DNA of 64,000 bases from Thermoplasmata archaeon (lineage in GTDB: Archaea > Thermoplasmatota > Thermoplasmata > RBG-16-68-12). The notes under the pieces were generated by a model, which did no database searches, had not been told where the DNA came from, and saw only the letters and a program-made list of their open reading frames with translations. The position numbers and the translations under genes were made by a program. Positions 1-64,000 of the stretch are shown here, piece by piece (within the stretch, counting starts at the first letter, position 1; each line of letters begins with the position of its first letter). The stretch covers positions 1-64,000 of the forward strand of contig DASWDU010000012.1 of the NCBI GenBank assembly GCA_036395115.1, given 5' to 3'.

Positions 1-52
1 CAAGATGATCTGCATGCGGTGTCGCTTCATGCTGTCAGAATGTCGAGCATGA
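1..52 (+). pseudogene. L40e-like zinc-finger 3' fragment at the window edge
   Basis: The first 21 bases match bases 1230-1250, inside the L40e gene, at 20 of 21 positions. In the frame beginning at base 2 they encode KMICMRCRFMLSECRA and then a stop. The C-M-x-C half of the L40e zinc finger is present but the second cysteine pair is not in the usual place. It may be the decayed 3' end of a duplicated L40e gene or the tail of another small zinc-finger protein. The start lies outside the window, so this cannot be decided here. Confidence 0.4.
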
Positions 53-58
53 CACCAT

Positions 59-847
59 TCATGGGAGATCTGTCGGACCACTTTCAGTCCAGGCATGATC
101 CGGAGTGGAAGCTTGTTTGATCGGTGCCCGGTTTCGAGCCAAGGCAAGGCGCCGATATAATATCGACATGGTGAGGGCACTGACTGCGACGAACGGTCCG
201 AAGGGGATGCTGAGGTTCAGCAACGGCCATCCGCCATAGGTAATCAAGCTGGGCGGCACTGCTGCCGTCGCCGTCAAGCCTAAGACTGACGCAGCCGCCT
301 CTCCGGTAATGCCTCCTGCGCCGACGGCCACGGTGACTAGGGCAATTGAGCGCTCGCCCCCCCTAGCAAGGTGCAGGAGAGGAAGGCCCACACACGTCAG
401 AAACAAGAAAGCCGCAGCAGTCGCAAAAGAAACGAATATGGCCAGTGTGGCAGAGACCTGAGCGGCTGACCTACTGAGGAAGGACAAAGGGATTAGGGAG
501 GCGCTCAACACGGCCGCGAAGCAAGCCGCAAACAGGGCGTTTCTCGACGGGGCCATGACTGACGCCAGTTCAGGGTCGGAGTCCAGGATTTCCGGGCGCA
601 ACTGGCGGAAACCCAACGCAATGTAGATGAGAGCGATTGCGTCGAGCGCAAGTCCAGCGTAGACAGTGACAGATCCGCCAACGCCGAGCGTGCCTGTTGA
701 AGGATCTTGGCGGTAGTACGCGTCGATGGCCGCGAAGAAGAGCCAAGCACTTAGCGTCGTTAGCGAGGCGGATACGGCGTAGATGAGCAGAGCCGTCGAA
801 ATCGACGCAAGCCCGCGTGGGATTCGATCGCGTTTGAGCGCTCTCAC
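59..847 (-). CDS. Multi-pass membrane protein of unknown function
   Basis: The 262-residue protein starts at a GTG and is strongly hydrophobic. I count about six probable membrane segments, beginning at residues 12-42 and spread to about residue 235, with a charged cytoplasmic-looking C-terminal tail. There is no catalytic motif that I recognise. The gene is somewhat less GC-rich than the window average. It sits between the L40e-like fragment at the window edge and the intact L40e gene, so the three may share a duplication or insertion history. Expression of such a protein would be at the cytoplasmic membrane, but no role can be assigned. Confidence 0.6.
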   Translation of the reverse strand: MRALKRDRIPRGLASISTALLIYAVSASLTTLSAWLFFAAIDAYYRQDPSTGTLGVGGSVTVYAGLALDAIALIYIALGFRQLRPEILDSDPELASVMAPSRNALFAACFAAVLSASLIPLSFLSRSAAQVSATLAIFVSFATAAAFLFLTCVGLPLLHLARGGERSIALVTVAVGAGGITGEAAASVLGLTATAAVPPSLITYGGWPLLNLSIPFGPFVAVSALTMSILYRRLALARNRAPIKQASTPDHAWTESGPTDLP

Positions 848-1191
848 AACATCGGCCTCCGGTGGCCCATCGCGCTTGAGATTCTACGACAATCTCCGGT
901 TTGGATATATGCCCATGCCGGCGTAGGAATCACCCTCCACCGCAAGCCGACTGATCTGCCTCGTCGCGCTGGGCAGTCGGGCGCTCGTTCATAGTGTGAA
1001 GCCCGCCACTTTGTTGCTAAACAATCTTTCGCAAGTCGTGTGCGGAGGTGGTTTTTCACGAATTGACCAGCCGTCTCGGAATCAGAATCGCAGTTGTCCC
1101 TGCAGCCAATGATGACACGGGGTTATTGTTTGCTCCGAATGAAGACGTCGCACCCGAAGCATTCTTAAACCACCCCGGCCTCGCCCTCCAT

Positions 1192-1341
1192 GTGGCCCGC
1201 TTCCCCGAAGCCGAGCGCCGCCGGCTGCACAAGATGATCTGCATGCAGTGCTACGCACGCAACGCGATGCGTGCGACCCGCTGTCGGAAGTGCGGGAGCA
1301 AAGAGCTCCGGCCGAAGGCGAAGGAAGCGCGCAAGGAATAG
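1192..1341 (+). CDS. rpl40e: 50S ribosomal protein L40e
   Basis: This is the small zinc-ribbon protein of the archaeal large ribosomal subunit. Translated from the GTG at 1192 it has 49 residues, the usual family length, and begins [15 protein letters not shown]. The zinc ligands are visible as C-M-Q-C followed by C-R-K-C, and the tail is rich in lysine and arginine. A longer frame to an upstream ATG at 1048 is open, but those extra 48 residues do not look like L40e. An AT-rich stretch around 1170-1178 lies at a reasonable distance for a TATA box driving a nearly leaderless mRNA. It is a good marker that the window is archaeal. Confidence 0.9.
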
Positions 1342-1467
1342 GCTCTCGTCCCGAACCCTTCGGGGCTCGCCCGGTGATTCTGGGGAGGATGTCCCTCTCA
1401 ATTATCGTCGCGGCATAGTAATGTTAAATAGGGGCCCGCCAACCTTACACCGACCCGGGGAGCCGCA

Positions 1468-3012
1468 ATGAGACGAGGTGCGTTCATAGCGATGCTCCTC
1501 CTAGCCGCGCTCCTGGCGTCGCCCCACGCCTCCGCGGATCCCTTGGGGACGAGCAACGTCACCTACTACCCTGCGGGTCCGTCGCAGGTTTCCCTCCATC
1601 TCGGCGAGTCCCTCGACTACCCGTGGGTGTTTTTCAATGGCGAGACCGCGAAGGTCTACGTGAACCTGACCGCCGAAGGCGACCTCGGGTTTGCCGCGGT
1701 CGCCTCGCCCTTGTTTGTGGTCCTTGACGTGAACGGGTCGGACGAAATCGTCCTCCGCCTGAAGGCACCCTCGCAGGGGACGAGCGAATCCGGGTCCGTC
1801 CGGGTCCACCTGATGGCGATTAACCTGCAGACGAACGCGATGGCGACGCAGGATGTCGTGGTGCCCATCGTCCTCCTCGGACCTCTTCCGTCGCAGGATG
1901 CCACGGGAAAGATCCTGGGGATTTGGCCGAACCCGCTGCCGCCGCCGCTCGACAACGACTGGGCCGCGTTTGGCGTATCGATCCTGGCATGGCTCGGGAT
2001 CGCCACGGGCCTGGCGTTCATCGTCCATCCGATCGTGAAGGCGGTCCTCCGGCGGGCGACGGCCAAGCTCGAGGATGTCGTCCACATCCTCCGGTTTCCT
2101 GTGTTCGTCCTCACGCTCCTCTACGGTGCCGTGCGCTCCCTCGTGATCCTTGGCCTGCCGCCCGACCCGACGCTCTACGCGCTCTATCGCGTCCCGATCG
2201 CCCTGATTCTCACGTGGGTCGGCTACCGGATTTTCCGTGACATCCTCATGAGCTACGGGAGAGGGATTGCGAGGCGCGTGACGGGCGACGACCACGTGGT
2301 CCCGGCCCTCGAGAAGATCGGAGCCGTCGTCATCGTGATCCTCGGCCTCGTCTTCGCGGTACAGTCCCTCGGGTACGACATCACGCTCGTCCTCGCGGGG
2401 TTCGGTGTCATCGGCCTGGTGATCGCGTTCGCGGCGCAGGACACCGTGTCGAACTTCTTCGCGGGGCTGTACATCATGGTCGACCGGCCGTTCCGCGTCG
2501 GGGACCTCATCGAGATCGACCCGGACGTCATCTGCACGGTCCAGGATATCGGGCTCCGGACGACGAAACTGTACTGGGGCAAGAACCACACCTTCATCAT
2601 CATGCCGAACAACGAGTTGGCGAACCGGAAGATCGTCAACTACGTCCGCCCGAATCGTCGGTTCCGGACCAACGTCAAGGTCGGCGTGTCGTACCACAGC
2701 GACCTCGACAAGGTCAAGCAGGTCATGATGGACATCGCGCGCTCCCACCCTTGGATCCTGAAGGACGATCCCGAATTCGACCCCATTTTTCGGATCGTGG
2801 ATTTCGGCGAGAACTCGATCCTCGTCATGATCATCGTGTGGGTCGACGACGTCGACCACCGGTGGCACATCGGGAGCGAGCTGAGGGAGCAGATCAAGAA
2901 GAGGTTCAACCAGGAAGGGATCGAGATTTCGTTCCCGCAACGGGTCGTCCAGATCCTCCCAGGTCCCGGCCCTCTCCCCGGGGACGGCGAGGGCGAGGAT
3001 GCCGCCAGGTAG
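1468..3012 (+). CDS. mscS: MscS-family mechanosensitive ion channel with extracellular N-terminal domain
   Basis: The 514-residue protein starts with a signal-like segment (residues 1-23) followed by an exported beta-rich domain of about 120 residues that ordinary MscS lacks. Several membrane spans follow from about residue 165. The pore-lining helix and the start of the beta domain are recognisable at GFGVIGLVIAFAAQDTVSNF and the FRVGD motif, followed by the cytoplasmic MscS alpha/beta domain (PNNEL...NY). The C-terminal tail is rich in Pro, Gly and Glu. The likely role is release of osmolytes on hypo-osmotic shock. A TATA-like GTTAAATA lies at 1423-1430, about 38 bases before the ATG. Confidence 0.92.
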   Translation: MRRGAFIAMLLLAALLASPHASADPLGTSNVTYYPAGPSQVSLHLGESLDYPWVFFNGETAKVYVNLTAEGDLGFAAVASPLFVVLDVNGSDEIVLRLKAPSQGTSESGSVRVHLMAINLQTNAMATQDVVVPIVLLGPLPSQDATGKILGIWPNPLPPPLDNDWAAFGVSILAWLGIATGLAFIVHPIVKAVLRRATAKLEDVVHILRFPVFVLTLLYGAVRSLVILGLPPDPTLYALYRVPIALILTWVGYRIFRDILMSYGRGIARRVTGDDHVVPALEKIGAVVIVILGLVFAVQSLGYDITLVLAGFGVIGLVIAFAAQDTVSNFFAGLYIMVDRPFRVGDLIEIDPDVICTVQDIGLRTTKLYWGKNHTFIIMPNNELANRKIVNYVRPNRRFRTNVKVGVSYHSDLDKVKQVMMDIARSHPWILKDDPEFDPIFRIVDFGENSILVMIIVWVDDVDHRWHIGSELREQIKKRFNQEGIEISFPQRVVQILPGPGPLPGDGEGEDAAR

Positions 3013-3173
3013 GTCGAGGATCCGGCTTCGGCGTCCCGGATTGGGACCGAGACGCGTCGACGCGTCCGCTCGATTCCATGCCCGTCGCGCGCTTTCGCCC
3101 ACCCCCGAGGCTCATGCCTTAATATCTCGGGGGGCCATCCCCGCGTCCCTCGCGGGAAGGGGGACCGATAGAA

Positions 3174-3614
3174 ATGGCTCAGAAACCGAACAGCGTCGTG
3201 CACGTGGAATTTCATTCGACCGCGCCTGAAAAGACGAAAGCGTTTCTCTCCGACGTCTTCGGGTGGAAGTTCCAAGATATGCCGGAGATGAACTACTCGA
3301 CCTTCGAGCCCCCGAGCGCGCCCGGCGGCGGCCTTCAAAGGGCCGAGAACATGCCCGCCGGCGTCCTCGACTACGTCCTGACGGAGAACATCGACCAGAC
3401 GCTCGGCAAGATCCGCTCCTCAGGTGGCACGGTCGTCACGCCGAGAACGGAGATCCCGGGGATGGGATGGTTCGCGGTCTTCCAGGATCCCACGGGGATC
3501 GCCCTCGCCCTGTACGAGGCGGGGCAGAGGCCCCGCGCGGTCCGTGCCAAACCCCGCCGGGCCGCCAGGAAGCCCTCCGGTCGCGGCCGAAAGCGGGGCC
3601 GCCGGTCCCGCTGA
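3174..3614 (+). CDS. VOC (glyoxalase/bleomycin-resistance) family protein with basic tail
   Basis: This 146-residue protein has the single-copy layout of the vicinal oxygen chelate fold. The N-terminal motif VVHVEFHSTAPEKTKAF and the C-terminal motif GWFAVFQDPTGIALALYE correspond to the paired beta-alpha-beta modules, with His and Glu positions that could bind a metal. After the VOC domain there is a strongly basic tail of about 28 residues made of Arg, Lys, Ala and Pro, which is unusual and may bind nucleic acid or a partner. The substrate cannot be told from sequence. The ATG is preceded by a purine-rich stretch. Confidence 0.8.
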   Translation: MAQKPNSVVHVEFHSTAPEKTKAFLSDVFGWKFQDMPEMNYSTFEPPSAPGGGLQRAENMPAGVLDYVLTENIDQTLGKIRSSGGTVVTPRTEIPGMGWFAVFQDPTGIALALYEAGQRPRAVRAKPRRAARKPSGRGRKRGRRSR

Positions 3615-4007
3615 GTCGCGCGTGCCCGAGCCGAGTCAGGGACCTCCATCCCGGGAGCGGGGTCGTCGGGAATTGCACCCGCCACCCTCAGACAATCCGT
3701 GTTCCTTGAGGCGCGGCCCTACCAAGGGAGGGGCGTGCGAAACGTCCCAGCTAGGATGAGATGACTTGGACAGGCCCGGCCGCTTCCGCAAGATTCGCAA
3801 AGCGGTCGTCTCGGCAATCACATGGCATTCGAGTTCCATCGACGGCTGCACCGAGGCGTGGGCCCCCTAATCGCCGTTAGAGCGGGGCGACTCGCCTGGG
3901 GTCTTGGCGAAACACGTCGAGTGGAGGGATCTCGACCGGCGTAGCTCGCCCCGTTTCGATTACCGGCTGCGAAGCGACATATCGTGCCGGCGTCTTGCCT
4001 GCCGACG
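3615..4007 (+). other. Intergenic region without a recognisable gene
   Basis: About 390 bases separate the VOC gene from the HMA-domain gene. Short open frames occur on both strands but none shows protein-like composition or a known family. A stem-loop at 3667-3681 resembles a tRNA T-arm on the minus strand, but no matching acceptor, D or anticodon arms could be drawn. The promoter of the HMA gene is presumably at its right end. Confidence 0.5.
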
Positions 4008-4232
4008 ATGGCCCGAAGTGAACGTGCGGTCTTTTCGATGCGTGGCCTCGACTGTGCCGCTTGCGCGATCGACGTGGGGCGGGCGCTGAGGAAGCTGCCC
4101 GGCATTATTGAAGCGAACGTGAACTGCGTGATCGACAAAGGCTTCGTGGAGTTCGATCCGGAGAAGACGTCGTGGGACGCCGTCGCGAGGGTTCTGGAGA
4201 AGCGCGGATACCACGTCCTGAAGGGACTGTAG
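4008..4232 (+). CDS. Heavy-metal-associated (HMA) domain protein, CopZ-like
   Basis: Read from the ATG at 4008 this is a 74-residue single-domain protein of the ferredoxin-like HMA fold. The metal-binding loop is present as MRGLDCAACAIDV, a C-x-x-C placed after the first beta strand as in copper chaperones and in the N-terminal domains of copper ATPases. The rest keeps the expected beta-alpha-beta pattern, with LPGIIEANVNCVIDKGFVEF in the middle. Such proteins carry Cu(I) or related metals to ATPases or enzymes. No copper ATPase is nearby, so the partner is unknown. An in-frame ATG at 3984 would add eight residues that do not fit the family. Confidence 0.82.
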   Translation: MARSERAVFSMRGLDCAACAIDVGRALRKLPGIIEANVNCVIDKGFVEFDPEKTSWDAVARVLEKRGYHVLKGL

Positions 4233-4307
4233 CGTGGCGTCTTCGATTGCCACGGCCGATACCGATGTCACAACCCTTATCCGCTCGTGGGACGACCGCC
4301 GACCGCG

Positions 4308-4586
4308 ATGGGCTGGATTAGTCGTCGGATCGCGGGCTTCGTCACGTTCGCCGTCGTGACCGCGGTGCTCGGCGCCTATGCCGCAACGAGGGGATGGATC
4401 TCGGGGGAGCCGAGCCTGAGCACCGCCACGGGAGCCGTCATCCTCGGATTCGCTTTCCTCGTGTCCCTCGCCGTCACGTCGAACATGAAGCACAACGATC
4501 GGACGCGCAAGGCGTGGGAGGACTACCAGCGGGCCTGGCAAGAGTACTACGCGCGGTTGTACCCCAGCTACGGACGTCAACGGTGA
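4308..4586 (+). CDS. Small two-span membrane protein
   Basis: This 92-residue protein has two hydrophobic segments (about residues 9-28 and 40-60) and a charged, aromatic-rich C-terminal tail with many Trp, Tyr and Arg residues. A GTG seven codons upstream is an alternative start. I do not recognise a family. It lies between the HMA-domain gene and the metallo-hydrolase gene on the same strand, 46 bases before the latter, and could be cotranscribed with it. Confidence 0.6.
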   Translation: MGWISRRIAGFVTFAVVTAVLGAYAATRGWISGEPSLSTATGAVILGFAFLVSLAVTSNMKHNDRTRKAWEDYQRAWQEYYARLYPSYGRQR

Positions 4587-4632
4587 CCCCTCGCACGCAA
4601 GGCTCATTTCCACGCGGGTCGTGTCCTCGGCG

Positions 4633-5247
4633 ATGTTCTTCGAGCAGCGTCTGATCGGGGCGATGCGAAACTTCGGGTACGTGATCGGGGACCCGGCCAC
4701 GAAAGTCGCGGCGGTGATCGATCCGAGTTTCGATGCCCGGGTCCTCCAGAAGGCCGCGGCGGAGAACGGATACGCGATCGAGTTGATCTTCAACACCCAC
4801 CACCATCCGGATCACATCTTCGACAATGGCCGCCTGGCCAACGAAACGGGCGCGAAGATCGCCGCGCATCGCCTCTCGAACGTCGCGAAAGACGTGGTCC
4901 TCGAGGACGGCCAAATCGTCGGCGTCGGCGAGCTGAAGGTAAAGGTCGTCCACACGCCCGGCCATTCGCCGGACTCGTGCTGTTACATCGTCGCGGGCCG
5001 CGTCTTCACGGGCGATTGCCTGTTCGTCGGGGATTGCGGACGCGTCGACCTCCCCGGTTCGAGCATCGAGCAGATGTACGATTCCCTGTTCAACCGAGTG
5101 CGGACGATGGACGAGGCGCTCGTCGTGTGTCCCGGCCACCACTACGGACCGAGGCCCCTCTCGACGATCGGCGAAGAGAAACGGACGAACTACACGATGC
5201 AGCCCCGGACTTTGGACGAGTTCATGCGGTTCATGGCCTCGCCCTAA
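4633..5247 (+). CDS. Metallo-beta-lactamase-fold hydrolase, ETHE1/glyoxalase II-like
   Basis: The protein of about 204 residues has the full set of MBL-fold metal motifs: FNTHHHPDHI (the THxHxDH box), VVHTPGHSPDS, GDCLFVGDCGRVD and a late VVCPGHHYG histidine. The GDxLFxxxCGR arrangement is typical of persulfide dioxygenases (ETHE1 type) and close relatives of glyoxalase II. A role in glutathione-independent thiol or persulfide metabolism is likely but not proven. A GTG at 4621 is an alternative start. Its stop codon overlaps that of the convergent topoisomerase gene by four bases. Confidence 0.85.
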   Translation: MFFEQRLIGAMRNFGYVIGDPATKVAAVIDPSFDARVLQKAAAENGYAIELIFNTHHHPDHIFDNGRLANETGAKIAAHRLSNVAKDVVLEDGQIVGVGELKVKVVHTPGHSPDSCCYIVAGRVFTGDCLFVGDCGRVDLPGSSIEQMYDSLFNRVRTMDEALVVCPGHHYGPRPLSTIGEEKRTNYTMQPRTLDEFMRFMASP

Positions 5248-7634
5248 CCGGTCGGGATGTCCGCGACAACGACCTCGGGCTTCGCCTTCGGCTTGCGTTT
5301 CCGGGGCGCCCTCTTCGCACCGCCCCTCGCCGACTTCCGCCCTTTGCCGTCCTTCGCCGGGCACTTCATGTTGATGCATAGGACCCACGGCGGCCGTCCG
5401 CGGGAAATCACCTTGATGACCGGGTGTCCGCACGCGTTGCATCGGTCCTCCGTCGGCACGATCAGACCGCGTTGCGGGAGCGGGTACGAGTTGTCGCATT
5501 TCGGGTAGCTCGAGCAACCGACGAACCGTTTGCCATACGTCCCGTGTCGGATGCTCAGCTCCCCATCACCGCACTTCTCGCACCGACCGATGAAGTTCCT
5601 CTCCCGAACGGTCGGGCAATCGGAGGCGACGCAGTACGTGGTCGTGCGCCCCCGGTCCGTGTGCTTGATCATCGGGGCGCTGCACTCCGGGCAGTTCTCC
5701 TCGGCGCTCTGGACGATCCCCATCTGCGGGAGCGGGTGCGTGTTCCGGCACGCCGGGTAGCGATCGCACCCGAGGAACCGCGACCCGCGGCGGGAGCGGA
5801 TGACGGTCAGGTTGCCCTCCTTGCAGAGGTTGCACTTGCCGATGTAGTTCTGTTCCCGGAGTGCCGCTTCGATCTCCTGCCCGATCGCCTCTCGGTTCGC
5901 CTCGAGGGTCTCGAGGACCTCGCTGAGCATCTGCTGCGATTCCCGGACGACGTCCTCCCGCGCGCGGACGCCCGTCGCGATCCCTTCCATGTCCGCCTCG
6001 AGGTGGGCCGTCATCTCCGGCTGGGTGATGCGTTGCGCGTGGTCCGCCAGCGCCTCGATCACCGCGCGGCCGCTCGTCGTGGGCCGGGGGTACTTCCCCT
6101 CCATGAACTTCCGGTCGTACAGCTTCTTGAGGATCTCGTGTCGCGTGGACTTCGTGCCGAGCCCGAGCCGCTCCATCTCTTGGATCAACGAGCCTTCGCT
6201 GTACCGCGGTGGCGGTTTCGTCTGGTCGTCCCGCACGACGACGGGTCCCGCGCGCTCGAGCGCCTCGTCGACGGCCAGGCGCGGAAGGACCGCCTCGCGG
6301 ACCGTCCAGTAGGGGTAGTACTTCCGCCATCCCGGCGACGTCATCCGGTAGCCCTGGGCGACGAACACCTGCCCGCCGAGGTCGATCTTCGCCTCGGAGG
6401 CCTGGATGACCGCGGACGGCGCGACGGTCGAGAAGAATCGACGTACGACGAGCTCGTAGATCCGCCAGTGGTCCTCTCGCTTCACGCGGTCCCGGGCGAC
6501 GCCTTGGACCGGGTAGATGGGCGGGTGGTCGGTGGCCTCCGTGCGTCCCCGGCTCGGCGAGATCCGCTCTTGCGCGAGGAGTTCTCGCGCGTCGTCCGCG
6601 AAGGGGGAGTCGGCGAGTTTCTCGAGGACGGACCGCAGGTTGATCGTCGACGGATACACCGTGTTGTCCGTCCGTGGGTACGAGATGAACCCGGACTGGT
6701 ACAGGTCCTCCGCGATCCGCATCGCTTGGGCCGCGCCGAAACCGATCCGGTTCGCCTCCGCGACGAACATCGTCGTGTTGAAGGGTGGCGGCGGCCGTTC
6801 CTCGCGTTCGTTCTGGATGTACTCCCGCACGAGCCCTCGGGGCGCCCCCTCGGCCTGGGCCTGCGCGGCTTGCGCCTCCCGACGCGCCCAGAAGGGTCCG
6901 TGCTCGTGGTCCGCGTCGAACTCGACGGGAGTGCCATCGACGTCCTTCCGGAACCTCGCGTGGAGGGTCCAGTAGTCTTGCGGGGGGAAGTTCTCGATCT
7001 CGCGCTCCCGATCCACGATCAGCGCGAGCGTGGGGCTCTGGACCCGGCCGACGGACAGGAAGTCGCGTCCCATCTGCTTCGAGGCGATGGACACGAACCG
7101 CGTCAGCACGGCGCCCCACGCGAGATCGACGGACTGCCGGGATTCCGCCGACCAAGCGAGCGGATAGTCGACGTCCACGAGGTTCGAGAACGCCCGCTCG
7201 ATGTCCCACTTCGTGAGCGCGGAGAAGCGCGCGCGTCGGATCCGGACCTCCGGACGGGCTTCTTTGATGATCTCGAGCGCCTCGACGCCGATGAGCTCGC
7301 CCTCGCGGTCGAAGTCCGTCGCGACGATGACCTCGTCGACGTCGGCCGCGAGCGTGCGGAGGGCGGCGCCGATCTTTCCCTCGGTGACGACCTTCTGAGG
7401 CTCCGCCCACACGAGCTCCTTGAGGTCGACCCGCGTCCAGTCGTTGAGCGCCTCCGGGTAGTCGAGGTTGATGATATGGCCCCGCAGGCCGACGACGCGG
7501 ACGCGGTCCTCGCCTTGAACGAATTCGAAGACGGTCGTGCCGTCGGCGTGGGAGCGCTTCGCCTTCCCGCCGCTGAGGATCGTCGCGATCCGAACGGCGG
7601 CGTTGAACTTCTCTGTCACAATGAGTCGGCGCAC
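5244..7634 (-). CDS. topA: DNA topoisomerase I (type IA)
   Basis: The 796-residue enzyme relaxes negative supercoils by transient single-strand cleavage. The Toprim domain is at the N-terminus (LIVTEKFNAAVRIATILSGG) with the acidic DFDREGELIG motif. SVGRVQSPTLALIVDRE follows, and the catalytic tyrosine is in GFISYPRTDNTVYP, at about residue 319. The C-terminal 200 residues carry four zinc-ribbon modules of the CxxC...CxxxxC type, then a lysine-arginine-rich end. This domain order is typical of archaeal TopA. It is not reverse gyrase because no helicase-like domain is present, which fits a non-hyperthermophile. It stands alone between the convergent hydrolase gene and thiE. Confidence 0.97.
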   Translation of the reverse strand: MRRLIVTEKFNAAVRIATILSGGKAKRSHADGTTVFEFVQGEDRVRVVGLRGHIINLDYPEALNDWTRVDLKELVWAEPQKVVTEGKIGAALRTLAADVDEVIVATDFDREGELIGVEALEIIKEARPEVRIRRARFSALTKWDIERAFSNLVDVDYPLAWSAESRQSVDLAWGAVLTRFVSIASKQMGRDFLSVGRVQSPTLALIVDREREIENFPPQDYWTLHARFRKDVDGTPVEFDADHEHGPFWARREAQAAQAQAEGAPRGLVREYIQNEREERPPPPFNTTMFVAEANRIGFGAAQAMRIAEDLYQSGFISYPRTDNTVYPSTINLRSVLEKLADSPFADDARELLAQERISPSRGRTEATDHPPIYPVQGVARDRVKREDHWRIYELVVRRFFSTVAPSAVIQASEAKIDLGGQVFVAQGYRMTSPGWRKYYPYWTVREAVLPRLAVDEALERAGPVVVRDDQTKPPPRYSEGSLIQEMERLGLGTKSTRHEILKKLYDRKFMEGKYPRPTTSGRAVIEALADHAQRITQPEMTAHLEADMEGIATGVRAREDVVRESQQMLSEVLETLEANREAIGQEIEAALREQNYIGKCNLCKEGNLTVIRSRRGSRFLGCDRYPACRNTHPLPQMGIVQSAEENCPECSAPMIKHTDRGRTTTYCVASDCPTVRERNFIGRCEKCGDGELSIRHGTYGKRFVGCSSYPKCDNSYPLPQRGLIVPTEDRCNACGHPVIKVISRGRPPWVLCINMKCPAKDGKGRKSARGGAKRAPRKRKPKAKPEVVVADIPTG

Positions 7635-7739
7635 GGAAGGGTTCGCACGAAGGGGGCTCTATTTAACGATTTGGCGCTGGATGTTTCCGTGCGATGGTTG
7701 CTCGCACGCGCGTTTACCGCACGCGCACGCGAACATCGG

Positions 7740-8357
7740 CTAAGAGGTCATCGTGTGCAGGAACGCCCGTCGGAGGGAATCCGTTGCGCCGCGCGGATCC
7801 GACGCGTCCATGATCGCGGAGACGACCGCGATGCCGGCAACCCCGTGACGGGCAAAGAGCCCTGCGTTGTCCGGCGTGATCCCTCCGATTGAGAAGACCG
7901 GGAGTCCGGACCGATGGAGGACGCCGTCGAGGACATCCAACGGGAGCAAAGGCTCGTCGGGTTTCGTGGGGCTCGGGAAGAACGGGCCGACGGCGAGGTA
8001 GTCCGCACCTGCCTTCGCCGCCACGTCTTCCTCGCCCGGCGTGCCGTAAACCGTCACTCCGATGATCGCCGTGGGGCCGAGGACGAGCCGCGCGGGGCCC
8101 GGCGATGGATCGCCCCGACCGAGGTGCACGCCGTCCGCATCGAGGCGTCGCGCGAGTTCGGGATCGTCATTCACGAGGAAGGGCACGTCGTGGGACGTGC
8201 ACAGCCCTCGGAGCCCGCGGCCTGCCTGCGTCCGTTCCGCCTCCGAGTACGCACCCTTGTCCCGCATCTGGACGACGGACACGCCGCCTTCGAGTGCCGC
8301 TTCGACGATCGACACGAGCCGCTCGACGGGCCGTTTCGGCGATGTCACGAGGTACAC
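7740..8357 (-). CDS. thiE: Thiamine-phosphate synthase
   Basis: ThiE joins HMP-pyrophosphate and the thiazole phosphate to form thiamine monophosphate. The 205-residue TIM-barrel protein starts at the GTG giving MYLVTSPKRP. It shows the pyrophosphate and Mg motifs VVQMRDKG and FLVNDDPELA...DGVHLG, and the substrate loop AVGPFFPSPTKP, followed by FSIGGITPDN. The same frame is open far upstream, but that part overlaps the preceding gene and is not protein-like. It is the second gene after the TPP riboswitch, 35 bases from the AIR synthase-like gene, so both are probably switched off when thiamine pyrophosphate is plentiful. Confidence 0.92.
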   Translation of the reverse strand: MYLVTSPKRPVERLVSIVEAALEGGVSVVQMRDKGAYSEAERTQAGRGLRGLCTSHDVPFLVNDDPELARRLDADGVHLGRGDPSPGPARLVLGPTAIIGVTVYGTPGEEDVAAKAGADYLAVGPFFPSPTKPDEPLLPLDVLDGVLHRSGLPVFSIGGITPDNAGLFARHGVAGIAVVSAIMDASDPRGATDSLRRAFLHTMTS

Positions 8358-8392
8358 GCCACGGAGCGTCCGGTTCCGCCTCGGAGGACGCG

Positions 8393-9448
8393 TCAGGCAA
8401 TCTCCCCGGCGAGGGCGCGGCTGAACGCCACCCAGAACGGATCCCGTTCCGCGGGCTCGAACGGACGGCCGCGGTCGATGCATCGCTGGCCGGCCTTCGT
8501 GAATGCGCCGATGTCCGCGGCGCGGCTTCCGATCTTCTTGAGGCGTGCGGTGACATCGTCGGCAGAACCCGGCTCGACCGCGATGAGGAGTGTCCCCTCG
8601 CTGATGGCGTCGAGCGGATCCATGCCGAAGACGTCGGAGACGGCCTCGACGGCGGGATCGATGGGGACTTTCGACAGGTCGACGTTGACGCCCAGGCCGG
8701 ACGCCTGCGACATCTCCCAGACTGCGTTGCGCACGCCGCCTTCCGTGGCATCGTGCATCGCCCAGACGCCGCGGCCTCGCAAGCCCACGGACGCCGCGGC
8801 GATCGCGTCGTCCACGGTGCTCATCGACTCGAACAGCGCCCGGGCGGCGCGGGCCGTCTCCGGCCCGAGTCGACGCTCGACGAGCTCCGGGAACGTGTTC
8901 GAGAGGATCGCGGTCGCCTCGAGAGCCGCGGTCTTCGTGACGAGGAGGCGGTTCCCCGCCCTCGCCATGTTCGCGGTCACCCACCCGTCCTCCGGTGCGA
9001 TCGCCAAGAACGTCGCGCCGCCCACCATGGGATAGGCGCAACCCTCGTACCGGCCGGTATGGCCGGTGACGATCGCCGCGCCGTACTTCTTCGACTCGCG
9101 GTCGATCACCCGCAGCATCGTCTCGATTTGGTCGTCCTCGATGTCCATGGGGAGGTTCCAGTCCAGCGTGATGTACTGCGGCGCCACGCCAGACGTCGTG
9201 AGGTCGGACGCGAGGATGTGAAACGAGAACCATGCCGCCCGCTCCCAGCCGTACTGAGGCACGATGTAGATCGGGTCTGTCGTCGAGATCATCGCGCGTC
9301 CGTCCGGGAGGAGCACGACGCCGACGTCCACGCCGTTCGCGGGTCCGACGGCCACGTCGCTTCGCTTCACGCCCAGATGGCGAGCGATGACGTTCTCGAA
9401 GAAGGCGCGGCTCACCTTGCCCATCGGGTACTTGGGCGCCGCATGCAT
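8393..9448 (-). CDS. AIR synthase/HypE-family protein under TPP riboswitch control (ThiL-like role proposed)
   Basis: The 351-residue protein belongs to the PurM/HypE/ThiL/SelD ATP-binding superfamily. Its N-terminal glycine-rich metal/ATP region runs from VAVGPANGVDVGVVLLPDG through TTDPIYIVPQYG, and the C-terminal AIRS-C half contains MHDATEGGVRNAVWEMSQ. It is closest in style to archaeal HypE-related proteins. It is the first gene after the TPP riboswitch and is followed by thiE. From this context I infer a thiamine role, such as phosphorylation of thiamine monophosphate in place of classical ThiL. No hydrogenase genes are nearby, which argues against a HypE role. Confidence 0.8.
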   Translation of the reverse strand: MHAAPKYPMGKVSRAFFENVIARHLGVKRSDVAVGPANGVDVGVVLLPDGRAMISTTDPIYIVPQYGWERAAWFSFHILASDLTTSGVAPQYITLDWNLPMDIEDDQIETMLRVIDRESKKYGAAIVTGHTGRYEGCAYPMVGGATFLAIAPEDGWVTANMARAGNRLLVTKTAALEATAILSNTFPELVERRLGPETARAARALFESMSTVDDAIAAASVGLRGRGVWAMHDATEGGVRNAVWEMSQASGLGVNVDLSKVPIDPAVEAVSDVFGMDPLDAISEGTLLIAVEPGSADDVTARLKKIGSRAADIGAFTKAGQRCIDRGRPFEPAERDPFWVAFSRALAGEIA

Positions 9449-9493
9449 GTCCGGAGGACTCCTCAGGGTCCCCTAGCTGACAACAACCGCATG

Positions 9494-9578
9494 TTCCCTA
9501 CGCCGGCATGACCCGGATCAGGTTCCAAGGGTCTATCCCTCATTCGGGATACTCTCAGCCCCTCTGGGGCTCCCCGGG
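9494..9578 (-). promoter_or_regulatory. TPP riboswitch (THI element)
   Basis: Read on the minus strand, the sequence contains the conserved THI-box pieces in order: GGGGAGCCCC followed by GGGGCTGAGAG, then CCCTTGGAACCTGATCCGG and GTCATGCCGGCGTAGGGA. These are the two helical arms that bind the pyrimidine and pyrophosphate parts of thiamine pyrophosphate. It lies about 45 bases upstream of the AIR synthase-like gene and controls it and thiE. TPP riboswitches are known in Thermoplasma-type archaea, so the element also supports the affiliation. Whether it acts on translation or termination cannot be read directly. Confidence 0.93.
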
Positions 9579-9630
9579 CCTTGGGAAGCGAGGCGCGTAC
9601 TTGAACGTTCCTCGTGCGGTACGCGTCGGT

Positions 9631-10494
9631 TCACGTGTTCGCTAGGAGCTTCGCAACATCCGCGGGGTAGTCTGCGACTGGGACGCCTGCGTCCGCGAAC
9701 GCCCGCACCTTCGATTCTGCGGTGCCTCGGCCTCCCTGGATGATCGCGCCGGCGTGTCCCATGCGCTTCCCCGGCGGTGCGGTCCGACCCGCCACGTAGG
9801 CCACGACGGGCTTCGACACATGCCGCTTGATGAATTCTGCGGCTTCCTCTTCGGCCGTCCCGCCGATTTCCCCGACGACGACGATCCGCTTCGTCTGGCG
9901 GTCCTTCTGGAACATCGCGAGCGCTTCGACCGTGCTCGTACCGATGATCGGGTCTCCTCCAATTCCGACGCACGTCGACTGCCCGAAGCCCCCCTGGGTC
10001 ATCGCGTTCACGATCTCGTACGTCAGCGTGCCGCTACGGGAGATCACGCCGGCATCGCCCGTCCGGAAGATGTGATTCGGCATGATGCCCATCTTCGCCT
10101 GGCCCGCGGTCGTGATGCCCGGGCAGTTGGGGCCGATGATCGTGCAGCCCCGGCTCCGCGCATAGGGCATCAGCTCGAGGCAATCGTGGAACGGGATGCG
10201 CTCCGTGATGATGACGACGAGTTTGAGCCCCGCCTCGATCGCTTCGATAGCGGCGTCCTTCGCATACGGCGCGGGGACGAAGATGATGGAGGCGTTCGCC
10301 CGCGGGCCTCGCACCGCTTCCAGGACGCTGTCGAAGACGGGCACCCCGTCGACCGTGGCGCCTCCTTTCCCAGGCGTGACGCCGGCCACGACCTTCGTGC
10401 CGAATTCGAGCATCGCGCGGGTGTGGAACTGGCCTTGGTGTCCCGTGATCCCTTGGACGACGACGCGGTCCTTCGACGTGAGGAGGACGGCTAT
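9631..10494 (-). CDS. sucD: Succinyl-CoA ligase alpha subunit (ADP-forming), apparent ATA start
   Basis: The alpha subunit binds CoA and carries the phosphohistidine in the step succinyl-CoA to succinate plus ATP or GTP. The first ATG in frame (10413) would remove the conserved N-terminus, yet the frame continues upstream with [18 protein letters not shown], the CoA-binding Rossmann strand and loop. The only plausible initiator is an ATA at 10494-10492, giving MAVLLTSKD..., 287 residues, the normal family length. A GGAGG lies eight bases before it. The ATA begins one base after the sucC stop. The active-site His is in [10 protein letters not shown] near the C-terminus. A sequencing error changing ATG to ATA cannot be excluded. 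Confidence 0.93.
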
Positions 10495-10495
10495 T

Positions 10496-11605
10496 TCACC
10501 CGCCTCCCGACTTCACCTTGACCGCGAGTTCGGCGGCTTCCTCCATCGTCTCCGCGGCATGCATGCCGATCGACCGCAGGATCTCCTTCGCCCGGCCTTC
10601 GTTGACTCCCTTGATCCGGGCGACGACGGGGATCCGCGCGTGCATGTCTTCGAGGGCCCCTTGCACGCCGAGCGCGACCGTGTCCGCCTTCGTGATCCCG
10701 CCGAAGATGTTCAGCAGGATGACGGACGGCCTGGCCTTTATCAGGATCTCGAACGCCTGCTTCACTTTCTCCGGATCGTCCGTGCCGCCGAGGTCGAGGA
10801 ACGTCCCGCCCCGGCCGCCCTTCAGGTTCAGCACGTCGAGCGTCGCCATCGTCAGCCCGGCGCCGTTCGCGATCACGCCGATGTCGCCGTCGAGCTGGAT
10901 GAACGTGATGCCCTTCTCGTGGGCCTCCTGCTCCAACGGCGTGCGATCTTGGTCAAGACCCGCGTACTCCGGGTGGCGGTATTCCGCGTTGTCGTCGATC
11001 ACGAGCTTCGCATCGCCCGCGATCACCCGGCCGTCCCGCGTGACTGCGAGCGGGTTGATCTCCACGAGCTCCGCGTCCTCCTTGCGGAACAGGTCGTACG
11101 ACCGTCGCACGATGTCCGCGACCCGGTCGCCCACGTCTGCGGGCAACCCCAGGGAGGACCGCATCGTCCGCAGGACATAGGGCTGGAGGCCCGCCATCGT
11201 CGGCACGTGCTCCATGAAGATCTGATCCCGGGGCACCGCTTCGATCTCGACCCCGCCCGTCGCGCTCGCCATCAGGAGCGGCTCTCGGGCGGAGCGGTCG
11301 ATCGTGAGGCCGACGTAGAGCTCCTTCGTGATGTCCAGCCGCTCCTCGAGGTAGACTTGCTTGACTCGGTATCCGTGGATGTCCATGCCGAGGATCTGCC
11401 GCGAGACCGCGCGGGCTTCCTCCAGAGATTCCGCCGGCTTGATGCCTCCCGCCTTGCCGCGACCGCCGACGAGCACCTGGGCCTTCACCATGCAGGGAAG
11501 CGGCGGATCGGAGATGTCCTCGGGCTTCGACGCGACGATGCCTCGGGGGATTGGGATGCCGTAGCGCGCGAAGATTTCTTTCGCCTTGTGCTCGAGAAAC
11601 TTCAT
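10496..11605 (-). CDS. sucC: Succinyl-CoA ligase beta subunit
   Basis: The 369-residue beta subunit provides the ATP-grasp nucleotide site of succinyl-CoA synthetase in the citric acid cycle. Visible hallmarks are MKFLEHKAKEIFARYGIPIP at the start, KAQVLVGGRGKAGGIK in the ATP-grasp region, LVEINPLAVTRDG for the metal ligands, and LNIFGGITKAD in the C-terminal flavodoxin-like domain. Length matches the family. It is followed directly by sucD with a one-base gap, so the two subunits should be translationally coupled. The frame is intact. Confidence 0.97.
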   Translation of the reverse strand: MKFLEHKAKEIFARYGIPIPRGIVASKPEDISDPPLPCMVKAQVLVGGRGKAGGIKPAESLEEARAVSRQILGMDIHGYRVKQVYLEERLDITKELYVGLTIDRSAREPLLMASATGGVEIEAVPRDQIFMEHVPTMAGLQPYVLRTMRSSLGLPADVGDRVADIVRRSYDLFRKEDAELVEINPLAVTRDGRVIAGDAKLVIDDNAEYRHPEYAGLDQDRTPLEQEAHEKGITFIQLDGDIGVIANGAGLTMATLDVLNLKGGRGGTFLDLGGTDDPEKVKQAFEILIKARPSVILLNIFGGITKADTVALGVQGALEDMHARIPVVARIKGVNEGRAKEILRSIGMHAAETMEEAAELAVKVKSGGG

Positions 11606-11669
11606 GCCGGCGCGCCGCGGATGCGCCGCGGAGCGTTAAGGTTTGCCGAGCGCCGGTGCGTCCCGAGTC

Positions 11670-12542
11670 CTAGATCGGTGTCCCGGTCGTCATGACGAGA
11701 TCTCGGAACGCCTTCATGATCTTCTTCGTCGTCGGACCCGGCTTCCCGTCCCCGATGGACCGACCGTCTAGCTCGACGACGGGGCCGATCTCGGCCGCCG
11801 TGCCTGTGATGAACGCCTCGTCCGCGGCCCAGACGTCGTAGAGGGTGAAGAGCCGTTCCTCCGGCTTCAGGCCGAGTTGCGGCACGATCTCGAGGACGGT
11901 CTCCCTCGTCACCCCGGGAAGGTTCGTGGACGAGAACGGGGTCGTGACCGTCGAGTTGCGGACGATGAAGAAGTTGTCCGCGGTCGCTTCGGACACGTAA
12001 CCGTGGATGTCGAGCATCAGCGCCTCGTCGGCGCCGTACTGGTTTGCCTCGACCCGGGCCATGATGTTGTTCAGGTAGTTCAGGGACTTGATCGACGGGC
12101 TGAGGCTCTGCGGCGGCACCCGACGGTACGACGATGTCACGAGCTTCATGCCTCGTTCGTAGACCTTGCCGTACAGCGAAATCTGCGGCTGCGCGATGAT
12201 CACGACGCTGGGCCCGGACTTGCACTTCCTCGGATCGAGGCCCAGGTCGCCCTTGCCTCGCGTGATGACGGGCCGGATGTACCCCTCGTGGATCTCGTTC
12301 CTCCGGCACGTCTCGAGGATGAGGTTCGCCATCTCCTCTTTCGTGTGCGGGATCTTCAGGTCGATGGCCTTCGCGGAATGGAAGAGCCGCTCCAGATGCC
12401 GCTCCAGCTTGAAGATCCGTCCGTTGTACGCCCGGATCCCTTCGAAGACGCCGTCCCCGTACAGCAGGCCGTGGTCGAAGACGCTGACCTTCGCCTCGGA
12501 TTGGGGGTAGAACTTACCGTCAACGTAGACGCTCAGATCCAT
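11670..12542 (-). CDS. ilvE: Branched-chain amino acid aminotransferase
   Basis: This fold-type IV PLP enzyme transfers the amino group between glutamate and the oxo-acids of Leu, Ile and Val. Landmarks are DHGLLYGDGVFEGIRAYNG near the N-terminus, the catalytic lysine in SPSIKSLNYLNN, ADEALMLDIHGYVSEATADN, and the phosphate-binding LPGVTRETVLEI. I place the start at the ATG giving MDLSVYVDGKFYP, 290 residues. An ATG six codons upstream is also open. It lies between sucC and purC on the same strand, 64 bases upstream of sucC. Confidence 0.94.
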   Translation of the reverse strand: MDLSVYVDGKFYPQSEAKVSVFDHGLLYGDGVFEGIRAYNGRIFKLERHLERLFHSAKAIDLKIPHTKEEMANLILETCRRNEIHEGYIRPVITRGKGDLGLDPRKCKSGPSVVIIAQPQISLYGKVYERGMKLVTSSYRRVPPQSLSPSIKSLNYLNNIMARVEANQYGADEALMLDIHGYVSEATADNFFIVRNSTVTTPFSSTNLPGVTRETVLEIVPQLGLKPEERLFTLYDVWAADEAFITGTAAEIGPVVELDGRSIGDGKPGPTTKKIMKAFRDLVMTTGTPI

Positions 12543-12616
12543 CGCGCGGCCCCCGGACACGGATGTATCACCGCCATCGGTAAAAGACTTTGTTTCCCGT
12601 TTCTCGGAGTCGTTCG

Positions 12617-13522
12617 TTACCGGAACTTCTCTCCCGTGAGCCGCTCGAACAGGCCAACGTAGAGGGCCGTCGCCTGCTCCCTTACGTCGGCGGGGAGCGG
12701 CGGGATCTCGGGCTCTGGCTTCTCGCCCGCGCGGGCCGCCATGAGCGCCTCGTGGTAGCCGATCTTGCGGTAGTACTGTCGGACGAATTCCTTGCTCAGC
12801 TCGACCTGCTCGCCTCTCTCGTACGCGTCGAGATCCCAGAACCGGTCTTCGTCGGCGGTCCCGAACGTGTCGACGAGCATGAGTTGTCGCTCGCGGTCCA
12901 TCGCGAATTCCTTCTTCCCGTCGACGTGAATCAGCCCTCGCTTCCTCACGTCCGCGTTAAGCCGTTCGTCGATCCGGAGGACCGCGTCTACAAGCGCCTG
13001 GTACTCCCGTGGACTGAGCTTCGAGATCGCGAGTGCTTCCTGGGTCGTGAGCTCGCGGTCCACCTTCTCGAGTTTCGTCGTGACCTCGACGAACGGCTCT
13101 GGCAGCAGCTCGCCGTACGCAGGCACATGCCCTCGCGAGAACCCGGCATCCTCGGGTCGGACCTTTCCCTCCTTAATCCGATCGTGCAACGAGCCGGCGA
13201 CGTAGTAGCGCGCGATGACCTCGAGGGGGATGAGGAAGTTCGTCGTCCGGGCCGTAATCCGGTCGTATTCCGGGATCACTTGGACCCGGCGGACGCGCAT
13301 CCGGTTCCCACCTTCGAGGCGGAGGAAGTGCGTGCGGATGCCCAGCCCGTCGACCGTCGCGAACCAGTGCGCGGCGGTGCGGCACAGCGTCTCGCCCTTG
13401 TGTGGGACGAGCGTCGGGATGACCTTGTCAAAGACACTGATCTGGTCCGTGAAGACGAACTCGAGTTCGTCGTCGGAAACCTCGTAGACCTCCTTCACCT
13501 TACCCTTCCGGAGGAACCGCAC
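12617..13522 (-). CDS. purC: SAICAR synthetase (phosphoribosylaminoimidazole-succinocarboxamide synthase)
   Basis: PurC ligates aspartate to CAIR in de novo purine synthesis. The 301-residue protein starts at a GTG (MRFLRKGKVKEVYEV). It has the family motifs FTDQISVFDKVIP, RTTNFLIPLEVIARYYVAGS, SKLSPREYQ and LIHVDGKKEFAMD, and the C-terminal VDTFGTADEDRFW. The length is at the longer end for the family, like other archaeal and long-type enzymes. It sits upstream of ilvE on the same strand, with a promoter probably in the short gap before DJ-1/PfpI. Confidence 0.95.
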   Translation of the reverse strand: MRFLRKGKVKEVYEVSDDELEFVFTDQISVFDKVIPTLVPHKGETLCRTAAHWFATVDGLGIRTHFLRLEGGNRMRVRRVQVIPEYDRITARTTNFLIPLEVIARYYVAGSLHDRIKEGKVRPEDAGFSRGHVPAYGELLPEPFVEVTTKLEKVDRELTTQEALAISKLSPREYQALVDAVLRIDERLNADVRKRGLIHVDGKKEFAMDRERQLMLVDTFGTADEDRFWDLDAYERGEQVELSKEFVRQYYRKIGYHEALMAARAGEKPEPEIPPLPADVREQATALYVGLFERLTGEKFR

Positions 13523-13556
13523 GGTCTAGCCGGAGTCCGGAGGACCGGCGGTCCTC

Positions 13557-14156
13557 TTAGGGATTTGGGTATGCGGGGTACTCGATGCGCTCCGCGACCT
13601 CGCGGGCGAGCTCCGGCCCGAAATGTTTCGTCAACAGGTAGAGCCCGAGGTCGATCGAGGCGGTGACGCCAGCCGCCGTCGTGATGAGGCCGTCCTCGAC
13701 TACCCGCGCGTCGACGACGTCCGCCACCGTGCGGAGCTCGTCCATCGCACTGCGGTGCGTCGTGGCCTTCCGGCCCGCGAGGAGGCCCGCCGCCTTCAGG
13801 ATGAGGGCGCCCGTGCACACGCTGGCCACGGGCTTCTCCGTGCCGAAATCCAACAGGGCCTTCAGCGCCTCCTCGTCCTTCAAGAGTTCTTCGCGGCCCG
13901 GTCCGCCCGGGACGACGACGAGATTGAGATCCGAGAGTTCCCGCCGGACCTCGTGGGCCAGGAACTTCATCCCCAGGGCCCCGACGATCTCCTCCTTGAT
14001 GGCCCGGAACCGGACCGTCAGGTCGAGCTGCGGATGAAGCTGCTTCGCCTTCGCGAGGACTTCGTAAACACCCACCGCGTCGAGTTCCTCGACGCCGTCG
14101 AACAGCAGGATGCCCACGCGCACGGCGCCGGGGTTGTCGGCCGCCGGCTTAATCAT
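13557..14156 (-). CDS. DJ-1/PfpI family protein
   Basis: The protein of about 190-199 residues has the DJ-1/PfpI flavodoxin-like fold. RVGILLFDGVEELDAVG starts the domain, VVVPGGPGREELLKDEE carries the glycine-rich loop, and ASVCTGALILKAAGLL contains the nucleophile-elbow cysteine. AGVTASIDLGLYLL near the end resembles the isonitrile hydratase/AraC-associated subgroup. The function in this family ranges from chaperone and deglycase to hydratase activity and cannot be assigned here. A GTG at 14123, directly before RVGILL, is as good a start as the ATG at 14156. The start overlaps that of the divergent gene at 14156. Confidence 0.88.
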   Translation of the reverse strand: MIKPAADNPGAVRVGILLFDGVEELDAVGVYEVLAKAKQLHPQLDLTVRFRAIKEEIVGALGMKFLAHEVRRELSDLNLVVVPGGPGREELLKDEEALKALLDFGTEKPVASVCTGALILKAAGLLAGRKATTHRSAMDELRTVADVVDARVVEDGLITTAAGVTASIDLGLYLLTKHFGPELAREVAERIEYPAYPNP

Positions 14157-14797
14157 TGCGGCGTAGATTCGGGGAACCTGTCAAGTTGCTCGAGGCGTGG
14201 ACGCGAGTGACGCAGTACCTGATTCCGGACTTCGGCAAGGCGTCGCGTGGGGACTATCGAAAGTTCCAGAAGACCTACCGGAAATTTCGGAGGGTTGGCC
14301 CGAGCCATATCGCAAATCGCTACGAAGGATCCCGGTTCGTCATCGAGGGATATGCTGCAGACTTTGTTGACTTGGCGTCCGATTTCCTCCTGATGTGCGC
14401 GCACCCATCACACGCGCATCTGTACTCAAAGACACAACCGGGTGGGTTTGCTGCGCCGTTTCAGGAAGGAATTGAGGTCACAATTGGTTCGCTCGAGAAT
14501 CCCCGCGCTGCCGGTGCCGCGGCCTCGCGTGCGATAACCTCCTTCCGCTACCAGGCACGGCCCGCAATTTCGGGTTCCCGCCCATTGGTGGAAGGTTCCG
14601 AAGCCGAGACCGGCGGAGACCAAGAGGGGTTCCGCATCGAAGGGAATCTACCCGCGCTATTGTCCTTCGCTCAGCATTGTTTGGACCTTGCTGAGGATGA
14701 GACAGCGGCGGGCACGTTGATTCGGTATGAGCCTGGACAGGAACTCACGGTGGATTCGTTTCCACTTGGACTGCGGCGTAGGGACGAGAGCGTTTGA
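14156..14797 (+). CDS. Hypothetical protein, atypical base composition
   Basis: The 213-residue frame opens with a TTG. Later TTG (14186) and GTG (14207) codons are also possible starts. I recognise no family. The first half is rich in aromatic and basic residues, the middle contains GFAAPFQEGIEVTIGSLENP, and the end is acidic then basic. It is visibly less GC-rich in third codon positions than its neighbours, which could mean recent acquisition. Its start overlaps the divergent DJ-1 gene and its stop lies 29 bases from the convergent KaiC-like gene. It could also be a decaying gene. Confidence 0.5.
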   Translation: MRRRFGEPVKLLEAWTRVTQYLIPDFGKASRGDYRKFQKTYRKFRRVGPSHIANRYEGSRFVIEGYAADFVDLASDFLLMCAHPSHAHLYSKTQPGGFAAPFQEGIEVTIGSLENPRAAGAAASRAITSFRYQARPAISGSRPLVEGSEAETGGDQEGFRIEGNLPALLSFAQHCLDLAEDETAAGTLIRYEPGQELTVDSFPLGLRRRDESV

Positions 14798-14826
14798 CCT
14801 ACCGCACGTCACGCCCGCGAGAAAAC

Positions 14827-15576
14827 TCAGAAGACTTCCATGTCGCCGTGGACTTCGATTCCCTGGTCCGTGATGCTGTACGGCTTCACGGACCGCGGAT
14901 GTTTGAGGCGCCGCATCTTGATCACCTGGATTACGAGTTGGACGTCCCCGTTCTCCCGCTCGTTGAAGCGCAGGCCGATTACGCCGTCGCTGACGTACTC
15001 GACGAGGCCGTCGCGGCTCGACCGCGCGTTGTCGTCCTTCACCTCCGCCGTGAAGACGCACGTGGCGCCCGTCGACTTGAGTTGCTTGCAGAGGGAGAAC
15101 AGCTTTTCCCGCCGCTCCGTGTCGTCCGCGAAGAGCATGTTCAGCAGGCTGATCGAGTCGACGGCCACCCGCGACGCCCCGGACCGCTTGATGAAATCCG
15201 GCAGCTCCGACTTGATCCGCGTGACGGTCGTCTTCGCGTCCGCGGGCTCGAGCTTCACGATATGCAGCTTCTTCTCCTTCAGGTACGGCCTCAGATCCCA
15301 ACCGAACGAGGCTGCGTTCGCGATGACCGATTCGACGTCCTCCTCGAGGGAGATGAAGATGCCTTTCTCGCCGTTGATCAGGCCCTGCATGAGGAACTGC
15401 AGCGCGAAGGTCGTCTTGCCGGTGCCGAACGACCCCATGACCGTGATGATGTGTCCCGCGGGAACCCCCCGGCCGAGCATCTCGTCGAGGCCGTCGATCC
15501 CCGTGAGGACGAATCCTTCCGCCGCCGCATCCGTTCCGTCCGTCGACCTCTCGGGCTCCGTCTCCGTTTCGGTCAA
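14827..15576 (-). CDS. KaiC-like RecA-superfamily ATPase
   Basis: The 249-residue single KaiC domain has an intact Walker A (MGSFGTGKTTFALQFLMQG) at about residues 47-55, the catalytic EE pair in ISLEEDVESV, and a Walker B at ASRVAVDSISLL. Archaeal single-domain KaiC-like proteins act as ATP-dependent regulatory switches, for instance in motility or signalling, but the target of this one is unknown. It lies nine bases downstream of a second KaiC-like gene whose ATP site is degenerate, so the two are likely coexpressed and may form a mixed hexamer. Confidence 0.9.
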   Translation of the reverse strand: MTETETEPERSTDGTDAAAEGFVLTGIDGLDEMLGRGVPAGHIITVMGSFGTGKTTFALQFLMQGLINGEKGIFISLEEDVESVIANAASFGWDLRPYLKEKKLHIVKLEPADAKTTVTRIKSELPDFIKRSGASRVAVDSISLLNMLFADDTERREKLFSLCKQLKSTGATCVFTAEVKDDNARSSRDGLVEYVSDGVIGLRFNERENGDVQLVIQVIKMRRLKHPRSVKPYSITDQGIEVHGDMEVF

Positions 15577-15585
15577 GCGATCACC

Positions 15586-16476
15586 TCAGGAAATCCGCTC
15601 CATGTACACGACGACGAGGCCGTGGTTCGCCGAGACCATCGTTGGGAATCGGGCGATCTTGTCTCGCGGCAGATGGGGCAGGACCCCGGTGAACTTCTCG
15701 AGATACATGTAGCGCTGACGCGTGCTCGATCTCGAGGACGTCCTCCATTCGAAGACGAGGCAGCCGTCCGTGCTGTCCATCAGGAGCTGCTCGTTCCGGT
15801 GCTCGAGGATGCCTCGGGTGAGCATCAGGTACACGAGGCCGTTCCATCGCTTCGCCGCCCGCTGCATCCCTTTGATCGTCGTGACGAGGTCCCGTGCCTC
15901 CACGAGGTCGGAGATCGCGAGGTCCGTCAGCGAGTCGATGACGACGATCGAGTCGTGCGCGTTGTCGTCGAGGAACGTGACGAGTTCCTCCAGGAGATTC
16001 GAGGACGGGAGGTCGAACGGCTCGTCATCCCGAGTCCAAGAGGCCGGCACGACGCTGTGTCGGAAATACGTGCTCGAGAAGTCCTTGAAGACGGTCCGGT
16101 CGCGAAACGCGCGATAGTAATCCCCATTGAACGACGTCGCGAGCTCCTGGAGGATGATTTCTTTCGAGCGGGAGAAGGTCACATAGCAAACGTGCGACGG
16201 CAGATCGGAATCGTCGCAACGGTCACCGAGGTAGTAATGGCGCGCCTCCGGCCGCTCGTTCACGAGGGCGACCTTCGAACCCGCCGTGTAGACGTATTCC
16301 TGCATGCCCGCGCCGATGTCTCCCAAGAGGAGGATCGTGGAGCCGCTCGGGAAACCGCCATCGACGATGCTGTCGAGGTCGGCGATTCCCGTGGGCACCT
16401 TCCGGACCCGCGTCGGCTCGAGCGGTTCCGGGAGAGCGTCGACGCTCAGATAGATGCTCTCATGAGGTAGAGCCAT
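15586..16476 (-). CDS. KaiC-like protein with degenerate Walker A
   Basis: Translated from the ATG at 16476 the protein has 296 residues. The overall KaiC layout is clear (VPTGIADLDSIVDGGFPSG at the start of the domain and DSIVVIDSLTDLAI as Walker B). The P-loop, however, reads LLLGDIGAGMQEYVY, without the Lys-Thr/Ser pair needed to bind ATP phosphates. An insertion with HYYLGDRCDDSDL follows it. It is thus probably a regulatory, non-hydrolysing partner of the active KaiC-like protein encoded nine bases downstream. The frame could begin 18 codons further up, but that part is unlike the family. Confidence 0.85.
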   Translation of the reverse strand: MALPHESIYLSVDALPEPLEPTRVRKVPTGIADLDSIVDGGFPSGSTILLLGDIGAGMQEYVYTAGSKVALVNERPEARHYYLGDRCDDSDLPSHVCYVTFSRSKEIILQELATSFNGDYYRAFRDRTVFKDFSSTYFRHSVVPASWTRDDEPFDLPSSNLLEELVTFLDDNAHDSIVVIDSLTDLAISDLVEARDLVTTIKGMQRAAKRWNGLVYLMLTRGILEHRNEQLLMDSTDGCLVFEWRTSSRSSTRQRYMYLEKFTGVLPHLPRDKIARFPTMVSANHGLVVVYMERIS

Positions 16477-16743
16477 CCCAATCCCTCGGTCAATCCTGGC
16501 CGAACAGATAAAGCACTTTTGTAAAGCCATCGGGGATTTCGATCCGATCGGATCATGCGGGCGTCAATGTTCTGGGGCTTTTCAATATGGACAATCCGAT
16601 AATATTCACGTCTCGTGCGTGCCCGCGATGGCCCTGTCCGAGCGGCTGGGGTCGTCGGCGCGGATCGACGTGCGGCAGGCCCCGCGCCCGCGTTCGCGAG
16701 GGGCCTTTGAAGAGCGGACCTTTGTCAACGACACCTTCATTGG

Positions 16744-16758
16744 TTATCACGCCGTGAT
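16744..16758. promoter_or_regulatory. Perfect 15-base palindrome, candidate operator
   Basis: TATCACG-C-CGTGATA is a perfect seven-base inverted repeat around a single centre base. It lies in a 340-base gap (16477-16817) that otherwise holds no gene, about 60 bases before the zinc-ribbon membrane protein. AT-rich stretches near 16580-16600 could be promoter elements for the minus-strand KaiC-like pair. The palindrome is the only conspicuous signal in the gap. Confidence 0.4.
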
Positions 16759-16817
16759 AGCCACGCCGGCACGTTGAAAAGGACCACGCGCCGTGGCGAG
16801 CCTCCCGGAGGGACCCC

Positions 16818-17294
16818 TTGCCCGCCGTACGGAACCCGCTCATCGGATTCGGCCTGACGACGGCCACCTCCCTCGTCCTCTCGTTCCTCATCAGCGTCCC
16901 CGTCCTTTTCCTCCCCGACGCCGCGTTGCTCTTCTTCTACCTGCCGTTCGCCCTATTCGGCGTCGGCGCGGTCGCCGGTCGCACGACCTTCCTCGGCTCG
17001 ATTGGATTCATCGGCGGGTCAATCGGCGGCTTCATCGGCGTGTACGTGTTCCAAGCGCTCCTCTACTCCGGCGGGTGGCCGCTGTGGCCCGTAGATTGGG
17101 AGATCCTCCTGATCCTGGGATTCGGGGCAGCGTGCGGCCTCGGTGGTTTCGCCAGCGGCAAGCTCGGCTTGCGCCGGATCGAGCGGATTACGGAGAACGC
17201 CCCGAAGATGCGTCGGTGCCTGAAGTGCGGCGCGAAGGTCGGCATCGCCGCGCGCAAGTGCTGGTCGTGCCGGTCGTATCTTCCGCCGACCTAG
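16818..17294 (+). CDS. Membrane protein with C-terminal zinc ribbon
   Basis: The 158-residue protein starts at a TTG and has about four hydrophobic segments (residues 8-30, 34-52, 54-82, 93-116). A cytosolic zinc ribbon follows, with ligands in RRCLKCGAKVG and RKCWSCRSYLP. Membrane-anchored zinc ribbons of this type are common in Thermoplasmata and other archaea, but their function is not established. A similar fold combination, in the opposite order of domains, occurs at 21403-21732. The frame is well separated from both neighbours. Confidence 0.78.
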   Translation: MPAVRNPLIGFGLTTATSLVLSFLISVPVLFLPDAALLFFYLPFALFGVGAVAGRTTFLGSIGFIGGSIGGFIGVYVFQALLYSGGWPLWPVDWEILLILGFGAACGLGGFASGKLGLRRIERITENAPKMRRCLKCGAKVGIAARKCWSCRSYLPPT

Positions 17295-17341
17295 CCGTGC
17301 GCCCGTCGTCCGGGACCCGCCCGACGCTTCCCCGACGTCCG

Positions 17342-18223
17342 TCAGATTTTCTTCATCCGGCCGAGGATCGGTTCGTAGATGAGTCCTTTGTCCAAGAGGG
17401 AATTGATCGACTCCTCGAGGGCATCTTTCGTCACGCCCTTCGCGGACGCGGTCGCCAGGATGCCCTCCCAAGGAGCGCCTTTGCCGTCCTTGTCGAGGTC
17501 CCCGACGATCGCGAGGACCGCCTCCTCCGCCGCGTCGGGTTCCGGTGCGGGCTCCTCCGCGGGTACGGCCGGCTGCGCGGGCTCCCCGGCCCCGGCCGTC
17601 TCGCGGTATTCCGGCAACAGGTACCGCAAGCCTTCCGCGAGCATCGCCGTGTAGCGGGAGAGGTCCACCCTCCCATAGTGGTCCACCGCCCGCACGATCC
17701 CGTCGGCGATCGCCTCCTTCACGCCGATCTTCATGAGCCCCTCCTTCGTCAGCGGGTCCATCTTCTGGGCCTCCGCCATCGCATCGAGGCGCTTCCGGAG
17801 CGAGCGGCACGCCTCGAGGATCCAGTAGTCCCGGACCCCTCCGTCGACCGCCTTGATCCGTTCCGGGCGGACCGACGTGTACGTCGTGCCGGCCTCGGGC
17901 GAGTAGATGCGGCTCTTCCCGACGATCGCGCCGAACGCCGGCGGCCGGAGCTTCGAGAGGGCGGATGCGGCCTCCGGCTGATACTGGCCCGCGTAGACGT
18001 TGAACGTCCCGGTCGGATCCGAGACGCGCGCACGCCACATCGGCTGCATGTCCGTCCCGACGTTCTCGACGTCCGTGATGACGCCGACGACGAAGATCCG
18101 GTTCACCTTCGCGCCGAGCGGCGTGACGACGTACGACGGCGCGCGGTCCCCGCCGCCTTCCGCCTCGAGGTTCGCGTCGTTGTACTCCGAGGCGAACAGC
18201 CGCCAGGCGACCTCCCGTATCAT
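17342..18223 (-). CDS. RPA-associated protein (OB-fold plus winged-helix type)
   Basis: The 293-residue protein begins MIREVAWRLFASEYNDANLE and has an OB-fold-like core (NRIFVVGVITDVENVG...ARVSDPTGTFNVYAGQYQPEA). It ends with an acidic linker and a winged-helix-like tail (VTKDALEESINSLLDKGLIY). This is the layout of the archaeal RPA-associated proteins encoded next to RPA, which bind and stabilise the single-strand-binding complex. Its ATG overlaps the stop of the RPA gene in an ATGA arrangement, so the two proteins are translationally coupled and most likely form a complex. Confidence 0.88.
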   Translation of the reverse strand: MIREVAWRLFASEYNDANLEAEGGGDRAPSYVVTPLGAKVNRIFVVGVITDVENVGTDMQPMWRARVSDPTGTFNVYAGQYQPEAASALSKLRPPAFGAIVGKSRIYSPEAGTTYTSVRPERIKAVDGGVRDYWILEACRSLRKRLDAMAEAQKMDPLTKEGLMKIGVKEAIADGIVRAVDHYGRVDLSRYTAMLAEGLRYLLPEYRETAGAGEPAQPAVPAEEPAPEPDAAEEAVLAIVGDLDKDGKGAPWEGILATASAKGVTKDALEESINSLLDKGLIYEPILGRMKKI

Positions 18224-19566
18224 GCGGAGCCCTCCAGGCCCTCGAGCATCTCCCGCGCCTCCGTCTGCACGTCGACCTTGAGGATCTTGGCGGAGTCCAC
18301 GATCATCATGAGGCCGTAGTCGTCCGAAGTGACGTTCCCGCGGGCCTCGATCGGCTGCGCGACGATGACGTCCGCCAGCTCGTCCCGCACGACGTCGACG
18401 GACATCGCGTCCTTCGCCTGGGCGATGCACGCGTCGAGGGTCTTGTCCAGCAGCGCCTCCGTCAGCTCGCGGTCGAAGACCGCCGTCAAGGCGCCGGAGC
18501 CGTCGTCGAGGACCGCCTTCACGCGCAAATCCGGCTCGCCTTTCACCTCGCCATGGAGGCGGCACGCGCCTTTCCGCAGCACGCGCCGGCACTCGGGGCA
18601 ACGGTACACGAGGCCGGAGCCCTCGCGGAGGTCGATCAGGATGCCTCGCACCGTGACGTCGGCGGCCCCGCCGCGCTCCGCGAGATCCTCGATCCACATC
18701 CGCGGGCTCAGGTTGAGCTGCGACGCCGGCGGCAGGAGGTCCGCCTTGAGCCGCGTGATCGTCGCGCGTTCGTCGAAGCTGACTTGGGGGATGCCCCGCC
18801 ACGACTTCACGTACGCGCCTTCGATCCGCAGCACCTCGTCCTCCTTCAGGTCGAAGTCCTTCCAAGCGCTGAACTGCGCCTTGCCCGTCTCGTCCGCCAG
18901 GACGCCCGAGAAGACGGCTTTCGGGGCCCCGTCCACCTCGACCTCCCGCCTCTCGACGGAAAGGATGCGCGCGGTGGCGGCGACGTTCGAGGCGCCTTCG
19001 CGGAAGTCGACCACGCGGACCGGGGTCGGCTTGCCGGCGTACGGCGCGCCCGCCGCGGGCTTGTACTCGGGCAGCGCGTCCGGGGCTTCCTTCCCCACGG
19101 CGGTCCGCACGCCGAAGTTGACCTGCACCTGTCCGCGGTACTCCTTCGTGTACGCGTTCTGCACGCGGATCACGTCGCCCTTCGCGAGCGGGATCGGGAG
19201 CGGCTCCCACGCCGTGAAGGGCACCGTCGCGGTCGGGTCGCCGAGGATCCCGGACAGGATCCGCTTGGTGTCCTGGCCTTGCGGGGTGACCTCCTTCTCG
19301 TAGACGGCCACGACGCGGACGAGCAGGTTCACGCTCTGTTCGCCCGGCACGAGTTCCCGGATCGTCTTGCTCACGCCGACCGCGAGGGTCCCGGGATTCC
19401 CGCCGTGCTTTTTGACGATCGACCGCTTCGCCGTGTCCAGCGAAACGCGGTAGACGTTCAGGTAGCTCGACAGCTCCCGCTCGATCTCTTGCTCACTCAC
19501 CTTGTCTCCGAGCGCCCGGGTGATGTCATGGACATGGGGCGCCAGTTCCTCCTTCACAGAAGTCAC
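18220..19566 (-). CDS. rpa: Replication protein A (archaeal single-stranded DNA-binding protein)
   Basis: The protein of about 448 residues contains several consecutive OB-folds, each with a WExxxL/WKDFDL-like signature (PFTAWEPLPIPLAKGDVIRV and QFSAWKDFDLKEDEVLRI), and a zinc finger (YRCPECRRVLRKGACRLHG) before the last OB region. This is the euryarchaeal RPA arrangement for protecting single-stranded DNA in replication and repair. I place the start at the GTG at 19566. The frame is open further up, but a TTTATA box sits at about 19616-19622, about 50 bases before that GTG, so longer starts would lie outside the mRNA. Confidence 0.92.
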   Translation of the reverse strand: MTSVKEELAPHVHDITRALGDKVSEQEIERELSSYLNVYRVSLDTAKRSIVKKHGGNPGTLAVGVSKTIRELVPGEQSVNLLVRVVAVYEKEVTPQGQDTKRILSGILGDPTATVPFTAWEPLPIPLAKGDVIRVQNAYTKEYRGQVQVNFGVRTAVGKEAPDALPEYKPAAGAPYAGKPTPVRVVDFREGASNVAATARILSVERREVEVDGAPKAVFSGVLADETGKAQFSAWKDFDLKEDEVLRIEGAYVKSWRGIPQVSFDERATITRLKADLLPPASQLNLSPRMWIEDLAERGGAADVTVRGILIDLREGSGLVYRCPECRRVLRKGACRLHGEVKGEPDLRVKAVLDDGSGALTAVFDRELTEALLDKTLDACIAQAKDAMSVDVVRDELADVIVAQPIEARGNVTSDDYGLMMIVDSAKILKVDVQTEAREMLEGLEGSA

Positions 19567-19701
19567 GTTCCCGAGGCGTGTCTGTTTCTCGCCTCGTCCA
19601 CGCCGAGGAGGCCGCCGTATAAAGGGTTTCGGCGAGGTGCCCGAAAGTATTCCCAGGCGTGCGGCCGCAAGGTTCATTCCAGCGGCTCCCATGGAGAGGC
19701 C

Positions 19702-20487
19702 GTGGACACGGAAGAGATGCTCCGTGCGGTCCTCGAGTTCCTCCGGACCGCAAGGGAACTCGCTCCCAACAAGGTGCGAACTTCATGGGGTACGATCTAT
19801 CGAGACGATCGGTTCCCCTTGATCCACCAGGCGAACCTCGGATGGGTGTCGGTCCCTCCGGACGAGGGTCCGGCCAAGATGCTGACGGACCTCGAGGATG
19901 CCTTTCGCGGGACGGCAGTCCGCCATCGGGTCCTCCTGTTCGAGGACGCGGAGCGGGCGTTCGAAGTCCAAGAAGAGTTCGTCCGACTCGGATTCCGCCC
20001 GACCGCGGAACTCGCCATGGCCAAGGTCGGGCTCCCGGATTGCATCGTGAATCATGAGGTCGAGATCCGTCCCGCTGCGGACGGATCCGGAATCGACGAG
20101 TTCCGGTCGATCATGATGGCCACCGAGGCGGCCTTCGGCTATTCGCCCGCGGTCCTCGACCAGTTGTGGGGCCTCCAGCGAGAACGCTCCCAGGCGGTCG
20201 GTATGTACCCCTACGTCGGGTACTTGAATGGCATACCCGCCGGGACGATCAGCGTGTGGCCCCGCGGCACCTTCGCGTGGATCGATGACGTGGCGACCCA
20301 CCCGGACTTTCGGATGCGGGGCGTTGGACGCACGATGATCTTCGAGGCGTGCAAGCGAGCGATCGAGGCGGGATGCGAGTGGGTCGTCTTGATCTCCGAC
20401 CTTTTCGATACGCCGCAGGAGATGTACAAGACGCTCGGGTTCCATCCCATCGGAGAAGTCCGCGGCTTCCTCCGCGAAGGTGAATAG
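19702..20487 (+). CDS. GNAT-family N-acetyltransferase
   Basis: Read from the GTG at 19702 the protein has 261 residues. The C-terminal half holds the GNAT acetyl-CoA site. GTFAWIDDVATHPDFRMRGV is the beta4 strand and V/R-x-x-G-x-G/A loop, followed by GRTMIFEACKRAIEAG and MYKTLGFHP. The N-terminal 100 residues form a second, less clear domain that may be a degenerate GNAT copy. Substrate is unknown. It diverges from the RPA gene and is followed by an SDR gene after a 22-base palindrome. Confidence 0.85.
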   Translation: MDTEEMLRAVLEFLRTARELAPNKVRTSWGTIYRDDRFPLIHQANLGWVSVPPDEGPAKMLTDLEDAFRGTAVRHRVLLFEDAERAFEVQEEFVRLGFRPTAELAMAKVGLPDCIVNHEVEIRPAADGSGIDEFRSIMMATEAAFGYSPAVLDQLWGLQRERSQAVGMYPYVGYLNGIPAGTISVWPRGTFAWIDDVATHPDFRMRGVGRTMIFEACKRAIEAGCEWVVLISDLFDTPQEMYKTLGFHPIGEVRGFLREGE

Positions 20488-20519
20488 GGCGGTCGGGAGG
20501 GAAGCTCGGGTTGCAGGTT

Positions 20520-20541
20520 GTTATAGTCGAATAACTATAAC
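20520..20541. promoter_or_regulatory. 22-base inverted repeat overlapping the SDR promoter
   Basis: GTTATAGT at 20520-20527 and ACTATAAC at 20534-20541 are perfect complements separated by CGAATA. The right half contains a TATA-like CTATAA about 25 bases before the SDR start at 20564, which suits a leaderless mRNA. A dimeric regulator bound here would block TBP access, so this is a plausible repressor operator. Confidence 0.6.
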
Positions 20542-20563
20542 AGCCGAATCTTTCTTAGCCGGG

Positions 20564-21373
20564 ATGGGCGGTCGCCCCGGCGTGGACCTCGGTCTCCAAG
20601 GGAAGGTCGCCCTCGTCACCGCGGCGAGCCAGGGAATGGGCCGCGCGACGGCCCTCTCCATCGCGCGGGAAGGGGCAAAGGTCGCGATCTGCGCTCGAAA
20701 CCAGGGGCCTCTCGACGCCGCCGCTGAGGAGATCCGGAAGGAGACGAACGCGGAAGTCCTGGCGGTCCGCGCGGACGTGTCCAAAGCCGCCGACATCCGC
20801 GCCTTCGTCGACGCCGCCACCGCGGCGTGGGGCGGCATCGACCGGCTCGTGGTGAACGCGGGCGGGCCGCCGACGGGCCGCCTCGATGCCTTGACCGAAG
20901 AGCAGTGGACGCAGGCCTATGAACTGACGTTCCAGAGCGCCGTCCGGCTGATCCGCCTGTGCGCGCCTTCCATGAAATCGCGGGGAGGAGGGGCCGTCGT
21001 CGCGATCACGTCGATCAGTGTGAAGCAGCCGGTCGAGAACCTCCTGCTATCGAACACGATGCGCGCCGCGGTCGTGGGGCTCGTGAGGACCGTTTCGCGG
21101 GAGCTCGCTTCGGACCGGATCCGCGTGAACGCGGTCGCGCCGGGCTGGATTGCGACGGACCGGCTCATGGACCTCATGCGGGGCCGTGCGGAGCGGGAGA
21201 GTCGAAAGCTCGAGAGCGTCGTGGACGAAAGCCTCCGGGAGGTCCCGCTCGGGCGGTTCGGCGAGCCCGGGGAGGTGGCGGACCTCATCACATTCCTCCT
21301 GTCGGAGCGGGCCGCGTACATCACAGGGAACGTGATCCAGATCGATGGCGGGCTATACCGCGGGTTGCTCTAA
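20564..21373 (+). CDS. Short-chain dehydrogenase/reductase-family protein with altered catalytic motif
   Basis: The 269-residue protein has the SDR Rossmann fold. KVALVTAASQGMGRATA is the NAD(P)-binding loop, VNAGGPPTG is the NNAG-like strand, ITSISVKQPVENLLLSN is the active-site region, and VNAVAPGWIATDRL follows. At the place where classical SDRs have Tyr-x-x-x-Lys this protein reads SNTMR, so both catalytic residues are replaced. A subgroup of FabG-like SDRs with this feature is known, and its reaction is unclear. The promoter carries a long inverted repeat. The frame is open upstream, but the TATA box favours the ATG at 20564. Confidence 0.88.
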   Translation: MGGRPGVDLGLQGKVALVTAASQGMGRATALSIAREGAKVAICARNQGPLDAAAEEIRKETNAEVLAVRADVSKAADIRAFVDAATAAWGGIDRLVVNAGGPPTGRLDALTEEQWTQAYELTFQSAVRLIRLCAPSMKSRGGGAVVAITSISVKQPVENLLLSNTMRAAVVGLVRTVSRELASDRIRVNAVAPGWIATDRLMDLMRGRAERESRKLESVVDESLREVPLGRFGEPGEVADLITFLLSERAAYITGNVIQIDGGLYRGLL

Positions 21374-21402
21374 GCCGGAGGGTCACGGCCGTGGCAGCGG
21401 CT

Positions 21403-21732
21403 TTAGACCTGCCGCTTCGGCTGCTTGCTCGGGATGTTCGAGCACGACCAGCACGACCGGCGGGAGGTGCTGTTCCACGCCCGGCACTGGCGGCACTGCC
21501 AGGTGTCCGAGGCGGGGGCGGCCCCCGGTCGGAGGCTGAGGCGGGTCACGGCGGCCCCGCACGACCAGCAGACGGTCAACGCGGCCTCGTTCACGACGCC
21601 GCAGTGCGGGCAATCCCACGCGGGGCCGAGGAGCTTCGGGAGCTTCCGCGCGCGGAGGTGCCAATCGACCCACGCGAAGACGACGCCGCCGACGAGGAGA
21701 ACCAAGAGCGCGCCGGACAGGAGGTCGTCCAC
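21403..21732 (-). CDS. Membrane-anchored double zinc-ribbon protein
   Basis: The 109-residue protein starts at a GTG. One membrane segment (about residues 5-24) is followed by two zinc ribbons. The first has ligands in WDCPHCGVVN and CWSCGAAV, and the second in WQCRQCRAWN and CWSCSNIP. The tail is basic. Such proteins may recruit partners to the inner face of the membrane, but no function is known. It is convergent with the SDR gene, with a 29-base gap. Confidence 0.75.
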   Translation of the reverse strand: MDDLLSGALLVLLVGGVVFAWVDWHLRARKLPKLLGPAWDCPHCGVVNEAALTVCWSCGAAVTRLSLRPGAAPASDTWQCRQCRAWNSTSRRSCWSCSNIPSKQPKRQV

Positions 21733-21812
21733 GTCGGCGAAAATTCCCGTGCCCGGGTAATATAGGCTCTCGGCCGGATATCAGCCGCGATACTTGGTCG
21801 TCGACGTCCGGA

Positions 21813-22436
21813 TCACTGGTTGAACGTCTCGACTTTCTCGTACGTCTGCTTCAGGTACTTGATCAAGACGTCGCGGTTCCGCCGCAGGTGGCTCTCGTAC
21901 CACACCCGGACGAGGTCGGCGAAGATCCGGTGCAGGTCGTCCACGTTCACGCGGTCGAGCGGCTGGTCGTAGAGCGTGTGGATCGTCCAGATCCGCTTCC
22001 ACCCGCTGTATTTGTAGTAATGCTCGCCCTCGCAGTACTCGAACGTCACGCGCAGATGGACCTTCCGGTCCGCCTCGACGTAGTTCACCTTGAGCGCGTC
22101 CCCGATCCGCCCCTGGTCCATCGATCGGTCGAGGAGCTGCACCGTCTGCACGGCCGCGAGGTTGAATCCGGGGCGCCAATGCCAGTCGCCGTCGGGGAAC
22201 GTGTCCGGGAACACGCCCCAGTTCGTGTACGACGGCTCCATCGCGAAGTGCACGTTGATCTTGTTGAAGCGCTTCCAGACCCTCCAGAAGTCCTCGATCA
22301 ACGTCTTGTTGAGCTCGAGCCGGGCGACGTTCTGCTCCCCGACGTCCTCGATGATCTCCTTGGTCTTCTTGTCGAGTTCCGCATCGAGGGAGGAGAACCA
22401 GTCATCCCCCTTGGCCTTCTTCGCGGCCATGGCCAA
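21813..22436 (-). CDS. Conserved-looking soluble protein of unknown function
   Basis: The 207-residue protein is rich in aromatic residues and has balanced charge, with a helical start (DAELDKKTKEIIEDVGEQNV) and a beta-rich middle (VHLRVTFEYCEGEHYYKYSG). It looks like a folded cytosolic domain, but I cannot match it to a family. The Trp/His-rich stretch DGDWHWRPGFN is distinctive. An ATG two codons in is an alternative start. It lies between the zinc-ribbon gene and the D-aminopeptidase on the same strand. Confidence 0.65.
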   Translation of the reverse strand: MAMAAKKAKGDDWFSSLDAELDKKTKEIIEDVGEQNVARLELNKTLIEDFWRVWKRFNKINVHFAMEPSYTNWGVFPDTFPDGDWHWRPGFNLAAVQTVQLLDRSMDQGRIGDALKVNYVEADRKVHLRVTFEYCEGEHYYKYSGWKRIWTIHTLYDQPLDRVNVDDLHRIFADLVRVWYESHLRRNRDVLIKYLKQTYEKVETFNQ

Positions 22437-22504
22437 GTCCCTTCTCTCCAGCGCCGAATGAAATGTCTCGCTATATAGGTATTTGTCAGCCGCCTCGGGA
22501 GGCG

Positions 22505-23329
22505 CTATGACTCGAGGGACGAGATGTTGACGATCGCGTAGAACGTGCGAAACGCCTGTTCGAAGTCCGGCGCATCGAACTCGAGGCGGGTGCCGCCGAC
22601 CCGGCGCACCGCCGGGATCATTGCGGCTAGGTCCGTGTGGTCCGTGCTCTTGAACTCGACGACCATCTCGACCGGCTTCCTCGCCTGCAACGGAGGGATC
22701 GACTTGGCGTCCGTCACGGCCTTGGTCGCCTCCGCGCGGATCAATTCGCGCGCCTTCTTCGGATGGAGGTTCTTCGCCGCATTCGCTCCCGTCGCTTCCT
22801 TCACGGCGACCGTGTGCACGTTCGGGATCAGGGCCTTCGCCTCCGCGGTGACCGCGGAATCGCCCGTGACGAGGACGACCGGGACCCCATGGTGGCCCGC
22901 GAGGTAGGCGTTGATGCCCGTTTCGCCGACCTCGACGCCGTTTACCTCGACCCGCGCGATCCTGCCCGTGTACGTGTGGTCGAGGATCGCCCGCGGGGTG
23001 CCCGCCCTCGCATGGTAGCCGATGAACACCACCGCGTCGTACGACTCGTCGAGCCCTTGGACCATCGAGAACGTCCGGGGTGAGCCGCGGACCAACGTCG
23101 CGGCTTCGTGGAGCTCCTCAGGCACAAGATTGTCGCAGTTCGCGTGCGAGTCGGCGACCAGGATGTCCGTCGCGCCGGCCTTCGCGCAGCCTTCGATGGC
23201 GGCATTCCCTTCCTGCGTCATGAGCCGTCGATTCGCCTGGTACGCTTCGCCTCCCTTCTCCGGGTCCGTCTCCAGCTCCCCGACGATCCCGCAGATTCCT
23301 TCCATGTCGATCGAGATGAAGACCTTCAC
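22505..23329 (-). CDS. dppA: D-aminopeptidase, DppA-type (peptidase family M55)
   Basis: Family M55 enzymes are zinc peptidases that cleave D-amino acids from peptide N-termini. With the GTG start at 23329 the protein begins VKVFISIDMEGICGI, which puts the zinc ligands at Asp8 and Glu10, the same numbers as in Bacillus DppA. His62 lies in ADSHANC, followed by IGYHARAG and the catalytic-region ILDHTYTG. The 274-residue length fits the family. A GAGGGG stretch lies just before the GTG. The frame is open upstream but not conserved. It is monocistronic or follows no obvious partner; no peptide transporter is nearby. Confidence 0.9.
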   Translation of the reverse strand: MKVFISIDMEGICGIVGELETDPEKGGEAYQANRRLMTQEGNAAIEGCAKAGATDILVADSHANCDNLVPEELHEAATLVRGSPRTFSMVQGLDESYDAVVFIGYHARAGTPRAILDHTYTGRIARVEVNGVEVGETGINAYLAGHHGVPVVLVTGDSAVTAEAKALIPNVHTVAVKEATGANAAKNLHPKKARELIRAEATKAVTDAKSIPPLQARKPVEMVVEFKSTDHTDLAAMIPAVRRVGGTRLEFDAPDFEQAFRTFYAIVNISSLES

Positions 23330-23485
23330 CGCGTCCCCTCGAGGGGAAGGGATTCGCCACCTTAACGCTTCTCGGCGTTCCATCACGTTGCGGTTTCGCG
23401 GACTACCGGGCGCACGTTTAAGCCGTGATGCGCGAACGATGTCGACATCAACGGGGCCTGCCCCCAGGAGGAGTTAGACCCCACC

Positions 23486-23533
23486 ATGGCAACGAAGAAA
23501 CACGCAAAGAAAGCCAAGAAAGGCAAGCGCTGA
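23486..23533 (+). CDS. Possible 15-residue basic peptide
   Basis: A short frame encodes MATKKHAKKAKKGKR, almost entirely Lys, Ala and His. An AGGAGG Shine-Dalgarno match ends about 13 bases before the ATG, which is further than ideal. It lies in the gap between the divergently oriented D-aminopeptidase start and the gatE stop. Such a lysine-rich mini-protein could bind nucleic acid, but the frame may equally be chance. Confidence 0.3.
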   Translation: MATKKHAKKAKKGKR

Positions 23534-23565
23534 TCGTCGACGCGCTTGAGTTCGTTGTGGAGGTT

Positions 23566-25458
23566 TTACTTTTTCCTTTTCTTTGCCGGCTCCGCCTTCC
23601 GGGCGAGGCGAGAGGCGAGCCGCGCGCGCAGGACGTCGCTCACGACCTTCCCGTCCGCGCGGCCGCGTACGCGTTCCATCACGCGGCCCATGAGCGCCTT
23701 CTCCGAATCGGCGCCGCGCGCCCGGATCGTCTCGTCCGAGGCGGCGAGGACTTCGTCGATAATCCGTTCGAGCTCCTCGCGGCCCAGCTCCGTCACCCCC
23801 AGCACGTCGATGGCGTCGGAGGCCCGTACCTTCCGGCGGCCCATCTCCCGGAGGATGTCGGGCACCGCCTGCTTCGCGAATCGGCCCGCCTTCAGGAGCG
23901 AGAACAGTTCGCGGATGCGGTCCAACGGGATCGCATCCACGTCGATCGCTTGCCGCCGCAGTTCCGGGAACGTGTACAGGAGGACGGTCGCGACGAGCTT
24001 CGCCTCGCCGAATTCCCGTGCGATCATCTCGAACGGCTCGTCGCTGCCCTCCTGCACGAGCTGTCGGGCTTGCTGTTCGTGGATTCCGTACTCCCGGGCG
24101 AGGCGCCCGGTCGTGATCTCGGGCCGTTCGGGGAGGTGCTCTCGGATCCTCGCGAGCCGTTCCTCCGTGACGCGGATGGGAGGCACGTCCGTCTCCGGAT
24201 ACATCCGCGCCTTCCCTGGCAGCGGACGGGCGTACGCCGTCGTCCCGTCGGGGCGGGGCTCCCGGGTCTCCGGAGGTACGCCTTCGATGGCGGCCCCGGC
24301 GCGGGGCTGCATTTCCTCGATCGCGCGTCGGGCTTTCGCCTCCTCCTCCGCGACCAGCACGAACGCGTCGTGCGGGTGGCCGACCTTCAAAGCCTCGCGG
24401 ACGGCGTCCACCTCGGAGGGCGTGATCCCGTATCCCGGCAACTCGTCCGAGTGAAAGATCCCCGCCACGCCCGCGACGCGAGCATGGGCGGCGAGTTCCG
24501 GACCGAGCTTCCCTTTCAGCAGGCCCGCGAAGCCAGGGAGGACCCATCCGAGCACCGTGCCGCCGCGCTCCAGCGCGGCGCGGACGACCTTCGATTGCGT
24601 CTCCCGCAACGTGGCGGTGACATCCCTGAAGTCTGACGGAACGGCCCGAACGCCTCGACCCTTCAGTTCGACCGCGACCTCGAGCAGCATCCGTTGCCGC
24701 TCGACCTCCTTCTCGACGAACGTGGCGATCATCCGGAGCTCCTGCACGCCTTTGATCTCGATTCGTGCGCCGCCTTCGATGGAGACGTTGAGGTCCTCTC
24801 GGATCGTCCCGATCCCGCGCATGACCTTCCGGGTCGCGCGGAGCAGCGATCCGAAGGCGAGGGCGACCTCTCGGGCCTCCTCCGGGGTCTCGATGTTCGG
24901 CGTCGTGGCGACCTCCACGAGCGGGATGCCGAGCCGGTCCAATCGGTATGCGACCTCGCCCTCCGTCTCGCCGAGCTTCCGCGCGGCGTCTTCCTCCAGC
25001 AGAATCGTCGGCACACCGATCCGTTTCCCGCCCACGTCGAGGTGACCCTCGAGCGCGACGAGCGCCGATCGCTGAAACCCGGCGGTGTTCGAGCCGTCGA
25101 TCACGAGTTTCCGCATGAAGTCGACCTCGCTGACGGGGCTCGCGTCCAGGAGGAGGGCGATCTCCAGCGCGATGTCGAGTGCCTCGGGATTCGGCGGATG
25201 AGGCGGTTCCTCGTCCGCCTCGACGAGGCAGGAGTTCGGGGTGGCCTCGTAGACGAAGGTGAGGTGGCGCTTCGCCTCCTCGATCGCCGCCGCGTCGACC
25301 TCCCCCAACTCGGATTGCGTCGGGCGCAAGCGGCGACGAAACCGGATGCCTCCCGGTTCATCGACGAGCGCCGACGCGTCCGCGCAGAACAGCTTGTGCG
25401 TCGCGAGCTGCTGGTGAAGTTCGAGCCCCACCTTGAGGCCGAGGCCGCGATAGTCCAT
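23566..25458 (-). CDS. gatE: Glutamyl-tRNA(Gln) amidotransferase subunit E
   Basis: GatE is the archaeal GatB-like kinase and amidotransferase subunit that, with GatD, converts Glu-tRNA(Gln) to Gln-tRNA(Gln). The 630-residue protein begins MDYRGLGLKVGLELHQQLAT, has the GatB-type KLVIDGSNTAGFQRSALVAL and GLPLVE-like region, an AspRS-like GAD insertion in the middle, and the helical tRNA-binding YqeY-like tail ending in lysines. It is archaea-specific. Its partner gatD is on the same strand about 1 kb upstream, separated by two unknown genes. Confidence 0.96.
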   Translation of the reverse strand: MDYRGLGLKVGLELHQQLATHKLFCADASALVDEPGGIRFRRRLRPTQSELGEVDAAAIEEAKRHLTFVYEATPNSCLVEADEEPPHPPNPEALDIALEIALLLDASPVSEVDFMRKLVIDGSNTAGFQRSALVALEGHLDVGGKRIGVPTILLEEDAARKLGETEGEVAYRLDRLGIPLVEVATTPNIETPEEAREVALAFGSLLRATRKVMRGIGTIREDLNVSIEGGARIEIKGVQELRMIATFVEKEVERQRMLLEVAVELKGRGVRAVPSDFRDVTATLRETQSKVVRAALERGGTVLGWVLPGFAGLLKGKLGPELAAHARVAGVAGIFHSDELPGYGITPSEVDAVREALKVGHPHDAFVLVAEEEAKARRAIEEMQPRAGAAIEGVPPETREPRPDGTTAYARPLPGKARMYPETDVPPIRVTEERLARIREHLPERPEITTGRLAREYGIHEQQARQLVQEGSDEPFEMIAREFGEAKLVATVLLYTFPELRRQAIDVDAIPLDRIRELFSLLKAGRFAKQAVPDILREMGRRKVRASDAIDVLGVTELGREELERIIDEVLAASDETIRARGADSEKALMGRVMERVRGRADGKVVSDVLRARLASRLARKAEPAKKRKK

Positions 25459-25484
25459 CGGCTCACGAAGCCCGGGCCCGGGGA

Positions 25485-25937
25485 TTAAGCCTTTCCCGCG
25501 ATGGCCTCTTCCGGGACGCCCGCCTTCCGGAGCGTGGCCTCGAGATCCGCAATCCGCCCGATCGCCCGTTCCAATTCCCGCTCGAGTTGCTCAATCCGCG
25601 CCGCAGCCTCTTTGAGTTCCGTCCAGAGGATGTGGTACCGCCGGCTCGCGCGGTACTCTCGCAGCGGCTCCGGGTCCGCGGGCTCCGGCTCGCCGTCCGT
25701 CGCCAAGATGTTCTTGACGTAGAAGTCTCGGTCGAGCTCCGGCATCGCTTCCATGCGACGGAGGAGGTGCGGCGGATAGTCTGGCTTCAGCGTGGACGCC
25801 GCGCGCAAGGCCATCATGACGGCGTACTCGCCGCAGCAGTTGAAGTCCCGGACCGGGACGTGGTTCTCCCCGTGGGTCTCGCGGTGCGTCTGGGCGAGCA
25901 TGTCCCAGATTCGCCCATACTCGTCTAGGGCCATCAT
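25485..25937 (-). CDS. Hypothetical protein with C-terminal coiled coil
   Basis: The 150-residue protein has an N-terminal region with FNCCGEYAVMMALRAAS, including a Cys-Cys pair, and a C-terminal amphipathic helix of about 45 residues (ELKEAAARIEQLERELERAI) that should form a coiled coil. It lies 26 bases upstream of gatE on the same strand and is almost certainly cotranscribed. I recognise no family, and the link to the amidotransferase is by position only. Confidence 0.65.
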   Translation of the reverse strand: MMALDEYGRIWDMLAQTHRETHGENHVPVRDFNCCGEYAVMMALRAASTLKPDYPPHLLRRMEAMPELDRDFYVKNILATDGEPEPADPEPLREYRASRRYHILWTELKEAAARIEQLERELERAIGRIADLEATLRKAGVPEEAIAGKA

Positions 25938-26024
25938 GGTCGATCGGACGAAGGCAAGTCGTCACGGCCGATGTACCTTTGGCTCGCCTCGTGGGCCGTA
26001 CGCGAGGCCGCGCCGCACCCGGCG

Positions 26025-26486
26025 CTACCGCTGCGGCTCCCGGTACGGGGACCGCAGGGTGCCCTCCTCCCGCTTCCGGCGGTGCTCCTTTTCGTTCTTG
26101 AGCCATGCGAGGAGGCGGGACGCCGCGCCGAAGGGCCGGAACTCGAAGATGACCTTCCCGTGTTCCGCGTCTTCCGTTTCGAGCAGGACGCGTCTCCGCT
26201 TCGGGACCACGTCGACCGTCTCCTCCAGGGGGATCTCGTGGTACCGCTTCCCCTTCTTGCCGCCCGGGAGATTGAGCCATTCCATGTCGAGGAGGAGGAG
26301 CCGTCGGCGGGTCTGCCACACCCACCCCTCCCGGGGCTGGACCAAGGTCCTTTTCGCGAGGCCAATGGGCTTGTAGATTTCGTACTTCAACGCCCGGTAG
26401 CCGATGATCTGATCGCCACCGGAAAGCACGGGCTCGTTCGCCTCCGTGAGGACGACGCCCACCTCGCCGACTTGGTCGATCTTCAT
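26025..26486 (-). CDS. Hypothetical protein between gatD and gatE
   Basis: This 153-residue protein has a beta-rich core (EVGVVLTEANEPVLSGG, RRRLLLLDMEWLNLPGG) and a strongly basic, helical C-terminal third. The composition suggests a nucleic-acid or ribonucleoprotein contact, but no motif is recognisable. It lies 51 bases downstream of gatD and 87 upstream of the next gene, in what looks like a gatD-unknown-unknown-gatE operon. Confidence 0.65.
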   Translation of the reverse strand: MKIDQVGEVGVVLTEANEPVLSGGDQIIGYRALKYEIYKPIGLAKRTLVQPREGWVWQTRRRLLLLDMEWLNLPGGKKGKRYHEIPLEETVDVVPKRRRVLLETEDAEHGKVIFEFRPFGAASRLLAWLKNEKEHRRKREEGTLRSPYREPQR

Positions 26487-26537
26487 TCGGCGACGCTATC
26501 CGGGTCCGCGGGATAAGGATGACGAGGGACCGCGGCG

Positions 26538-27842
26538 CTACTCGGCGAACTCGTCGAGCCCGATTCGTGGATTGATTTCCCCCGCGACGTTCGTGGCCAT
26601 GGCCCGGGCGACGTCCGCGGGATCGCGTGTGTGCCCGAGGATCCACATCAACTTGACGTACGCCGTCTCCGGACTCATGTCCTCGCCTCCGATCACGCCC
26701 GCTTTGATCAGATCGCGTCCGGTGTCGTACACGTGCATGTCGACGCGACCCTGGAGCGTCTGCGTCGTCATGACGATCGTGACGCCGTCTTTCGCGAAGC
26801 GGTGCACGACCGGGACGAGGTCCTCGGATACGTGGCCGAGGCCCGTGCCCGCGAGGACGGCTCCATGGACGTCCTGGAGAATCGCCTCGAGTTCGGCGAC
26901 CTGCTGGCCCGGGTAGAAGTACGCGAGGGCGACCTTCGTGTCGAGCGCGTCGTCTACCTTCGTCGGGCCTCGGGAGCGAGGCAATGCGTGCCCGGCGAGT
27001 TCGACGCGGCCGTCCGGGAGGACGCGTCCGAGCGGCGCGGCGTTGAGGGACCGGAAAGCGTCCCGCCGGGACGAGTGCATCTTGCGGACCTTCGTGCCTC
27101 GGTGGATCGCCCCGAAGGAATCACTCGTCTCGCCGTGCATCACGGCGACGATCTCGCCGAGGTCCGCGGTCGCCACGCGGGCCGCGCTGAGTAGGTTCGT
27201 CGCGGCGTCCGACGACGGACGGTCGCTCGACCGCTGCGCCCCGACGACGGCGACGGGACCCGTCAGCTCGCGGAGCATGAACGACAGAGCCGCGGTCGTG
27301 AAATGCAGCGTGTCCGTCCCGTGCGGGATGATCACGCCGTCCGCGCCCCCGTTGAGTTCCTTGCCCGTCTCCCGGGCGAGCCGCTGCCAGTTCTCCGGCT
27401 TCAGGTTCTCGCTGTAGATGCTGTAGATGACCCGCGCCCGCACGTTGCACACGTCGAGGAGTTCCGGGACGCTGAAGACCAGCTCCTCCGTCGTGACGGC
27501 GGGATGCACGGCCCCCGTGCGATAGTCGACGTACGAGGCGATCGTGCCGCCCGTCCCGAGGAGCGCGACGGTCGGCTTGCCCTGGGTCGGCGGCGGGAGG
27601 TGTCGCTCGACGGACGTCGGTGCGTGCTTCGCCGTCACGTCCACGGACTCGATGTCCGCCACTTCGATGCCGACGTTGTATCCGCTCGAGAGCTTGATCG
27701 TCAGGATGTCGGGGCCGCTGAATCCGTGGTGCGGCATGACGATTCCCTCGTACCGCTGGCCCTTCGCGCGGACGACGACGGCGTCTCCTTGACCCGCCCT
27801 CGAGCGGTCGAGCAGCGCCCGCACCCGTGGCGGGTACTCCAT
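26538..27842 (-). CDS. gatD: Glutamyl-tRNA(Gln) amidotransferase subunit D
   Basis: GatD is the L-asparaginase-like subunit that releases ammonia from glutamine or asparagine for GatE. The 434-residue protein begins MEYPPRVRALLDR, has an N-terminal beta-barrel domain (VVRAKGQRYEGIVMPHH), and then the asparaginase core with TVALLGTGGTIASYVD (nucleophile Thr), the second catalytic block IIPHGTDTLHFTTAAL, and a conserved Lys in FGAIHRGTKVRKMHSS. An ATG four codons upstream is an alternative start. It is the first gene of the gat cluster. Confidence 0.96.
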   Translation of the reverse strand: MEYPPRVRALLDRSRAGQGDAVVVRAKGQRYEGIVMPHHGFSGPDILTIKLSSGYNVGIEVADIESVDVTAKHAPTSVERHLPPPTQGKPTVALLGTGGTIASYVDYRTGAVHPAVTTEELVFSVPELLDVCNVRARVIYSIYSENLKPENWQRLARETGKELNGGADGVIIPHGTDTLHFTTAALSFMLRELTGPVAVVGAQRSSDRPSSDAATNLLSAARVATADLGEIVAVMHGETSDSFGAIHRGTKVRKMHSSRRDAFRSLNAAPLGRVLPDGRVELAGHALPRSRGPTKVDDALDTKVALAYFYPGQQVAELEAILQDVHGAVLAGTGLGHVSEDLVPVVHRFAKDGVTIVMTTQTLQGRVDMHVYDTGRDLIKAGVIGGEDMSPETAYVKLMWILGHTRDPADVARAMATNVAGEINPRIGLDEFAE

Positions 27843-27907
27843 CGTCCCTCGCAACCGGTCGGCCGGATATGGTCTTTGTGCCGCGAAGGCGAAAAGCCCG
27901 CATCACC

Positions 27908-28165
27908 ATGGCAGCGTCCGTGGCCCGCACCGCCCGCGAAGTCCTGAACGAGCTGCGCTGGCGTGAGCCCCGTCGGCTCTCCGGCGCGGAGCTGTGGTAC
28001 GCCGACCGGGCTCACCCGGAAGGCTTTCGAGTGATCCGCGGCTCCGAGATTGTCGACCTCGAGCGCCGCTATTTCACCACCGCCGGAGCGCGCCTCCCGT
28101 ACTATAAGATTGTCCGGATCGAGTGTGCCGGGGAGGTGCTTTTCATCCGACGGGCCACTCGCTAA
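27908..28165 (+). CDS. UPF0248/DUF504 (MJ1316-like) RNA-binding domain protein
   Basis: The 85-residue protein matches the small MJ1316-type domain: TAREVLNELRWR at the start, then ELWYADRAHPEGFRVIRGSE and a C-terminal LPYYKIVRIECAGEVLFIRR, where the family usually has a P-x-H-R-I motif. This domain is thought to recognise RNA ends. Upstream in-frame ATGs (27869, 27827) are less suitable, since the family starts close to TAREVLN. It diverges from gatD. Confidence 0.8.
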   Translation: MAASVARTAREVLNELRWREPRRLSGAELWYADRAHPEGFRVIRGSEIVDLERRYFTTAGARLPYYKIVRIECAGEVLFIRRATR

Positions 28166-28257
28166 AGGGCTTTCCAGATGGCCGGAGACAGGACGAGAAC
28201 GAAAGGGGTGGCGGCTTCGCTATCGAGGCGCGGGGGTGCGAAGCCGATCTTGCCGGC

Positions 28258-28653
28258 TCACGTGTGCTTGGACCAGGGGAGGTACGGGTTCGCCGCTGCC
28301 AGGATTGCGCCGAGGAGCCCGATGACGCCGCCGATCGTTCCGGGAAGGCCGCCGAAAGCGAGCAAGACGACGCTTACGACGCCCGCCACGATCGCGCTGT
28401 TCATCAAGTTCTTGTGGCCGATCTTGGGCGCAATCAACAGCGCAGCCCCAAGGACGACGTCGACCACGAGGACCGTCGTCGTGCTCGCGAGCTGGTTCGC
28501 TGCGATACCGCCCTGAGCCCAGTCGATCGCGTACAAGAGGACGGACAGGAGGATCGCCAGCGCGCCCCCGAGCATCAGCAGCAATTCATGCGGCTGCTTG
28601 TCTGCGAGGTCCGCAATCGCCGTCCTGCCGGCCGATTCGTAGCTTTGGGTCAT
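28258..28653 (-). CDS. Small four-span membrane protein
   Basis: Starting at the ATG giving MTQSYESAGRTAIADL the protein has 131 residues with four hydrophobic segments (about 26-43, 56-74, 84-105, 107-124). It resembles generic small integral membrane proteins of archaea, with no charged active-site residues inside the membrane. The frame extends upstream but without protein-like composition. No role can be proposed. Confidence 0.68.
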   Translation of the reverse strand: MTQSYESAGRTAIADLADKQPHELLLMLGGALAILLSVLLYAIDWAQGGIAANQLASTTTVLVVDVVLGAALLIAPKIGHKNLMNSAIVAGVVSVVLLAFGGLPGTIGGVIGLLGAILAAANPYLPWSKHT

Positions 28654-28807
28654 GGTGCCCGGGCCACGGCCTCCCCCCGCTGATAAGCGTTCCTTTCCCG
28701 ACCGCGGCCGGTGATAATCAACGGAGTTGAGAATCACATTCAGTAACACCGGACCGAGTCGGCGATGCGGTTTTCCCGGGGTGTGCCATGCCCCTTCCGG
28801 TATCACG

Positions 28808-29089
28808 ATGCCCGGTTTCCCTGAAGAGGTCCTGACGCGAACGAAGAAAGGCGAGACCGAAGTCCGCTCGTTGATTGACCGCGGTCGGTATGTCCGATAC
28901 CACTACCTCCACCCGGAGACAGGTCAGCCCATGGAAGGGGGCAAGGTGAAGCTCGTGCTGCTTTCCGACGCGGGCCGCAAGGAGGAGTTCTTCATCATCC
29001 CGACGAAGTCGGAACGCGCCCTCCTCGTCCCCGCCGCGGAGAAGGGTCCCCGGAAAATCTGGGATGGAACGAAGGCCGTCGAGCTATAG
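28808..29089 (+). CDS. Small hypothetical soluble protein
   Basis: The 93-residue protein begins MPGFPEEVLTRTKKGETEVR, has alternating charged and hydrophobic residues and looks like a compact beta-rich domain (KLVLLSDAGRKEEFFIIPTK). I recognise no family. It is convergent with the AlaX gene with a 31-base gap. Upstream in-frame ATG at 28727 would add 27 residues of unlikely sequence. Confidence 0.62.
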   Translation: MPGFPEEVLTRTKKGETEVRSLIDRGRYVRYHYLHPETGQPMEGGKVKLVLLSDAGRKEEFFIIPTKSERALLVPAAEKGPRKIWDGTKAVEL

Positions 29090-29120
29090 CTCGGACAGCG
29101 TAGCGCTGGGTTCGTTCGGT

Positions 29121-29852
29121 TCACGGCGGAACGAGATCGTATACGATTCGGTCCGTCTCGCGCCCTTTCGACCGCTTTTCCAAGATGCGCACCTGGCCGA
29201 TCTCGGAGACGCTCTTCAAATGGGTCCCGCCACACGGACAGTAGTCGGCCGATCCGATTTGGATGATGCGTAACCGGCGCACGGATTCGGGGATGAGCTC
29301 GAGGAGCGCGCGATCCTCGATCTTCCCCTGCACGACGACGCGGTCCTCCTCGAAGATCGAGACGTCCTGAGCCGTTCCGATGACTCGATTGCACTCGTCC
29401 TCGATTCGTTTCAGGTCGTCCGGTGTGAAGTTCGCGGGTTGGAAGTCCACGCGGCTGTAGTCCGTGTGAATCTGATTGCCGACCGTCCGGGCGCCGTAGA
29501 TGCGGAACACGAGACCGGACATGAGATGCTGCGACGTGTGCATCCGCATGTGTTTGTACCGCCGCTCCCAGTCGACGATTCCATGGACCGAGTCGCTCGA
29601 CGGCATGCGATCGAGATAGTGCTTGATGACCCCCTTTTCCTTCATCACTCGGAGGACCTTCGATTCGCCGCCGCTCCACCCGAGGACGCCCGTGTCGTAC
29701 GGCTGGCCGCCGCCGTCCGCGTAAAACAGCGTCTGGTCTAGGACAACGAAGTCGGGTCCCCGGTCGACGACCGACGCGTCGAACTCGCGGGCGTAGCACG
29801 GGTCCGGATCTTGCCCCCCGCGCTCCGCCATGTAAAGCACCCGCGTCGCCAT
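29121..29852 (-). CDS. alaX: AlaX-type alanyl-tRNA editing protein
   Basis: AlaX hydrolyses Ser or Gly mischarged on tRNA(Ala) in trans. The 243-residue protein has the editing-domain motifs FYADGGGQPYDTG, the zinc ligands HTSQH, and CPCGGTHLKSVSEIG, which supplies the remaining Cys and His ligands. It is the medium-length class with an N-terminal beta-barrel. A TATA-like CCTATATG at about 29876-29882 lies close to the first possible ATG (29879), so the ATG at 29852 (MATRVLYMAERGG) is favoured, on a nearly leaderless mRNA. Confidence 0.92.
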   Translation of the reverse strand: MATRVLYMAERGGQDPDPCYAREFDASVVDRGPDFVVLDQTLFYADGGGQPYDTGVLGWSGGESKVLRVMKEKGVIKHYLDRMPSSDSVHGIVDWERRYKHMRMHTSQHLMSGLVFRIYGARTVGNQIHTDYSRVDFQPANFTPDDLKRIEDECNRVIGTAQDVSIFEEDRVVVQGKIEDRALLELIPESVRRLRIIQIGSADYCPCGGTHLKSVSEIGQVRILEKRSKGRETDRIVYDLVPP

Positions 29853-29955
29853 GCGGCTAGGGAACGTGGCTGCCCGCATATAGGATTCTCCTCTGAGACG
29901 CCGCGATAGGAGTCAGACCACAAGCGATAAATCATCCGAGCATTTCGAGGCTTGC

Positions 29956-30150
29956 GTGGCCGCGAACCGTCCGAAGCCCCATTCCCCTTCGATTGAGGTC
30001 GTGATCTACTTCGGATTTCTCCTCGCGTTCCTGGGACTCCTCGCGGTCATGTCGGGCGTCCTCGGGGTGATTCCGCTGGACATCGTGTTCGTCGGCTTCA
30101 TCTTCGTGGTGCTCGGCGCCGTCGTCATGATGGACCGCGTCATCGGATAG
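29956..30150 (+). CDS. Small two-span membrane protein
   Basis: The 64-residue protein starts at a GTG and has two membrane segments (about residues 15-37 and 41-60), ending in a short charged tail. A TATA-like CGATAAATC lies about 25 bases upstream, implying a leaderless message starting at this GTG. Function is unknown. A perfect hairpin follows its stop codon. Confidence 0.65.
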   Translation: MAANRPKPHSPSIEVVIYFGFLLAFLGLLAVMSGVLGVIPLDIVFVGFIFVVLGAVVMMDRVIG

Positions 30151-30152
30151 CC

Positions 30153-30173
30153 GGTCGAAACCCGAGTTCGACC
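30153..30173. terminator. Perfect 7-bp hairpin after the small membrane gene
   Basis: GGTCGAA and TTCGACC pair perfectly around the loop ACCCGAG, starting three bases after the stop codon. There is no T-run, so classical termination is not certain; it may protect the mRNA 3' end. The remaining 190 bases to the acyl-CoA dehydrogenase stop hold nothing recognisable. Confidence 0.4.
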
Positions 30174-30365
30174 GCCCGCTTGCCCTCACCCGCCGTCGTG
30201 CCACCCGCAGCGTCTCCGCCGAGACGTCTCGGCCGGTGACCCGATGCCACGCCGAACGAGCGGCACGCCGAGCGCGAAGGTCCCGCCCAGGAACATCGAG
30301 GACGTCGACGAAAGGGGCCCCGACGGCGGAAGAGCTCGTGAATGAATGGGTAGGCCTGCGACCGT

Positions 30366-31502
30366 TCACTTCCCAAGAACCGCACGCGCGATGACGAGCC
30401 GCTGGATTTCCGACGTGCCCTCATAGATCTCCGTCACCCGCTGGTCGCGGTACAGCTTCTCGACGACGTAGTCTTTGATGAAGCCGTACCCGCCGTGGAT
30501 CTGCACGGCCGAATCGACCGCGCGGTGGGCCGCCTCGGAGGCGAACAGCTTCGCCACGCTCGACTCGTAGGTGTGCCGCCGCCCGAGGTCCTCCAGGTGG
30601 GCGGCCCGGTATGTCAGGAGGCGCGCCGCCTCGATCTCCGTCGCCATGTCCGCGAGCTTCCACTGGATCGCCTGGAACTCCGCGATTTTCTGTCCGAACG
30701 CCTCCCGCTCCCTCGCGTACTTCAGCGACTCCTCGAGCGCGCGCTGAGCGATCCCGAGGGCCTGCGCCGCGATGCCAATCCGTCCGCCGTCGAGGGTCGC
30801 CATCGCGATCGTGAAACCTTTGTTCATCTCGCCGAGCAGGTTGTCTTTCGGGATCCGCATTTCGTCGAATCCGAGGACGACCGTGTCGCTCGCGCGGATC
30901 CCCATCTTGTCCTCCTTCTTCAGCACGGAGAACCCTTTCGCGTCCGTGGGGACGATGAACGCCGAGATGTCGTGCTTGTTTCGGCCCGTCCGAGCGTACG
31001 CGATGACGATTTGGGCGGCGGAGGCGTTCGTCGCGAACGACTTCGTCCCGTTCAGGACCCACTCGGGTCCGTCGAGCGTCGCCGTCGTCCGCATCGCCGC
31101 CGCGTCGGAACCGCTCCCGGGTTCCGTGAGGGCGTAGGCCCCGATCGACTCGCCGCGGGCCACGGGCCCGAGATACCGGCGTTTCTGCTCCTTCGTCCCA
31201 TACCGGAGGAGCGGCTCGCAGACGAGGCCGTTGCACACGGCCGCGATGACCCCCGCGCTCGCGTCGGCGCGGGAGAGTTCCTCGATCGTGATCGCATAGC
31301 ACACCGCGTCGAGGCCCGACCCGCCGTACTTCTCCGGGACGAACACCCCCATCAGGCCGAGCTCGCCCATCTTCTTCGCCCAGGCGGTGGGGAACTGCTG
31401 GCTTTCGTCGAACGCACGGGACTGGGGGACGATCTCCTGCTCGGCAAACTCGCGTACCGTCTTGCGGGTGATTTCCTGCGTCTCCGTGAGCCCGAAGTCC
31501 AT
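30366..31502 (-). CDS. Acyl-CoA dehydrogenase
   Basis: This flavoenzyme introduces a trans-2 double bond into acyl-CoA in beta-oxidation or branched-chain amino-acid breakdown. The 378-residue protein has the full family layout: an N-terminal helical domain, the FAD-contact YALTEPGSGSDAAAMRT, the beta domain, and the C-terminal QIHGGYGFIKDYVVEKLYRD followed by the catalytic base in IYEGTSEIQRL. It most resembles short-chain (butyryl/isovaleryl) types. No electron-transfer flavoprotein genes are adjacent. Confidence 0.95.
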   Translation of the reverse strand: MDFGLTETQEITRKTVREFAEQEIVPQSRAFDESQQFPTAWAKKMGELGLMGVFVPEKYGGSGLDAVCYAITIEELSRADASAGVIAAVCNGLVCEPLLRYGTKEQKRRYLGPVARGESIGAYALTEPGSGSDAAAMRTTATLDGPEWVLNGTKSFATNASAAQIVIAYARTGRNKHDISAFIVPTDAKGFSVLKKEDKMGIRASDTVVLGFDEMRIPKDNLLGEMNKGFTIAMATLDGGRIGIAAQALGIAQRALEESLKYAREREAFGQKIAEFQAIQWKLADMATEIEAARLLTYRAAHLEDLGRRHTYESSVAKLFASEAAHRAVDSAVQIHGGYGFIKDYVVEKLYRDQRVTEIYEGTSEIQRLVIARAVLGK

Positions 31503-31590
31503 CGCGTCCGTCGAAGGTCCTTCGACCGGATAAAATCTCCGCGGCGCGCGAAGCTTGATGCGTTGCGACTCCCTCGCCGACCGCGTGCCG

Positions 31591-32463
31591 ATGTCGCTCG
31601 AACCCCTGCAGACGACGGATGCGCACGCCTACTGGCGGGTCTTCGTGTCCGGCCGGGGGGACCTCCCGACCCAAGACCTGAAGGTCCATCTCGACCGGTA
31701 CCTGGCCCTCCCGCCGGAAGAGCAACGGGCCCACTTCGCCTTTCGGATGGACGGCCGAATCGTCGGGGCGATCCGGCTCGGGCACGGGGAGATCTCCGGA
31801 TTCTCGATGGACCCCGCCCACGCGTCGGAGACGACCGGGGCCCTCCTGAGGGCGGTCGATTTCCTCCGGGCGGCCGGCGAAGGCCCGATTACGGCCCACT
31901 ACGAGGACCGGTACGAGCCGTCGTTCGCGGGGCTCGGGTTCCGGCGAATTTTCGCCCGGATGTGGATGGAGGCCGCGACGGTGCGTGCCCCCATCCCCGA
32001 CGGCGTCCGACTCGTGCATCCGGAGGAAGCGGAGATCGCGCGGCTCACGGCGTTCCTCATGGAAGTCTACGAAGGCCATGTGGAACAGCAGCACGGGCTG
32101 CACACGGGCACGGAGGAGGAGTGGCGCGACTACGTCGGAGGACTCCTCAAGGGCGATTCGGGCCGGTTCATGCCCGACGCGTCGTTCGTGACCCTCGACG
32201 GCACGCGAATCGTCGGCGCGATCCTCATCACCCACTGGATGGGCATGCCGCTCGTCGCGGAACTGGGCGTCGCGAAGGACCGCCGCGGTCGGGGCCTCGG
32301 CCACGCCCTGCTCCAGGCGGCGATGAACCGGCTCGAGGGCCTCGGCGAGCGGCGGCTCGCGCTCTACGTGACGGTCGGAAACGATCCGGCGGTGGCGCTG
32401 TATCGGTCCGCGGGGTTCGTCCAGGTCGGCGGGCAGTCCGTCACCGCGCGGATCGAGCCGTGA
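31591..32463 (+). CDS. GNAT-family acetyltransferase, probably two-domain
   Basis: The protein of 290 residues has a clear C-terminal GNAT domain: VAELGVAKDRRGRGLGHALL is the acetyl-CoA-binding R/Q-x-x-G-x-G/A loop and VGNDPAVALYRSAGFVQV is the C-terminal signature. The N-terminal half (residues 1-135) looks like a second, weaker GNAT-type fold. The substrate is unknown. An ATG and TTG 11-12 codons upstream are alternative starts. It diverges from the acyl-CoA dehydrogenase gene. Confidence 0.87.
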   Translation: MSLEPLQTTDAHAYWRVFVSGRGDLPTQDLKVHLDRYLALPPEEQRAHFAFRMDGRIVGAIRLGHGEISGFSMDPAHASETTGALLRAVDFLRAAGEGPITAHYEDRYEPSFAGLGFRRIFARMWMEAATVRAPIPDGVRLVHPEEAEIARLTAFLMEVYEGHVEQQHGLHTGTEEEWRDYVGGLLKGDSGRFMPDASFVTLDGTRIVGAILITHWMGMPLVAELGVAKDRRGRGLGHALLQAAMNRLEGLGERRLALYVTVGNDPAVALYRSAGFVQVGGQSVTARIEP

Positions 32464-32536
32464 TTATTCTCACCCGTGAATCCAGCGAGCGTAGACTTAA
32501 GGACCGTCGGTCCGCATCGAACGTCCGGTCGGGTCG

Positions 32537-32830
32537 ATGGCGGTCTCCGCGGAGCAGTTCGTGGTCCTCGTGCTCAGCATCTCGTGCGGCGTCCTCGGGG
32601 CGTTCCTGCTCGCCCACAGAGGCGTGCGGATGATGCGAGGCGGCCTGTTGTACCGACTCAGCGTCGGTCTCGCCGCGGTCGGGATTGCGTTGAGCCTCAG
32701 CGCGGCCGCGCGGATCCTCTTGGCCGACACCCCCGTCCCGGATGCCTTCCTGGTCGTGGCGCTCGTCGTCTTGTTCTACGTCGGATACAGCGCGTGGCTC
32801 AGCGCCCATCAGATGCCGGCCGAAGCGTGA
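32537..32830 (+). CDS. Small three-span membrane protein
   Basis: The 97-residue protein has three membrane segments (about residues 5-27, 38-61, 68-88), no charged residues inside them, and a short tail. It is followed after five bases by a small helical protein on the same strand, so the two form a likely operon. No family is recognised. Confidence 0.65.
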   Translation: MAVSAEQFVVLVLSISCGVLGAFLLAHRGVRMMRGGLLYRLSVGLAAVGIALSLSAAARILLADTPVPDAFLVVALVVLFYVGYSAWLSAHQMPAEA

Positions 32831-32834
32831 GATC

Positions 32835-33080
32835 GTGGGTGCGGAAGGGGCGTACGAGCGCATCGAGGCCGACATGAGGGCCATCTGGGGTGACATGGCC
32901 CTTGCGATGCTGCGGAAGCGGCTGCGCGACGTACGCGCGGACCGCTCGTCCCTCACGCGGGACGACCTGGTCAAGGTCGTCGAGCTGCTCCGCGCCCGGA
33001 CGCTGCCGTCCATCATCGGCGAGGAAGGGGCGGACGTGAAGGCGAGGCAGTATCTCGAGTGGATCGCAGACGGCTCGTGA
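32835..33080 (+). CDS. Small helical hypothetical protein
   Basis: Starting from the GTG at 32835 this 81-residue protein is mostly alpha-helical and highly charged (AYERIEADMRAIWGDMALAM, RDDLVKVVELLRAR). It looks cytosolic. The start lies five bases after the stop of the small membrane protein, which suggests translational coupling and perhaps a physical link between the two. A longer frame overlapping the membrane gene is open but not protein-like. Confidence 0.6.
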   Translation: MGAEGAYERIEADMRAIWGDMALAMLRKRLRDVRADRSSLTRDDLVKVVELLRARTLPSIIGEEGADVKARQYLEWIADGS

Positions 33081-33185
33081 GCCGTGGCGGGATCTTCTCG
33101 ACATCGTCGCTGCGGTCCAGCTCGCGTGGAGTGCGCGATGCAATCGAAATCCTCCGCGGGCCCTTTCTCGATCGACTCGACAGGC

Positions 33186-34760
33186 TCACGCCGCCGGAAA
33201 ACTCACGGTGTGGCCCTCCGCCTGGCGTTGCGTCTTGGCGGGAGCCCGGATTCGGAACCCTTTGCGGCGGGCGTATCGGTGCATGATTCCCAGGATGTAC
33301 CGCCCGCCGATCCGGCCCGTCGCGACGACCATCGCCTTCATCAGCGGAGGGAGCTGCGTCAGGCGCCAGAGATCTTCGTCGATTTCCATGAGCACGTGCC
33401 GCCACGCACGGTACGCGACGTTGAAGCGCGACTCGTCGATCATCTCGTCGAGGTTGTAGAACTCTTCGCCTCGTAGCACGCCGATCGGCACGAACGTCAG
33501 CGGCGCCGTGACGAAGTGCGCCCCCGGAATCTGCTCCATCCGATCGATGAGGTCGACGGTCATCCACGCATCGTCCGGCGTCTCTCCGGGGAGGCCCAGG
33601 ATAATCGTGAAAGCGGGGTACCAGTAATTTCGGCACAAGATCTCCGTGCCTTGGACCACGATGTCCGGCCACTCCTCCGCCGTGAATGGCGCCGCCTTCC
33701 GGTGAAGGACGGCGCGCGAGAGGGACGGGCTGCCCGTCTCGATGCCGCTCTGGATTCCGACGAGCTTGTCCGGGCCTGCCCTCACGATCTCGGAGAGGTC
33801 TTCGATCAGCCCCGGGTTCGTCACGGCCGCGCTGACGGTCCCGTGCGTCGGATAGCAGTGCGAGACGCCCGGTTGGCCCATGACGAAACGGAAGAGCTCC
33901 TTGACGGCGTCTTCGTTCGGCTCCATCGTCCTCCAGTTCTCGAGCTGGTACAGGAAGATGTCGTCCGAGTGCAGTTGGATCGACGATTGGCCGATTCGAG
34001 CGTTCATTGCCACTTCGTCGGCGATGTAGTCAAGGGGGAAGTACCGCGGACGGCGGAGCGTCACCTCGCAGAACTCGCAGCCGCGGCCGCACCCGCGCAT
34101 GACCTCGTTCATCGCGTGCATCGTGGGCCCGAGGATCTTCGGGATCTGCTCGACGGACGGCGCGGTCGCGTTCGTGAATCGCATCACGGGCGGCGCGTCT
34201 CCGTTCGCAATCCGGTCGAAGATCTCGGGGACGAGGTGGTCGACCTCCCCATGGACGATGTGATCAATCCCCAGGGATGCCTGCATCTCGGTGCGATAGT
34301 CGAAATGCCATGCGCCCGGTCCGCCCAGGACGACCTTGTATTTCCGCCCGGGACGCTGCACGTGCCCGACCAGTTCGAGGAACTTCGCCTTCGTGTAAGG
34401 GGTCAAGATGCCGCCCATCGTGAAGGACATGCTCACAGGCCCGAGGCCGAGCGGATCCATCGAGTGCAGCCCCACGATTTCCGTGTCGTCCGTGATGTAA
34501 CGGTCGATGTCATCGGGCGGGGCGATGACGACCTCCTCGCGCCCGTGCGCACGGGCCAGCGACGCCTCGACCTTTCGAAGGCCGTAGGGGACCCGGACGG
34601 GCCGGCCGTCCCCGTCGAGCTTCGGCGGGTCCGCGAGAATCCGGAAGACGAGCCGCGAGTGCCAGAAGTCGGTGGGGATGCAACTGAAGAACGTCGCCAA
34701 GGGAACGTTCCGGTAGTCCGTCATCAGTGTATAGTCGGCCGCGAGCACGTATCTTGCCAT
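33186..34760 (-). CDS. Radical SAM protein with N-terminal cobalamin-binding-like domain
   Basis: The 524-residue protein has a Rossmann-like N-terminal region with a B12-binding-domain feel (TEIVGLHSMDPLGLGPVS, YKVVLGGPGAWHFDY) and then a radical SAM TIM barrel with the iron-sulfur motif CGRGCEFCE (C-x3-C-x2-C) at about residues 221-228. IQLHSDDIFLYQLEN, GIQSGIETGSPSLS and TIILGLPGETPDDAW follow. This class performs difficult methylations or C-C bond formation. One possibility is a GDGT ring-forming enzyme (Grs type), since related archaeal proteins act on tetraether lipids, but this is only an idea. It stands alone. Confidence 0.88.
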   Translation of the reverse strand: MARYVLAADYTLMTDYRNVPLATFFSCIPTDFWHSRLVFRILADPPKLDGDGRPVRVPYGLRKVEASLARAHGREEVVIAPPDDIDRYITDDTEIVGLHSMDPLGLGPVSMSFTMGGILTPYTKAKFLELVGHVQRPGRKYKVVLGGPGAWHFDYRTEMQASLGIDHIVHGEVDHLVPEIFDRIANGDAPPVMRFTNATAPSVEQIPKILGPTMHAMNEVMRGCGRGCEFCEVTLRRPRYFPLDYIADEVAMNARIGQSSIQLHSDDIFLYQLENWRTMEPNEDAVKELFRFVMGQPGVSHCYPTHGTVSAAVTNPGLIEDLSEIVRAGPDKLVGIQSGIETGSPSLSRAVLHRKAAPFTAEEWPDIVVQGTEILCRNYWYPAFTIILGLPGETPDDAWMTVDLIDRMEQIPGAHFVTAPLTFVPIGVLRGEEFYNLDEMIDESRFNVAYRAWRHVLMEIDEDLWRLTQLPPLMKAMVVATGRIGGRYILGIMHRYARRKGFRIRAPAKTQRQAEGHTVSFPAA

Positions 34761-34975
34761 CGCCCCCCCACCGCTAGACGGACGAGCGTCCAGACGGAGT
34801 TCGATGAGCGTCAGGTCCCGTAGACCCCCGGATTGGCCCGTGCCGTTAGATATAGATTGCGTTTCCGTGGGACGGACTGGTTCCCGAGCCTCATCGGCGG
34901 TTCGTCTCCGGACTCCTTCGAGAGACCGAAGGGTTCATCGCCGACGTCCGGTTCGCCGCGCGCGAGGCGGTGCCA

Positions 34976-35452
34976 ATGGTGGACGTCGGCGAGAAGGCGC
35001 CCGATTTCACGCTCCTGAGTGACGAGGCGAAGCCGGTGACGCTCTCGAAGGAACTCGGCCACGGTCCCGTCGTCCTTTCGTTCTACGTGTTCGACTTCAC
35101 GAACGTGTGTCGAGGCCAGCTCTGCGCGATGCGTGACTCGCTCGGCGCGATCGAGTCGCACGGTGCGAAGGTGTACGGAATCAGTACGGACAGCCACCAC
35201 AGCCACCGCGTGTTCAAGCAAGAGAATCGAATCAACTATCCGTTGCTGAGCGACTGGAACCGGAGCGTGAGCAAGGCGTACGGAGTGCAGTACGACCGCT
35301 TCGGAGACTTCGGCTTGCAAGGCGTCGCGAAGCGGTCCGTCTTCATCCTCGACAAAGACGGCATCGTGCGGTACAAGTGGGTCACGGAAGACCCGAAAGT
35401 CCCCCCGGACCACGCGCGGGTCCTCAAGGAGCTCAAGGCGCTCTCGACGTGA
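34976..35452 (+). CDS. Peroxiredoxin (AhpC/TSA family)
   Basis: The 158-residue thiol peroxidase begins MVDVGEKAPDFTLLSDEAKP. The peroxidatic cysteine is in FDFTNVCRGQLCAMRD, with a second Cys five residues later that could serve as resolving residue, as in atypical two-Cys or BCP-like enzymes. The family motifs GISTDSHHSH and YPLLSDWN follow. An ATG two codons upstream is also possible. It lies downstream of a TATA-like GATATAG at about 34850, and its end overlaps the convergent threonine synthase-like gene by 20 bases. Confidence 0.92.
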   Translation: MVDVGEKAPDFTLLSDEAKPVTLSKELGHGPVVLSFYVFDFTNVCRGQLCAMRDSLGAIESHGAKVYGISTDSHHSHRVFKQENRINYPLLSDWNRSVSKAYGVQYDRFGDFGLQGVAKRSVFILDKDGIVRYKWVTEDPKVPPDHARVLKELKALST

Positions 35453-36650
35453 GCCCGAGGTACGCCCGGATTTGCTCGGCGCTCCGGACGGCCGGCACTC
35501 GGGGGAGCGGCGCCTCGAAATCGCGCGGGGCGCCCGTGTTCACGAGGACCACCCGATCGTCCTGTGTAATCGTCCCTTCGTCGTAGAAGCGGCGGAGTCC
35601 CGCCAGGGTCGCGGCCCCTTCCCGGCATGCGCCGACGCCCTCGAGGGCCGCGAATGTCCGGGCCGCGACGGCGATCGCCTCGTCGGATACCGAGACCGCG
35701 GCGCCCCGCGTCTCCCGGAGCGCCCGGAGGACGATGCGGTCCCCCACGGTCGAGGGGACGCGCAGCCCGGCCGCGCTCGTCTTCGGGTTCGGCCACGGCT
35801 CGGCCGACTCCCGACGTTCCTGCCACGCGCGCACGAGGGGCGCGCACCCGGCGGCCTGGACGAGTCCGATCCGGGGCCACGGCCCTTCGAACCAGCCGAG
35901 TTCCCGGAGCTCCCGAAGGGCCTTCCACATGCCAGCGATTCCGGTCCCTCCCCCCGTCGGGAAGAGGATCCAATCCGGCATCGTCCCGAGGGCTTCCCAG
36001 ATCTCCAGCAGCATCGTCTTCTTTCCTTCGACGCGATACGGCTCCCGTAGCGTCGCGACGCTGAACGTCGGCGTGGTCTGCGCGAGATCCTGGACGATTC
36101 GGCCCGCGTCCGCGATGTCCTCATCGACCTGGAGGAGGTGGGCGCCGTAGGCGAGGGTTTCCGACGCCGCGGCGATCGGTCCATCTTTGGCCATGACGAC
36201 GATCGCCCGCACCCCGTACGTGGCGGCGTACAAGGCCAGCGCGGCGCCCGCGTTCCCCGCGGTCGGCACCGCGAGGGTCGACGCGCCGAGGGCCTGGCCC
36301 ATCGGCACCGCCACCGCCATGCCGCGCGCCTTGAACGTGCCTGTCGGATTGAGTCCCTCGTCCTTGACGTGCAACGCGGCCAGCTTGAGCCGCGCGACCC
36401 GTCCGCCGCTCCCGATCCGGTCTAGCTTGTAAAGCGGCGTGCCACCCTCGCCGCGGGAACGGATCTCGGTCTCGTTCAGCGGGAGTAACGGGGCGTATCG
36501 CCACAGATCCTTTCGCGCCGGGAGATCCTCCCGCCGGAGATCGCCCCATTCGTATCGCGCGAACAGCGGAGCGCCGCAATCGCAGACGTTCCGCAGCCGG
36601 ACCTCGTGCTTCTTCGAACAACCGGTGCACTCGAGGAACGCGGGACGCAC
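35433..36650 (-). CDS. thrC: Threonine synthase-like PLP enzyme
   Basis: The 405-residue fold-type II PLP enzyme most resembles archaeal threonine synthase, which forms threonine from O-phosphohomoserine. It starts with a zinc-ribbon-like FLECTGCSKKHEVRLRNVC. GEGGTPLYKLDRIG follows, then the PLP lysine in GLNPTGTFKARGMAVAV, AVPTAGNAGAALALYAA, and the glycine loop LFPTGGGTGIAGM. I chose the GTG at 36650, because longer frames run into the divergent LarE gene. The substrate assignment is inferred from family similarity and could be a close relative such as cysteate synthase. Confidence 0.88.
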   Translation of the reverse strand: MRPAFLECTGCSKKHEVRLRNVCDCGAPLFARYEWGDLRREDLPARKDLWRYAPLLPLNETEIRSRGEGGTPLYKLDRIGSGGRVARLKLAALHVKDEGLNPTGTFKARGMAVAVPMGQALGASTLAVPTAGNAGAALALYAATYGVRAIVVMAKDGPIAAASETLAYGAHLLQVDEDIADAGRIVQDLAQTTPTFSVATLREPYRVEGKKTMLLEIWEALGTMPDWILFPTGGGTGIAGMWKALRELRELGWFEGPWPRIGLVQAAGCAPLVRAWQERRESAEPWPNPKTSAAGLRVPSTVGDRIVLRALRETRGAAVSVSDEAIAVAARTFAALEGVGACREGAATLAGLRRFYDEGTITQDDRVVLVNTGAPRDFEAPLPRVPAVRSAEQIRAYLGLTSRAP

Positions 36651-36723
36651 GGTTCGGGCATGTCGACGATGCGCATACAGTTTGTTCCACGATGTCTTTA
36701 TCCACGCAGGCGCATTCGATGCG

Positions 36724-37530
36724 ATGATGGCGGCTACGACCCCCGCGCTGAAACTCGGCCCCGCGTACGAGGGGATGGTCACTGCGATGCGGGCCCGTGG
36801 CCGAATCTTGGTCGCGTACTCCGGAGGCGTGGACAGCGGCCTGGTGGCTCGGGTCGCTCGTGACGCGGTCGGCGGGGACGCGCTCGCCGTGATCGCGGAC
36901 GCGGAGTCCCTGGCTCGACGTGAGCTCGATGAGGCGCTCGCCGAGGCCGCGGAGATTGGGATCGCGGTAAAGGTAATCCGCGTGTCGGAGTTGGCGAACG
37001 ATCGGTACGTCGCGAATCCCACGAACCGTTGCTATTTCTGCCGACAGGAACTCGGTGGGGCGTTGCGGCCGATCGCGGCGGAACTCGGTTACCAAGTCAT
37101 CGCCGACGGCGTGAACCTGTCCGACCTCGGCGACCATCGACCTGGAATTCAAGCGATGAACGAGGCCGGTTTCTGGCATCCCCTCGTCGAGTTCGGCCTC
37201 GCGAAGCAGGACGTCCGGGCGCTCGCGGAGGCTCTCGGTCTGACCTTCTACGACAAGCCGAGCAACGCGTGCCTTTCCTCCCGCATCCCGCACCAGACGC
37301 GCATCACCGTCACGCTGTTGCAACAAGTCGAGGCCGCCGAGGCCTATCTGCGAAGCCGCGGGTTCCGCCAAGTCCGCGTCCGTCATCACGGTGAAATCGC
37401 CCGAATCGAAGTGGTCCCTGAAGACATTCCTCGCCTCCGCTCGATCGAGGAGGAGGTCGCGATGACGCTTCGATCCATCGGATACCAACGGACCCTGATT
37501 GACCCGAACGGCTACCGTTCCCTTGGCTGA
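36724..37530 (+). CDS. larE: LarE-type ATP-dependent sacrificial sulfur transferase
   Basis: LarE adenylates the precursor of the nickel-pincer cofactor and donates sulfur from its own cysteine. The 268-residue protein has the PP-loop ILVAYSGGVDSGLVARVA, a CYFCRQEL motif, the GVNLSDLGDHRPG loop, and KPSNACLSSRIPHQTRIT, where the Cys corresponds to the sulfur-donating residue. LarB, LarC and lactate racemase are not in the window, so the role may be general sulfur transfer. It diverges from the threonine synthase-like gene with a 73-base promoter gap. Confidence 0.9.
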   Translation: MMAATTPALKLGPAYEGMVTAMRARGRILVAYSGGVDSGLVARVARDAVGGDALAVIADAESLARRELDEALAEAAEIGIAVKVIRVSELANDRYVANPTNRCYFCRQELGGALRPIAAELGYQVIADGVNLSDLGDHRPGIQAMNEAGFWHPLVEFGLAKQDVRALAEALGLTFYDKPSNACLSSRIPHQTRITVTLLQQVEAAEAYLRSRGFRQVRVRHHGEIARIEVVPEDIPRLRSIEEEVAMTLRSIGYQRTLIDPNGYRSLG

Positions 37531-37553
37531 ATTGGCGCGTCACTGCCCGGGCT

Positions 37554-38330
37554 CTACGGCACGAGCAGGCCCGTGAAGTACATGAAAAGAATGCCGGCCA
37601 GGATGCTCACGAACCCGCTGCGCATCCGATCGGGCGCATACGAGGCCTTCACCAACTCCACGATGACGTAGAGGAGCGCGCCCGCCGCCGCGGCGAAGAA
37701 TAGAGTCCCAAGTGCGCCGGAGTCCGACAAGGAGCCGATCATGCTGCCGATGATCGTTGGGAAGCCCGCCACGAAGCCCAGGAGCAGGAACTCGCCTCTC
37801 CCCGTGGGCTCCGCTGCGATCGGAGCGGAGACGCCGAGCCCTTCCGTGGAGTTGTGGATGAAGAACCCGATGACGAGCAGCGTCGTGAGGCCGATGGTCC
37901 CCGCGGCATAGGACGCGCCAATTGCGAGGCCCTCGCCGAGGTTGTGCAGGCCGATCCCGAGAGCGATCGTGAAGGCGGTGAACAACCTCGGGGTTCCCAT
38001 GAACTTCCAGGGGGTCGGGCGTGCTGTCCCCGGGGCAGCGGTCCCGACTCGCCCTCTTCGGCCGGCCACGAGGACCGGTCCCAGGAGGCCGACGACCAAG
38101 CCGAGAGCCAAGAGCGAGGGACTGCTCCCCGGTGCTTCCGCCAACTCGACGCCCTCGTGGGTCACGTCGACGAAGAGAAAGAGGAGAATGCCGACGGAGA
38201 AACTAAGAAGCACGGCCCTCCAGGCACTCGAGAGTCTTTTGAAAGCCCACAGAGGCATCAGGCCGAGGTATACAGGCACGAATCCCGCGATTAGTCCGAG
38301 GAAAGCCGCGTAGAGAAGGTCCGCCATCAC
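37554..38330 (-). CDS. ZIP-family divalent metal transporter
   Basis: The 258-residue protein has about eight membrane spans. The paired ZIP metal-binding motifs are present: IGLHNLGEGLAIGASYAAG in one helix and GFFIHNSTEGLGVSAPIA in the next, with the His, Asn and Glu residues that coordinate zinc or iron. A cytoplasmic loop of about 30 residues separates the third and fourth spans. A 32-codon open frame (38425-38327) ends on the TGA that overlaps the start, a possible leader peptide. It acts at the cytoplasmic membrane. Confidence 0.9.
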   Translation of the reverse strand: MMADLLYAAFLGLIAGFVPVYLGLMPLWAFKRLSSAWRAVLLSFSVGILLFLFVDVTHEGVELAEAPGSSPSLLALGLVVGLLGPVLVAGRRGRVGTAAPGTARPTPWKFMGTPRLFTAFTIALGIGLHNLGEGLAIGASYAAGTIGLTTLLVIGFFIHNSTEGLGVSAPIAAEPTGRGEFLLLGFVAGFPTIIGSMIGSLSDSGALGTLFFAAAAGALLYVIVELVKASYAPDRMRSGFVSILAGILFMYFTGLLVP

Positions 38331-38653
38331 GACACACCGGTTCGCACGCGCGGGGCGACGGCCGCGGCCACACCCCGAGTGACGGTCGCCAGCGATCTCG
38401 TCATCGTCTCCCTTCGTCGTGTCATGGCGACCCTTTCGGAAGGTCGTGCGCTATGGGCAGTGTGCCAAAAGATAACGGCCTTATAAGGATTCGCCGCGAG
38501 CCCGGAGATCGCCCGCTGGAGACCGCAGCGCAAGCCTCTGGAATCCATGGCGCCGCGACGACCCGGGGCGGGAAGCAGGACGGAAGGCCGAGCGCAGCCG
38601 CCCCATGCCGGCGGCTCATCCGCAATCGTCGAACGAAGCGGGGCGTCAGCGGT
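38331..38653 (-). promoter_or_regulatory. Intergenic region with palindromic TATA box
   Basis: About 320 bases separate the ZIP start from the ferredoxin stop. CCTTATAAGG at 38479-38488 is a perfect 10-base palindrome containing a TATA element, preceded on the plus side by AAAGATAACGG. On the minus strand it would give a ZIP mRNA with a leader of about 120 bases containing a short open frame. Nothing else is recognisable. Confidence 0.4.
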
Positions 38654-39079
38654 CTATGGACTAATCTTGATGACTTTCGTCGGGCACGCCGTCTCGCACG
38701 CCATGCAGTCGATGCAGTCCGACTCCCGGATCATGTCGGACTTGTCGCACCGGTACTTGTCCCATTCCTCGCCGCCCTTCTCGACGATCTTGTCGTTGCC
38801 CGTTCCCTTCTTGCCCGGGGCGAGGAGCCACTCGAATACGTCGACGGGACAGACGTCCATGCACACGCCGTCCGCGACGCATCCGTCGAAGTCGACGGCG
38901 ACGTGGGTGCCGTGGATCCCGAGCTTCGTGGGGTACGCCTTGCCGTCTGCGTCGGGCCGTTCCGTGCCCTCCGCGAAGACCTTGTGGTCGAAATGGGTCC
39001 CCGTCTCCGGATACTCGTCGGGCTTGTTCATGAAGTCCGGATCGATCGGTTTTGCGTTGAAGTCCACTTCCCGCGACAT
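38654..39079 (-). CDS. Zinc-containing ferredoxin (Thermoplasma/Sulfolobus type)
   Basis: The 141-residue electron carrier has the N-terminal extension of zinc-ferredoxins, with several His and Asp residues (THFDHKVFAEGTERPDADGK, LGIHGTHVAVDFD) that bind zinc. The cluster-binding segments DGVCMDVCPVDVFEW and DCIDCMACETACPTKVI follow. One usual cysteine in the first cluster motif is replaced (DGCVADGVCMDVC), so one [3Fe-4S] and one [4Fe-4S] cluster are likely. These proteins accept electrons from 2-oxoacid:ferredoxin oxidoreductases. The upstream frame is open but the ATG giving MSREVDFNAKPID is best. Confidence 0.93.
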   Translation of the reverse strand: MSREVDFNAKPIDPDFMNKPDEYPETGTHFDHKVFAEGTERPDADGKAYPTKLGIHGTHVAVDFDGCVADGVCMDVCPVDVFEWLLAPGKKGTGNDKIVEKGGEEWDKYRCDKSDMIRESDCIDCMACETACPTKVIKISP

Positions 39080-39249
39080 GCGGTCGCCTCCCTGGGCGAT
39101 GCTCGCCCGACCCGGTAACCGGGCCGAGCAATGGCTTGTATACACCCCCCCTTTTTGACCTTTCCGGTTTCACGGAGAGGCCGCGGGTTCCGGAGGCTCC
39201 TGATAATCTCGGCCGCCTGAGTTCGAAATCTATTTCGCATACTCTCGCC

Positions 39250-40458
39250 GTGGCCGGGATCGTGGCGAGACGACCCGGCCCGCGGACCCGCGCCATCCAC
39301 GGGCGGCGACGAAAGGGCCACGGGCCGCTCGTGACGCCGACCTACGCGAGCTCCACGTGGGCCCTCGACTCGGCGCGTCAGGGTGCGGAGTTCGCGGTCG
39401 AATCCGGGCCTGAAGCATATTACACGCGATGGGGCAACCCAACCCTCCGAGACCTCGAAGAGGCGCTCGCCGACCTCGAGGGCGGTGCGCGCGGCCTCGT
39501 GACCGGATCCGGGATGGGTGCAATCGCCTCCGCCATCCTGTCGTGCGTGGACGCGGGCGATCATGTCGTCTCGGGCTCGAGCCTGTACACCGCGACTACG
39601 GAAATCTTCACACGTCTCCTGCCTCGGTTCGGCGTGAAGACGACCTTCGTGGATCCGCGTCGTCCGCGCGCCTGGATCGAGGCGGTGCGACGGAACACGC
39701 GACTCGTGTACGTCGAGACCCCTGCGAACCCGACCATGATGATCACGGACATCCGCGAGGCCGTGCGGGCCGCGCGTTCCGTTGGAGCTCGGACCCTCGC
39801 CGACAACACGTTCGCGACGCCGATTAACCAGCGTCCGATCCTGTTGGGCGTCGATGCGGTCCTGCACAGCGCGACGAAGTACATCGGGGGCCACAGCGAC
39901 GTCGTGGCGGGCGCGGTCGTCGCCGCAAAAGCCGAGCTGTTCGACCGGATCTGGTTCACCTACAAGATGCTCGGCCCGACGCTCGGTCCCTTCGAGGCGT
40001 TCCTCGTGCGCCGCGGACTGAAGACGCTCCCGTTACGGATGCGCGTCCACGAGTCGAACGCACAGGCTCTCGCCGAATTCCTGGAGGCGCATCGTGCCGT
40101 GCGCGTCGTGCACTATCCCGGATTGCCGTCGTTCCCGCAACACGCCCTCGCCGGGAAGCAGATGTCCGGGTACGGCGGGATGTTGAGCTTCGAGCTGAGC
40201 GGAGGATACCGCTCGGCGAAGGCGTTCGTGGAATCCGTGCGTGTCGCAACGCTGGCGGTGAGCCTCGGCGGTGCGGAGACGCTGGTCCAGCACCCCGCTT
40301 CGATGACGCACGGCCCCTTGACGGACGCGGAGCGTCGGGTGAGCGGGGTCACCGAAGGACTCGTTCGCGTGAGCGTCGGCCTCGAGGACGCGGACGACTT
40401 GACTGACGATTTTGATGCATCCATTCGAAAGGCGTCCCGATCGCGTCGCTCCGGGTAG
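39250..40458 (+). CDS. Cys/Met-metabolism PLP enzyme (cystathionine gamma-synthase/lyase family)
   Basis: The 402-residue fold-type I enzyme starts at a GTG, with a TATA-like stretch about 25 bases upstream. Family landmarks are TPTYASSTWALDS, EAYYTRWGNPTLRDLEEALA, GSGMGAIASAILSCVDAGDH, the PLP lysine in LHSATKYIGGHSDVVAG, and the C-terminal SLGGAETLVQHPASMTH. It could act as cystathionine gamma-synthase, gamma-lyase, O-acetylhomoserine sulfhydrylase or methionine gamma-lyase. Sequence alone does not decide. The gene ends 18 bases before the giant coiled-coil gene on the opposite strand. Confidence 0.93.
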   Translation: MAGIVARRPGPRTRAIHGRRRKGHGPLVTPTYASSTWALDSARQGAEFAVESGPEAYYTRWGNPTLRDLEEALADLEGGARGLVTGSGMGAIASAILSCVDAGDHVVSGSSLYTATTEIFTRLLPRFGVKTTFVDPRRPRAWIEAVRRNTRLVYVETPANPTMMITDIREAVRAARSVGARTLADNTFATPINQRPILLGVDAVLHSATKYIGGHSDVVAGAVVAAKAELFDRIWFTYKMLGPTLGPFEAFLVRRGLKTLPLRMRVHESNAQALAEFLEAHRAVRVVHYPGLPSFPQHALAGKQMSGYGGMLSFELSGGYRSAKAFVESVRVATLAVSLGGAETLVQHPASMTHGPLTDAERRVSGVTEGLVRVSVGLEDADDLTDDFDASIRKASRSRRSG

Positions 40459-40476
40459 CGCGGCGGATGTCTGCGA

Positions 40477-43400
40477 TCAGAACTCCACGCCGAGTTGGTG
40501 GGCGAGGGCTCGGAGTTCCTCTTCTTTCTTACGCATCTTCTCTTCGCGGTCGAGGAGTTCCATCGCCTTCTTCTGGATAATCTTCACACGGCTCTCGACA
40601 TCTCTCCTCCAGTCTTCCAACGCGCTGCCGCTCGGGCCGCCCATCTTCTCCATCTCGGCGAGCTTCGCCCGCAGGCGCTCCACCTCGGCCGTGAGCTTTG
40701 ACGTCTTCGCGTCGAGTTCCTGGCGATCCGACTGGACGACGCCCTCTTTGCCCTCCAAGATTTCCATCCGCGTATCGAGGCCTCGTTCGCGCTCCACAAT
40801 CTTCCCTTCGCGGGCGCGCATTTTCTCCTCTTGGTCCAGCACTTCGAGGGCCTTCTTCTGAAGGAACCGGAGGTTCTTCGTGACCTCGGCCTGCATTCCG
40901 TCCGCTTGGGCGCGGAGCCGCTCCGCCTCTCGCTTGAGCGTCTCTGCCTCGTCTCGCGCGGCGAAGCTGACGCGGCCGTCCTCCTCGATCTGAGCGCGTT
41001 GCGACTCCAGCTCGCCCCGCGTTCGTTCGAGGGACCGCATCGCCTCTCCCAGCTCGGCATCCTTCGCCGAGAGGCTGACCGTTCGTTTCGAAAGTTCCGC
41101 CTCCGCCGCCCGGCCCGCATCCTCTCTCGCCCGGATTTCCCGCTCCTTCTTCGCAAGGTCTTCCATGAGATTGTCGGCCCGCTGCAGCTCCATGGTGAGA
41201 GTCTGCTCCTTCGTCGATAGCTGCGCACCTCTCGCGTCCAAGGCGCTCGCACGCGAGTCGATTTCCCTTTGCCGGGCTGCGAGCCGGTCCGATAGGCTGG
41301 TGACTTGAGCCGATTCCTGATCGAGCGCCGTCTTCCGCACTCGGATCTCCGCGGAGGCCGAGGCCAAATCGTGCTCCGCGATCGTCATCTTCGTCTGCCT
41401 CGCCTCGAGTTCTTTGACGGCAGCATTGGTTTCCAGTTCCTTCGTTGCGAATTTTTGCGAGGCTTCGTTGACTTGGGCGATCCGCGCCTGCAGGTCCCGT
41501 TCCGCCTTCTCCGCATCCGCGCGGCGCTTTTCGAGGATGTCTTGCTGCGCGACGAGCTCGTCGGCTTGCCGCTTCGCCGCCTTCTCGGCCTCCTGAGCGA
41601 CGAAGATCCGGCGCTGAGCCTCGGCGACGAGCCGCTCCGCTTGCTGGGTCTGTTGGCCCGCTGCGTCCCGAGTCGCCTCGAGCTGTTTCAGTTCCTCGGC
41701 ACGCTTGGCGGACCACACGGACCTCTCCGACTCGAAGGTCTGTCGGGCTCGGAGCAGATCGTCCTCACCCGCCCTCAGCTCCGCGATCCGAGCCTCCGAC
41801 CGTTGCCAGGCCGCATCCGCCTCGCTCGCTTTCGACGCGGCGGTCTTCGCTTGCGACTCGAGTTTCGATCGCTCGAGATCGAGCTGGGCCATCGCGGCCC
41901 GCGCCGAGCGCTCGCGGCCGTCGATCTCTTCCATCCGCTTCGCCAATTCGGCCGCTCGCGCCTCAGCCGTCGCGTTCATCTGGCCCTGCTGCATCCTCAG
42001 GTCTCTTTGGAGCGTTTCCGATTCCCGCCGCTTCTCCGCGCCCTCCGATTCGAACCGCTTCACCATCTCGTCAAATTGGGAGGCGCGCTCGTTAATGTCC
42101 TGCTCCCGACGACTGGACAAACTCGCTCGTGCGGAGAGTTCGGTCGCCATCGTCTCGGCCTGGCGCTCCTTCGTGTCCAAGTCCCGGAGGCGGGCTTCCA
42201 AGTCCTGCTCCTCCGCTCGTAGGTCCACCTCCCGCGCGGAGAGGGCCCTCTCCCGAGCCGCCATTTCTTTCGCCTTCGCACCGAGGGTTTCCTGGAGCAT
42301 GCTCGAGTCCCGCTCGATCCGCTCGCGCTCGGCCTTGAGATCGGCTTCCTTCGCCGCGAGCGCGTGGCGGGTCGCTTCCGCCTCGGACCGGACCCGCGCG
42401 GCTTCGGCGTCGTAGCGGTCTTTCATATGCATCAGCTCGAGCTGGCGGGCCTCCAGCTGCTGGGTCTCCACCTGGACGTCGCCCCTCTCTCGCTGAAGTC
42501 GCTGCTCCACCTCGCGGAGCGTTTCCTCCGTGGACGCAATCCGAGTGTCCCGCTCGAGGAGGTCGCGGGCTTTCAGCTCCGCGGCGAGCGCGTTCTTCTG
42601 GATCTCGTTTTCCATCTGTTGCAGCCGCTGCGTTCGCGTCGTTTGCTCCTGTTCGAAGTCGGAGCGCCGCAGGCTCAACTCCCTCTCGAGGGTGTCCAAG
42701 GCCTCCGTCCGATCCGTGAGCTCGACCGCGTGGCGGGCCGTTTCTTCGCGCGCCGTGCGCTCGCGAGAGTCGAGTTCGAGGGTCCGCTGCTCAATTTCAC
42801 GGAGGACCCCGTCGGCCTTGGCCTGTAGTTCCGAGGCTTGGCGAGTCGCCTCCGCGGTCGCCGTCTCACGACGACTCAGCTCCTCGTCCGTCTTCGTGGC
42901 CCGTTCGGTGGCCGTCCGGACCTTCTCCTCCAGGTCCTTGACGGTATCTTCTCGCTCCTCGACGCGCCGGACCCGATCCGCCCATGAGGATCGAAGGTCC
43001 GACATCTCCTTCTCGAACGTGTCCCCCTGCTCCTTCAGGAGCGCCTGTTGCGACTCGAGCGTCTTCTGCCACGTCCGGAGCTCCTCCGCGCGCCGGGCTT
43101 CTTCGTCCCGCAGGTGCGCGGCTTTCTCATCGAGCTCTCGGGTGAGCGTCGCGAGCTCGGCCTTCCGGACTTCCAGGTCGGCGCGCGACTTGTCGGTCCT
43201 CTCTTCCTCGATTTCAAGGGTTTCCTCCCGGGACGCGAGTTCGGACAGACGCCGGCCGCTCTCCTCCGCCTGGGAACGGATCGCTTCCTCCTTCTCCCGG
43301 GTCGACTGCTCCCGCGATTCGAGCTCAATCTCCTTGGAGAGAATCGCCTGGTTCCTCTCGATGCGGCTCGTATCGAACGTCTCCTTGTCGTGGGCCAGCC

Positions 43401-46400
43401 GGAGTTGGGCTTCCCCGACGTCCTTCGCCTGGGCGTCGAGATCCACGCGCCTGCGTCGAAGTTCGTCCTCGTACTGAGCGGTCCGTTGCTGGAAGTCCTT
43501 TCGCTCGACGTCGAAGGCGCCGCGCGCCTCCTCGAGGACGACGCGATTCTCCGACAACGCCGTCTCGCGATCTTCGACGGATTTCGCCCGCTCCGCGAGT
43601 TCCCGGGAGGCCGCATCGGTGATTGCCTTCAGGCTTTGGAGTTCCGACTCCTTCTCCGACACCGCGGCCTCGCGAGCCTCGAGTTGCGCCTCGACCGGCT
43701 GGATCCGCTCTTCTCGGCGGGCGAGGTCGTCCGCCTTCGCGGCCGCTTCCCTCTTGGCCGTCTCGACCTCGACGACTCGTTCGTCGAGGGTCCGTCGGAG
43801 CTCCAGGAGGTCTTTCTGGTCCGCTTCGAACCGCTGGCGGTCCTGCGTGAGTCCCGCCACGTCTCGGACGACGGCCGATTCCCGACGATCAAGGTCTTGG
43901 CGCGATGTCTCGAGGTTTGCCGACATTGCGCTCAATCGAACGGACTCCGCCTTCAACCGGGCATCCTCTTCCCCGACCGCCGCCTCCTTCTCTCGGAGGG
44001 TCGTCTCGGTCTTCGCGGCGCCGTCCTCCCGCGCCGACACGGCGTCGGACCTCGTGGCGACCGCGGCGGCCTGTGCCTGCGTCTCCGCGGAACGTCGATC
44101 CAGGGAGGTGCGCAGCTCTTCGGTCTGCCGCGACAGCTCGTCGACCGCCGTTCGTCCCTCCGCGAGCGTCTGTTCCCGTCGGATCAGATCTTGTTCTTTC
44201 GCCGCCAACGCGCCGGTGTCCGCGTCGATTTTCGTCTGGGCCAGTTGCACTTGGCGGAGCGTCGATTCGATCTCGACCGCCCGCGCTTCGCTGGCGCTTT
44301 GCCGTTCGTCGAGCGTCTGAGCGCGTGACGCGAGTTCCGCGTCCCGGGCCCGCGCTTCCTCGAGGCGCTGCTTCACGGCATCCTCGAATTTGTCTTGGAT
44401 TTGGACGAGCATCTCCCGAGCGAACTCGACCTGTTCCGAGGTCACGGGTCCGTACGCGAGCAGCACGACCGCGAGGGCGTCCCCGCGGACGGTCTGCCCG
44501 TGGTATTTCGTGACTTTGATCGGCTTCTCGACCGCGTCGAGCACGCCGGCCTGAACCGCCTGGTCGTACGTGACCTGGCAGCCGGGGTCCAGGGTGAATT
44601 CCCTGATCATTCGCCCTTTCTCGTCCACGAGGAAGGCCTTGGCGGGCTTCCAGCGCGCGCGCTGCGCAAACATTGCTACCACCACGAAGACGCCGATCGG
44701 AGGCAGGGCGAGGATGTACGGCGCCTGCCACCATGCGGGGGTGATGTGGAAGGCTACCGACACCTCGCGATTCGCCGCCGATGTCCCATCGGAAATTGTG
44801 ACATTGAACCGCGCGCTCGTCCGGTCGGACGGGAACGCGAGCGTCAGGCGATGCCCGCTCACAGTGACGTACGGGCTGTCCGTGGTCACGGCAATCGAGG
44901 CGAGCGGCGTGTCGACGTCCGCGATATATGGATCGAGATCGAGGACGTAGGTGGTCCCCGCTTCGACGGAGAGTGCCGGGACGGCGGCGAGGATCGGTGG
45001 GTCGTCCACGGAGCGCACGGCCACGGCGAAGGCGACTTCCGCGAAGCCGCCCGATGGGTCCGTCCCGCGGAGCCGCACCGCTTCCGATCCGAACCAGTTG
45101 GGGTCGGCCCAGAAGTCGAGGGTGCTGTTCGGGTTGACTCGGAAGTGCACGGATCGGTTTCCGAGGACGGTGAAGACGAGTGGGTCACCGTCGGGATCGT
45201 CGATGAACGCGGTCGCGATCGCCCCGAGGCCGTTCGGGGCGGTCGTGTCCTCGTCAAACTGCACTGACGGCGGCGTTGCGACGACGCGGGGGGGATACGT
45301 GCCCGCCGCCACGATTGTGAGGAGCGTCCACGCCGTATCGATCCCATCGGAGACCCAGAGGGTCACGACGTACGTGCTCGCCGTCGCGTACGTGATCGTG
45401 AGGGACGGGTACGGACCGCCGAGCGCGCTGACGTTCGCGCTGTCGGCATCGGAGACCGTGAGACCGGAGAAAGGCGTGTCGAGGTCCGTCACGTAGAACG
45501 TCAGGTTGAGGCCGTACGGCGTCCCCGTGCGGACGTGAATTGTGGGGATGCCGGCGATCGTCGGAGGATTCGTCCCGATTCTGCGGCTTCCGACGCCGAC
45601 CTTTTCAGCGGACCCCTGGAGATTCACGTCGTCAAAGGCCGTCGCGTGGATGGTGACCCCATTGATCGGGCTGCTCGGGGTCCAGACGTAGGAACCGTCG
45701 ACCGTCAGGTCGGTCCCAATCACGCGCGAGGTCCCATCGAAATACGTGAAGTCGACGCGGACGACATCCGAGGAAGTCGCGTAGGTGAGCGTGAGTGTGC
45801 CGCTCGTCGCCTGGTTGTCCGTCACGGCGCCGAGCGTGATCGTCGGCGGCGTGTTGTCGACCTCGATCGGGGCGACGACCGTCGTATTCGAAATCGTCCG
45901 GTTGTTGGTTGCGACCGCGCGCAAGCTCCCTCCGACGAAGTTGAGCGGCGTCGTGTCCCACGGGAACGTTCCGTTCGGTGGCGCGGCCGTCCCGAGTGTC
46001 GTCCAGCCGCTCCCGCCGTTGTACTCGAATCGCACCGAGGCGGCGTCCGCGCTGAACGTGTAGGTGATGAGCACGGCGCCGGTGAGGTGGACCCCGTTCG
46101 TCGGCGAGGCGACGGCGACCCACGGGAGGACTCCGCTGACGACGTGGATCTGGGCGACGCCGGTCACCGCGCCCACGGATGCGACGACCGTGCCGTTCGC
46201 CGGGGGCGGGCTTGCCGTGAAATTGACGTTCGGTCCCGTCGTCACGTTCAGCGAACCGACGCCGCCCGTCACGGCCCACGAGTATGCCAAGGCTGCGATT
46301 GGGTTGTCCCACGCATCGTACCCTTGGGCGGAGAGGTCTCGGCCGTCGAAGGGCAGGATCGTCACATCGTTTGGCGTCACCGAGAGGTGGTCGAGGGGTC

Positions 46401-48744
46401 CGGGGGAGACGGCGACGAGCCCGCTCAGTCCGGAGGCGCTCCCGAAGCTCGCCCGGATTCGGATCGTCTCCGCCTTCGTGTACGTCTCGGTGCTGAGGGT
46501 CGTGGACCCGCCGGCGGTGATCGCGATCGTCGTGGTTCCCAGGGTGCCGCCGCCAGGGGTGACGCCGTCGGGCAGCCGCGCGTCGATCGCTACGGTGCCC
46601 GTCCACCAGGTCATCGTCGCGTTCCCGGCGTCCTTGGCCGTGATCGTGACCGTGAACGACGCGCCCGCCGTCGCGGTCGACGAGGCCGTTACGAAGAAGC
46701 GGTCGAGCAGGTGGCGGTATCCGAGCCGCATCTCACTGATCGTCGGCGTGATCGTGGCGTTCGACGTCGACAGCGTCGCGCGGAAGCGGATCTTTCCGGT
46801 GGCGGTCGAGACGGACAGGAGGGACGCCGGTGGGGAGACGCTCGTCCAGCTGCCGCCCGAGTCCGTTGAATAGTCGTACGCGATCGTCTGGCCGTTCAGC
46901 GTGTGGACCACGGCGAAGGAGTCCCACTGGCTCAGGTCGGGCGGGGCGAAATCCTGCGTCGTGAGCGTGCCCGACGCGGGATACAGGGACCAGGAGAGGT
47001 TGACGTCCCCGATGTTCGGCGTGTGGTCCGGGTACGTCACGGCGAAGGAGAGCCGGAATTCCGCGTACCGAGAGACGCCGGTCATCGCGGAGCCCGAGGG
47101 CGTCGCGTAGGGCGAGGACCAGCCGGTCCAGGTGCCATCGACCGGGCTCGTATTCCCGAGGCGCGTCGAGACCGCCGCGGTCGCATCGTTGGAAATCTGT
47201 ACGCGGATGTAGTCGATGTCGATCGTGTGAGCGGTGCCGGAGAGGCCGTCGGCGACGAATAGCGCGAGCCGGACCTCGAGCGGGTACTCCATCCCCGGGG
47301 TGTACGTGTCCAGGGCCGTCCATGTGGACCCGTCCGAACTCGTGGATGCGGCGAAGCTCACCCCGGATCGGACGATCCGGAACCACGCCGGGATCGGGTT
47401 GCCACTCGCGACGTTCGCGCGGATCCCAGACACGGAGTCGGTGGTCGCCTTCGCCTGCCAGTTCACGGTCCCGGCGACGTTCACCTTCTGGGCCGCATAC
47501 CAGTTTCGGTTGTTCAGCAGGACCATGAGGCCCGCTTTCTGGCCGCTCACGGTCGGATTGCCGCTGATCTTCGCGATGGCGGTGAAGTCGCCGACGACCT
47601 CATTCGCGAGGACGTTGCCCGTGAACGTCCCCGCGTCCAGGTCGACGCCCGTGCTGGAGACGATGTGCAGGCTCCCCGGCGTCGTCGTGCCCTCGTCGTA
47701 CGCGGCGGGCGGGTTGGTCCAGGTCCATTTCGGATTGAGGCTCCCACCGTTGAATTCGTCCGACACGTACGAGCGTTCGGTGGCGTTCCACGAAATCGAC
47801 TGCCAAGCGACGAGGGACCCCGGGCCGCCTACCTTCGAGATGTATTCTCCGGTCGCGCCGAGCACCCGGTAACGGATGTCGAGCTTCGGGCGAAGGGTCG
47901 GATCGGCCGCATAGTCAGAGGACCAGAACGTCTTGTCGAGATTTGTTCCGCCGGCCGAACCCAGGAGGATCATGCCGTTGTTCGGGACGCGGTTGCGGTA
48001 CCACAGGTCCACGATTTGTGTGACGTTCCAGGTCTTCCATCCGAGGACCGCGTTGAGGCTCTGGACATCGATCGCGCGCGCGTCGTAGTCCCCGCCGGCG
48101 GTGGTCCAAGGCGTCCCTGTGAGCCGGTCGTTCCACGTCGCCTGGCCTTCGTTCCACGTCGGGGTGACGGCGTGGATTTCGGCCGAAGAAGGATTCGCCG
48201 CGGCGGCGGACATGTAGAGGACGAGCTTCGCGTCATCGATGACCGCGCCCGCTGGAATCGAAGCCATGCTGAACTGGAGGATCGGCCGGCGGCTCGTAGA
48301 ACCGCGGGCGTCGTAGACGAGGGTCGTGTCGCCGCCGTGGTTGAGGTTCACGGAGCCTCGGTCCAGGTAGGCGTCGAGGCCCGCCGCCGGGTCCGGCTGG
48401 ATTGTGAGGAGCGTGGACGTCCCCGAAGTCGACGAGAGGACGATGTCGCCAGGGTACGTCGTGAAGTCGACATTCGTTGCACCGTCGGGGCCAGCGAAAT
48501 CGGCCGCGGTCGTGCTGTTCCACCACGAGACTTGCGGACGCAAGGTGGCCAGCCCACCGGCTACGCGGACGTTCGATGTCGTGTAGTCGGCCGGCGTCGA
48601 GAAGTTCCACACGACGTCCGATGTGCCGTCGAGATTGTCGGTTGACGTGGGATCGGCGGCCGCCGGGTGGACCGGAAGCAGCGTGATAGCGAGAGCGCTG
48701 ACGACGAGGACCAAGGCTATCGTGACCGCGAACGGTCGGCGCAT
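40477..48744 (-). CDS. Giant surface-anchored protein with about 1,300-residue cytoplasmic coiled coil
   Basis: This 2,755-residue protein is one unbroken frame. It has a signal peptide (about 1-31), then a DNRLRE-like domain (about 115-295, with WNEGQATWNDRLTG and WNVTQIVDLWYRN), a laminin/DUF1349-like beta domain (about 330-520), several Ig- and cadherin-like domains to about 1330, and a single membrane span (about 1338-1360, PYILALPPIGVFVVVAMF). Inside the cell a domain of about 90 residues (KAFLVDEKGRMIREFTLD) is shared with the two following paralogues. Then almost pure heptad coiled coil runs to the C-terminus, interrupted by the motif QKKAxELLDxEEKMR. If continuous it would be roughly 190 nm long. 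Function is unknown; a structural link between surface and cytoplasm is my inference. Confidence 0.9.
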   Translation of the reverse strand: MRRPFAVTIALVLVVSALAITLLPVHPAAADPTSTDNLDGTSDVVWNFSTPADYTTSNVRVAGGLATLRPQVSWWNSTTAADFAGPDGATNVDFTTYPGDIVLSSTSGTSTLLTIQPDPAAGLDAYLDRGSVNLNHGGDTTLVYDARGSTSRRPILQFSMASIPAGAVIDDAKLVLYMSAAAANPSSAEIHAVTPTWNEGQATWNDRLTGTPWTTAGGDYDARAIDVQSLNAVLGWKTWNVTQIVDLWYRNRVPNNGMILLGSAGGTNLDKTFWSSDYAADPTLRPKLDIRYRVLGATGEYISKVGGPGSLVAWQSISWNATERSYVSDEFNGGSLNPKWTWTNPPAAYDEGTTTPGSLHIVSSTGVDLDAGTFTGNVLANEVVGDFTAIAKISGNPTVSGQKAGLMVLLNNRNWYAAQKVNVAGTVNWQAKATTDSVSGIRANVASGNPIPAWFRIVRSGVSFAASTSSDGSTWTALDTYTPGMEYPLEVRLALFVADGLSGTAHTIDIDYIRVQISNDATAAVSTRLGNTSPVDGTWTGWSSPYATPSGSAMTGVSRYAEFRLSFAVTYPDHTPNIGDVNLSWSLYPASGTLTTQDFAPPDLSQWDSFAVVHTLNGQTIAYDYSTDSGGSWTSVSPPASLLSVSTATGKIRFRATLSTSNATITPTISEMRLGYRHLLDRFFVTASSTATAGASFTVTITAKDAGNATMTWWTGTVAIDARLPDGVTPGGGTLGTTTIAITAGGSTTLSTETYTKAETIRIRASFGSASGLSGLVAVSPGPLDHLSVTPNDVTILPFDGRDLSAQGYDAWDNPIAALAYSWAVTGGVGSLNVTTGPNVNFTASPPPANGTVVASVGAVTGVAQIHVVSGVLPWVAVASPTNGVHLTGAVLITYTFSADAASVRFEYNGGSGWTTLGTAAPPNGTFPWDTTPLNFVGGSLRAVATNNRTISNTTVVAPIEVDNTPPTITLGAVTDNQATSGTLTLTYATSSDVVRVDFTYFDGTSRVIGTDLTVDGSYVWTPSSPINGVTIHATAFDDVNLQGSAEKVGVGSRRIGTNPPTIAGIPTIHVRTGTPYGLNLTFYVTDLDTPFSGLTVSDADSANVSALGGPYPSLTITYATASTYVVTLWVSDGIDTAWTLLTIVAAGTYPPRVVATPPSVQFDEDTTAPNGLGAIATAFIDDPDGDPLVFTVLGNRSVHFRVNPNSTLDFWADPNWFGSEAVRLRGTDPSGGFAEVAFAVAVRSVDDPPILAAVPALSVEAGTTYVLDLDPYIADVDTPLASIAVTTDSPYVTVSGHRLTLAFPSDRTSARFNVTISDGTSAANREVSVAFHITPAWWQAPYILALPPIGVFVVVAMFAQRARWKPAKAFLVDEKGRMIREFTLDPGCQVTYDQAVQAGVLDAVEKPIKVTKYHGQTVRGDALAVVLLAYGPVTSEQVEFAREMLVQIQDKFEDAVKQRLEEARARDAELASRAQTLDERQSASEARAVEIESTLRQVQLAQTKIDADTGALAAKEQDLIRREQTLAEGRTAVDELSRQTEELRTSLDRRSAETQAQAAAVATRSDAVSAREDGAAKTETTLREKEAAVGEEDARLKAESVRLSAMSANLETSRQDLDRRESAVVRDVAGLTQDRQRFEADQKDLLELRRTLDERVVEVETAKREAAAKADDLARREERIQPVEAQLEAREAAVSEKESELQSLKAITDAASRELAERAKSVEDRETALSENRVVLEEARGAFDVERKDFQQRTAQYEDELRRRRVDLDAQAKDVGEAQLRLAHDKETFDTSRIERNQAILSKEIELESREQSTREKEEAIRSQAEESGRRLSELASREETLEIEEERTDKSRADLEVRKAELATLTRELDEKAAHLRDEEARRAEELRTWQKTLESQQALLKEQGDTFEKEMSDLRSSWADRVRRVEEREDTVKDLEEKVRTATERATKTDEELSRRETATAEATRQASELQAKADGVLREIEQRTLELDSRERTAREETARHAVELTDRTEALDTLERELSLRRSDFEQEQTTRTQRLQQMENEIQKNALAAELKARDLLERDTRIASTEETLREVEQRLQRERGDVQVETQQLEARQLELMHMKDRYDAEAARVRSEAEATRHALAAKEADLKAERERIERDSSMLQETLGAKAKEMAARERALSAREVDLRAEEQDLEARLRDLDTKERQAETMATELSARASLSSRREQDINERASQFDEMVKRFESEGAEKRRESETLQRDLRMQQGQMNATAEARAAELAKRMEEIDGRERSARAAMAQLDLERSKLESQAKTAASKASEADAAWQRSEARIAELRAGEDDLLRARQTFESERSVWSAKRAEELKQLEATRDAAGQQTQQAERLVAEAQRRIFVAQEAEKAAKRQADELVAQQDILEKRRADAEKAERDLQARIAQVNEASQKFATKELETNAAVKELEARQTKMTIAEHDLASASAEIRVRKTALDQESAQVTSLSDRLAARQREIDSRASALDARGAQLSTKEQTLTMELQRADNLMEDLAKKEREIRAREDAGRAAEAELSKRTVSLSAKDAELGEAMRSLERTRGELESQRAQIEEDGRVSFAARDEAETLKREAERLRAQADGMQAEVTKNLRFLQKKALEVLDQEEKMRAREGKIVERERGLDTRMEILEGKEGVVQSDRQELDAKTSKLTAEVERLRAKLAEMEKMGGPSGSALEDWRRDVESRVKIIQKKAMELLDREEKMRKKEEELRALAHQLGVEF

Positions 48745-48808
48745 TGCGGATACCCTCCGGTGAAGGCGAGGCCCTCCACCGAAAAACAGGATTCCAGGCC
48801 CGGGTGAC

Positions 48809-48817
48809 CTATATAAG
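48809..48817 (-). promoter_or_regulatory. TATA box of the giant coiled-coil gene
   Basis: CTATATAAG (CTTATATAG on the minus strand) lies about 65 bases before the ATG of the 2,755-residue protein. Transcription would start about 25 bases downstream, giving a leader of roughly 40 bases. It is the most AT-rich element in the gap and marks the giant gene as having its own promoter rather than depending on the upstream paralogues. Confidence 0.55.
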
Positions 48818-48861
48818 AGCCGTTCGGTGGTTATCCGACCTGATTACATGGAGGGGAAGAG

Positions 48862-50262
48862 CTACTTCGCCGGCACGTGCTCGGAGATTCGAGACTCCGC
48901 CGCCTCGAGGTCGGCGGCCCGCTTCCGGAGCTTCGCTTCGCGGTCGAGCAGCTCGAGCGCTTTCTGTTGGATGATCTTCACTCGCCGTTCGATGTCCTTC
49001 CTAACCTCGTCCGCATCCGCACGGACCTCGGCGGGCTGAGGCCCTGCCTGGGCGAGGAGCGCCTTCGATCGCTCGAGATCCTGCTCGAGGGCAGCGAGGC
49101 TTTCCCCGCGGCGGTCGAGGTCCTGCTCGCGTTCGTCGACACGACCTTCGCGATCCCGGACGCGCTCTTCACGGTCGAGCAACTCGATCGCCCTCCGCTG
49201 GAGGAACTTCCTCTCCCGAGCGAGTTCCGCCGCATCCCCGTTGACCGCCTTCCGCGCATCGTCGGAAGGTTCTCCGGGGGGTCGGTGCGAAGCGACGATG
49301 CGCTCTTTCGCCATCGCCGCAAACCGCTGGCTCAGCTCGGCGACCCGTGTCTCGATCTCCCGCCGCGTTTTCTCTTCTTCCGCGGCGTGTGCGGCGGCTT
49401 CGCCCCGCTCCCTCCCGAGCGTCGCGATGGCTTCCTGGACTTCCTTCCCGAGCCTCTCGTTTTCGGCGATCGCGTCGCGGTACTTCGTCTCGAGGTCGGC
49501 CTTCGCCGACTGCAACGCGTTCCGCTCCTCCTCGAGTCGTGCGTCGTCCGTGGCACTCGACTGGGCCTTCGCAGAGGCGGCCCGATTCGCCGCCGCGATC
49601 GTCTCGGCCGTCTCGAGCGTCTTCAACGCCCGCGAGACGCCTTTCGTGACGCCGTCCTGCATCCCGGCGGAATAGTCGGCGACCGCGGCGAGTCGCGCCT
49701 TCTGCCGGTTCAGTTCCTCTTGGCGTCCCCGGAGGTTCGCCGCTTCGGCCTTCAGCTTGACTTCGAGTTCCGCGAGCAGTCGTTCGCGTCCGGCGAGTCG
49801 GGACTCGCGTTCGCCGAGCGCCTTGTCCGCTTCCGGTCGCGCCTCCGCGGCCCTCGGGGCGACCGTCCGGGCCGCGCGTTGCGAGAGGTGGGAGTCGGCG
49901 GCCGTTAGCAGAAGCCCGGTCCAGTCGAAGTCTTCCGGCCCAAGATGGCCGCGGGACAGGAGGACAAACACGAACTTGCCGCTTTGGAAGGCGGTGAACA
50001 CGTACTCCCCGACGAACAGCGAGTCGCGATCTCCGATCCCTTCGTTCGGAAGGACTTTCAGGAAATCGTTGAAGTCTACGGGACAATCCGCGTCCAGCAC
50101 GTACTCGCCCGCCATCTCTCCGCGCTCGTCGAGGACGTAGATTTTCTTCAACTGCGCCCGGGCCACTTTCTTCATTGGCGCGGCCATCAGGACGGAGAGA
50201 AGCGCCGGGCTGAGTCCTCGTGTCAGGATGCCGGAGAGCACGGTTTCAATCGCCCCGAGCAT
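48862..50262 (-). CDS. Coiled-coil protein with N-terminal sensor-like domain, paralogue of the giant protein
   Basis: The 466-residue cytosolic protein has a short amphipathic N-terminus, then the shared domain (KIYVLDERGEMAGEYVLDAD followed by a Cys-Pro) at about residues 40-130, then a coiled coil of about 320 residues. The motif QRRAIELLDREERVR occurs in the middle and QQKALELLDREAKLRKR at the end, the latter nearly identical to the C-terminus of the giant protein. It has no membrane span. The gene sits about 120 bases upstream of the giant gene and downstream of a third paralogue. The shared domain and motif suggest the three proteins assemble together. Confidence 0.82.
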   Translation of the reverse strand: MLGAIETVLSGILTRGLSPALLSVLMAAPMKKVARAQLKKIYVLDERGEMAGEYVLDADCPVDFNDFLKVLPNEGIGDRDSLFVGEYVFTAFQSGKFVFVLLSRGHLGPEDFDWTGLLLTAADSHLSQRAARTVAPRAAEARPEADKALGERESRLAGRERLLAELEVKLKAEAANLRGRQEELNRQKARLAAVADYSAGMQDGVTKGVSRALKTLETAETIAAANRAASAKAQSSATDDARLEEERNALQSAKADLETKYRDAIAENERLGKEVQEAIATLGRERGEAAAHAAEEEKTRREIETRVAELSQRFAAMAKERIVASHRPPGEPSDDARKAVNGDAAELARERKFLQRRAIELLDREERVRDREGRVDEREQDLDRRGESLAALEQDLERSKALLAQAGPQPAEVRADADEVRKDIERRVKIIQQKALELLDREAKLRKRAADLEAAESRISEHVPAK

Positions 50263-50378
50263 TCGTGGGCCGCCCCGTATCGCGAGGGCGTTCCCTCGCG
50301 ATCCACCGATGAAGAAATCGAGCAGGGCTGAATCCTATTAAGGGAAGGGATTTGGTTATCGGGAGTGAGAAGCTGCAA

Positions 50379-51068
50379 TCATCGAGGCGGCGCGTCCACA
50401 TCGGGCGCGGGTGGGTTCTCCTCGGTTGCATCGGAAACGTCCGCCTTCCCCTTCGACGTTCGGAAGGTCTGCTGCAAGGCGACCGCATATTCTCGCACGG
50501 CGTTGACTCGCTCTTCCCGGTCGAGGACGCTCGCCTCGAGTTCTCGGACTTTGGCCGTGGTCCCTTCCAGGTTCGCCTCCGCGTCCGCCACGCGGGCTTC
50601 CCGCGCCGCGACGGTGGATTCGCGCCGATCGAGGTCTCGTTCCCGCTCCCGCAGCGCGGTCTCCTTCTCCGTCAGCGCGAGCAGCCGGCTCTGCGTGAGG
50701 TGCGCTTGCATCGCGGCGAGGAGGGTGCCGATCGCCCCGCGTTCCTCGATGCGGGGCACTCCATGCGTGAGGACGACAAACCACAGCCCTTCGACGCGGA
50801 ACGGGGTGAAGGCGTATTCCCCTTGGTAGAACGAAACCAGGTGTCGCAGCCCACTTAGCGGGATCGACCGTTGAAGGTCCTCGTGCTCGAGCGGGCAATC
50901 GTCCCGCAGGGCGTACTCCCCGAGCAGCTTCCCCTCTTCATCGAGGACGAAGATGCGCTCGTATTCGACCCGGGAGGCCGTCCCGGGGCCGCGCATCGTG
51001 AAATGCGTCGGGACCTGGCCGAGGCCGCCCCGGGGGGGCGTCTCGTTTCGGGACATCTCCTTCGGCAC
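50379..51068 (-). CDS. Short coiled-coil protein with N-terminal sensor-like domain, third paralogue
   Basis: The 229-residue protein has the same N-terminal domain as its neighbours (RIFVLDEEGKLLGEYALRDD followed by Cys-Pro, then FYQGEYAFTPFRVEGLWFVV) at about residues 38-130. A coiled coil of about 70 residues follows (REDDLDRRE-like heptads) and ends with VLDREERVNAVREYA, a shortened form of the shared motif, and then an acidic, Pro-rich tail. It is the smallest member of the cluster and may be a soluble adaptor. Several in-frame ATGs near the start make the exact N-terminus uncertain. Confidence 0.8.
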   Translation of the reverse strand: MPKEMSRNETPPRGGLGQVPTHFTMRGPGTASRVEYERIFVLDEEGKLLGEYALRDDCPLEHEDLQRSIPLSGLRHLVSFYQGEYAFTPFRVEGLWFVVLTHGVPRIEERGAIGTLLAAMQAHLTQSRLLALTEKETALRERERDLDRRESTVAAREARVADAEANLEGTTAKVRELEASVLDREERVNAVREYAVALQQTFRTSKGKADVSDATEENPPAPDVDAPPR

Positions 51069-51193
51069 GCTTTCTCCTCCGATGCCCGTAGGCCTTCATG
51101 ATAGGCACACGTTCGCACTTGAGCGTTTCGATTGGCGGCGGGCGTTCTCGTTACCGGACGCGAGAATGAGACCCGAAACCGCGGACGGATCCC

Positions 51194-51568
51194 TCACACG
51201 AGAGAGCGCGCTTTCTCAAGATTGTCCACGCCGAGTGCCACCTGCGCGTGTCCGCCTACGGTGCCGAGGTGGATCAGGCTCACGATGTCGACCCCCGCGT
51301 CCCCGAGACGGCGCGCGAGGGCGGCAAGAGCACCCGGTCGGTCGTCTAGGCGGACGACCAAGACCGTGCGGCTTGTGCACGCGTAGCCGCTCTTCATTAG
51401 CGCCTCCCGTGCCTGCATCGGCTGGTCCACCACGATGCTCATGTAGGAACGTCCGCCGACGGACTCCGCGCTGATGGCGTCGATGTTGATCCCCGCTCCC
51501 CCGAGGATGGTCGAGAGGTTCGCAAGCTCCCCCGGACGGTCGGGAACATCCACATCGATCTGGATCAT
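51194..51568 (-). CDS. Tandem ACT-domain protein
   Basis: The 124-residue protein consists of two ACT domains. The first begins MIQIDVDVPDRPGELANLST with GGAGINIDAISAES, and the second is RTVLVVRLDDRPGALAALAR with DAGVDIVSLIHLG. Stand-alone tandem ACT proteins bind amino acids and regulate enzymes or transcription. The ligand cannot be read from sequence. It is upstream of, and on the same strand as, the coiled-coil cluster, but there is no obvious link. Confidence 0.88.
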   Translation of the reverse strand: MIQIDVDVPDRPGELANLSTILGGAGINIDAISAESVGGRSYMSIVVDQPMQAREALMKSGYACTSRTVLVVRLDDRPGALAALARRLGDAGVDIVSLIHLGTVGGHAQVALGVDNLEKARSLV

Positions 51569-51676
51569 GAGGTCCGCCCCGTGGGCCGCATGGCCGTTCC
51601 ACGTTACAAGGGTTCCGTGCCGTCGCTCGGCGGTGGAGCGCTTATCGCGGGCGGCCCGCTTGACCGGGCGATTCGC

Positions 51677-52083
51677 ATGCGGTACCGGATGGCGTACGTC
51701 GGGATTCAGGTGCAGGACATGGACCGATCGATCCGTTTCTACACGTCCGCGCTGGGGATGCGGTTAGGCCGCCGACAGGCGGTCCCGGAGACGGGAGGCG
51801 AGTGGGCGGACCTTCGGAGCGTGGGATCGGAGCAGGTCCTGGAACTGAACTGGTACCCGGAACGATCCGCGTTCTTCAAGGGGCCGTACCGCAACGGCGA
51901 TGAACTCGATCACCTCGCATTCGAATGCGAGGACGTCGACGCGGCGTATCGCGAACTCCTCGGGTCCGGGCGCGTTCCGGCCACCCGCCTTTCAAAGAGG
52001 GCCGGTCAACCCTCGCCTACGTCGTCGACCCCGACGGCATCTGGATCGAGCTCTTCGCTCCCTCCAACGGGTCCGGTGGATGA
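51677..52083 (+). pseudogene. VOC/lactoylglutathione lyase-like gene with a frameshift
   Basis: The N-terminal part reads RMAYVGIQVQDMDRSIRFYT and GDELDHLAFECEDVDAAY, a typical glyoxalase-type VOC protein. At about 51988-51995 the frame is lost. The expected C-terminus, PFKEGRSTLAYVVDPDGIWI followed by ELFAPSN and a stop at 52081-52083, is present one frame away. A single missing C in a run of C residues would restore it. It may be a true pseudogene or an assembly error. The 3' end overlaps the convergent acyl-CoA synthetase gene by 67 bases. Confidence 0.75.
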
Positions 52084-54200
52084 GGACGCTTCCCGTTCGA
52101 GCCCAGGACGATCCGGGCGTCGACGGCGCGGTATCCGTCTCCTTTCCGAAGCGCGACGACCGGATTGAGGTCGATCTCCTGGATCGAGTCGAAATCGAGG
52201 ACGAGTTGGCTGAGCCGGAGGACGGCGTCGACGAGCGCGTCGACATCGCTGGGCGGCTCGCCCCGAACGCCTTCCAGGAGCGGATACGTCCGGATTGACT
52301 GGATCATCCGCCGCGCGTCGCGATCCGTGAGCGGCGGCAGCCCGAACGCGACGTCCTTCAGATACTCCACGTAGATGCCGCCGAGGCCGAAGACCAGGAA
52401 CGGGCCGTAGACCTTGTCGCGGGTCATCCCGAGGATGACTTCCTTACCGCCCCGCACGAGCTCCTGCACGACGTAGCCGTCGAACGCCGTCCCAGCCCCG
52501 CGCAGCCGGTCCCGGATCTGGGTCGCGCCGTCGAGCAAGTCTCTCTCCGTGCGGACGTCCAAGAGGACGGCCCCAAGGTCGGACTTGTGGACCAACCCCG
52601 GTCCCGAGGCTTTGAGGACGACCGGATATCCGATGCCCTTCGCGGCGGCCGGCAGCGACGCGATGTCGCCGACGAGGCGGCTCCGCGCGATTCGGATGCC
52701 GTACGCGTCGAGGACGTCGAGGGCCTCGAGATCGGGGAGCCTCGTGCGGCCTTCCTCCTCTGCCCGCCGTAGGATCTCGGCGGCCCGCCCCCGGTCGACC
52801 GGGAACGTCCGCGTTTCTCCCTCTTCGCGTCCGCGGTAGTTCGCGTACCGGTACATCGCCCCGAGGGCGCGGGCCGCACTCTCCGGGAAGAGATACGAGG
52901 GCACGCCGTGCGTCACGAGTTCGACGAAACCCGGGCTTGCTTCGGTGCGTCCGAGGAAGTTGCAGAGGATCGGCTTGCCTCGCTGTCCCGCCGTCTGCCA
53001 GATGGCCCTCGCGACCTCGGCTTCGTCCACTCGAACCGGAGGCACGTAGATTGCTATCGCGGCGTCGACGGAGGCGTCCCGCAGGACCGCGTCCAGCGCC
53101 CGCCGATATTCGTCGAGGCTCGCCTGGGGCGTCAAGTCGATTGGATTCCGAAGCGAAGCCTCCGGGGGTGCCCACGTGCGCATGTACTCGACGGTTTCAC
53201 CGCCGAGATCCGAGAGCCGGAGGCCTTGTGAGACGAGTTCATCAACGCACATGATCGCGGGCCCCCCCGCGTCCGAGACGACGGCGACGCGATTTCCGCG
53301 CGGGAGCGGCTGGAGGGAGAAAGCCATCGCGTCGTCGAACAGTTCCTCGATGGAGTTCGCGCGGAGGACGCCCGTCTGGTTAAACACCGCTTCTGCCGCC
53401 AAATCCGACCCGCCGAGGGAGCCCGTGTGGGAGACGGCCGCGCGGCTCCCCGCCTCCGAGCGTCCCGACTTCACCGCGATGATTGGCTTTTGTTTCGTGA
53501 CATCCCGCGCGATCCGCACGAAGTTGACCGGGTTCCCGAAGTTCTCGATGTACGCCAAGATCGTCTTCGTCTCCGGATCGCGATGCCACATCGCGAGGAG
53601 GTCGTTGAGGCTGACCTGGGCCTTGTTGCCAAGCGAACAGAATTTCGCGAAGCCGATGCCGAGCGACTTCGCGTGATCCAGGATTGCGATGCCGAGCGCC
53701 CCGCTCTGCGTGACGAGAGAGATGTCTCCTCGGAGAGGTGGCGTGGGGGCGAACGTCGCATCCATGCAGACCTCAGGGTCCATGTTGATGACGCCCATGC
53801 AGTTCGGGCCGATCATCGTCATCTGATATTCACGGCAGAGCGCAAGCAGCCGTTCCTCGCGTTCGACGCCCGTCCCTCCGACTTCCCGGAAGCCCGCCGT
53901 GATCACGACGAGCCCCGGGACTCCTTTCCTCCCGCATTCTTCGACGGCCGCAAGGGCACCCTCCGCGGGCACCGCGATGATCGCGAGATCGACGGGGTCC
54001 GGAATCGCAAGGACGCTGGGGTAGGCACGGATCCCGTGGATGCTCGCGGCTTTCGGGTTCACTGGATAGAGCGTCCCTTGGTACTCGTTCACGATCAGGT
54101 TGTGGAGGATCGCGTATCCGATCTTCTCCCGGTGGCGGGATGCGCCGATGACCGCAATCGACGTCGGGGAGAAGATCGCGTCGAGGCCTGCACGACTCAC
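52017..54200 (-). CDS. Acetate/acyl-CoA ligase (ADP-forming), fused alpha-beta
   Basis: This enzyme makes ATP from acyl-CoA, ADP and phosphate, the usual archaeal route for acetate or other acid formation. The 727-residue protein fuses the alpha part with the CoA-binding IAVIGASRHREKIGYAI, MIGPNCMGVIN and the phosphohistidine in RAAVSHTGSLGGSDLA, to the ATP-grasp beta part (YPVVLKASGPGLVHKSDLGA, EVILGMTRDKVYGPFLVFGL). A GTG start is used. The last 20-odd codons extend beyond the usual end and overlap the VOC gene. Substrate chain length is unknown. Confidence 0.93.
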   Translation of the reverse strand: MSRAGLDAIFSPTSIAVIGASRHREKIGYAILHNLIVNEYQGTLYPVNPKAASIHGIRAYPSVLAIPDPVDLAIIAVPAEGALAAVEECGRKGVPGLVVITAGFREVGGTGVEREERLLALCREYQMTMIGPNCMGVINMDPEVCMDATFAPTPPLRGDISLVTQSGALGIAILDHAKSLGIGFAKFCSLGNKAQVSLNDLLAMWHRDPETKTILAYIENFGNPVNFVRIARDVTKQKPIIAVKSGRSEAGSRAAVSHTGSLGGSDLAAEAVFNQTGVLRANSIEELFDDAMAFSLQPLPRGNRVAVVSDAGGPAIMCVDELVSQGLRLSDLGGETVEYMRTWAPPEASLRNPIDLTPQASLDEYRRALDAVLRDASVDAAIAIYVPPVRVDEAEVARAIWQTAGQRGKPILCNFLGRTEASPGFVELVTHGVPSYLFPESAARALGAMYRYANYRGREEGETRTFPVDRGRAAEILRRAEEEGRTRLPDLEALDVLDAYGIRIARSRLVGDIASLPAAAKGIGYPVVLKASGPGLVHKSDLGAVLLDVRTERDLLDGATQIRDRLRGAGTAFDGYVVQELVRGGKEVILGMTRDKVYGPFLVFGLGGIYVEYLKDVAFGLPPLTDRDARRMIQSIRTYPLLEGVRGEPPSDVDALVDAVLRLSQLVLDFDSIQEIDLNPVVALRKGDGYRAVDARIVLGSNGKRPHPPDPLEGAKSSIQMPSGSTT

Positions 54201-54277
54201 GGCGGCGCGAAGCTCCCCGGCCGTAATGAAGATTGGCGCACCGCAACGGCGGGGCAGCCCGTCCCATTCCGAGGTAA

Positions 54278-54295
54278 GTTATCGCACACGATAAC
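54278..54295. promoter_or_regulatory. 18-base inverted repeat between divergent genes
   Basis: GTTATCG and CGATAAC are perfect complements separated by CACA. The repeat lies in the 168-base divergent promoter region of the acyl-CoA ligase and the beta-helix surface protein, about 10-20 bases upstream of a CATAATATATC TATA box (54305-54315) for the latter. It is a plausible operator, for instance for the ArsR-type regulator encoded after the surface protein, though that link is only inference. Confidence 0.5.
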
Positions 54296-54368
54296 GGCGG
54301 CACGTGCATAATATATCGTCGAGGGAAAAACGGAGGCGTTCCGTCGGGGCCCTTTCGGCCCGGGAGCC

Positions 54369-57300
54369 ATGGCCCACATGCGCCCCCACAGTCCCCCCTC
54401 GACCCTGCGAAGCATCGCCCTCGTCGTCCTGCTTCTCGGGGCGGCATGGGGCGTCCTCATTGTCACCGCCCCGTCGGTCGCCGCGACGCACTACGTCCGC
54501 GGGCTCATCACGACGGATACCGTGTGGGGCGACGATGCCAACGACACGACGTACGTCGTGATGCGGGACGTGACGGTCCGGGCGCCCGCCACGCTGACGA
54601 TCCGCCCGGGGACGACGGTCAAGTTCGACCCGGGCACCCATCTCTTCGTCGAGGGCTCTCTCGTCGCCGACGGGACGTCCGGAAAGCTGATCACTTTCGG
54701 CCCAAACAACACGGCGTCGGTGTTTCCCTGGGGAGGCGTCCAGTTCAACGCGAGTTCGTCGGGATCCGTCTCCTGGTCGACGTTCGACCGAGCCGATCGA
54801 GCCGTCACGGCCATCTCCAGTTCCCCGGCGTTGCGAGACATCACGGTCGTCCAAGCTGCGATCGGCTTCGCGATCGTGTCCTCCGACAGCGAGGTGTCGA
54901 ACAACGTGATTTTGCGCGCGTCCATCTTTGGCGTGTACCTGAACACATCGAGCGGCCGAGTCGAGGGGAACGTGATCAACGGGACGTCCATCGCGATCCA
55001 CGTGGAGCAGCCTGGGACGCCGGTGATCTCCGGCAACACGATCACAAACGTCAGCGGCGGCTTCGCGATCGGGATTGCGGTCTCCTCCGCGACGGCGGAC
55101 ATCTCCGGGAACACGATCACGGGGATCCAAGGCGCCCGCGGAGCGAACGGCGTCGCCCCGGGGGCCGACGGGCGGGATGGGGGCATCGCCCTCGGGATCT
55201 ACGTGACGGGCGCACCCACCGCGTCGATCACGCGGAACACGATCAGCATGCTCTTCGGTGGCCGCGGCGGGGATGGTGCCGCGAACACGGCCGGCGCGGG
55301 CGGCCGGGGCGGGAACGGGGGCACCGCGGCGGGCATCATCGTTGCGTCCACTCCCGACGCCCTCGTCGAGGAGAACTCGGTGAGCGGCCTGAACGGGGGT
55401 CGGGGCGGCGCGGGCGGCGGCAGCGGGTTCACGAACAACGGAGGTCGCGGCGGCGACGCGGGAGCGACGATTGGGATCGAGGTCGCCTTCGCAACCACCG
55501 GGGGAGGAGCAAACCGGAACCAGATTACGGATCTGGTCGGAGGCATCGGAGGCTCCGGCGGTCCTGGCGCGACGACGGACGGGGACGGCGGCGTCGGCGG
55601 GGACGCCTACGGCGTCTTCATGACCACGGTCGCCCAGTCCGGCGCGAGCCGGAACACGATTCAAAACCTCCGCGGGGGCCTCGGTGGCAATACGAGTGCG
55701 AACGGGGCGGGCAGGGGAAACGGCGCCCGAGGCGGCAGCGCCTCGGGCGTGGAGGTGCTGTCGGTCGTCCAAACCGCGACTTCGGATTCGAACACGATCA
55801 AAACGCTCACGGGCGGCGACGGCGGCCGCGGGGTCCGCGGCGGTTACGGTGGCAACGCGACCGGGGTGATCGTCCTCGGGAGCAACGACGGCGCGTTCAA
55901 CGCCACCTCAATCACGCTGAACGACGTCCAGGCCGTCACCGGCGGCGAAGGGGGAATTGGAGCGAAGTTCGGCGGCAACGGTGGGAGCGCCGCAGGACTC
56001 GCGTCGATCCTCGCGACGCCAACGCTTGCCTCGAACGCAATCGCGGCGCTCCAGGGCGGTCGGGGCGGAGACGCGGTGGACGGCAACGACGGCGGACGCG
56101 GCGGCGATGCGTTCGGCATCATCGGAGGGCTCGTCGCGAACGGATGGTCCTCGGGCGACTCGATTTCCGGCGTCACGAAAGGCGGCGCGGGTGCGGGTCC
56201 GCCGGCCCAAGGTTCGTACGCGGACGGCGTATACGTCCTCGGAAACGCGTCGTTCACCTCGCGCCTGACGATCGAGAACGGGACGTTTTCGTCCGTCGGC
56301 AGCTACGATTTCTATGTCGACAACTACACGGAGGCCGTCGCCCTGAGCACGCCGTTTGCGACCCACGCGGTCCAAGCGGCGGGGAACCTGACGGTCCGAA
56401 CCTTCCTCGAGGTCGACGTCCTCTGGCCGAACGGGCTGACGCCCGTCGCGGAAGCCCACATCTTGGTCGACGACAACGGCTCGCCGATCTGGGATCGTTC
56501 GACGGCGACCGGAATCCAGTCTTGGATCGTCGTGACGGACCGGCGGTACATCGACTCGAACACAGCGACGGACAACCGCACGACGGTCAAGGTCACCTAC
56601 GGCTCCTACGCCTTCCAAAGCAATCCGCGCGATGTGGACATGGCGACCAGCCATCCCGAGGCGTTCGTCATGATCGACCAGGACGCCCCGACGTCCACGG
56701 CGGGCACCCTCCCGGCGTACGAGAACACACGGACGTTCTCCGTCGGATATGCGGCGAGCGACGGGAACGGGACCGGCGTGGCGAGCGTCACTCTCTGGTA
56801 CCGTACGGGCGGCAGCGCGACGTGGACGTCGTACGCGACTCAGTCGGGAAACATCGGCCAATTCAGCTTCACCGCCGCGGGCGACGGGACGTACGAGTTT
56901 GCCACGACCGCGACCGACGTCGCGGGCAATGCGGAGGCGGTCCCCCCAGCGAACGACACTTGGACGATCGTCGACACGATCCGGCCCGGCTCCCACGTGG
57001 ATGCCCAGCCGCCGTACGAGACCTCGAATTCTTTCGTCGTGTCGTGGTCCCCGGACGCGGGCGTCACGGACATCGCCACCTACACCATCCAGTATTCCAC
57101 CGGGGGCGGCTGGGTGAACTGGCTCGTCGACACCCCGTCCACCTCGGGTACGTTCAACGCGGGCGCGCAAGGGGTGTACGCATTCCGTTCGATCGCAACG
57201 GATGCGGCGGGCAACGTCGAGGTGGCGCCCGCCGGCAACGACACCTGGACGATCGTCGACACGATCCGACCGTTCTCGCACACGCGGCCCTTGCCCGCCT

Positions 57301-58691
57301 ATGAGATGTCCACGAGCTTCGCGGTTGCATGGGAGCCGCAGCTCGACACCACGGACATCGCGAGCTACGAGATCGACGTGCGGGACAACGGAGGCGGGTG
57401 GACGATTTGGATTCCGACGACGATCGCGGTGTCGGCGACCTTCGTCTCGGGCGTGGACGGGCACACCTTCGAATTCCGGTCCATCGCGACGGACCGCGCG
57501 GGGAACCGCGAACTCCCGCTGTCCGGTAACGACTCGTGGACGGTTGTCGACCTGACGCCCCCGGATTCGTCGATGATCGCCCTCCCGGCGTACGAGAACG
57601 CGCTTCAGTTCACGATCTCCTGGGGGCCCGTCGCAGGGACGTCGGATATCGCCGCGTATCGCGTGCAATCGAAGGACGGGGCGGCCGCATGGATGGATCT
57701 CTCGGGATACACGGACACGGCGGCGACGAGCGCGTCCTTCGTGGGCGTGGACACCCACGTCTATGCGTTCCGTACGATCGCGCGCGACCGCGCAGGGAAC
57801 GTGGAGCCGACGCCTCCCGGCAACGACACGTGGACCATCGTTGACGTTGGGCGCCCCTATGTGACCGCGACGGAGCCGATCGGCGCGAACACCAACACGA
57901 CGCCCTTGATTCGGATCACGTTCAACGAGCCAATGGATCAGAACTCGGTGGAACAGGCGTTCTCGATCACGCCCGCGATCAACGGCGTGTTCGCATGGAG
58001 CACCAACGGTCGAGTGGTGACCTTCACGCCCGCTCGCGAACTCCAAGCGGGGACCCTGTATTTCGTGGTCATCGACACCGGCGCCAAGGATCTGGCGGGG
58101 AACTCGATCCCCCAGTCCAAGAGTTTCGGCTTCACCACCGCGTCCGCCGGGGTGACGTTCTCCGACTTCTGGTGGATTCTCCTCGCCGTGGGGGCGGTGG
58201 CGGGTGGGACCCTCTTCCTCGTGATGCGGCGCCGGGCGGCATCCGCCTCGAAGCACGCGCGGGCCGCGTCCGCCACGAAAGCGAGCGAGGCGATCCTCGA
58301 AGACGTTTTCCTGCTCTACCACCGGGACGGTTTGCTGATCAAGCACGAGACACGCCGCCTCCGTCCCGACATCGATACAGACATCCTGAGCGGCATGCTC
58401 ACCGCGGTCCAGGCGTTCGTCAAGGACGCCCTGAGGGGCGACGACTCCGGGGACCTGAACGAGATGACCGTGGGCCACATGCACATCCTGATCGGCCGCG
58501 GGAAGTGGCTCGTCTTGGCCGCGCGGATCGAGGGCGACGGCTCGGAGTCGTGGACGGACCAGATTCAGCGGTGCATCCAGGACATGGAAGACCACCACTG
58601 GGACCAGCTCGAGGACTGGGAAGGCGACATGGCCCTGGCGGGGATCCTGGCCCCGTACGTCAAGAAGTTGATTCGCGGCGAGTACGCGTAG
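54369..58691 (+). CDS. Surface protein: glycine-rich beta-helix, Ig/FN3-like repeats, membrane span, roadblock-like domain
   Basis: The 1,440-residue protein has a signal peptide (about 1-40) and a right-handed beta-helix region with repeated N-x-I turns. About eight repeats of roughly 50 residues follow, each carrying GGxGG clusters (residues about 290-610). Four FN3/Ig-like domains come next, each ending in a DxAGN...NDTWTIVD signature, and then a bacterial Ig (Big_5) domain (ITFNEPMDQNSVEQAF). A membrane span lies at about 1264-1285, and the cytoplasmic C-terminus has a roadblock/longin-like fold (DVFLLYHRDGLLIKHETRRL). It resembles archaeal surface sensors that bind or recognise something outside and report inward. 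It may pair with the ArsR-type regulator next to it. Confidence 0.88.
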   Translation: MAHMRPHSPPSTLRSIALVVLLLGAAWGVLIVTAPSVAATHYVRGLITTDTVWGDDANDTTYVVMRDVTVRAPATLTIRPGTTVKFDPGTHLFVEGSLVADGTSGKLITFGPNNTASVFPWGGVQFNASSSGSVSWSTFDRADRAVTAISSSPALRDITVVQAAIGFAIVSSDSEVSNNVILRASIFGVYLNTSSGRVEGNVINGTSIAIHVEQPGTPVISGNTITNVSGGFAIGIAVSSATADISGNTITGIQGARGANGVAPGADGRDGGIALGIYVTGAPTASITRNTISMLFGGRGGDGAANTAGAGGRGGNGGTAAGIIVASTPDALVEENSVSGLNGGRGGAGGGSGFTNNGGRGGDAGATIGIEVAFATTGGGANRNQITDLVGGIGGSGGPGATTDGDGGVGGDAYGVFMTTVAQSGASRNTIQNLRGGLGGNTSANGAGRGNGARGGSASGVEVLSVVQTATSDSNTIKTLTGGDGGRGVRGGYGGNATGVIVLGSNDGAFNATSITLNDVQAVTGGEGGIGAKFGGNGGSAAGLASILATPTLASNAIAALQGGRGGDAVDGNDGGRGGDAFGIIGGLVANGWSSGDSISGVTKGGAGAGPPAQGSYADGVYVLGNASFTSRLTIENGTFSSVGSYDFYVDNYTEAVALSTPFATHAVQAAGNLTVRTFLEVDVLWPNGLTPVAEAHILVDDNGSPIWDRSTATGIQSWIVVTDRRYIDSNTATDNRTTVKVTYGSYAFQSNPRDVDMATSHPEAFVMIDQDAPTSTAGTLPAYENTRTFSVGYAASDGNGTGVASVTLWYRTGGSATWTSYATQSGNIGQFSFTAAGDGTYEFATTATDVAGNAEAVPPANDTWTIVDTIRPGSHVDAQPPYETSNSFVVSWSPDAGVTDIATYTIQYSTGGGWVNWLVDTPSTSGTFNAGAQGVYAFRSIATDAAGNVEVAPAGNDTWTIVDTIRPFSHTRPLPAYEMSTSFAVAWEPQLDTTDIASYEIDVRDNGGGWTIWIPTTIAVSATFVSGVDGHTFEFRSIATDRAGNRELPLSGNDSWTVVDLTPPDSSMIALPAYENALQFTISWGPVAGTSDIAAYRVQSKDGAAAWMDLSGYTDTAATSASFVGVDTHVYAFRTIARDRAGNVEPTPPGNDTWTIVDVGRPYVTATEPIGANTNTTPLIRITFNEPMDQNSVEQAFSITPAINGVFAWSTNGRVVTFTPARELQAGTLYFVVIDTGAKDLAGNSIPQSKSFGFTTASAGVTFSDFWWILLAVGAVAGGTLFLVMRRRAASASKHARAASATKASEAILEDVFLLYHRDGLLIKHETRRLRPDIDTDILSGMLTAVQAFVKDALRGDDSGDLNEMTVGHMHILIGRGKWLVLAARIEGDGSESWTDQIQRCIQDMEDHHWDQLEDWEGDMALAGILAPYVKKLIRGEYA
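55237..56196 (+). repeat. About eight in-frame glycine-rich repeats inside the surface protein gene
   Basis: Each unit of roughly 50 codons encodes a beta-helix turn of the form N-x-I-x-x-L followed by GGRGGDG-type and GGNGGxA-type glycine clusters, then a hydrophobic strand of the form G-I/V-x-V. The units differ in sequence but keep the pattern, so they are old. Boundaries are approximate. The glycine content is far above the rest of the protein. Confidence 0.75.
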
Positions 58692-58703
58692 TCGGATCGA
58701 GGC

Positions 58704-59285
58704 TCAGGCGGGCAGCAAGGTCAGGAGCGCCATGACCTCGTCGCCGGGCGATGTCTGCGCCCGGGTCTTCGCCTCGAGGCGCTCGAGCTTCCGCCGCGCC
58801 TCCTCGAAAATCTCCTGGACTTGCTGGACGGAATCGCGACGCCACGGGACATGGTAGAAGTATACCCGTCCGACTTCGAAGTCGACCGAGCCGCGTTCCT
58901 GGATCCGTTTGATCGACTCGTTGATCAGGCCTTTCAGCATCCCGAGGACCGCGAGCCGGTAGTTCACCTTGTCCGCATCGGTCAGCCGGTCCCAGATCTG
59001 ACTCGAATCGATGCCCGTCGCTGGGATGCGGTAGAACTTCTCCACGAGGTTGCCGCGGACCTCAGCCTTCGTCGGGATGATGAGGTTCGCGTCCAAGAGC
59101 TGCGCGATGTGGTGGTGGACCGTCGCGGGGGACAGGGCCAGGGCTCTTGCGATGTCGGAGATCGACATATCCCGCTCCATCAGCAAGGTGAGGATCCGAA
59201 GGCGGGACGGCTCGCTCAGGACCTTCAACTGGTCGACCGAGACGGCGACGTCGCGGGCGGGGGACGGGTCGGACGGTTCCGGCAA
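58704..59285 (-). CDS. ArsR-type winged-helix transcriptional regulator
   Basis: The 193-residue protein has an N-terminal winged helix: LKVLSEPSRLRILTLLMERD, SISDIARALALSPATVHHHI and the wing NLIIPTKAEVRGNLVEKFYR. A longer helical C-terminal domain (YRLAVLGMLKGLINESIKRI, QQVQEIFEEARRKLERLEAK) probably mediates dimerisation or sensing. No metal-binding cysteines are seen. I place the start at the TTG at 59285, eight bases after a purine-rich AGGGGGGT. A TTG at 59312 is also open. It is convergent with the surface protein gene, 12 bases away. Confidence 0.87.
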   Translation of the reverse strand: MPEPSDPSPARDVAVSVDQLKVLSEPSRLRILTLLMERDMSISDIARALALSPATVHHHIAQLLDANLIIPTKAEVRGNLVEKFYRIPATGIDSSQIWDRLTDADKVNYRLAVLGMLKGLINESIKRIQERGSVDFEVGRVYFYHVPWRRDSVQQVQEIFEEARRKLERLEAKTRAQTSPGDEVMALLTLLPA

Positions 59286-59558
59286 GGGGACCCCCCTATT
59301 CGACTTTATCAAAACGTGTTACTGTCGTCAACATACTTAAGTGCGGACCTGTGCACGGCGTGTTCCGATAACAACCGGCTCGGCGTGCGTGCGAGGTGAG
59401 CAACGATGAAGATCGTCAAGGAATCGCGGCGGATCGTGCGAAAGGACGTGACAGCGGTCATGCTTTGGTTCGACATCGCGTCGCGGCCGGTCCTGATTCG
59501 CTGATGCGTCGCCCCGCCAGCCTGCGCGCCTCCGACAACCCGATCATCGCCGGCGCGC

Positions 59559-59967
59559 CGTCCGGGGTTGCGCGTATCGCTGCCCGGAGCGTCTATCGTG
59601 ACGACGGCGTCTGGGCTCGTGAGCTCCCCTGGCGGAAATTCTCGCCACCTTCGCGGAGGCCCGCCGCGGTGGGGCCGCCGTCGAGCGGCGACGTTCCTGT
59701 GTTCCAGGTACGCGGTGCCGCACATGCGTCGGCCGCGCGTGGGGTCGCATCGTGAATCTCGGCGCCGCGGGCGCGTACCGCGCGCACGGTTCCGCCCGGA
59801 TGTCCGCGTTCTATGCGGCGAAGGCGGGGATCGTCCGTTCTCGAAGACGTTCGCGCGGGAGGTCGGCCGGTGCGGACGTCGCCAACGCGGTCCTCTTCTT
59901 GGTGTCCGAAGAAGCCGAGTTCGCGACGGGCGACGTGCTCGGAGTCGCGGGAGGCTGGCTTCTCTGA
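59559..59967 (+). pseudogene. Decayed short-chain dehydrogenase gene
   Basis: SDR motifs survive but are spread over different frames. TFLCSRYAVPHMR is the helix before the active-site strand. GRIVNLGAAGAYRAHGSARM then SAFYAAKAGIV contains the catalytic Ser region and the YxxxK motif. After a deletion DVANAVLFLVSEEAEFATGD and VLGVAGGWLL give a normal SDR end. The cofactor-binding N-terminus is missing or unrecognisable. At least one frameshift and an internal deletion of about 60 codons are needed. The rest of 59286-60281 holds only promoter-like AT-rich stretches at 59310-59345 and 60138-60165, the latter before the proteasomal ATPase. Confidence 0.7.
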
Positions 59968-60281
59968 GCGGACTTTTCCGCGCCCCGCCGCCGATTCGCA
60001 TCCGTGCGAGCGGTCCCTTGTCGGCTCGTGCGGCGCGAGCGTTCGATTTCCCCTTCGGACAACGTTCGTCCCGTCGAGCGACGCGCGAAGTTCGTCGACG
60101 ATTTTGCGAAAACGTCTCTTTGTCGCATCTCCAGTAGCGATAACAAAAGCTTTAATTTCGGACGCTCCTCTCTAACAAGGGATGGGACGAGGCGGTCTCT
60201 TGTTCCTTAGGCGCGTGTCGAGAGAGCGGGTGCTGTCGAGTCCGGGTGGGCTCGCGGGCGCCTGCGAAGGGAGATCAACGA

Positions 60282-61841
60282 ATGGCGAGTGATGAGGGCG
60301 ACGGGAAGGTGTCAAAGTCCGCGGACGATGTGCGGGACGAGTTCGAGGAGAAGATGGACCGCCTCCGTCGGCAGTACGAGCGGGACCTCCACTCCTTCCG
60401 TTACGAGATTGAGGAGCGGGAGTACCGGCTCAAGGCGTACGAGGACAAATTCAACAAGATCAAGCAACCGCCCCTCCTGTACGCGTACGTCGTCCGCAAG
60501 GAGGGCCCGGATCTCGACGGCAACCAAGTCGTCGTCGCGCGGGCGACGGAACTCCTGAAGGTCTCGACCGGTCTGGTGGACAAGGCGCAGCTCGGCGTCG
60601 GCCAATACGTCTGGGTGCATCCGCAGACGTACGCGATCGTCGAGGGCAGCGACGTTCACAACGAGGGCGTGATCGCGAAGGTCGCTGACATGATGGACGG
60701 CAAGCTCGTCATCTCGGTCGAGGGCGACATGGAGAAGCGGCTTATCGACTGTGACAAGGGCGTCTACAAGAAGCTGAAGCCCGGATTCCAGATCAGCGTG
60801 CTGCCTCCGACGATGGAGGTCCTCGATGTCCTCCCGAACCTGGAGGTCAAGTCGCTCCTGCTCGGCGAGAAGCCGAACGTCCAGTACACCGCGATCGGCG
60901 GATTGATGGAGGCGATCGAGCGGATCAAGGACGTCGTCGTCCTCCCGTACCAGGAGGCGAAGCTGTTCGCCCAAATCTCCCTGGAAGCGCCCCGCGGCAT
61001 CCTGCTGTACGGTCCGCCGGGCTGCGGCAAGACCCTCCTCGTGAAGGCGATCGCGACGGAGAACGACATGACGTTCTTCAACGTGAGCATCGCCGACGTC
61101 CTCTCGAAGTGGGTCGGAGAGAGCGAGCGGATCATCAAGGAGATCTTCCGGCAGGCGCACGAGAAGAAGCCGAGCATTGTCTTCTTCGACGAGATCGAGG
61201 CCCTCTTCACCGTGCGGGGCATGATGGATACGTCCGGCGTGCACAAGAACATCATCGCCCAGATCCTCAGCGAGATGGACGGGCTCGTCGAGCTACACGA
61301 CGTCTTCGTGATCGGCGCGACGAACCGCGCGGACCTGGTCGACCCAGCGCTCCTCCGGCCCGGCCGGTTCGACGAGATCATCGAGATCCCGCGGCCCGAC
61401 CGGAAGGCGGCCGAGGAGGTCCTCCAGATCTACCTGAACGAGGGCCTCCCCGTCGCCTCCTCGCTCGAGGAGCAGGCCGGCGGCCACAAAGAGGCGATCG
61501 AGGCGCTCCGCCGGTACGTCCTCGACGAGCTGTACGGCGAAAACAAATGGGTCAAGGTCAAACTCGACACCGAGGCGAAAGAGGCGATCAAGACCGTGAA
61601 GCGGAAAGACATCATCTCCGGCGCGATCATCGAGGCGATCGTGACGACCGCCAAGAAGAACTTCGTCAAGCGGATCATCTCACTCAAGAAGACGGACCGG
61701 AAGAAGGAGGGCCTCAGCCAGAAAGACTTCGAGATGGCGATCGACGAGGAGTGCAAGGAGCACGCGATCACGGAGATGTACGTCTACGAGAAGCGCCAGC
61801 GGGAGGTCTTCCGGACCGGTGCGGACCCGATGGTCGGGTGA
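60282..61841 (+). CDS. arc: ARC/Mpa-type proteasomal AAA ATPase
   Basis: The 519-residue ATPase unfolds tagged proteins for the 20S proteasome. The N-terminal coiled coil (about 15-60) is followed by the OB-fold interdomain and then the AAA module with Walker A GPPGCGKT at about 244-251, Walker B FFDE at about 301-304, and GRFD near 361. The C-terminal part has an insertion (LPVASSLEEQAGGH...VLDELYG) and the stretch KDIISGAIIEAIVTTAKKNF, both matching bacterial ARC/Mpa and absent from archaeal PAN. The C-terminus is ADPMVG, without the gate-opening HbYX or GQYL motif. The ATG follows a good Shine-Dalgarno (GGGAG). First gene of a tight operon with the pafA-like gene. Confidence 0.93.
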   Translation: MASDEGDGKVSKSADDVRDEFEEKMDRLRRQYERDLHSFRYEIEEREYRLKAYEDKFNKIKQPPLLYAYVVRKEGPDLDGNQVVVARATELLKVSTGLVDKAQLGVGQYVWVHPQTYAIVEGSDVHNEGVIAKVADMMDGKLVISVEGDMEKRLIDCDKGVYKKLKPGFQISVLPPTMEVLDVLPNLEVKSLLLGEKPNVQYTAIGGLMEAIERIKDVVVLPYQEAKLFAQISLEAPRGILLYGPPGCGKTLLVKAIATENDMTFFNVSIADVLSKWVGESERIIKEIFRQAHEKKPSIVFFDEIEALFTVRGMMDTSGVHKNIIAQILSEMDGLVELHDVFVIGATNRADLVDPALLRPGRFDEIIEIPRPDRKAAEEVLQIYLNEGLPVASSLEEQAGGHKEAIEALRRYVLDELYGENKWVKVKLDTEAKEAIKTVKRKDIISGAIIEAIVTTAKKNFVKRIISLKKTDRKKEGLSQKDFEMAIDEECKEHAITEMYVYEKRQREVFRTGADPMVG

Positions 61842-61844
61842 CGC

Positions 61845-63140
61845 ATGAAGAAGATGGTCCAGGGGACCGAGCACGAGTACACGCTGTACTGCCGGAAGAT
61901 GGGCACGATGGGGTTCGACCCCCACATGATGGCCCTCGACCTCCTGCGCGACTCGGACCTGCACCTCGCAGGCGAGTTCATCACGAACGGATCGCGCGTC
62001 TACTACGACGTCGGCCACTTCGAGGTCAGCACGGCGGAGACGACGAACTTCCACGACGTGGTGACGTGGGAGAAGGCGGGCGAGAAGATCCTCGACTGGC
62101 TGCGTCGGATCATGGAGGAGAAGTACACCGGCGAGACGAAAATCCACGCGTTCAAGAACAACACCTCGCCCGACGGCACGTCGTACGGGTCGCACGAGAA
62201 CTACTGCGTCTCGCGGGACGTCGCGTTCCCGGGGGCGTTCATTCGCGAGCTGGTGCCGCACCTCTCGACGCGGATCATCTACACGGGCGCGGGAGACATC
62301 GTCCGAGGGAAGTACGTCCTCTCGCCGATGGCGTTCCTGACGTCCCAGGTGATCAGCGGGGAGACGATGCACGACACGGGCATCCTCAACACGAGGGACG
62401 AGCCCCACGCGGACGGCCGGCTGTGGCGCCGCCTGCACGTGATCGTGGGGGACGCCCTGATGAACGAAAGCGCGATCATGCTGCGGCACTTCACGACGTC
62501 GGCCGTGCTGCAGCTGATGGAGGCTCAGCGGCTCGACGACGTGCCCCGCATGAAAGATCCGATCCGGGACCTGTGGCACAACGTCGAGATCCGGAACCCG
62601 GAGCAGTGGACCGTCGAGCTCGAGGACGGCAAGGTCGTGTCGCCGATCGACATCCAGCGGTACTACCTCGAAAAGATCGAGACGATTGTCGAGGACGACT
62701 GGGAGCACCGCGCCCTACGCATGTTCGAGGAGGTCCTCGACGACCTCGCGAACCGGCGGTCGAAAGATGCCGCGCGCCACGTCGAATGGCTCGACCGCTA
62801 CTACGCGATTCAGGAAGCCGCCGACAAGAAAGGTGGTCCCGACGTCGAGATGATGGCGTGCAAACAGTACTCCGAGATCGCCGCAGAACGCTCACTTTTC
62901 TACAAACGGCAGCGCGCGGGCCTCGTGGATCGCATCACGGACGACGAGGCCATCAAGCGGGCGATTTATGAACCGCCCGAAGACAGTCGTGCTCACTTGC
63001 GCCGAGAGCTGTGCGACACATTCAATATCGAGCTAATCGATTGGTCCATGCTGATCGTGAACGACGGAACGAGGCGGCGCATCGATTTGCTCGATCCCTA
63101 TGCCACCAAATTGGAGACACCGTATGCAACAGCAAGCTGA
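61845..63140 (+). CDS. pafA: PafA/Dop-family protein, Pup ligase-like
   Basis: PafA ligates the C-terminal Glu of Pup to substrate lysines using ATP, and Dop removes or deamidates Pup; they share one fold. The 431-residue protein has the glutamine-synthetase-like ATP and Mg site: GTEHEY with Glu9 and Glu11 at the same numbers as in mycobacterial PafA, the catalytic Asp in VYYDVGH (residue 55), FKNNTSPDGTSYGSHENY, and ILNTRDEPHADGRLWRRLHV. It lacks the long Dop loop, so ligase is favoured, but TNFHDVVTWEKAGE resembles Dop. It starts three bases after the ATPase stop and overlaps the pup-like gene by 17 bases. No second PafA/Dop gene is in the window. Confidence 0.92.
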   Translation: MKKMVQGTEHEYTLYCRKMGTMGFDPHMMALDLLRDSDLHLAGEFITNGSRVYYDVGHFEVSTAETTNFHDVVTWEKAGEKILDWLRRIMEEKYTGETKIHAFKNNTSPDGTSYGSHENYCVSRDVAFPGAFIRELVPHLSTRIIYTGAGDIVRGKYVLSPMAFLTSQVISGETMHDTGILNTRDEPHADGRLWRRLHVIVGDALMNESAIMLRHFTTSAVLQLMEAQRLDDVPRMKDPIRDLWHNVEIRNPEQWTVELEDGKVVSPIDIQRYYLEKIETIVEDDWEHRALRMFEEVLDDLANRRSKDAARHVEWLDRYYAIQEAADKKGGPDVEMMACKQYSEIAAERSLFYKRQRAGLVDRITDDEAIKRAIYEPPEDSRAHLRRELCDTFNIELIDWSMLIVNDGTRRRIDLLDPYATKLETPYATAS

Positions 63141-63300
63141 GGACAGGCCGAAAAAGCGCAAGAAGCAGGAAAAGAAGCTAGAGTTTGAGGCTGGCAAGGT
63201 CTTCACTCCCGGCGAAGTGAAGGAAGAGGACTTCGAGCTCGATCTAGAATCGGCGAAATTCAGAGCTCAAAAAGGCCAAGGCGGAGATCGCCGAGCCTGA
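63124..63300 (+). CDS. pup: Pup-like small modifier protein
   Basis: This 58-residue protein is the right length for Pup (about 60-65) and has its character: highly charged, disordered-looking, a basic lysine-rich N-terminal third and an acidic middle (KEEDFELDLESAKF). It ends FRAQKGQGGDRRA. Actinobacterial Pup ends QKGGQ or QKGGE, so the QKGxGG part fits, but the DRRA tail is new and would need trimming, or the internal Asp side chain would have to act. The ATG overlaps the ligase gene and is preceded by GGAG at 63113-63116. Identification rests mainly on operon context plus this partial C-terminal match. Confidence 0.72.
   Translation: MQQQAEDRPKKRKKQEKKLEFEAGKVFTPGEVKEEDFELDLESAKFRAQKGQGGDRRA
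63274..63297 (+). other. Hairpin over the 3' end of the pup-like gene
   Basis: GGCG and CGCC (63280-63283 and 63289-63292) pair around a five-base loop, extended by an outer GGC/GCC pair with a small internal loop. It covers exactly the codons of the odd GQGGDRRA tail and ends at the stop codon. It might act in mRNA 3'-end stability, or be a coding coincidence in GC-rich DNA. Confidence 0.35.
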
Positions 63301-63357
63301 ATAGTTTCACCGACCTCTGGCCTAAATCTTCTCTAGTAGCTGCAACATGCTCATCCG

Positions 63358-64000
63358 GTGCTTTCAGCAGAATACCTCGCCGGACTACTGGACGGCGAAG
63401 GATCTCTTTCCTTGGCCAGACGATACCGTCGGGATCGGTCGACTGAGTATTCTGTGCGAGTCGCCGTCTATAATTGTGACAGACTTGTTTTGGAAGCAGT
63501 CCAAAAAAGCTGGGGCGGACATCTCGCTTCTGTCGGGCCGAGGCATCCTGAGTGGCGAGCGGCGCATTCTCTGATTTGGACGAACTCTGCCGCGGCAGGA
63601 GTGCTACGTGCGCTGGTGCCCCATTTGCGCGTCAAGGCGAGGCACGCTGCAGCGCTATTACGATTCCAAGCGCACGTCAATGAGTCCGCGCGTTCTCGCG
63701 ATTCGGCAGGCCGGTTACTGCCAATCACGCGACGTGAACAGAGGATTCGAGCTCGGCTTCATGCCCAACTCAAATCAATGAATCGCCGAGGAAGCCTGGT
63801 GCGATCCCGGGGGAAATCCCGGGCGAACTCGTCGGTCCATGAGGCCAGAATCTCAGGCGAGTATCTCGCCGGATTTGTCGACGCCGAAGGGTCACTGATG
63901 ATCGCGAAGTTCAGAGCCACAAGCCCTGGGAAGTGGTACTACAGGGCGAGAGCGTCCCTCGATAACGTGGACGGCCAAGTACTTAGGGAAATTCAAAGGA
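63358..64000 (+). CDS. LAGLIDADG homing endonuclease, cut off by the window edge
   Basis: A frame open from the stop at 63337 to the end of the window encodes a two-motif LAGLIDADG protein. The first motif is LSAEYLAGLLDGEGSLSLAR, right at the start, and the second is GEYLAGFVDAEGSLMIAKF about 165 codons later. Two motifs in one chain indicate a monomeric enzyme cutting an asymmetric site. A GTG at 63358 is the best start and a CTG at 63340 is possible. The region is less GC-rich than the genes before it. No intein splicing motifs precede it, so it looks free-standing or intron-borne. It begins 58 bases after the pup-like stop. Confidence 0.88.
   Translation, partial: MLSAEYLAGLLDGEGSLSLARRYRRDRSTEYSVRVAVYNCDRLVLEAVQKSWGGHLASVGPRHPEWRAAHSLIWTNSAAAGVLRALVPHLRVKARHAAALLRFQAHVNESARSRDSAGRLLPITRREQRIRARLHAQLKSMNRRGSLVRSRGKSRANSSVHEARISGEYLAGFVDAEGSLMIAKFRATSPGKWYYRARASLDNVDGQVLREIQR

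Follow-up and report, generated by a model that had tools for sequence, protein, structure and literature searches.

Background

The AglZ protein of Myxococcus combines a long coiled coil with a receiver-like domain and works with a Ras-like GTPase, although it is soluble and has no surface part. In eukaryotes, LINC-type linkers establish a physical link across the membrane by means of a long helical protein. To our knowledge, the longin and roadblock platforms of archaea have been discussed almost entirely for the Asgard archaea and in connection with the origin of eukaryotic trafficking. Pairs or dimers of roadblock and longin domains are known platforms for small GTPases (PMC10933270). Group 1 Rup systems of bacteria bring together a Ras-like GTPase, a coiled-coil protein of the cytoplasm, and a membrane protein that carries a peptidoglycan-binding domain (PMC4316618). 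The same paper cites the interaction of AglZ with MglA.

We examined a cluster of three genes in the window, the whole 64,000-nucleotide stretch of DNA analysed here, which derives from a 2.40-Mb assembly that is 98% complete. The largest gene encodes a protein of 2,755 residues (the giant) that shares features with each of these systems. Both AglZ and the giant join a long coil to a domain for a Ras-like GTPase, the GTPase part being proposed in the case of the giant, and they differ in the surface part. The resemblance to LINC-type linkers is an analogy of layout only, with no homology. Rup group 1 and conservon systems follow a similar logic with different protein families; unlike them, the giant carries rod, span and surface part in one chain, and its cluster contains no GTPase gene.

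Close homologues occur in records named 'Euryarchaeota archaeon' EA_* (soil bins), RBG_19FT_COMBO_69_17 and UBA8695 (Thermoplasmata). Ca. Angelarchaeales, from soils and sediments of this kind, is the published name for the Thermoplasmatota order RBG-16-68-12 (PMC9038741), and from the names we infer that the window belongs to it. Our search of the open-licence literature found neither a matching giant coiled-coil protein nor any longin receptor described for Thermoplasmata; the fold of the domain considered below is already known, and it is the combination and architecture that appear to be undescribed. The giant, a product of uncultured archaea of soil and sediment, is the longest single-span link from surface to cytoplasm that we know of in an archaeon.

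Results

Organization and conservation of the cluster

The initial annotation described three genes led by a 2,755-residue trans-membrane protein, and this layout was borne out on the minus strand:

40477-48744, minus strand: gene for the giant, 2,755 codons (2,755 aa) in a single frame, with single-frame homologues in 15 relatives
48862-50262, minus strand: gene for a 466-aa protein with hydrophobic N-terminus, longin-like domain, coiled coil and C-terminal double motif
50379-51068, minus strand: gene for a 229-aa protein, GTG start, with longin-like domain and short coiled coil

The intergenic spacers are ~117 bp, and third-position GC is as high in the three genes (0.81-0.84) as in their neighbours, which supports coding in all three frames.

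Each of the 19 genomes available for the genus, the source genome among them, has a homologue of the 466-aa protein. Homologues also occur in the sister genus (all three genomes sampled) and in families f4 and f5 of the same order, and were not found in families f2, f3 and f6. Surface part, span, domain and coil occur together in a single frame in 15 other genomes of three families: G001-G004, G006, G008, G009, G012, G014-G016 and G018 from the same genus, G020 from the sister genus, G024 from f4 and G025 from f5. Several of these giants are cut by contig ends and that of G009 has an apparent frame break in its outer part; homologues reach 4,474 aa, an upper bound given the uncertain start codon. 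The initial annotation had proposed to look for synteny among relatives, and this is what is seen: where a contig holds both, the giant and 466-aa genes are in most cases direct neighbours with the same orientation; in G020 two genes separate them. The 229-aa gene is missing from at least five relatives (G006, G008, G011, G014, G015). In other genera, a ~755-aa protein (MIRERV...LVQAFSGG end) adjoins a 466-aa-type gene or a giant gene (L077, L081, L083).

Absence from all relatives and an assembly fusion had been raised as the two grounds on which the cluster might be dismissed. The homologues in three families remove the first. An assembly fusion or chance frame is scarcely credible, as the same organization stands in one frame in the 15 other genomes and the junction between span and domain is very highly conserved; nothing was found in its favour.

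Exported part and topology of the giant

The features of the giant, from its N-terminus to its C-terminus, are as follows:

48652-48744, minus strand: predicted signal peptide, residues 1-31, ...PVHPAAAD
47875-48375, minus strand: DNRLRE / disaggregatase-related (CBM96-like) domain, residues 124-290 (NCBIfam NF033679, 82.7 bits against a cut-off of 34)
47302-47763, minus strand: concanavalin A-like domain (GH43_C2/DUF1349), residues 328-481 (Pfam, over cut-off)
44731-45747, minus strand: Ig/cadherin-like stretch before the span, about residues 1000-1338 (weak tandem-95 match)
44656-44730, minus strand: membrane span, residues 1339-1363, then arginine-rich QRARWKP; the sole strong hydrophobic stretch besides the signal peptide
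44365-44649, minus strand: predicted longin-like domain, residues 1366-1460, its last helix leading into the coiled coil (AlphaFold2 pLDDT 87; Foldseek)
40525-44397, minus strand: heptad coiled coil of ~1,290 residues (hydrophobic periodicity)
40495-40920, minus strand: C-terminal double motif, hhQKKAxxxLDREEKxR, two copies ~95 aa apart (alignment)

Pfam Disaggr_repeat falls slightly under its cut-off on the DNRLRE region and CBM96 exceeds its own at the same position in four relatives, while Big_9 and cadherin-like domains are over cut-off at the pre-span position in two relatives. These outer domains suggest carbohydrate or matrix binding. About 1,310 residues are predicted to be exported and about 1,390 to be cytoplasmic, with charged residues making up 13% outside versus 42% inside. 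Signal peptide, exported domains, one span and positive charge on the inner side together characterize the giant, by sequence prediction, as a type I membrane surface protein. The large exported part, single span and more than 1,000 residues of cytoplasmic coiled coil claimed in the initial annotation are thus recovered as a predicted signal peptide, one further hydrophobic stretch and a heptad signal.

The coiled-coil rod

The cytoplasmic coil has a hydrophobic period of 3.52 with a power of 35, against 10.7 for the highest of 500 shuffles, and the last 1,305 residues of the protein contain 2 prolines; this periodicity identifies it as a predicted canonical heptad coiled coil. The rise of a coiled coil is 0.1485 nm per residue, and 1,290 residues fully extended would form a rod of ~190 nm, a computed upper length that leaves room for back-folding. 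Relative to close relatives, the coil differs by insertions or deletions of 105, 7, 21 and 91 residues, each divisible by seven, the expected outcome of selection on an unbroken heptad register; the coils of distant relatives align too ambiguously for such a reading. The nearest relatives of the giant have a cytoplasmic part of 1,381-1,388 aa, and what precedes it ranges from 914 to 3,086 aa.

An SMC-like or chromosome-tethering protein reaching from the envelope to the DNA could account for a rod of this kind, and weak SMC profile matches do occur in the coil. This identity is very unlikely, since the matches score ~30 bits (31) against a cut-off of 567 and are confined to the coil, and neither an ATPase head nor a DNA-binding domain is present. 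Assignment to any known family was rejected as well: Pfam, NCBIfam and PADLOC yield only the exported domains and coil noise. The match of the 466-aa protein to LmuB (16.9 bits) covers coil, and matches to Histone_HNS, RNase_Y_N and calmodulin are far under cut-off or insignificant.

A longin-like domain shared by the three proteins

A domain of ~100 residues is common to the giant, where it directly follows the span, and to the 466-aa and 229-aa proteins. In the 466-aa protein the two regions shared with the giant are located as follows:

49888-50160, minus strand: predicted longin-like domain (domain alignments; hhalign to the domain of the giant)
48898-49254, minus strand: C-terminal double motif (BLASTP 39% over 140 aa to the end of the giant; profile E 3.5e-36)

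Across the domain the 466-aa and 229-aa proteins are 33% identical (E 3e-22), and the profile of the giant's domain matches that of the other two with an hhalign probability of 98.5% (E 3e-15), so that by sequence comparison the three domains are judged homologous. Positions D10, E18, C25 and G68 are invariant in an alignment of 20 sequences. The sole cysteine of the giant, Cys1389 (window 44578-44580), lies inside the domain; the sole cysteine of the 466-aa protein, Cys60, is the same conserved residue, which is also the only cysteine in every complete 466-aa-type relative examined. The invariant cysteine is a possible site of acylation or cross-linking.

AlphaFold2 models the giant's domain as bb-a-bbb-a with a mean pLDDT of 87. 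In a Foldseek search of the PDB, the first fifty matches are nearly all members of the longin/roadblock superfamily, among them AP-2, AP-3 and AP-4 mu, zeta-COP, Roadblock, MglB, MglC, Ragulator and SRX, with probability ~1 and TM up to 0.59 but weak E values of 0.005-0.1. By sequence the domain matches none of the Pfam families, those of longin and roadblock included, and a PDB sequence search gave no convincing match to a solved structure. We designate it longin-like on the grounds of the predicted fold only. It resembles the longin/roadblock platforms (MglB, Ragulator, TRAPP, and the AP and COP longins) in its predicted bb-a-bbb-a order, in the encoding of several longin paralogues together and in the membrane-proximal position of the giant's domain. 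Unlike them, it is without sequence match to solved members or Pfam, and in the giant it leads through one C-terminal helix into a coil on a single-span surface protein. A Ragulator-type platform is resembled in logic, by analogy, through three clustered longin-like paralogues of which one is tied to the membrane.

The double motif extends the relation between two of the proteins. In 61 genomes its strong matches fall on giants, their shortened relatives and the 466-aa type, and weaker matches (E above 1e-6) resemble coil noise. The giant and the 466-aa protein are thus predicted to have the same two ends with a different rod between. The initial annotation had called the two smaller proteins soluble paralogues of the giant. 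Their paralogy holds by sequence, although through the longin-like domain (and in two proteins the double motif) and not through the coiled coil as such, whereas the solubility of the 466-aa protein is uncertain in view of a conserved hydrophobic N-terminal segment of ~26 residues immediately before its domain. The longin-like domain itself, which is the best mechanistic clue and the link to wider longin receptors and small GTPases, had been overlooked.

Beyond the cluster, the domain profile matches 46 of 300 genomes of the class, and 390 genomes sampled from the phylum gave nothing further outside the class. Family f8 (L121, L126, L119, L131) has a soluble protein of 720-860 aa with longin and coiled coil, whose gene adjoins a heavy-metal P-type ATPase-like gene, and family f23 (L123, L124) has one of about 1,100 aa (up to 1,140). 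The giants of G019 and G029 have span, domain and coil but no surface part. From these surface-less giants and the soluble versions in other lineages, the cytoplasmic module is probably older than its fusion to the surface part.

The same observations bear on a plain mechanical explanation, in which the coil anchors an adhesin or surface-layer protein and stiffens the cell, no GTPase is involved and the longin-like domain only dimerises. The carbohydrate-binding and Ig-type outer domains do vary greatly in length around a rod that is the long constant part, as an anchor would allow. We consider it improbable nonetheless, as the cytoplasmic module is kept in G019 and G029 without the surface part, and soluble longin and coiled-coil versions occur in other lineages of the class.

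Receptor-type longins and small GTPases

A second type of longin occurs elsewhere in the window, on a separate surface protein:

54369-58691, plus strand: 1,440-aa surface protein with signal peptide, NosD/Ig-type domains, one span and a receptor-type longin (at 58296-58685)

A homologue of this gene is found near the cluster in at least G001, G004, G007, G011, G012, G014 and G015. Counting this protein, and besides the giant, the source genome encodes ~17 single-span proteins of the surface or membrane whose cytoplasmic longin is not in Pfam and which have no long coiled coil (examples are L160, L161, L167, L168 and G000:C32:16073-17084). The profile of the giant's domain missed these tails, which were found by reading the sequence after the span. 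They are ~140 residues long and match the giant's domain by profile at 93% (E 3e-7). The domain is predicted with pLDDT 75 and elements E-E-H-E-E-E-H-H-H, and its Foldseek E values go down to 1.9e-5, the Sec22b longin aligning with TM 0.67/0.73 and rmsd 3.0. Longins proper, of the eukaryotic type, are distinguished by a third helix, so that two helices follow the last strand; in the predicted models two C-terminal helices follow this strand in the receptor type, and a single long helix running into the coil in the giant's domain. The giant is like these proteins in having an exported part, one span and a cytoplasmic longin; they differ from it in having no long coiled coil and no C-terminal double motif. 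In G031 (L125), two surface proteins of ~1,010 and 1,638 aa are encoded side by side; both are single-span proteins with a longin tail and lack a long coiled coil.

Receptor-type longins number 3-17 per genome in the 26 genomes searched and occur also beyond the class. The source genome contains stand-alone Arf/Ras-like GTPases, some encoded directly beside receptor-type longin genes on the same strand. Of the 138 small GTPases among the matches listed for this order, 21 are encoded no more than 6 kb from a receptor-type longin, versus ~5 expected by random placement; all 21 pairs are on the same strand and some are 98-211 bp apart. The genomes are related, and the 21 cases represent roughly four distinct gene arrangements. 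No GTPase gene lies beside the giant cluster, and the matches listed include none on its contig. Taken together, the receptor-type longins and GTPases look like a phylum-wide receptor-GTPase system.

These proteins raise the possibility that the giant is itself a receptor, in which binding outside is relayed through the span to a longin-like domain that switches a small GTPase, the coil being an effector scaffold and not a mechanical link. The ~17 coil-less surface proteins of the same genome, some beside GTPase genes, provide a precedent, as do the bacterial Rup group 1 and conservon systems, which pair a membrane protein with a Ras-like GTPase (PMC4316618). Set against this are the lack of a GTPase gene beside the giant cluster and a conserved rod of 1,380 residues with heptad-preserving indels, which exceeds the needs of a switch. 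We regard a receptor of this type as somewhat unlikely.

Discussion

We tentatively propose, at slightly less than even confidence, that the three genes specify a scaffold spanning the envelope, with a longin platform beneath the membrane that a small GTPase perhaps controls. The proposal builds on topology, domains, fold, coil, shared modules and conservation as predicted from sequence, and on this basis we infer that the domains pair, that the motifs dock, that a GTPase binds and that the assembly serves to anchor or position. The giant would be a type I membrane protein whose carbohydrate- or matrix-binding-type outer domains reach the surface, with one helix through the membrane and the longin-like domain directly inside. 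The last helix of this domain would continue into a long, probably dimeric rod, up to ~190 nm if fully extended, that ends in the double motif. The 466-aa protein would present the same two ends on a short rod, and the 229-aa protein a longin-like domain with a short coil. At the cytoplasmic face of the membrane, the three longin-like domains may form a platform by pairing. The matching C-terminal motifs may bind one another or share a single docking partner, and the platform may retain or regulate a small Ras/Arf-like GTPase whose gene lies elsewhere in the genome. The purpose would be anchoring or positioning.

The weakest point of this platform is that no GTPase gene adjoins the cluster. 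Also counting against the scaffold are the weak Foldseek E values of the giant's domain (best 0.005), though nearly all of its best matches fall within one superfamily, the absence of the surface part in some relatives and the missing 229-aa gene in at least five. Contact among the three proteins is a proposal, and the 1,300-residue coil could fold back instead of reaching far. The initial annotation had suggested a dedicated scaffold between the surface and the interior. That suggestion agrees with the anatomy, with the clustering of the genes and with the way the cluster is conserved from family to family; G019 and G029 do without the exported part, so that the conserved core is the cytoplasmic module and not the link as a whole. 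For the comparison it drew with bacterial filament systems, direct support is lacking.

Conclusions

A more far-reaching version of the scaffold, which we hold to be unlikely, would be the archaeal equivalent, in layout, of the trans-membrane linkers of eukaryotes: one chain that binds the extracellular matrix, continues through the membrane to a longin platform under GTPase control and a rod resembling a cytoskeleton, and so couples surface contact to internal organization outside the Asgard group. Surface proteins with longin-like domains occur throughout an order of Thermoplasmata, and some are encoded beside small GTPases. If the proposed scaffold is correct, it would offer a way for archaea that have no known cytoskeletal cortex to connect their surface with the interior, and would represent a second archaeal setting for longin-GTPase signalling.
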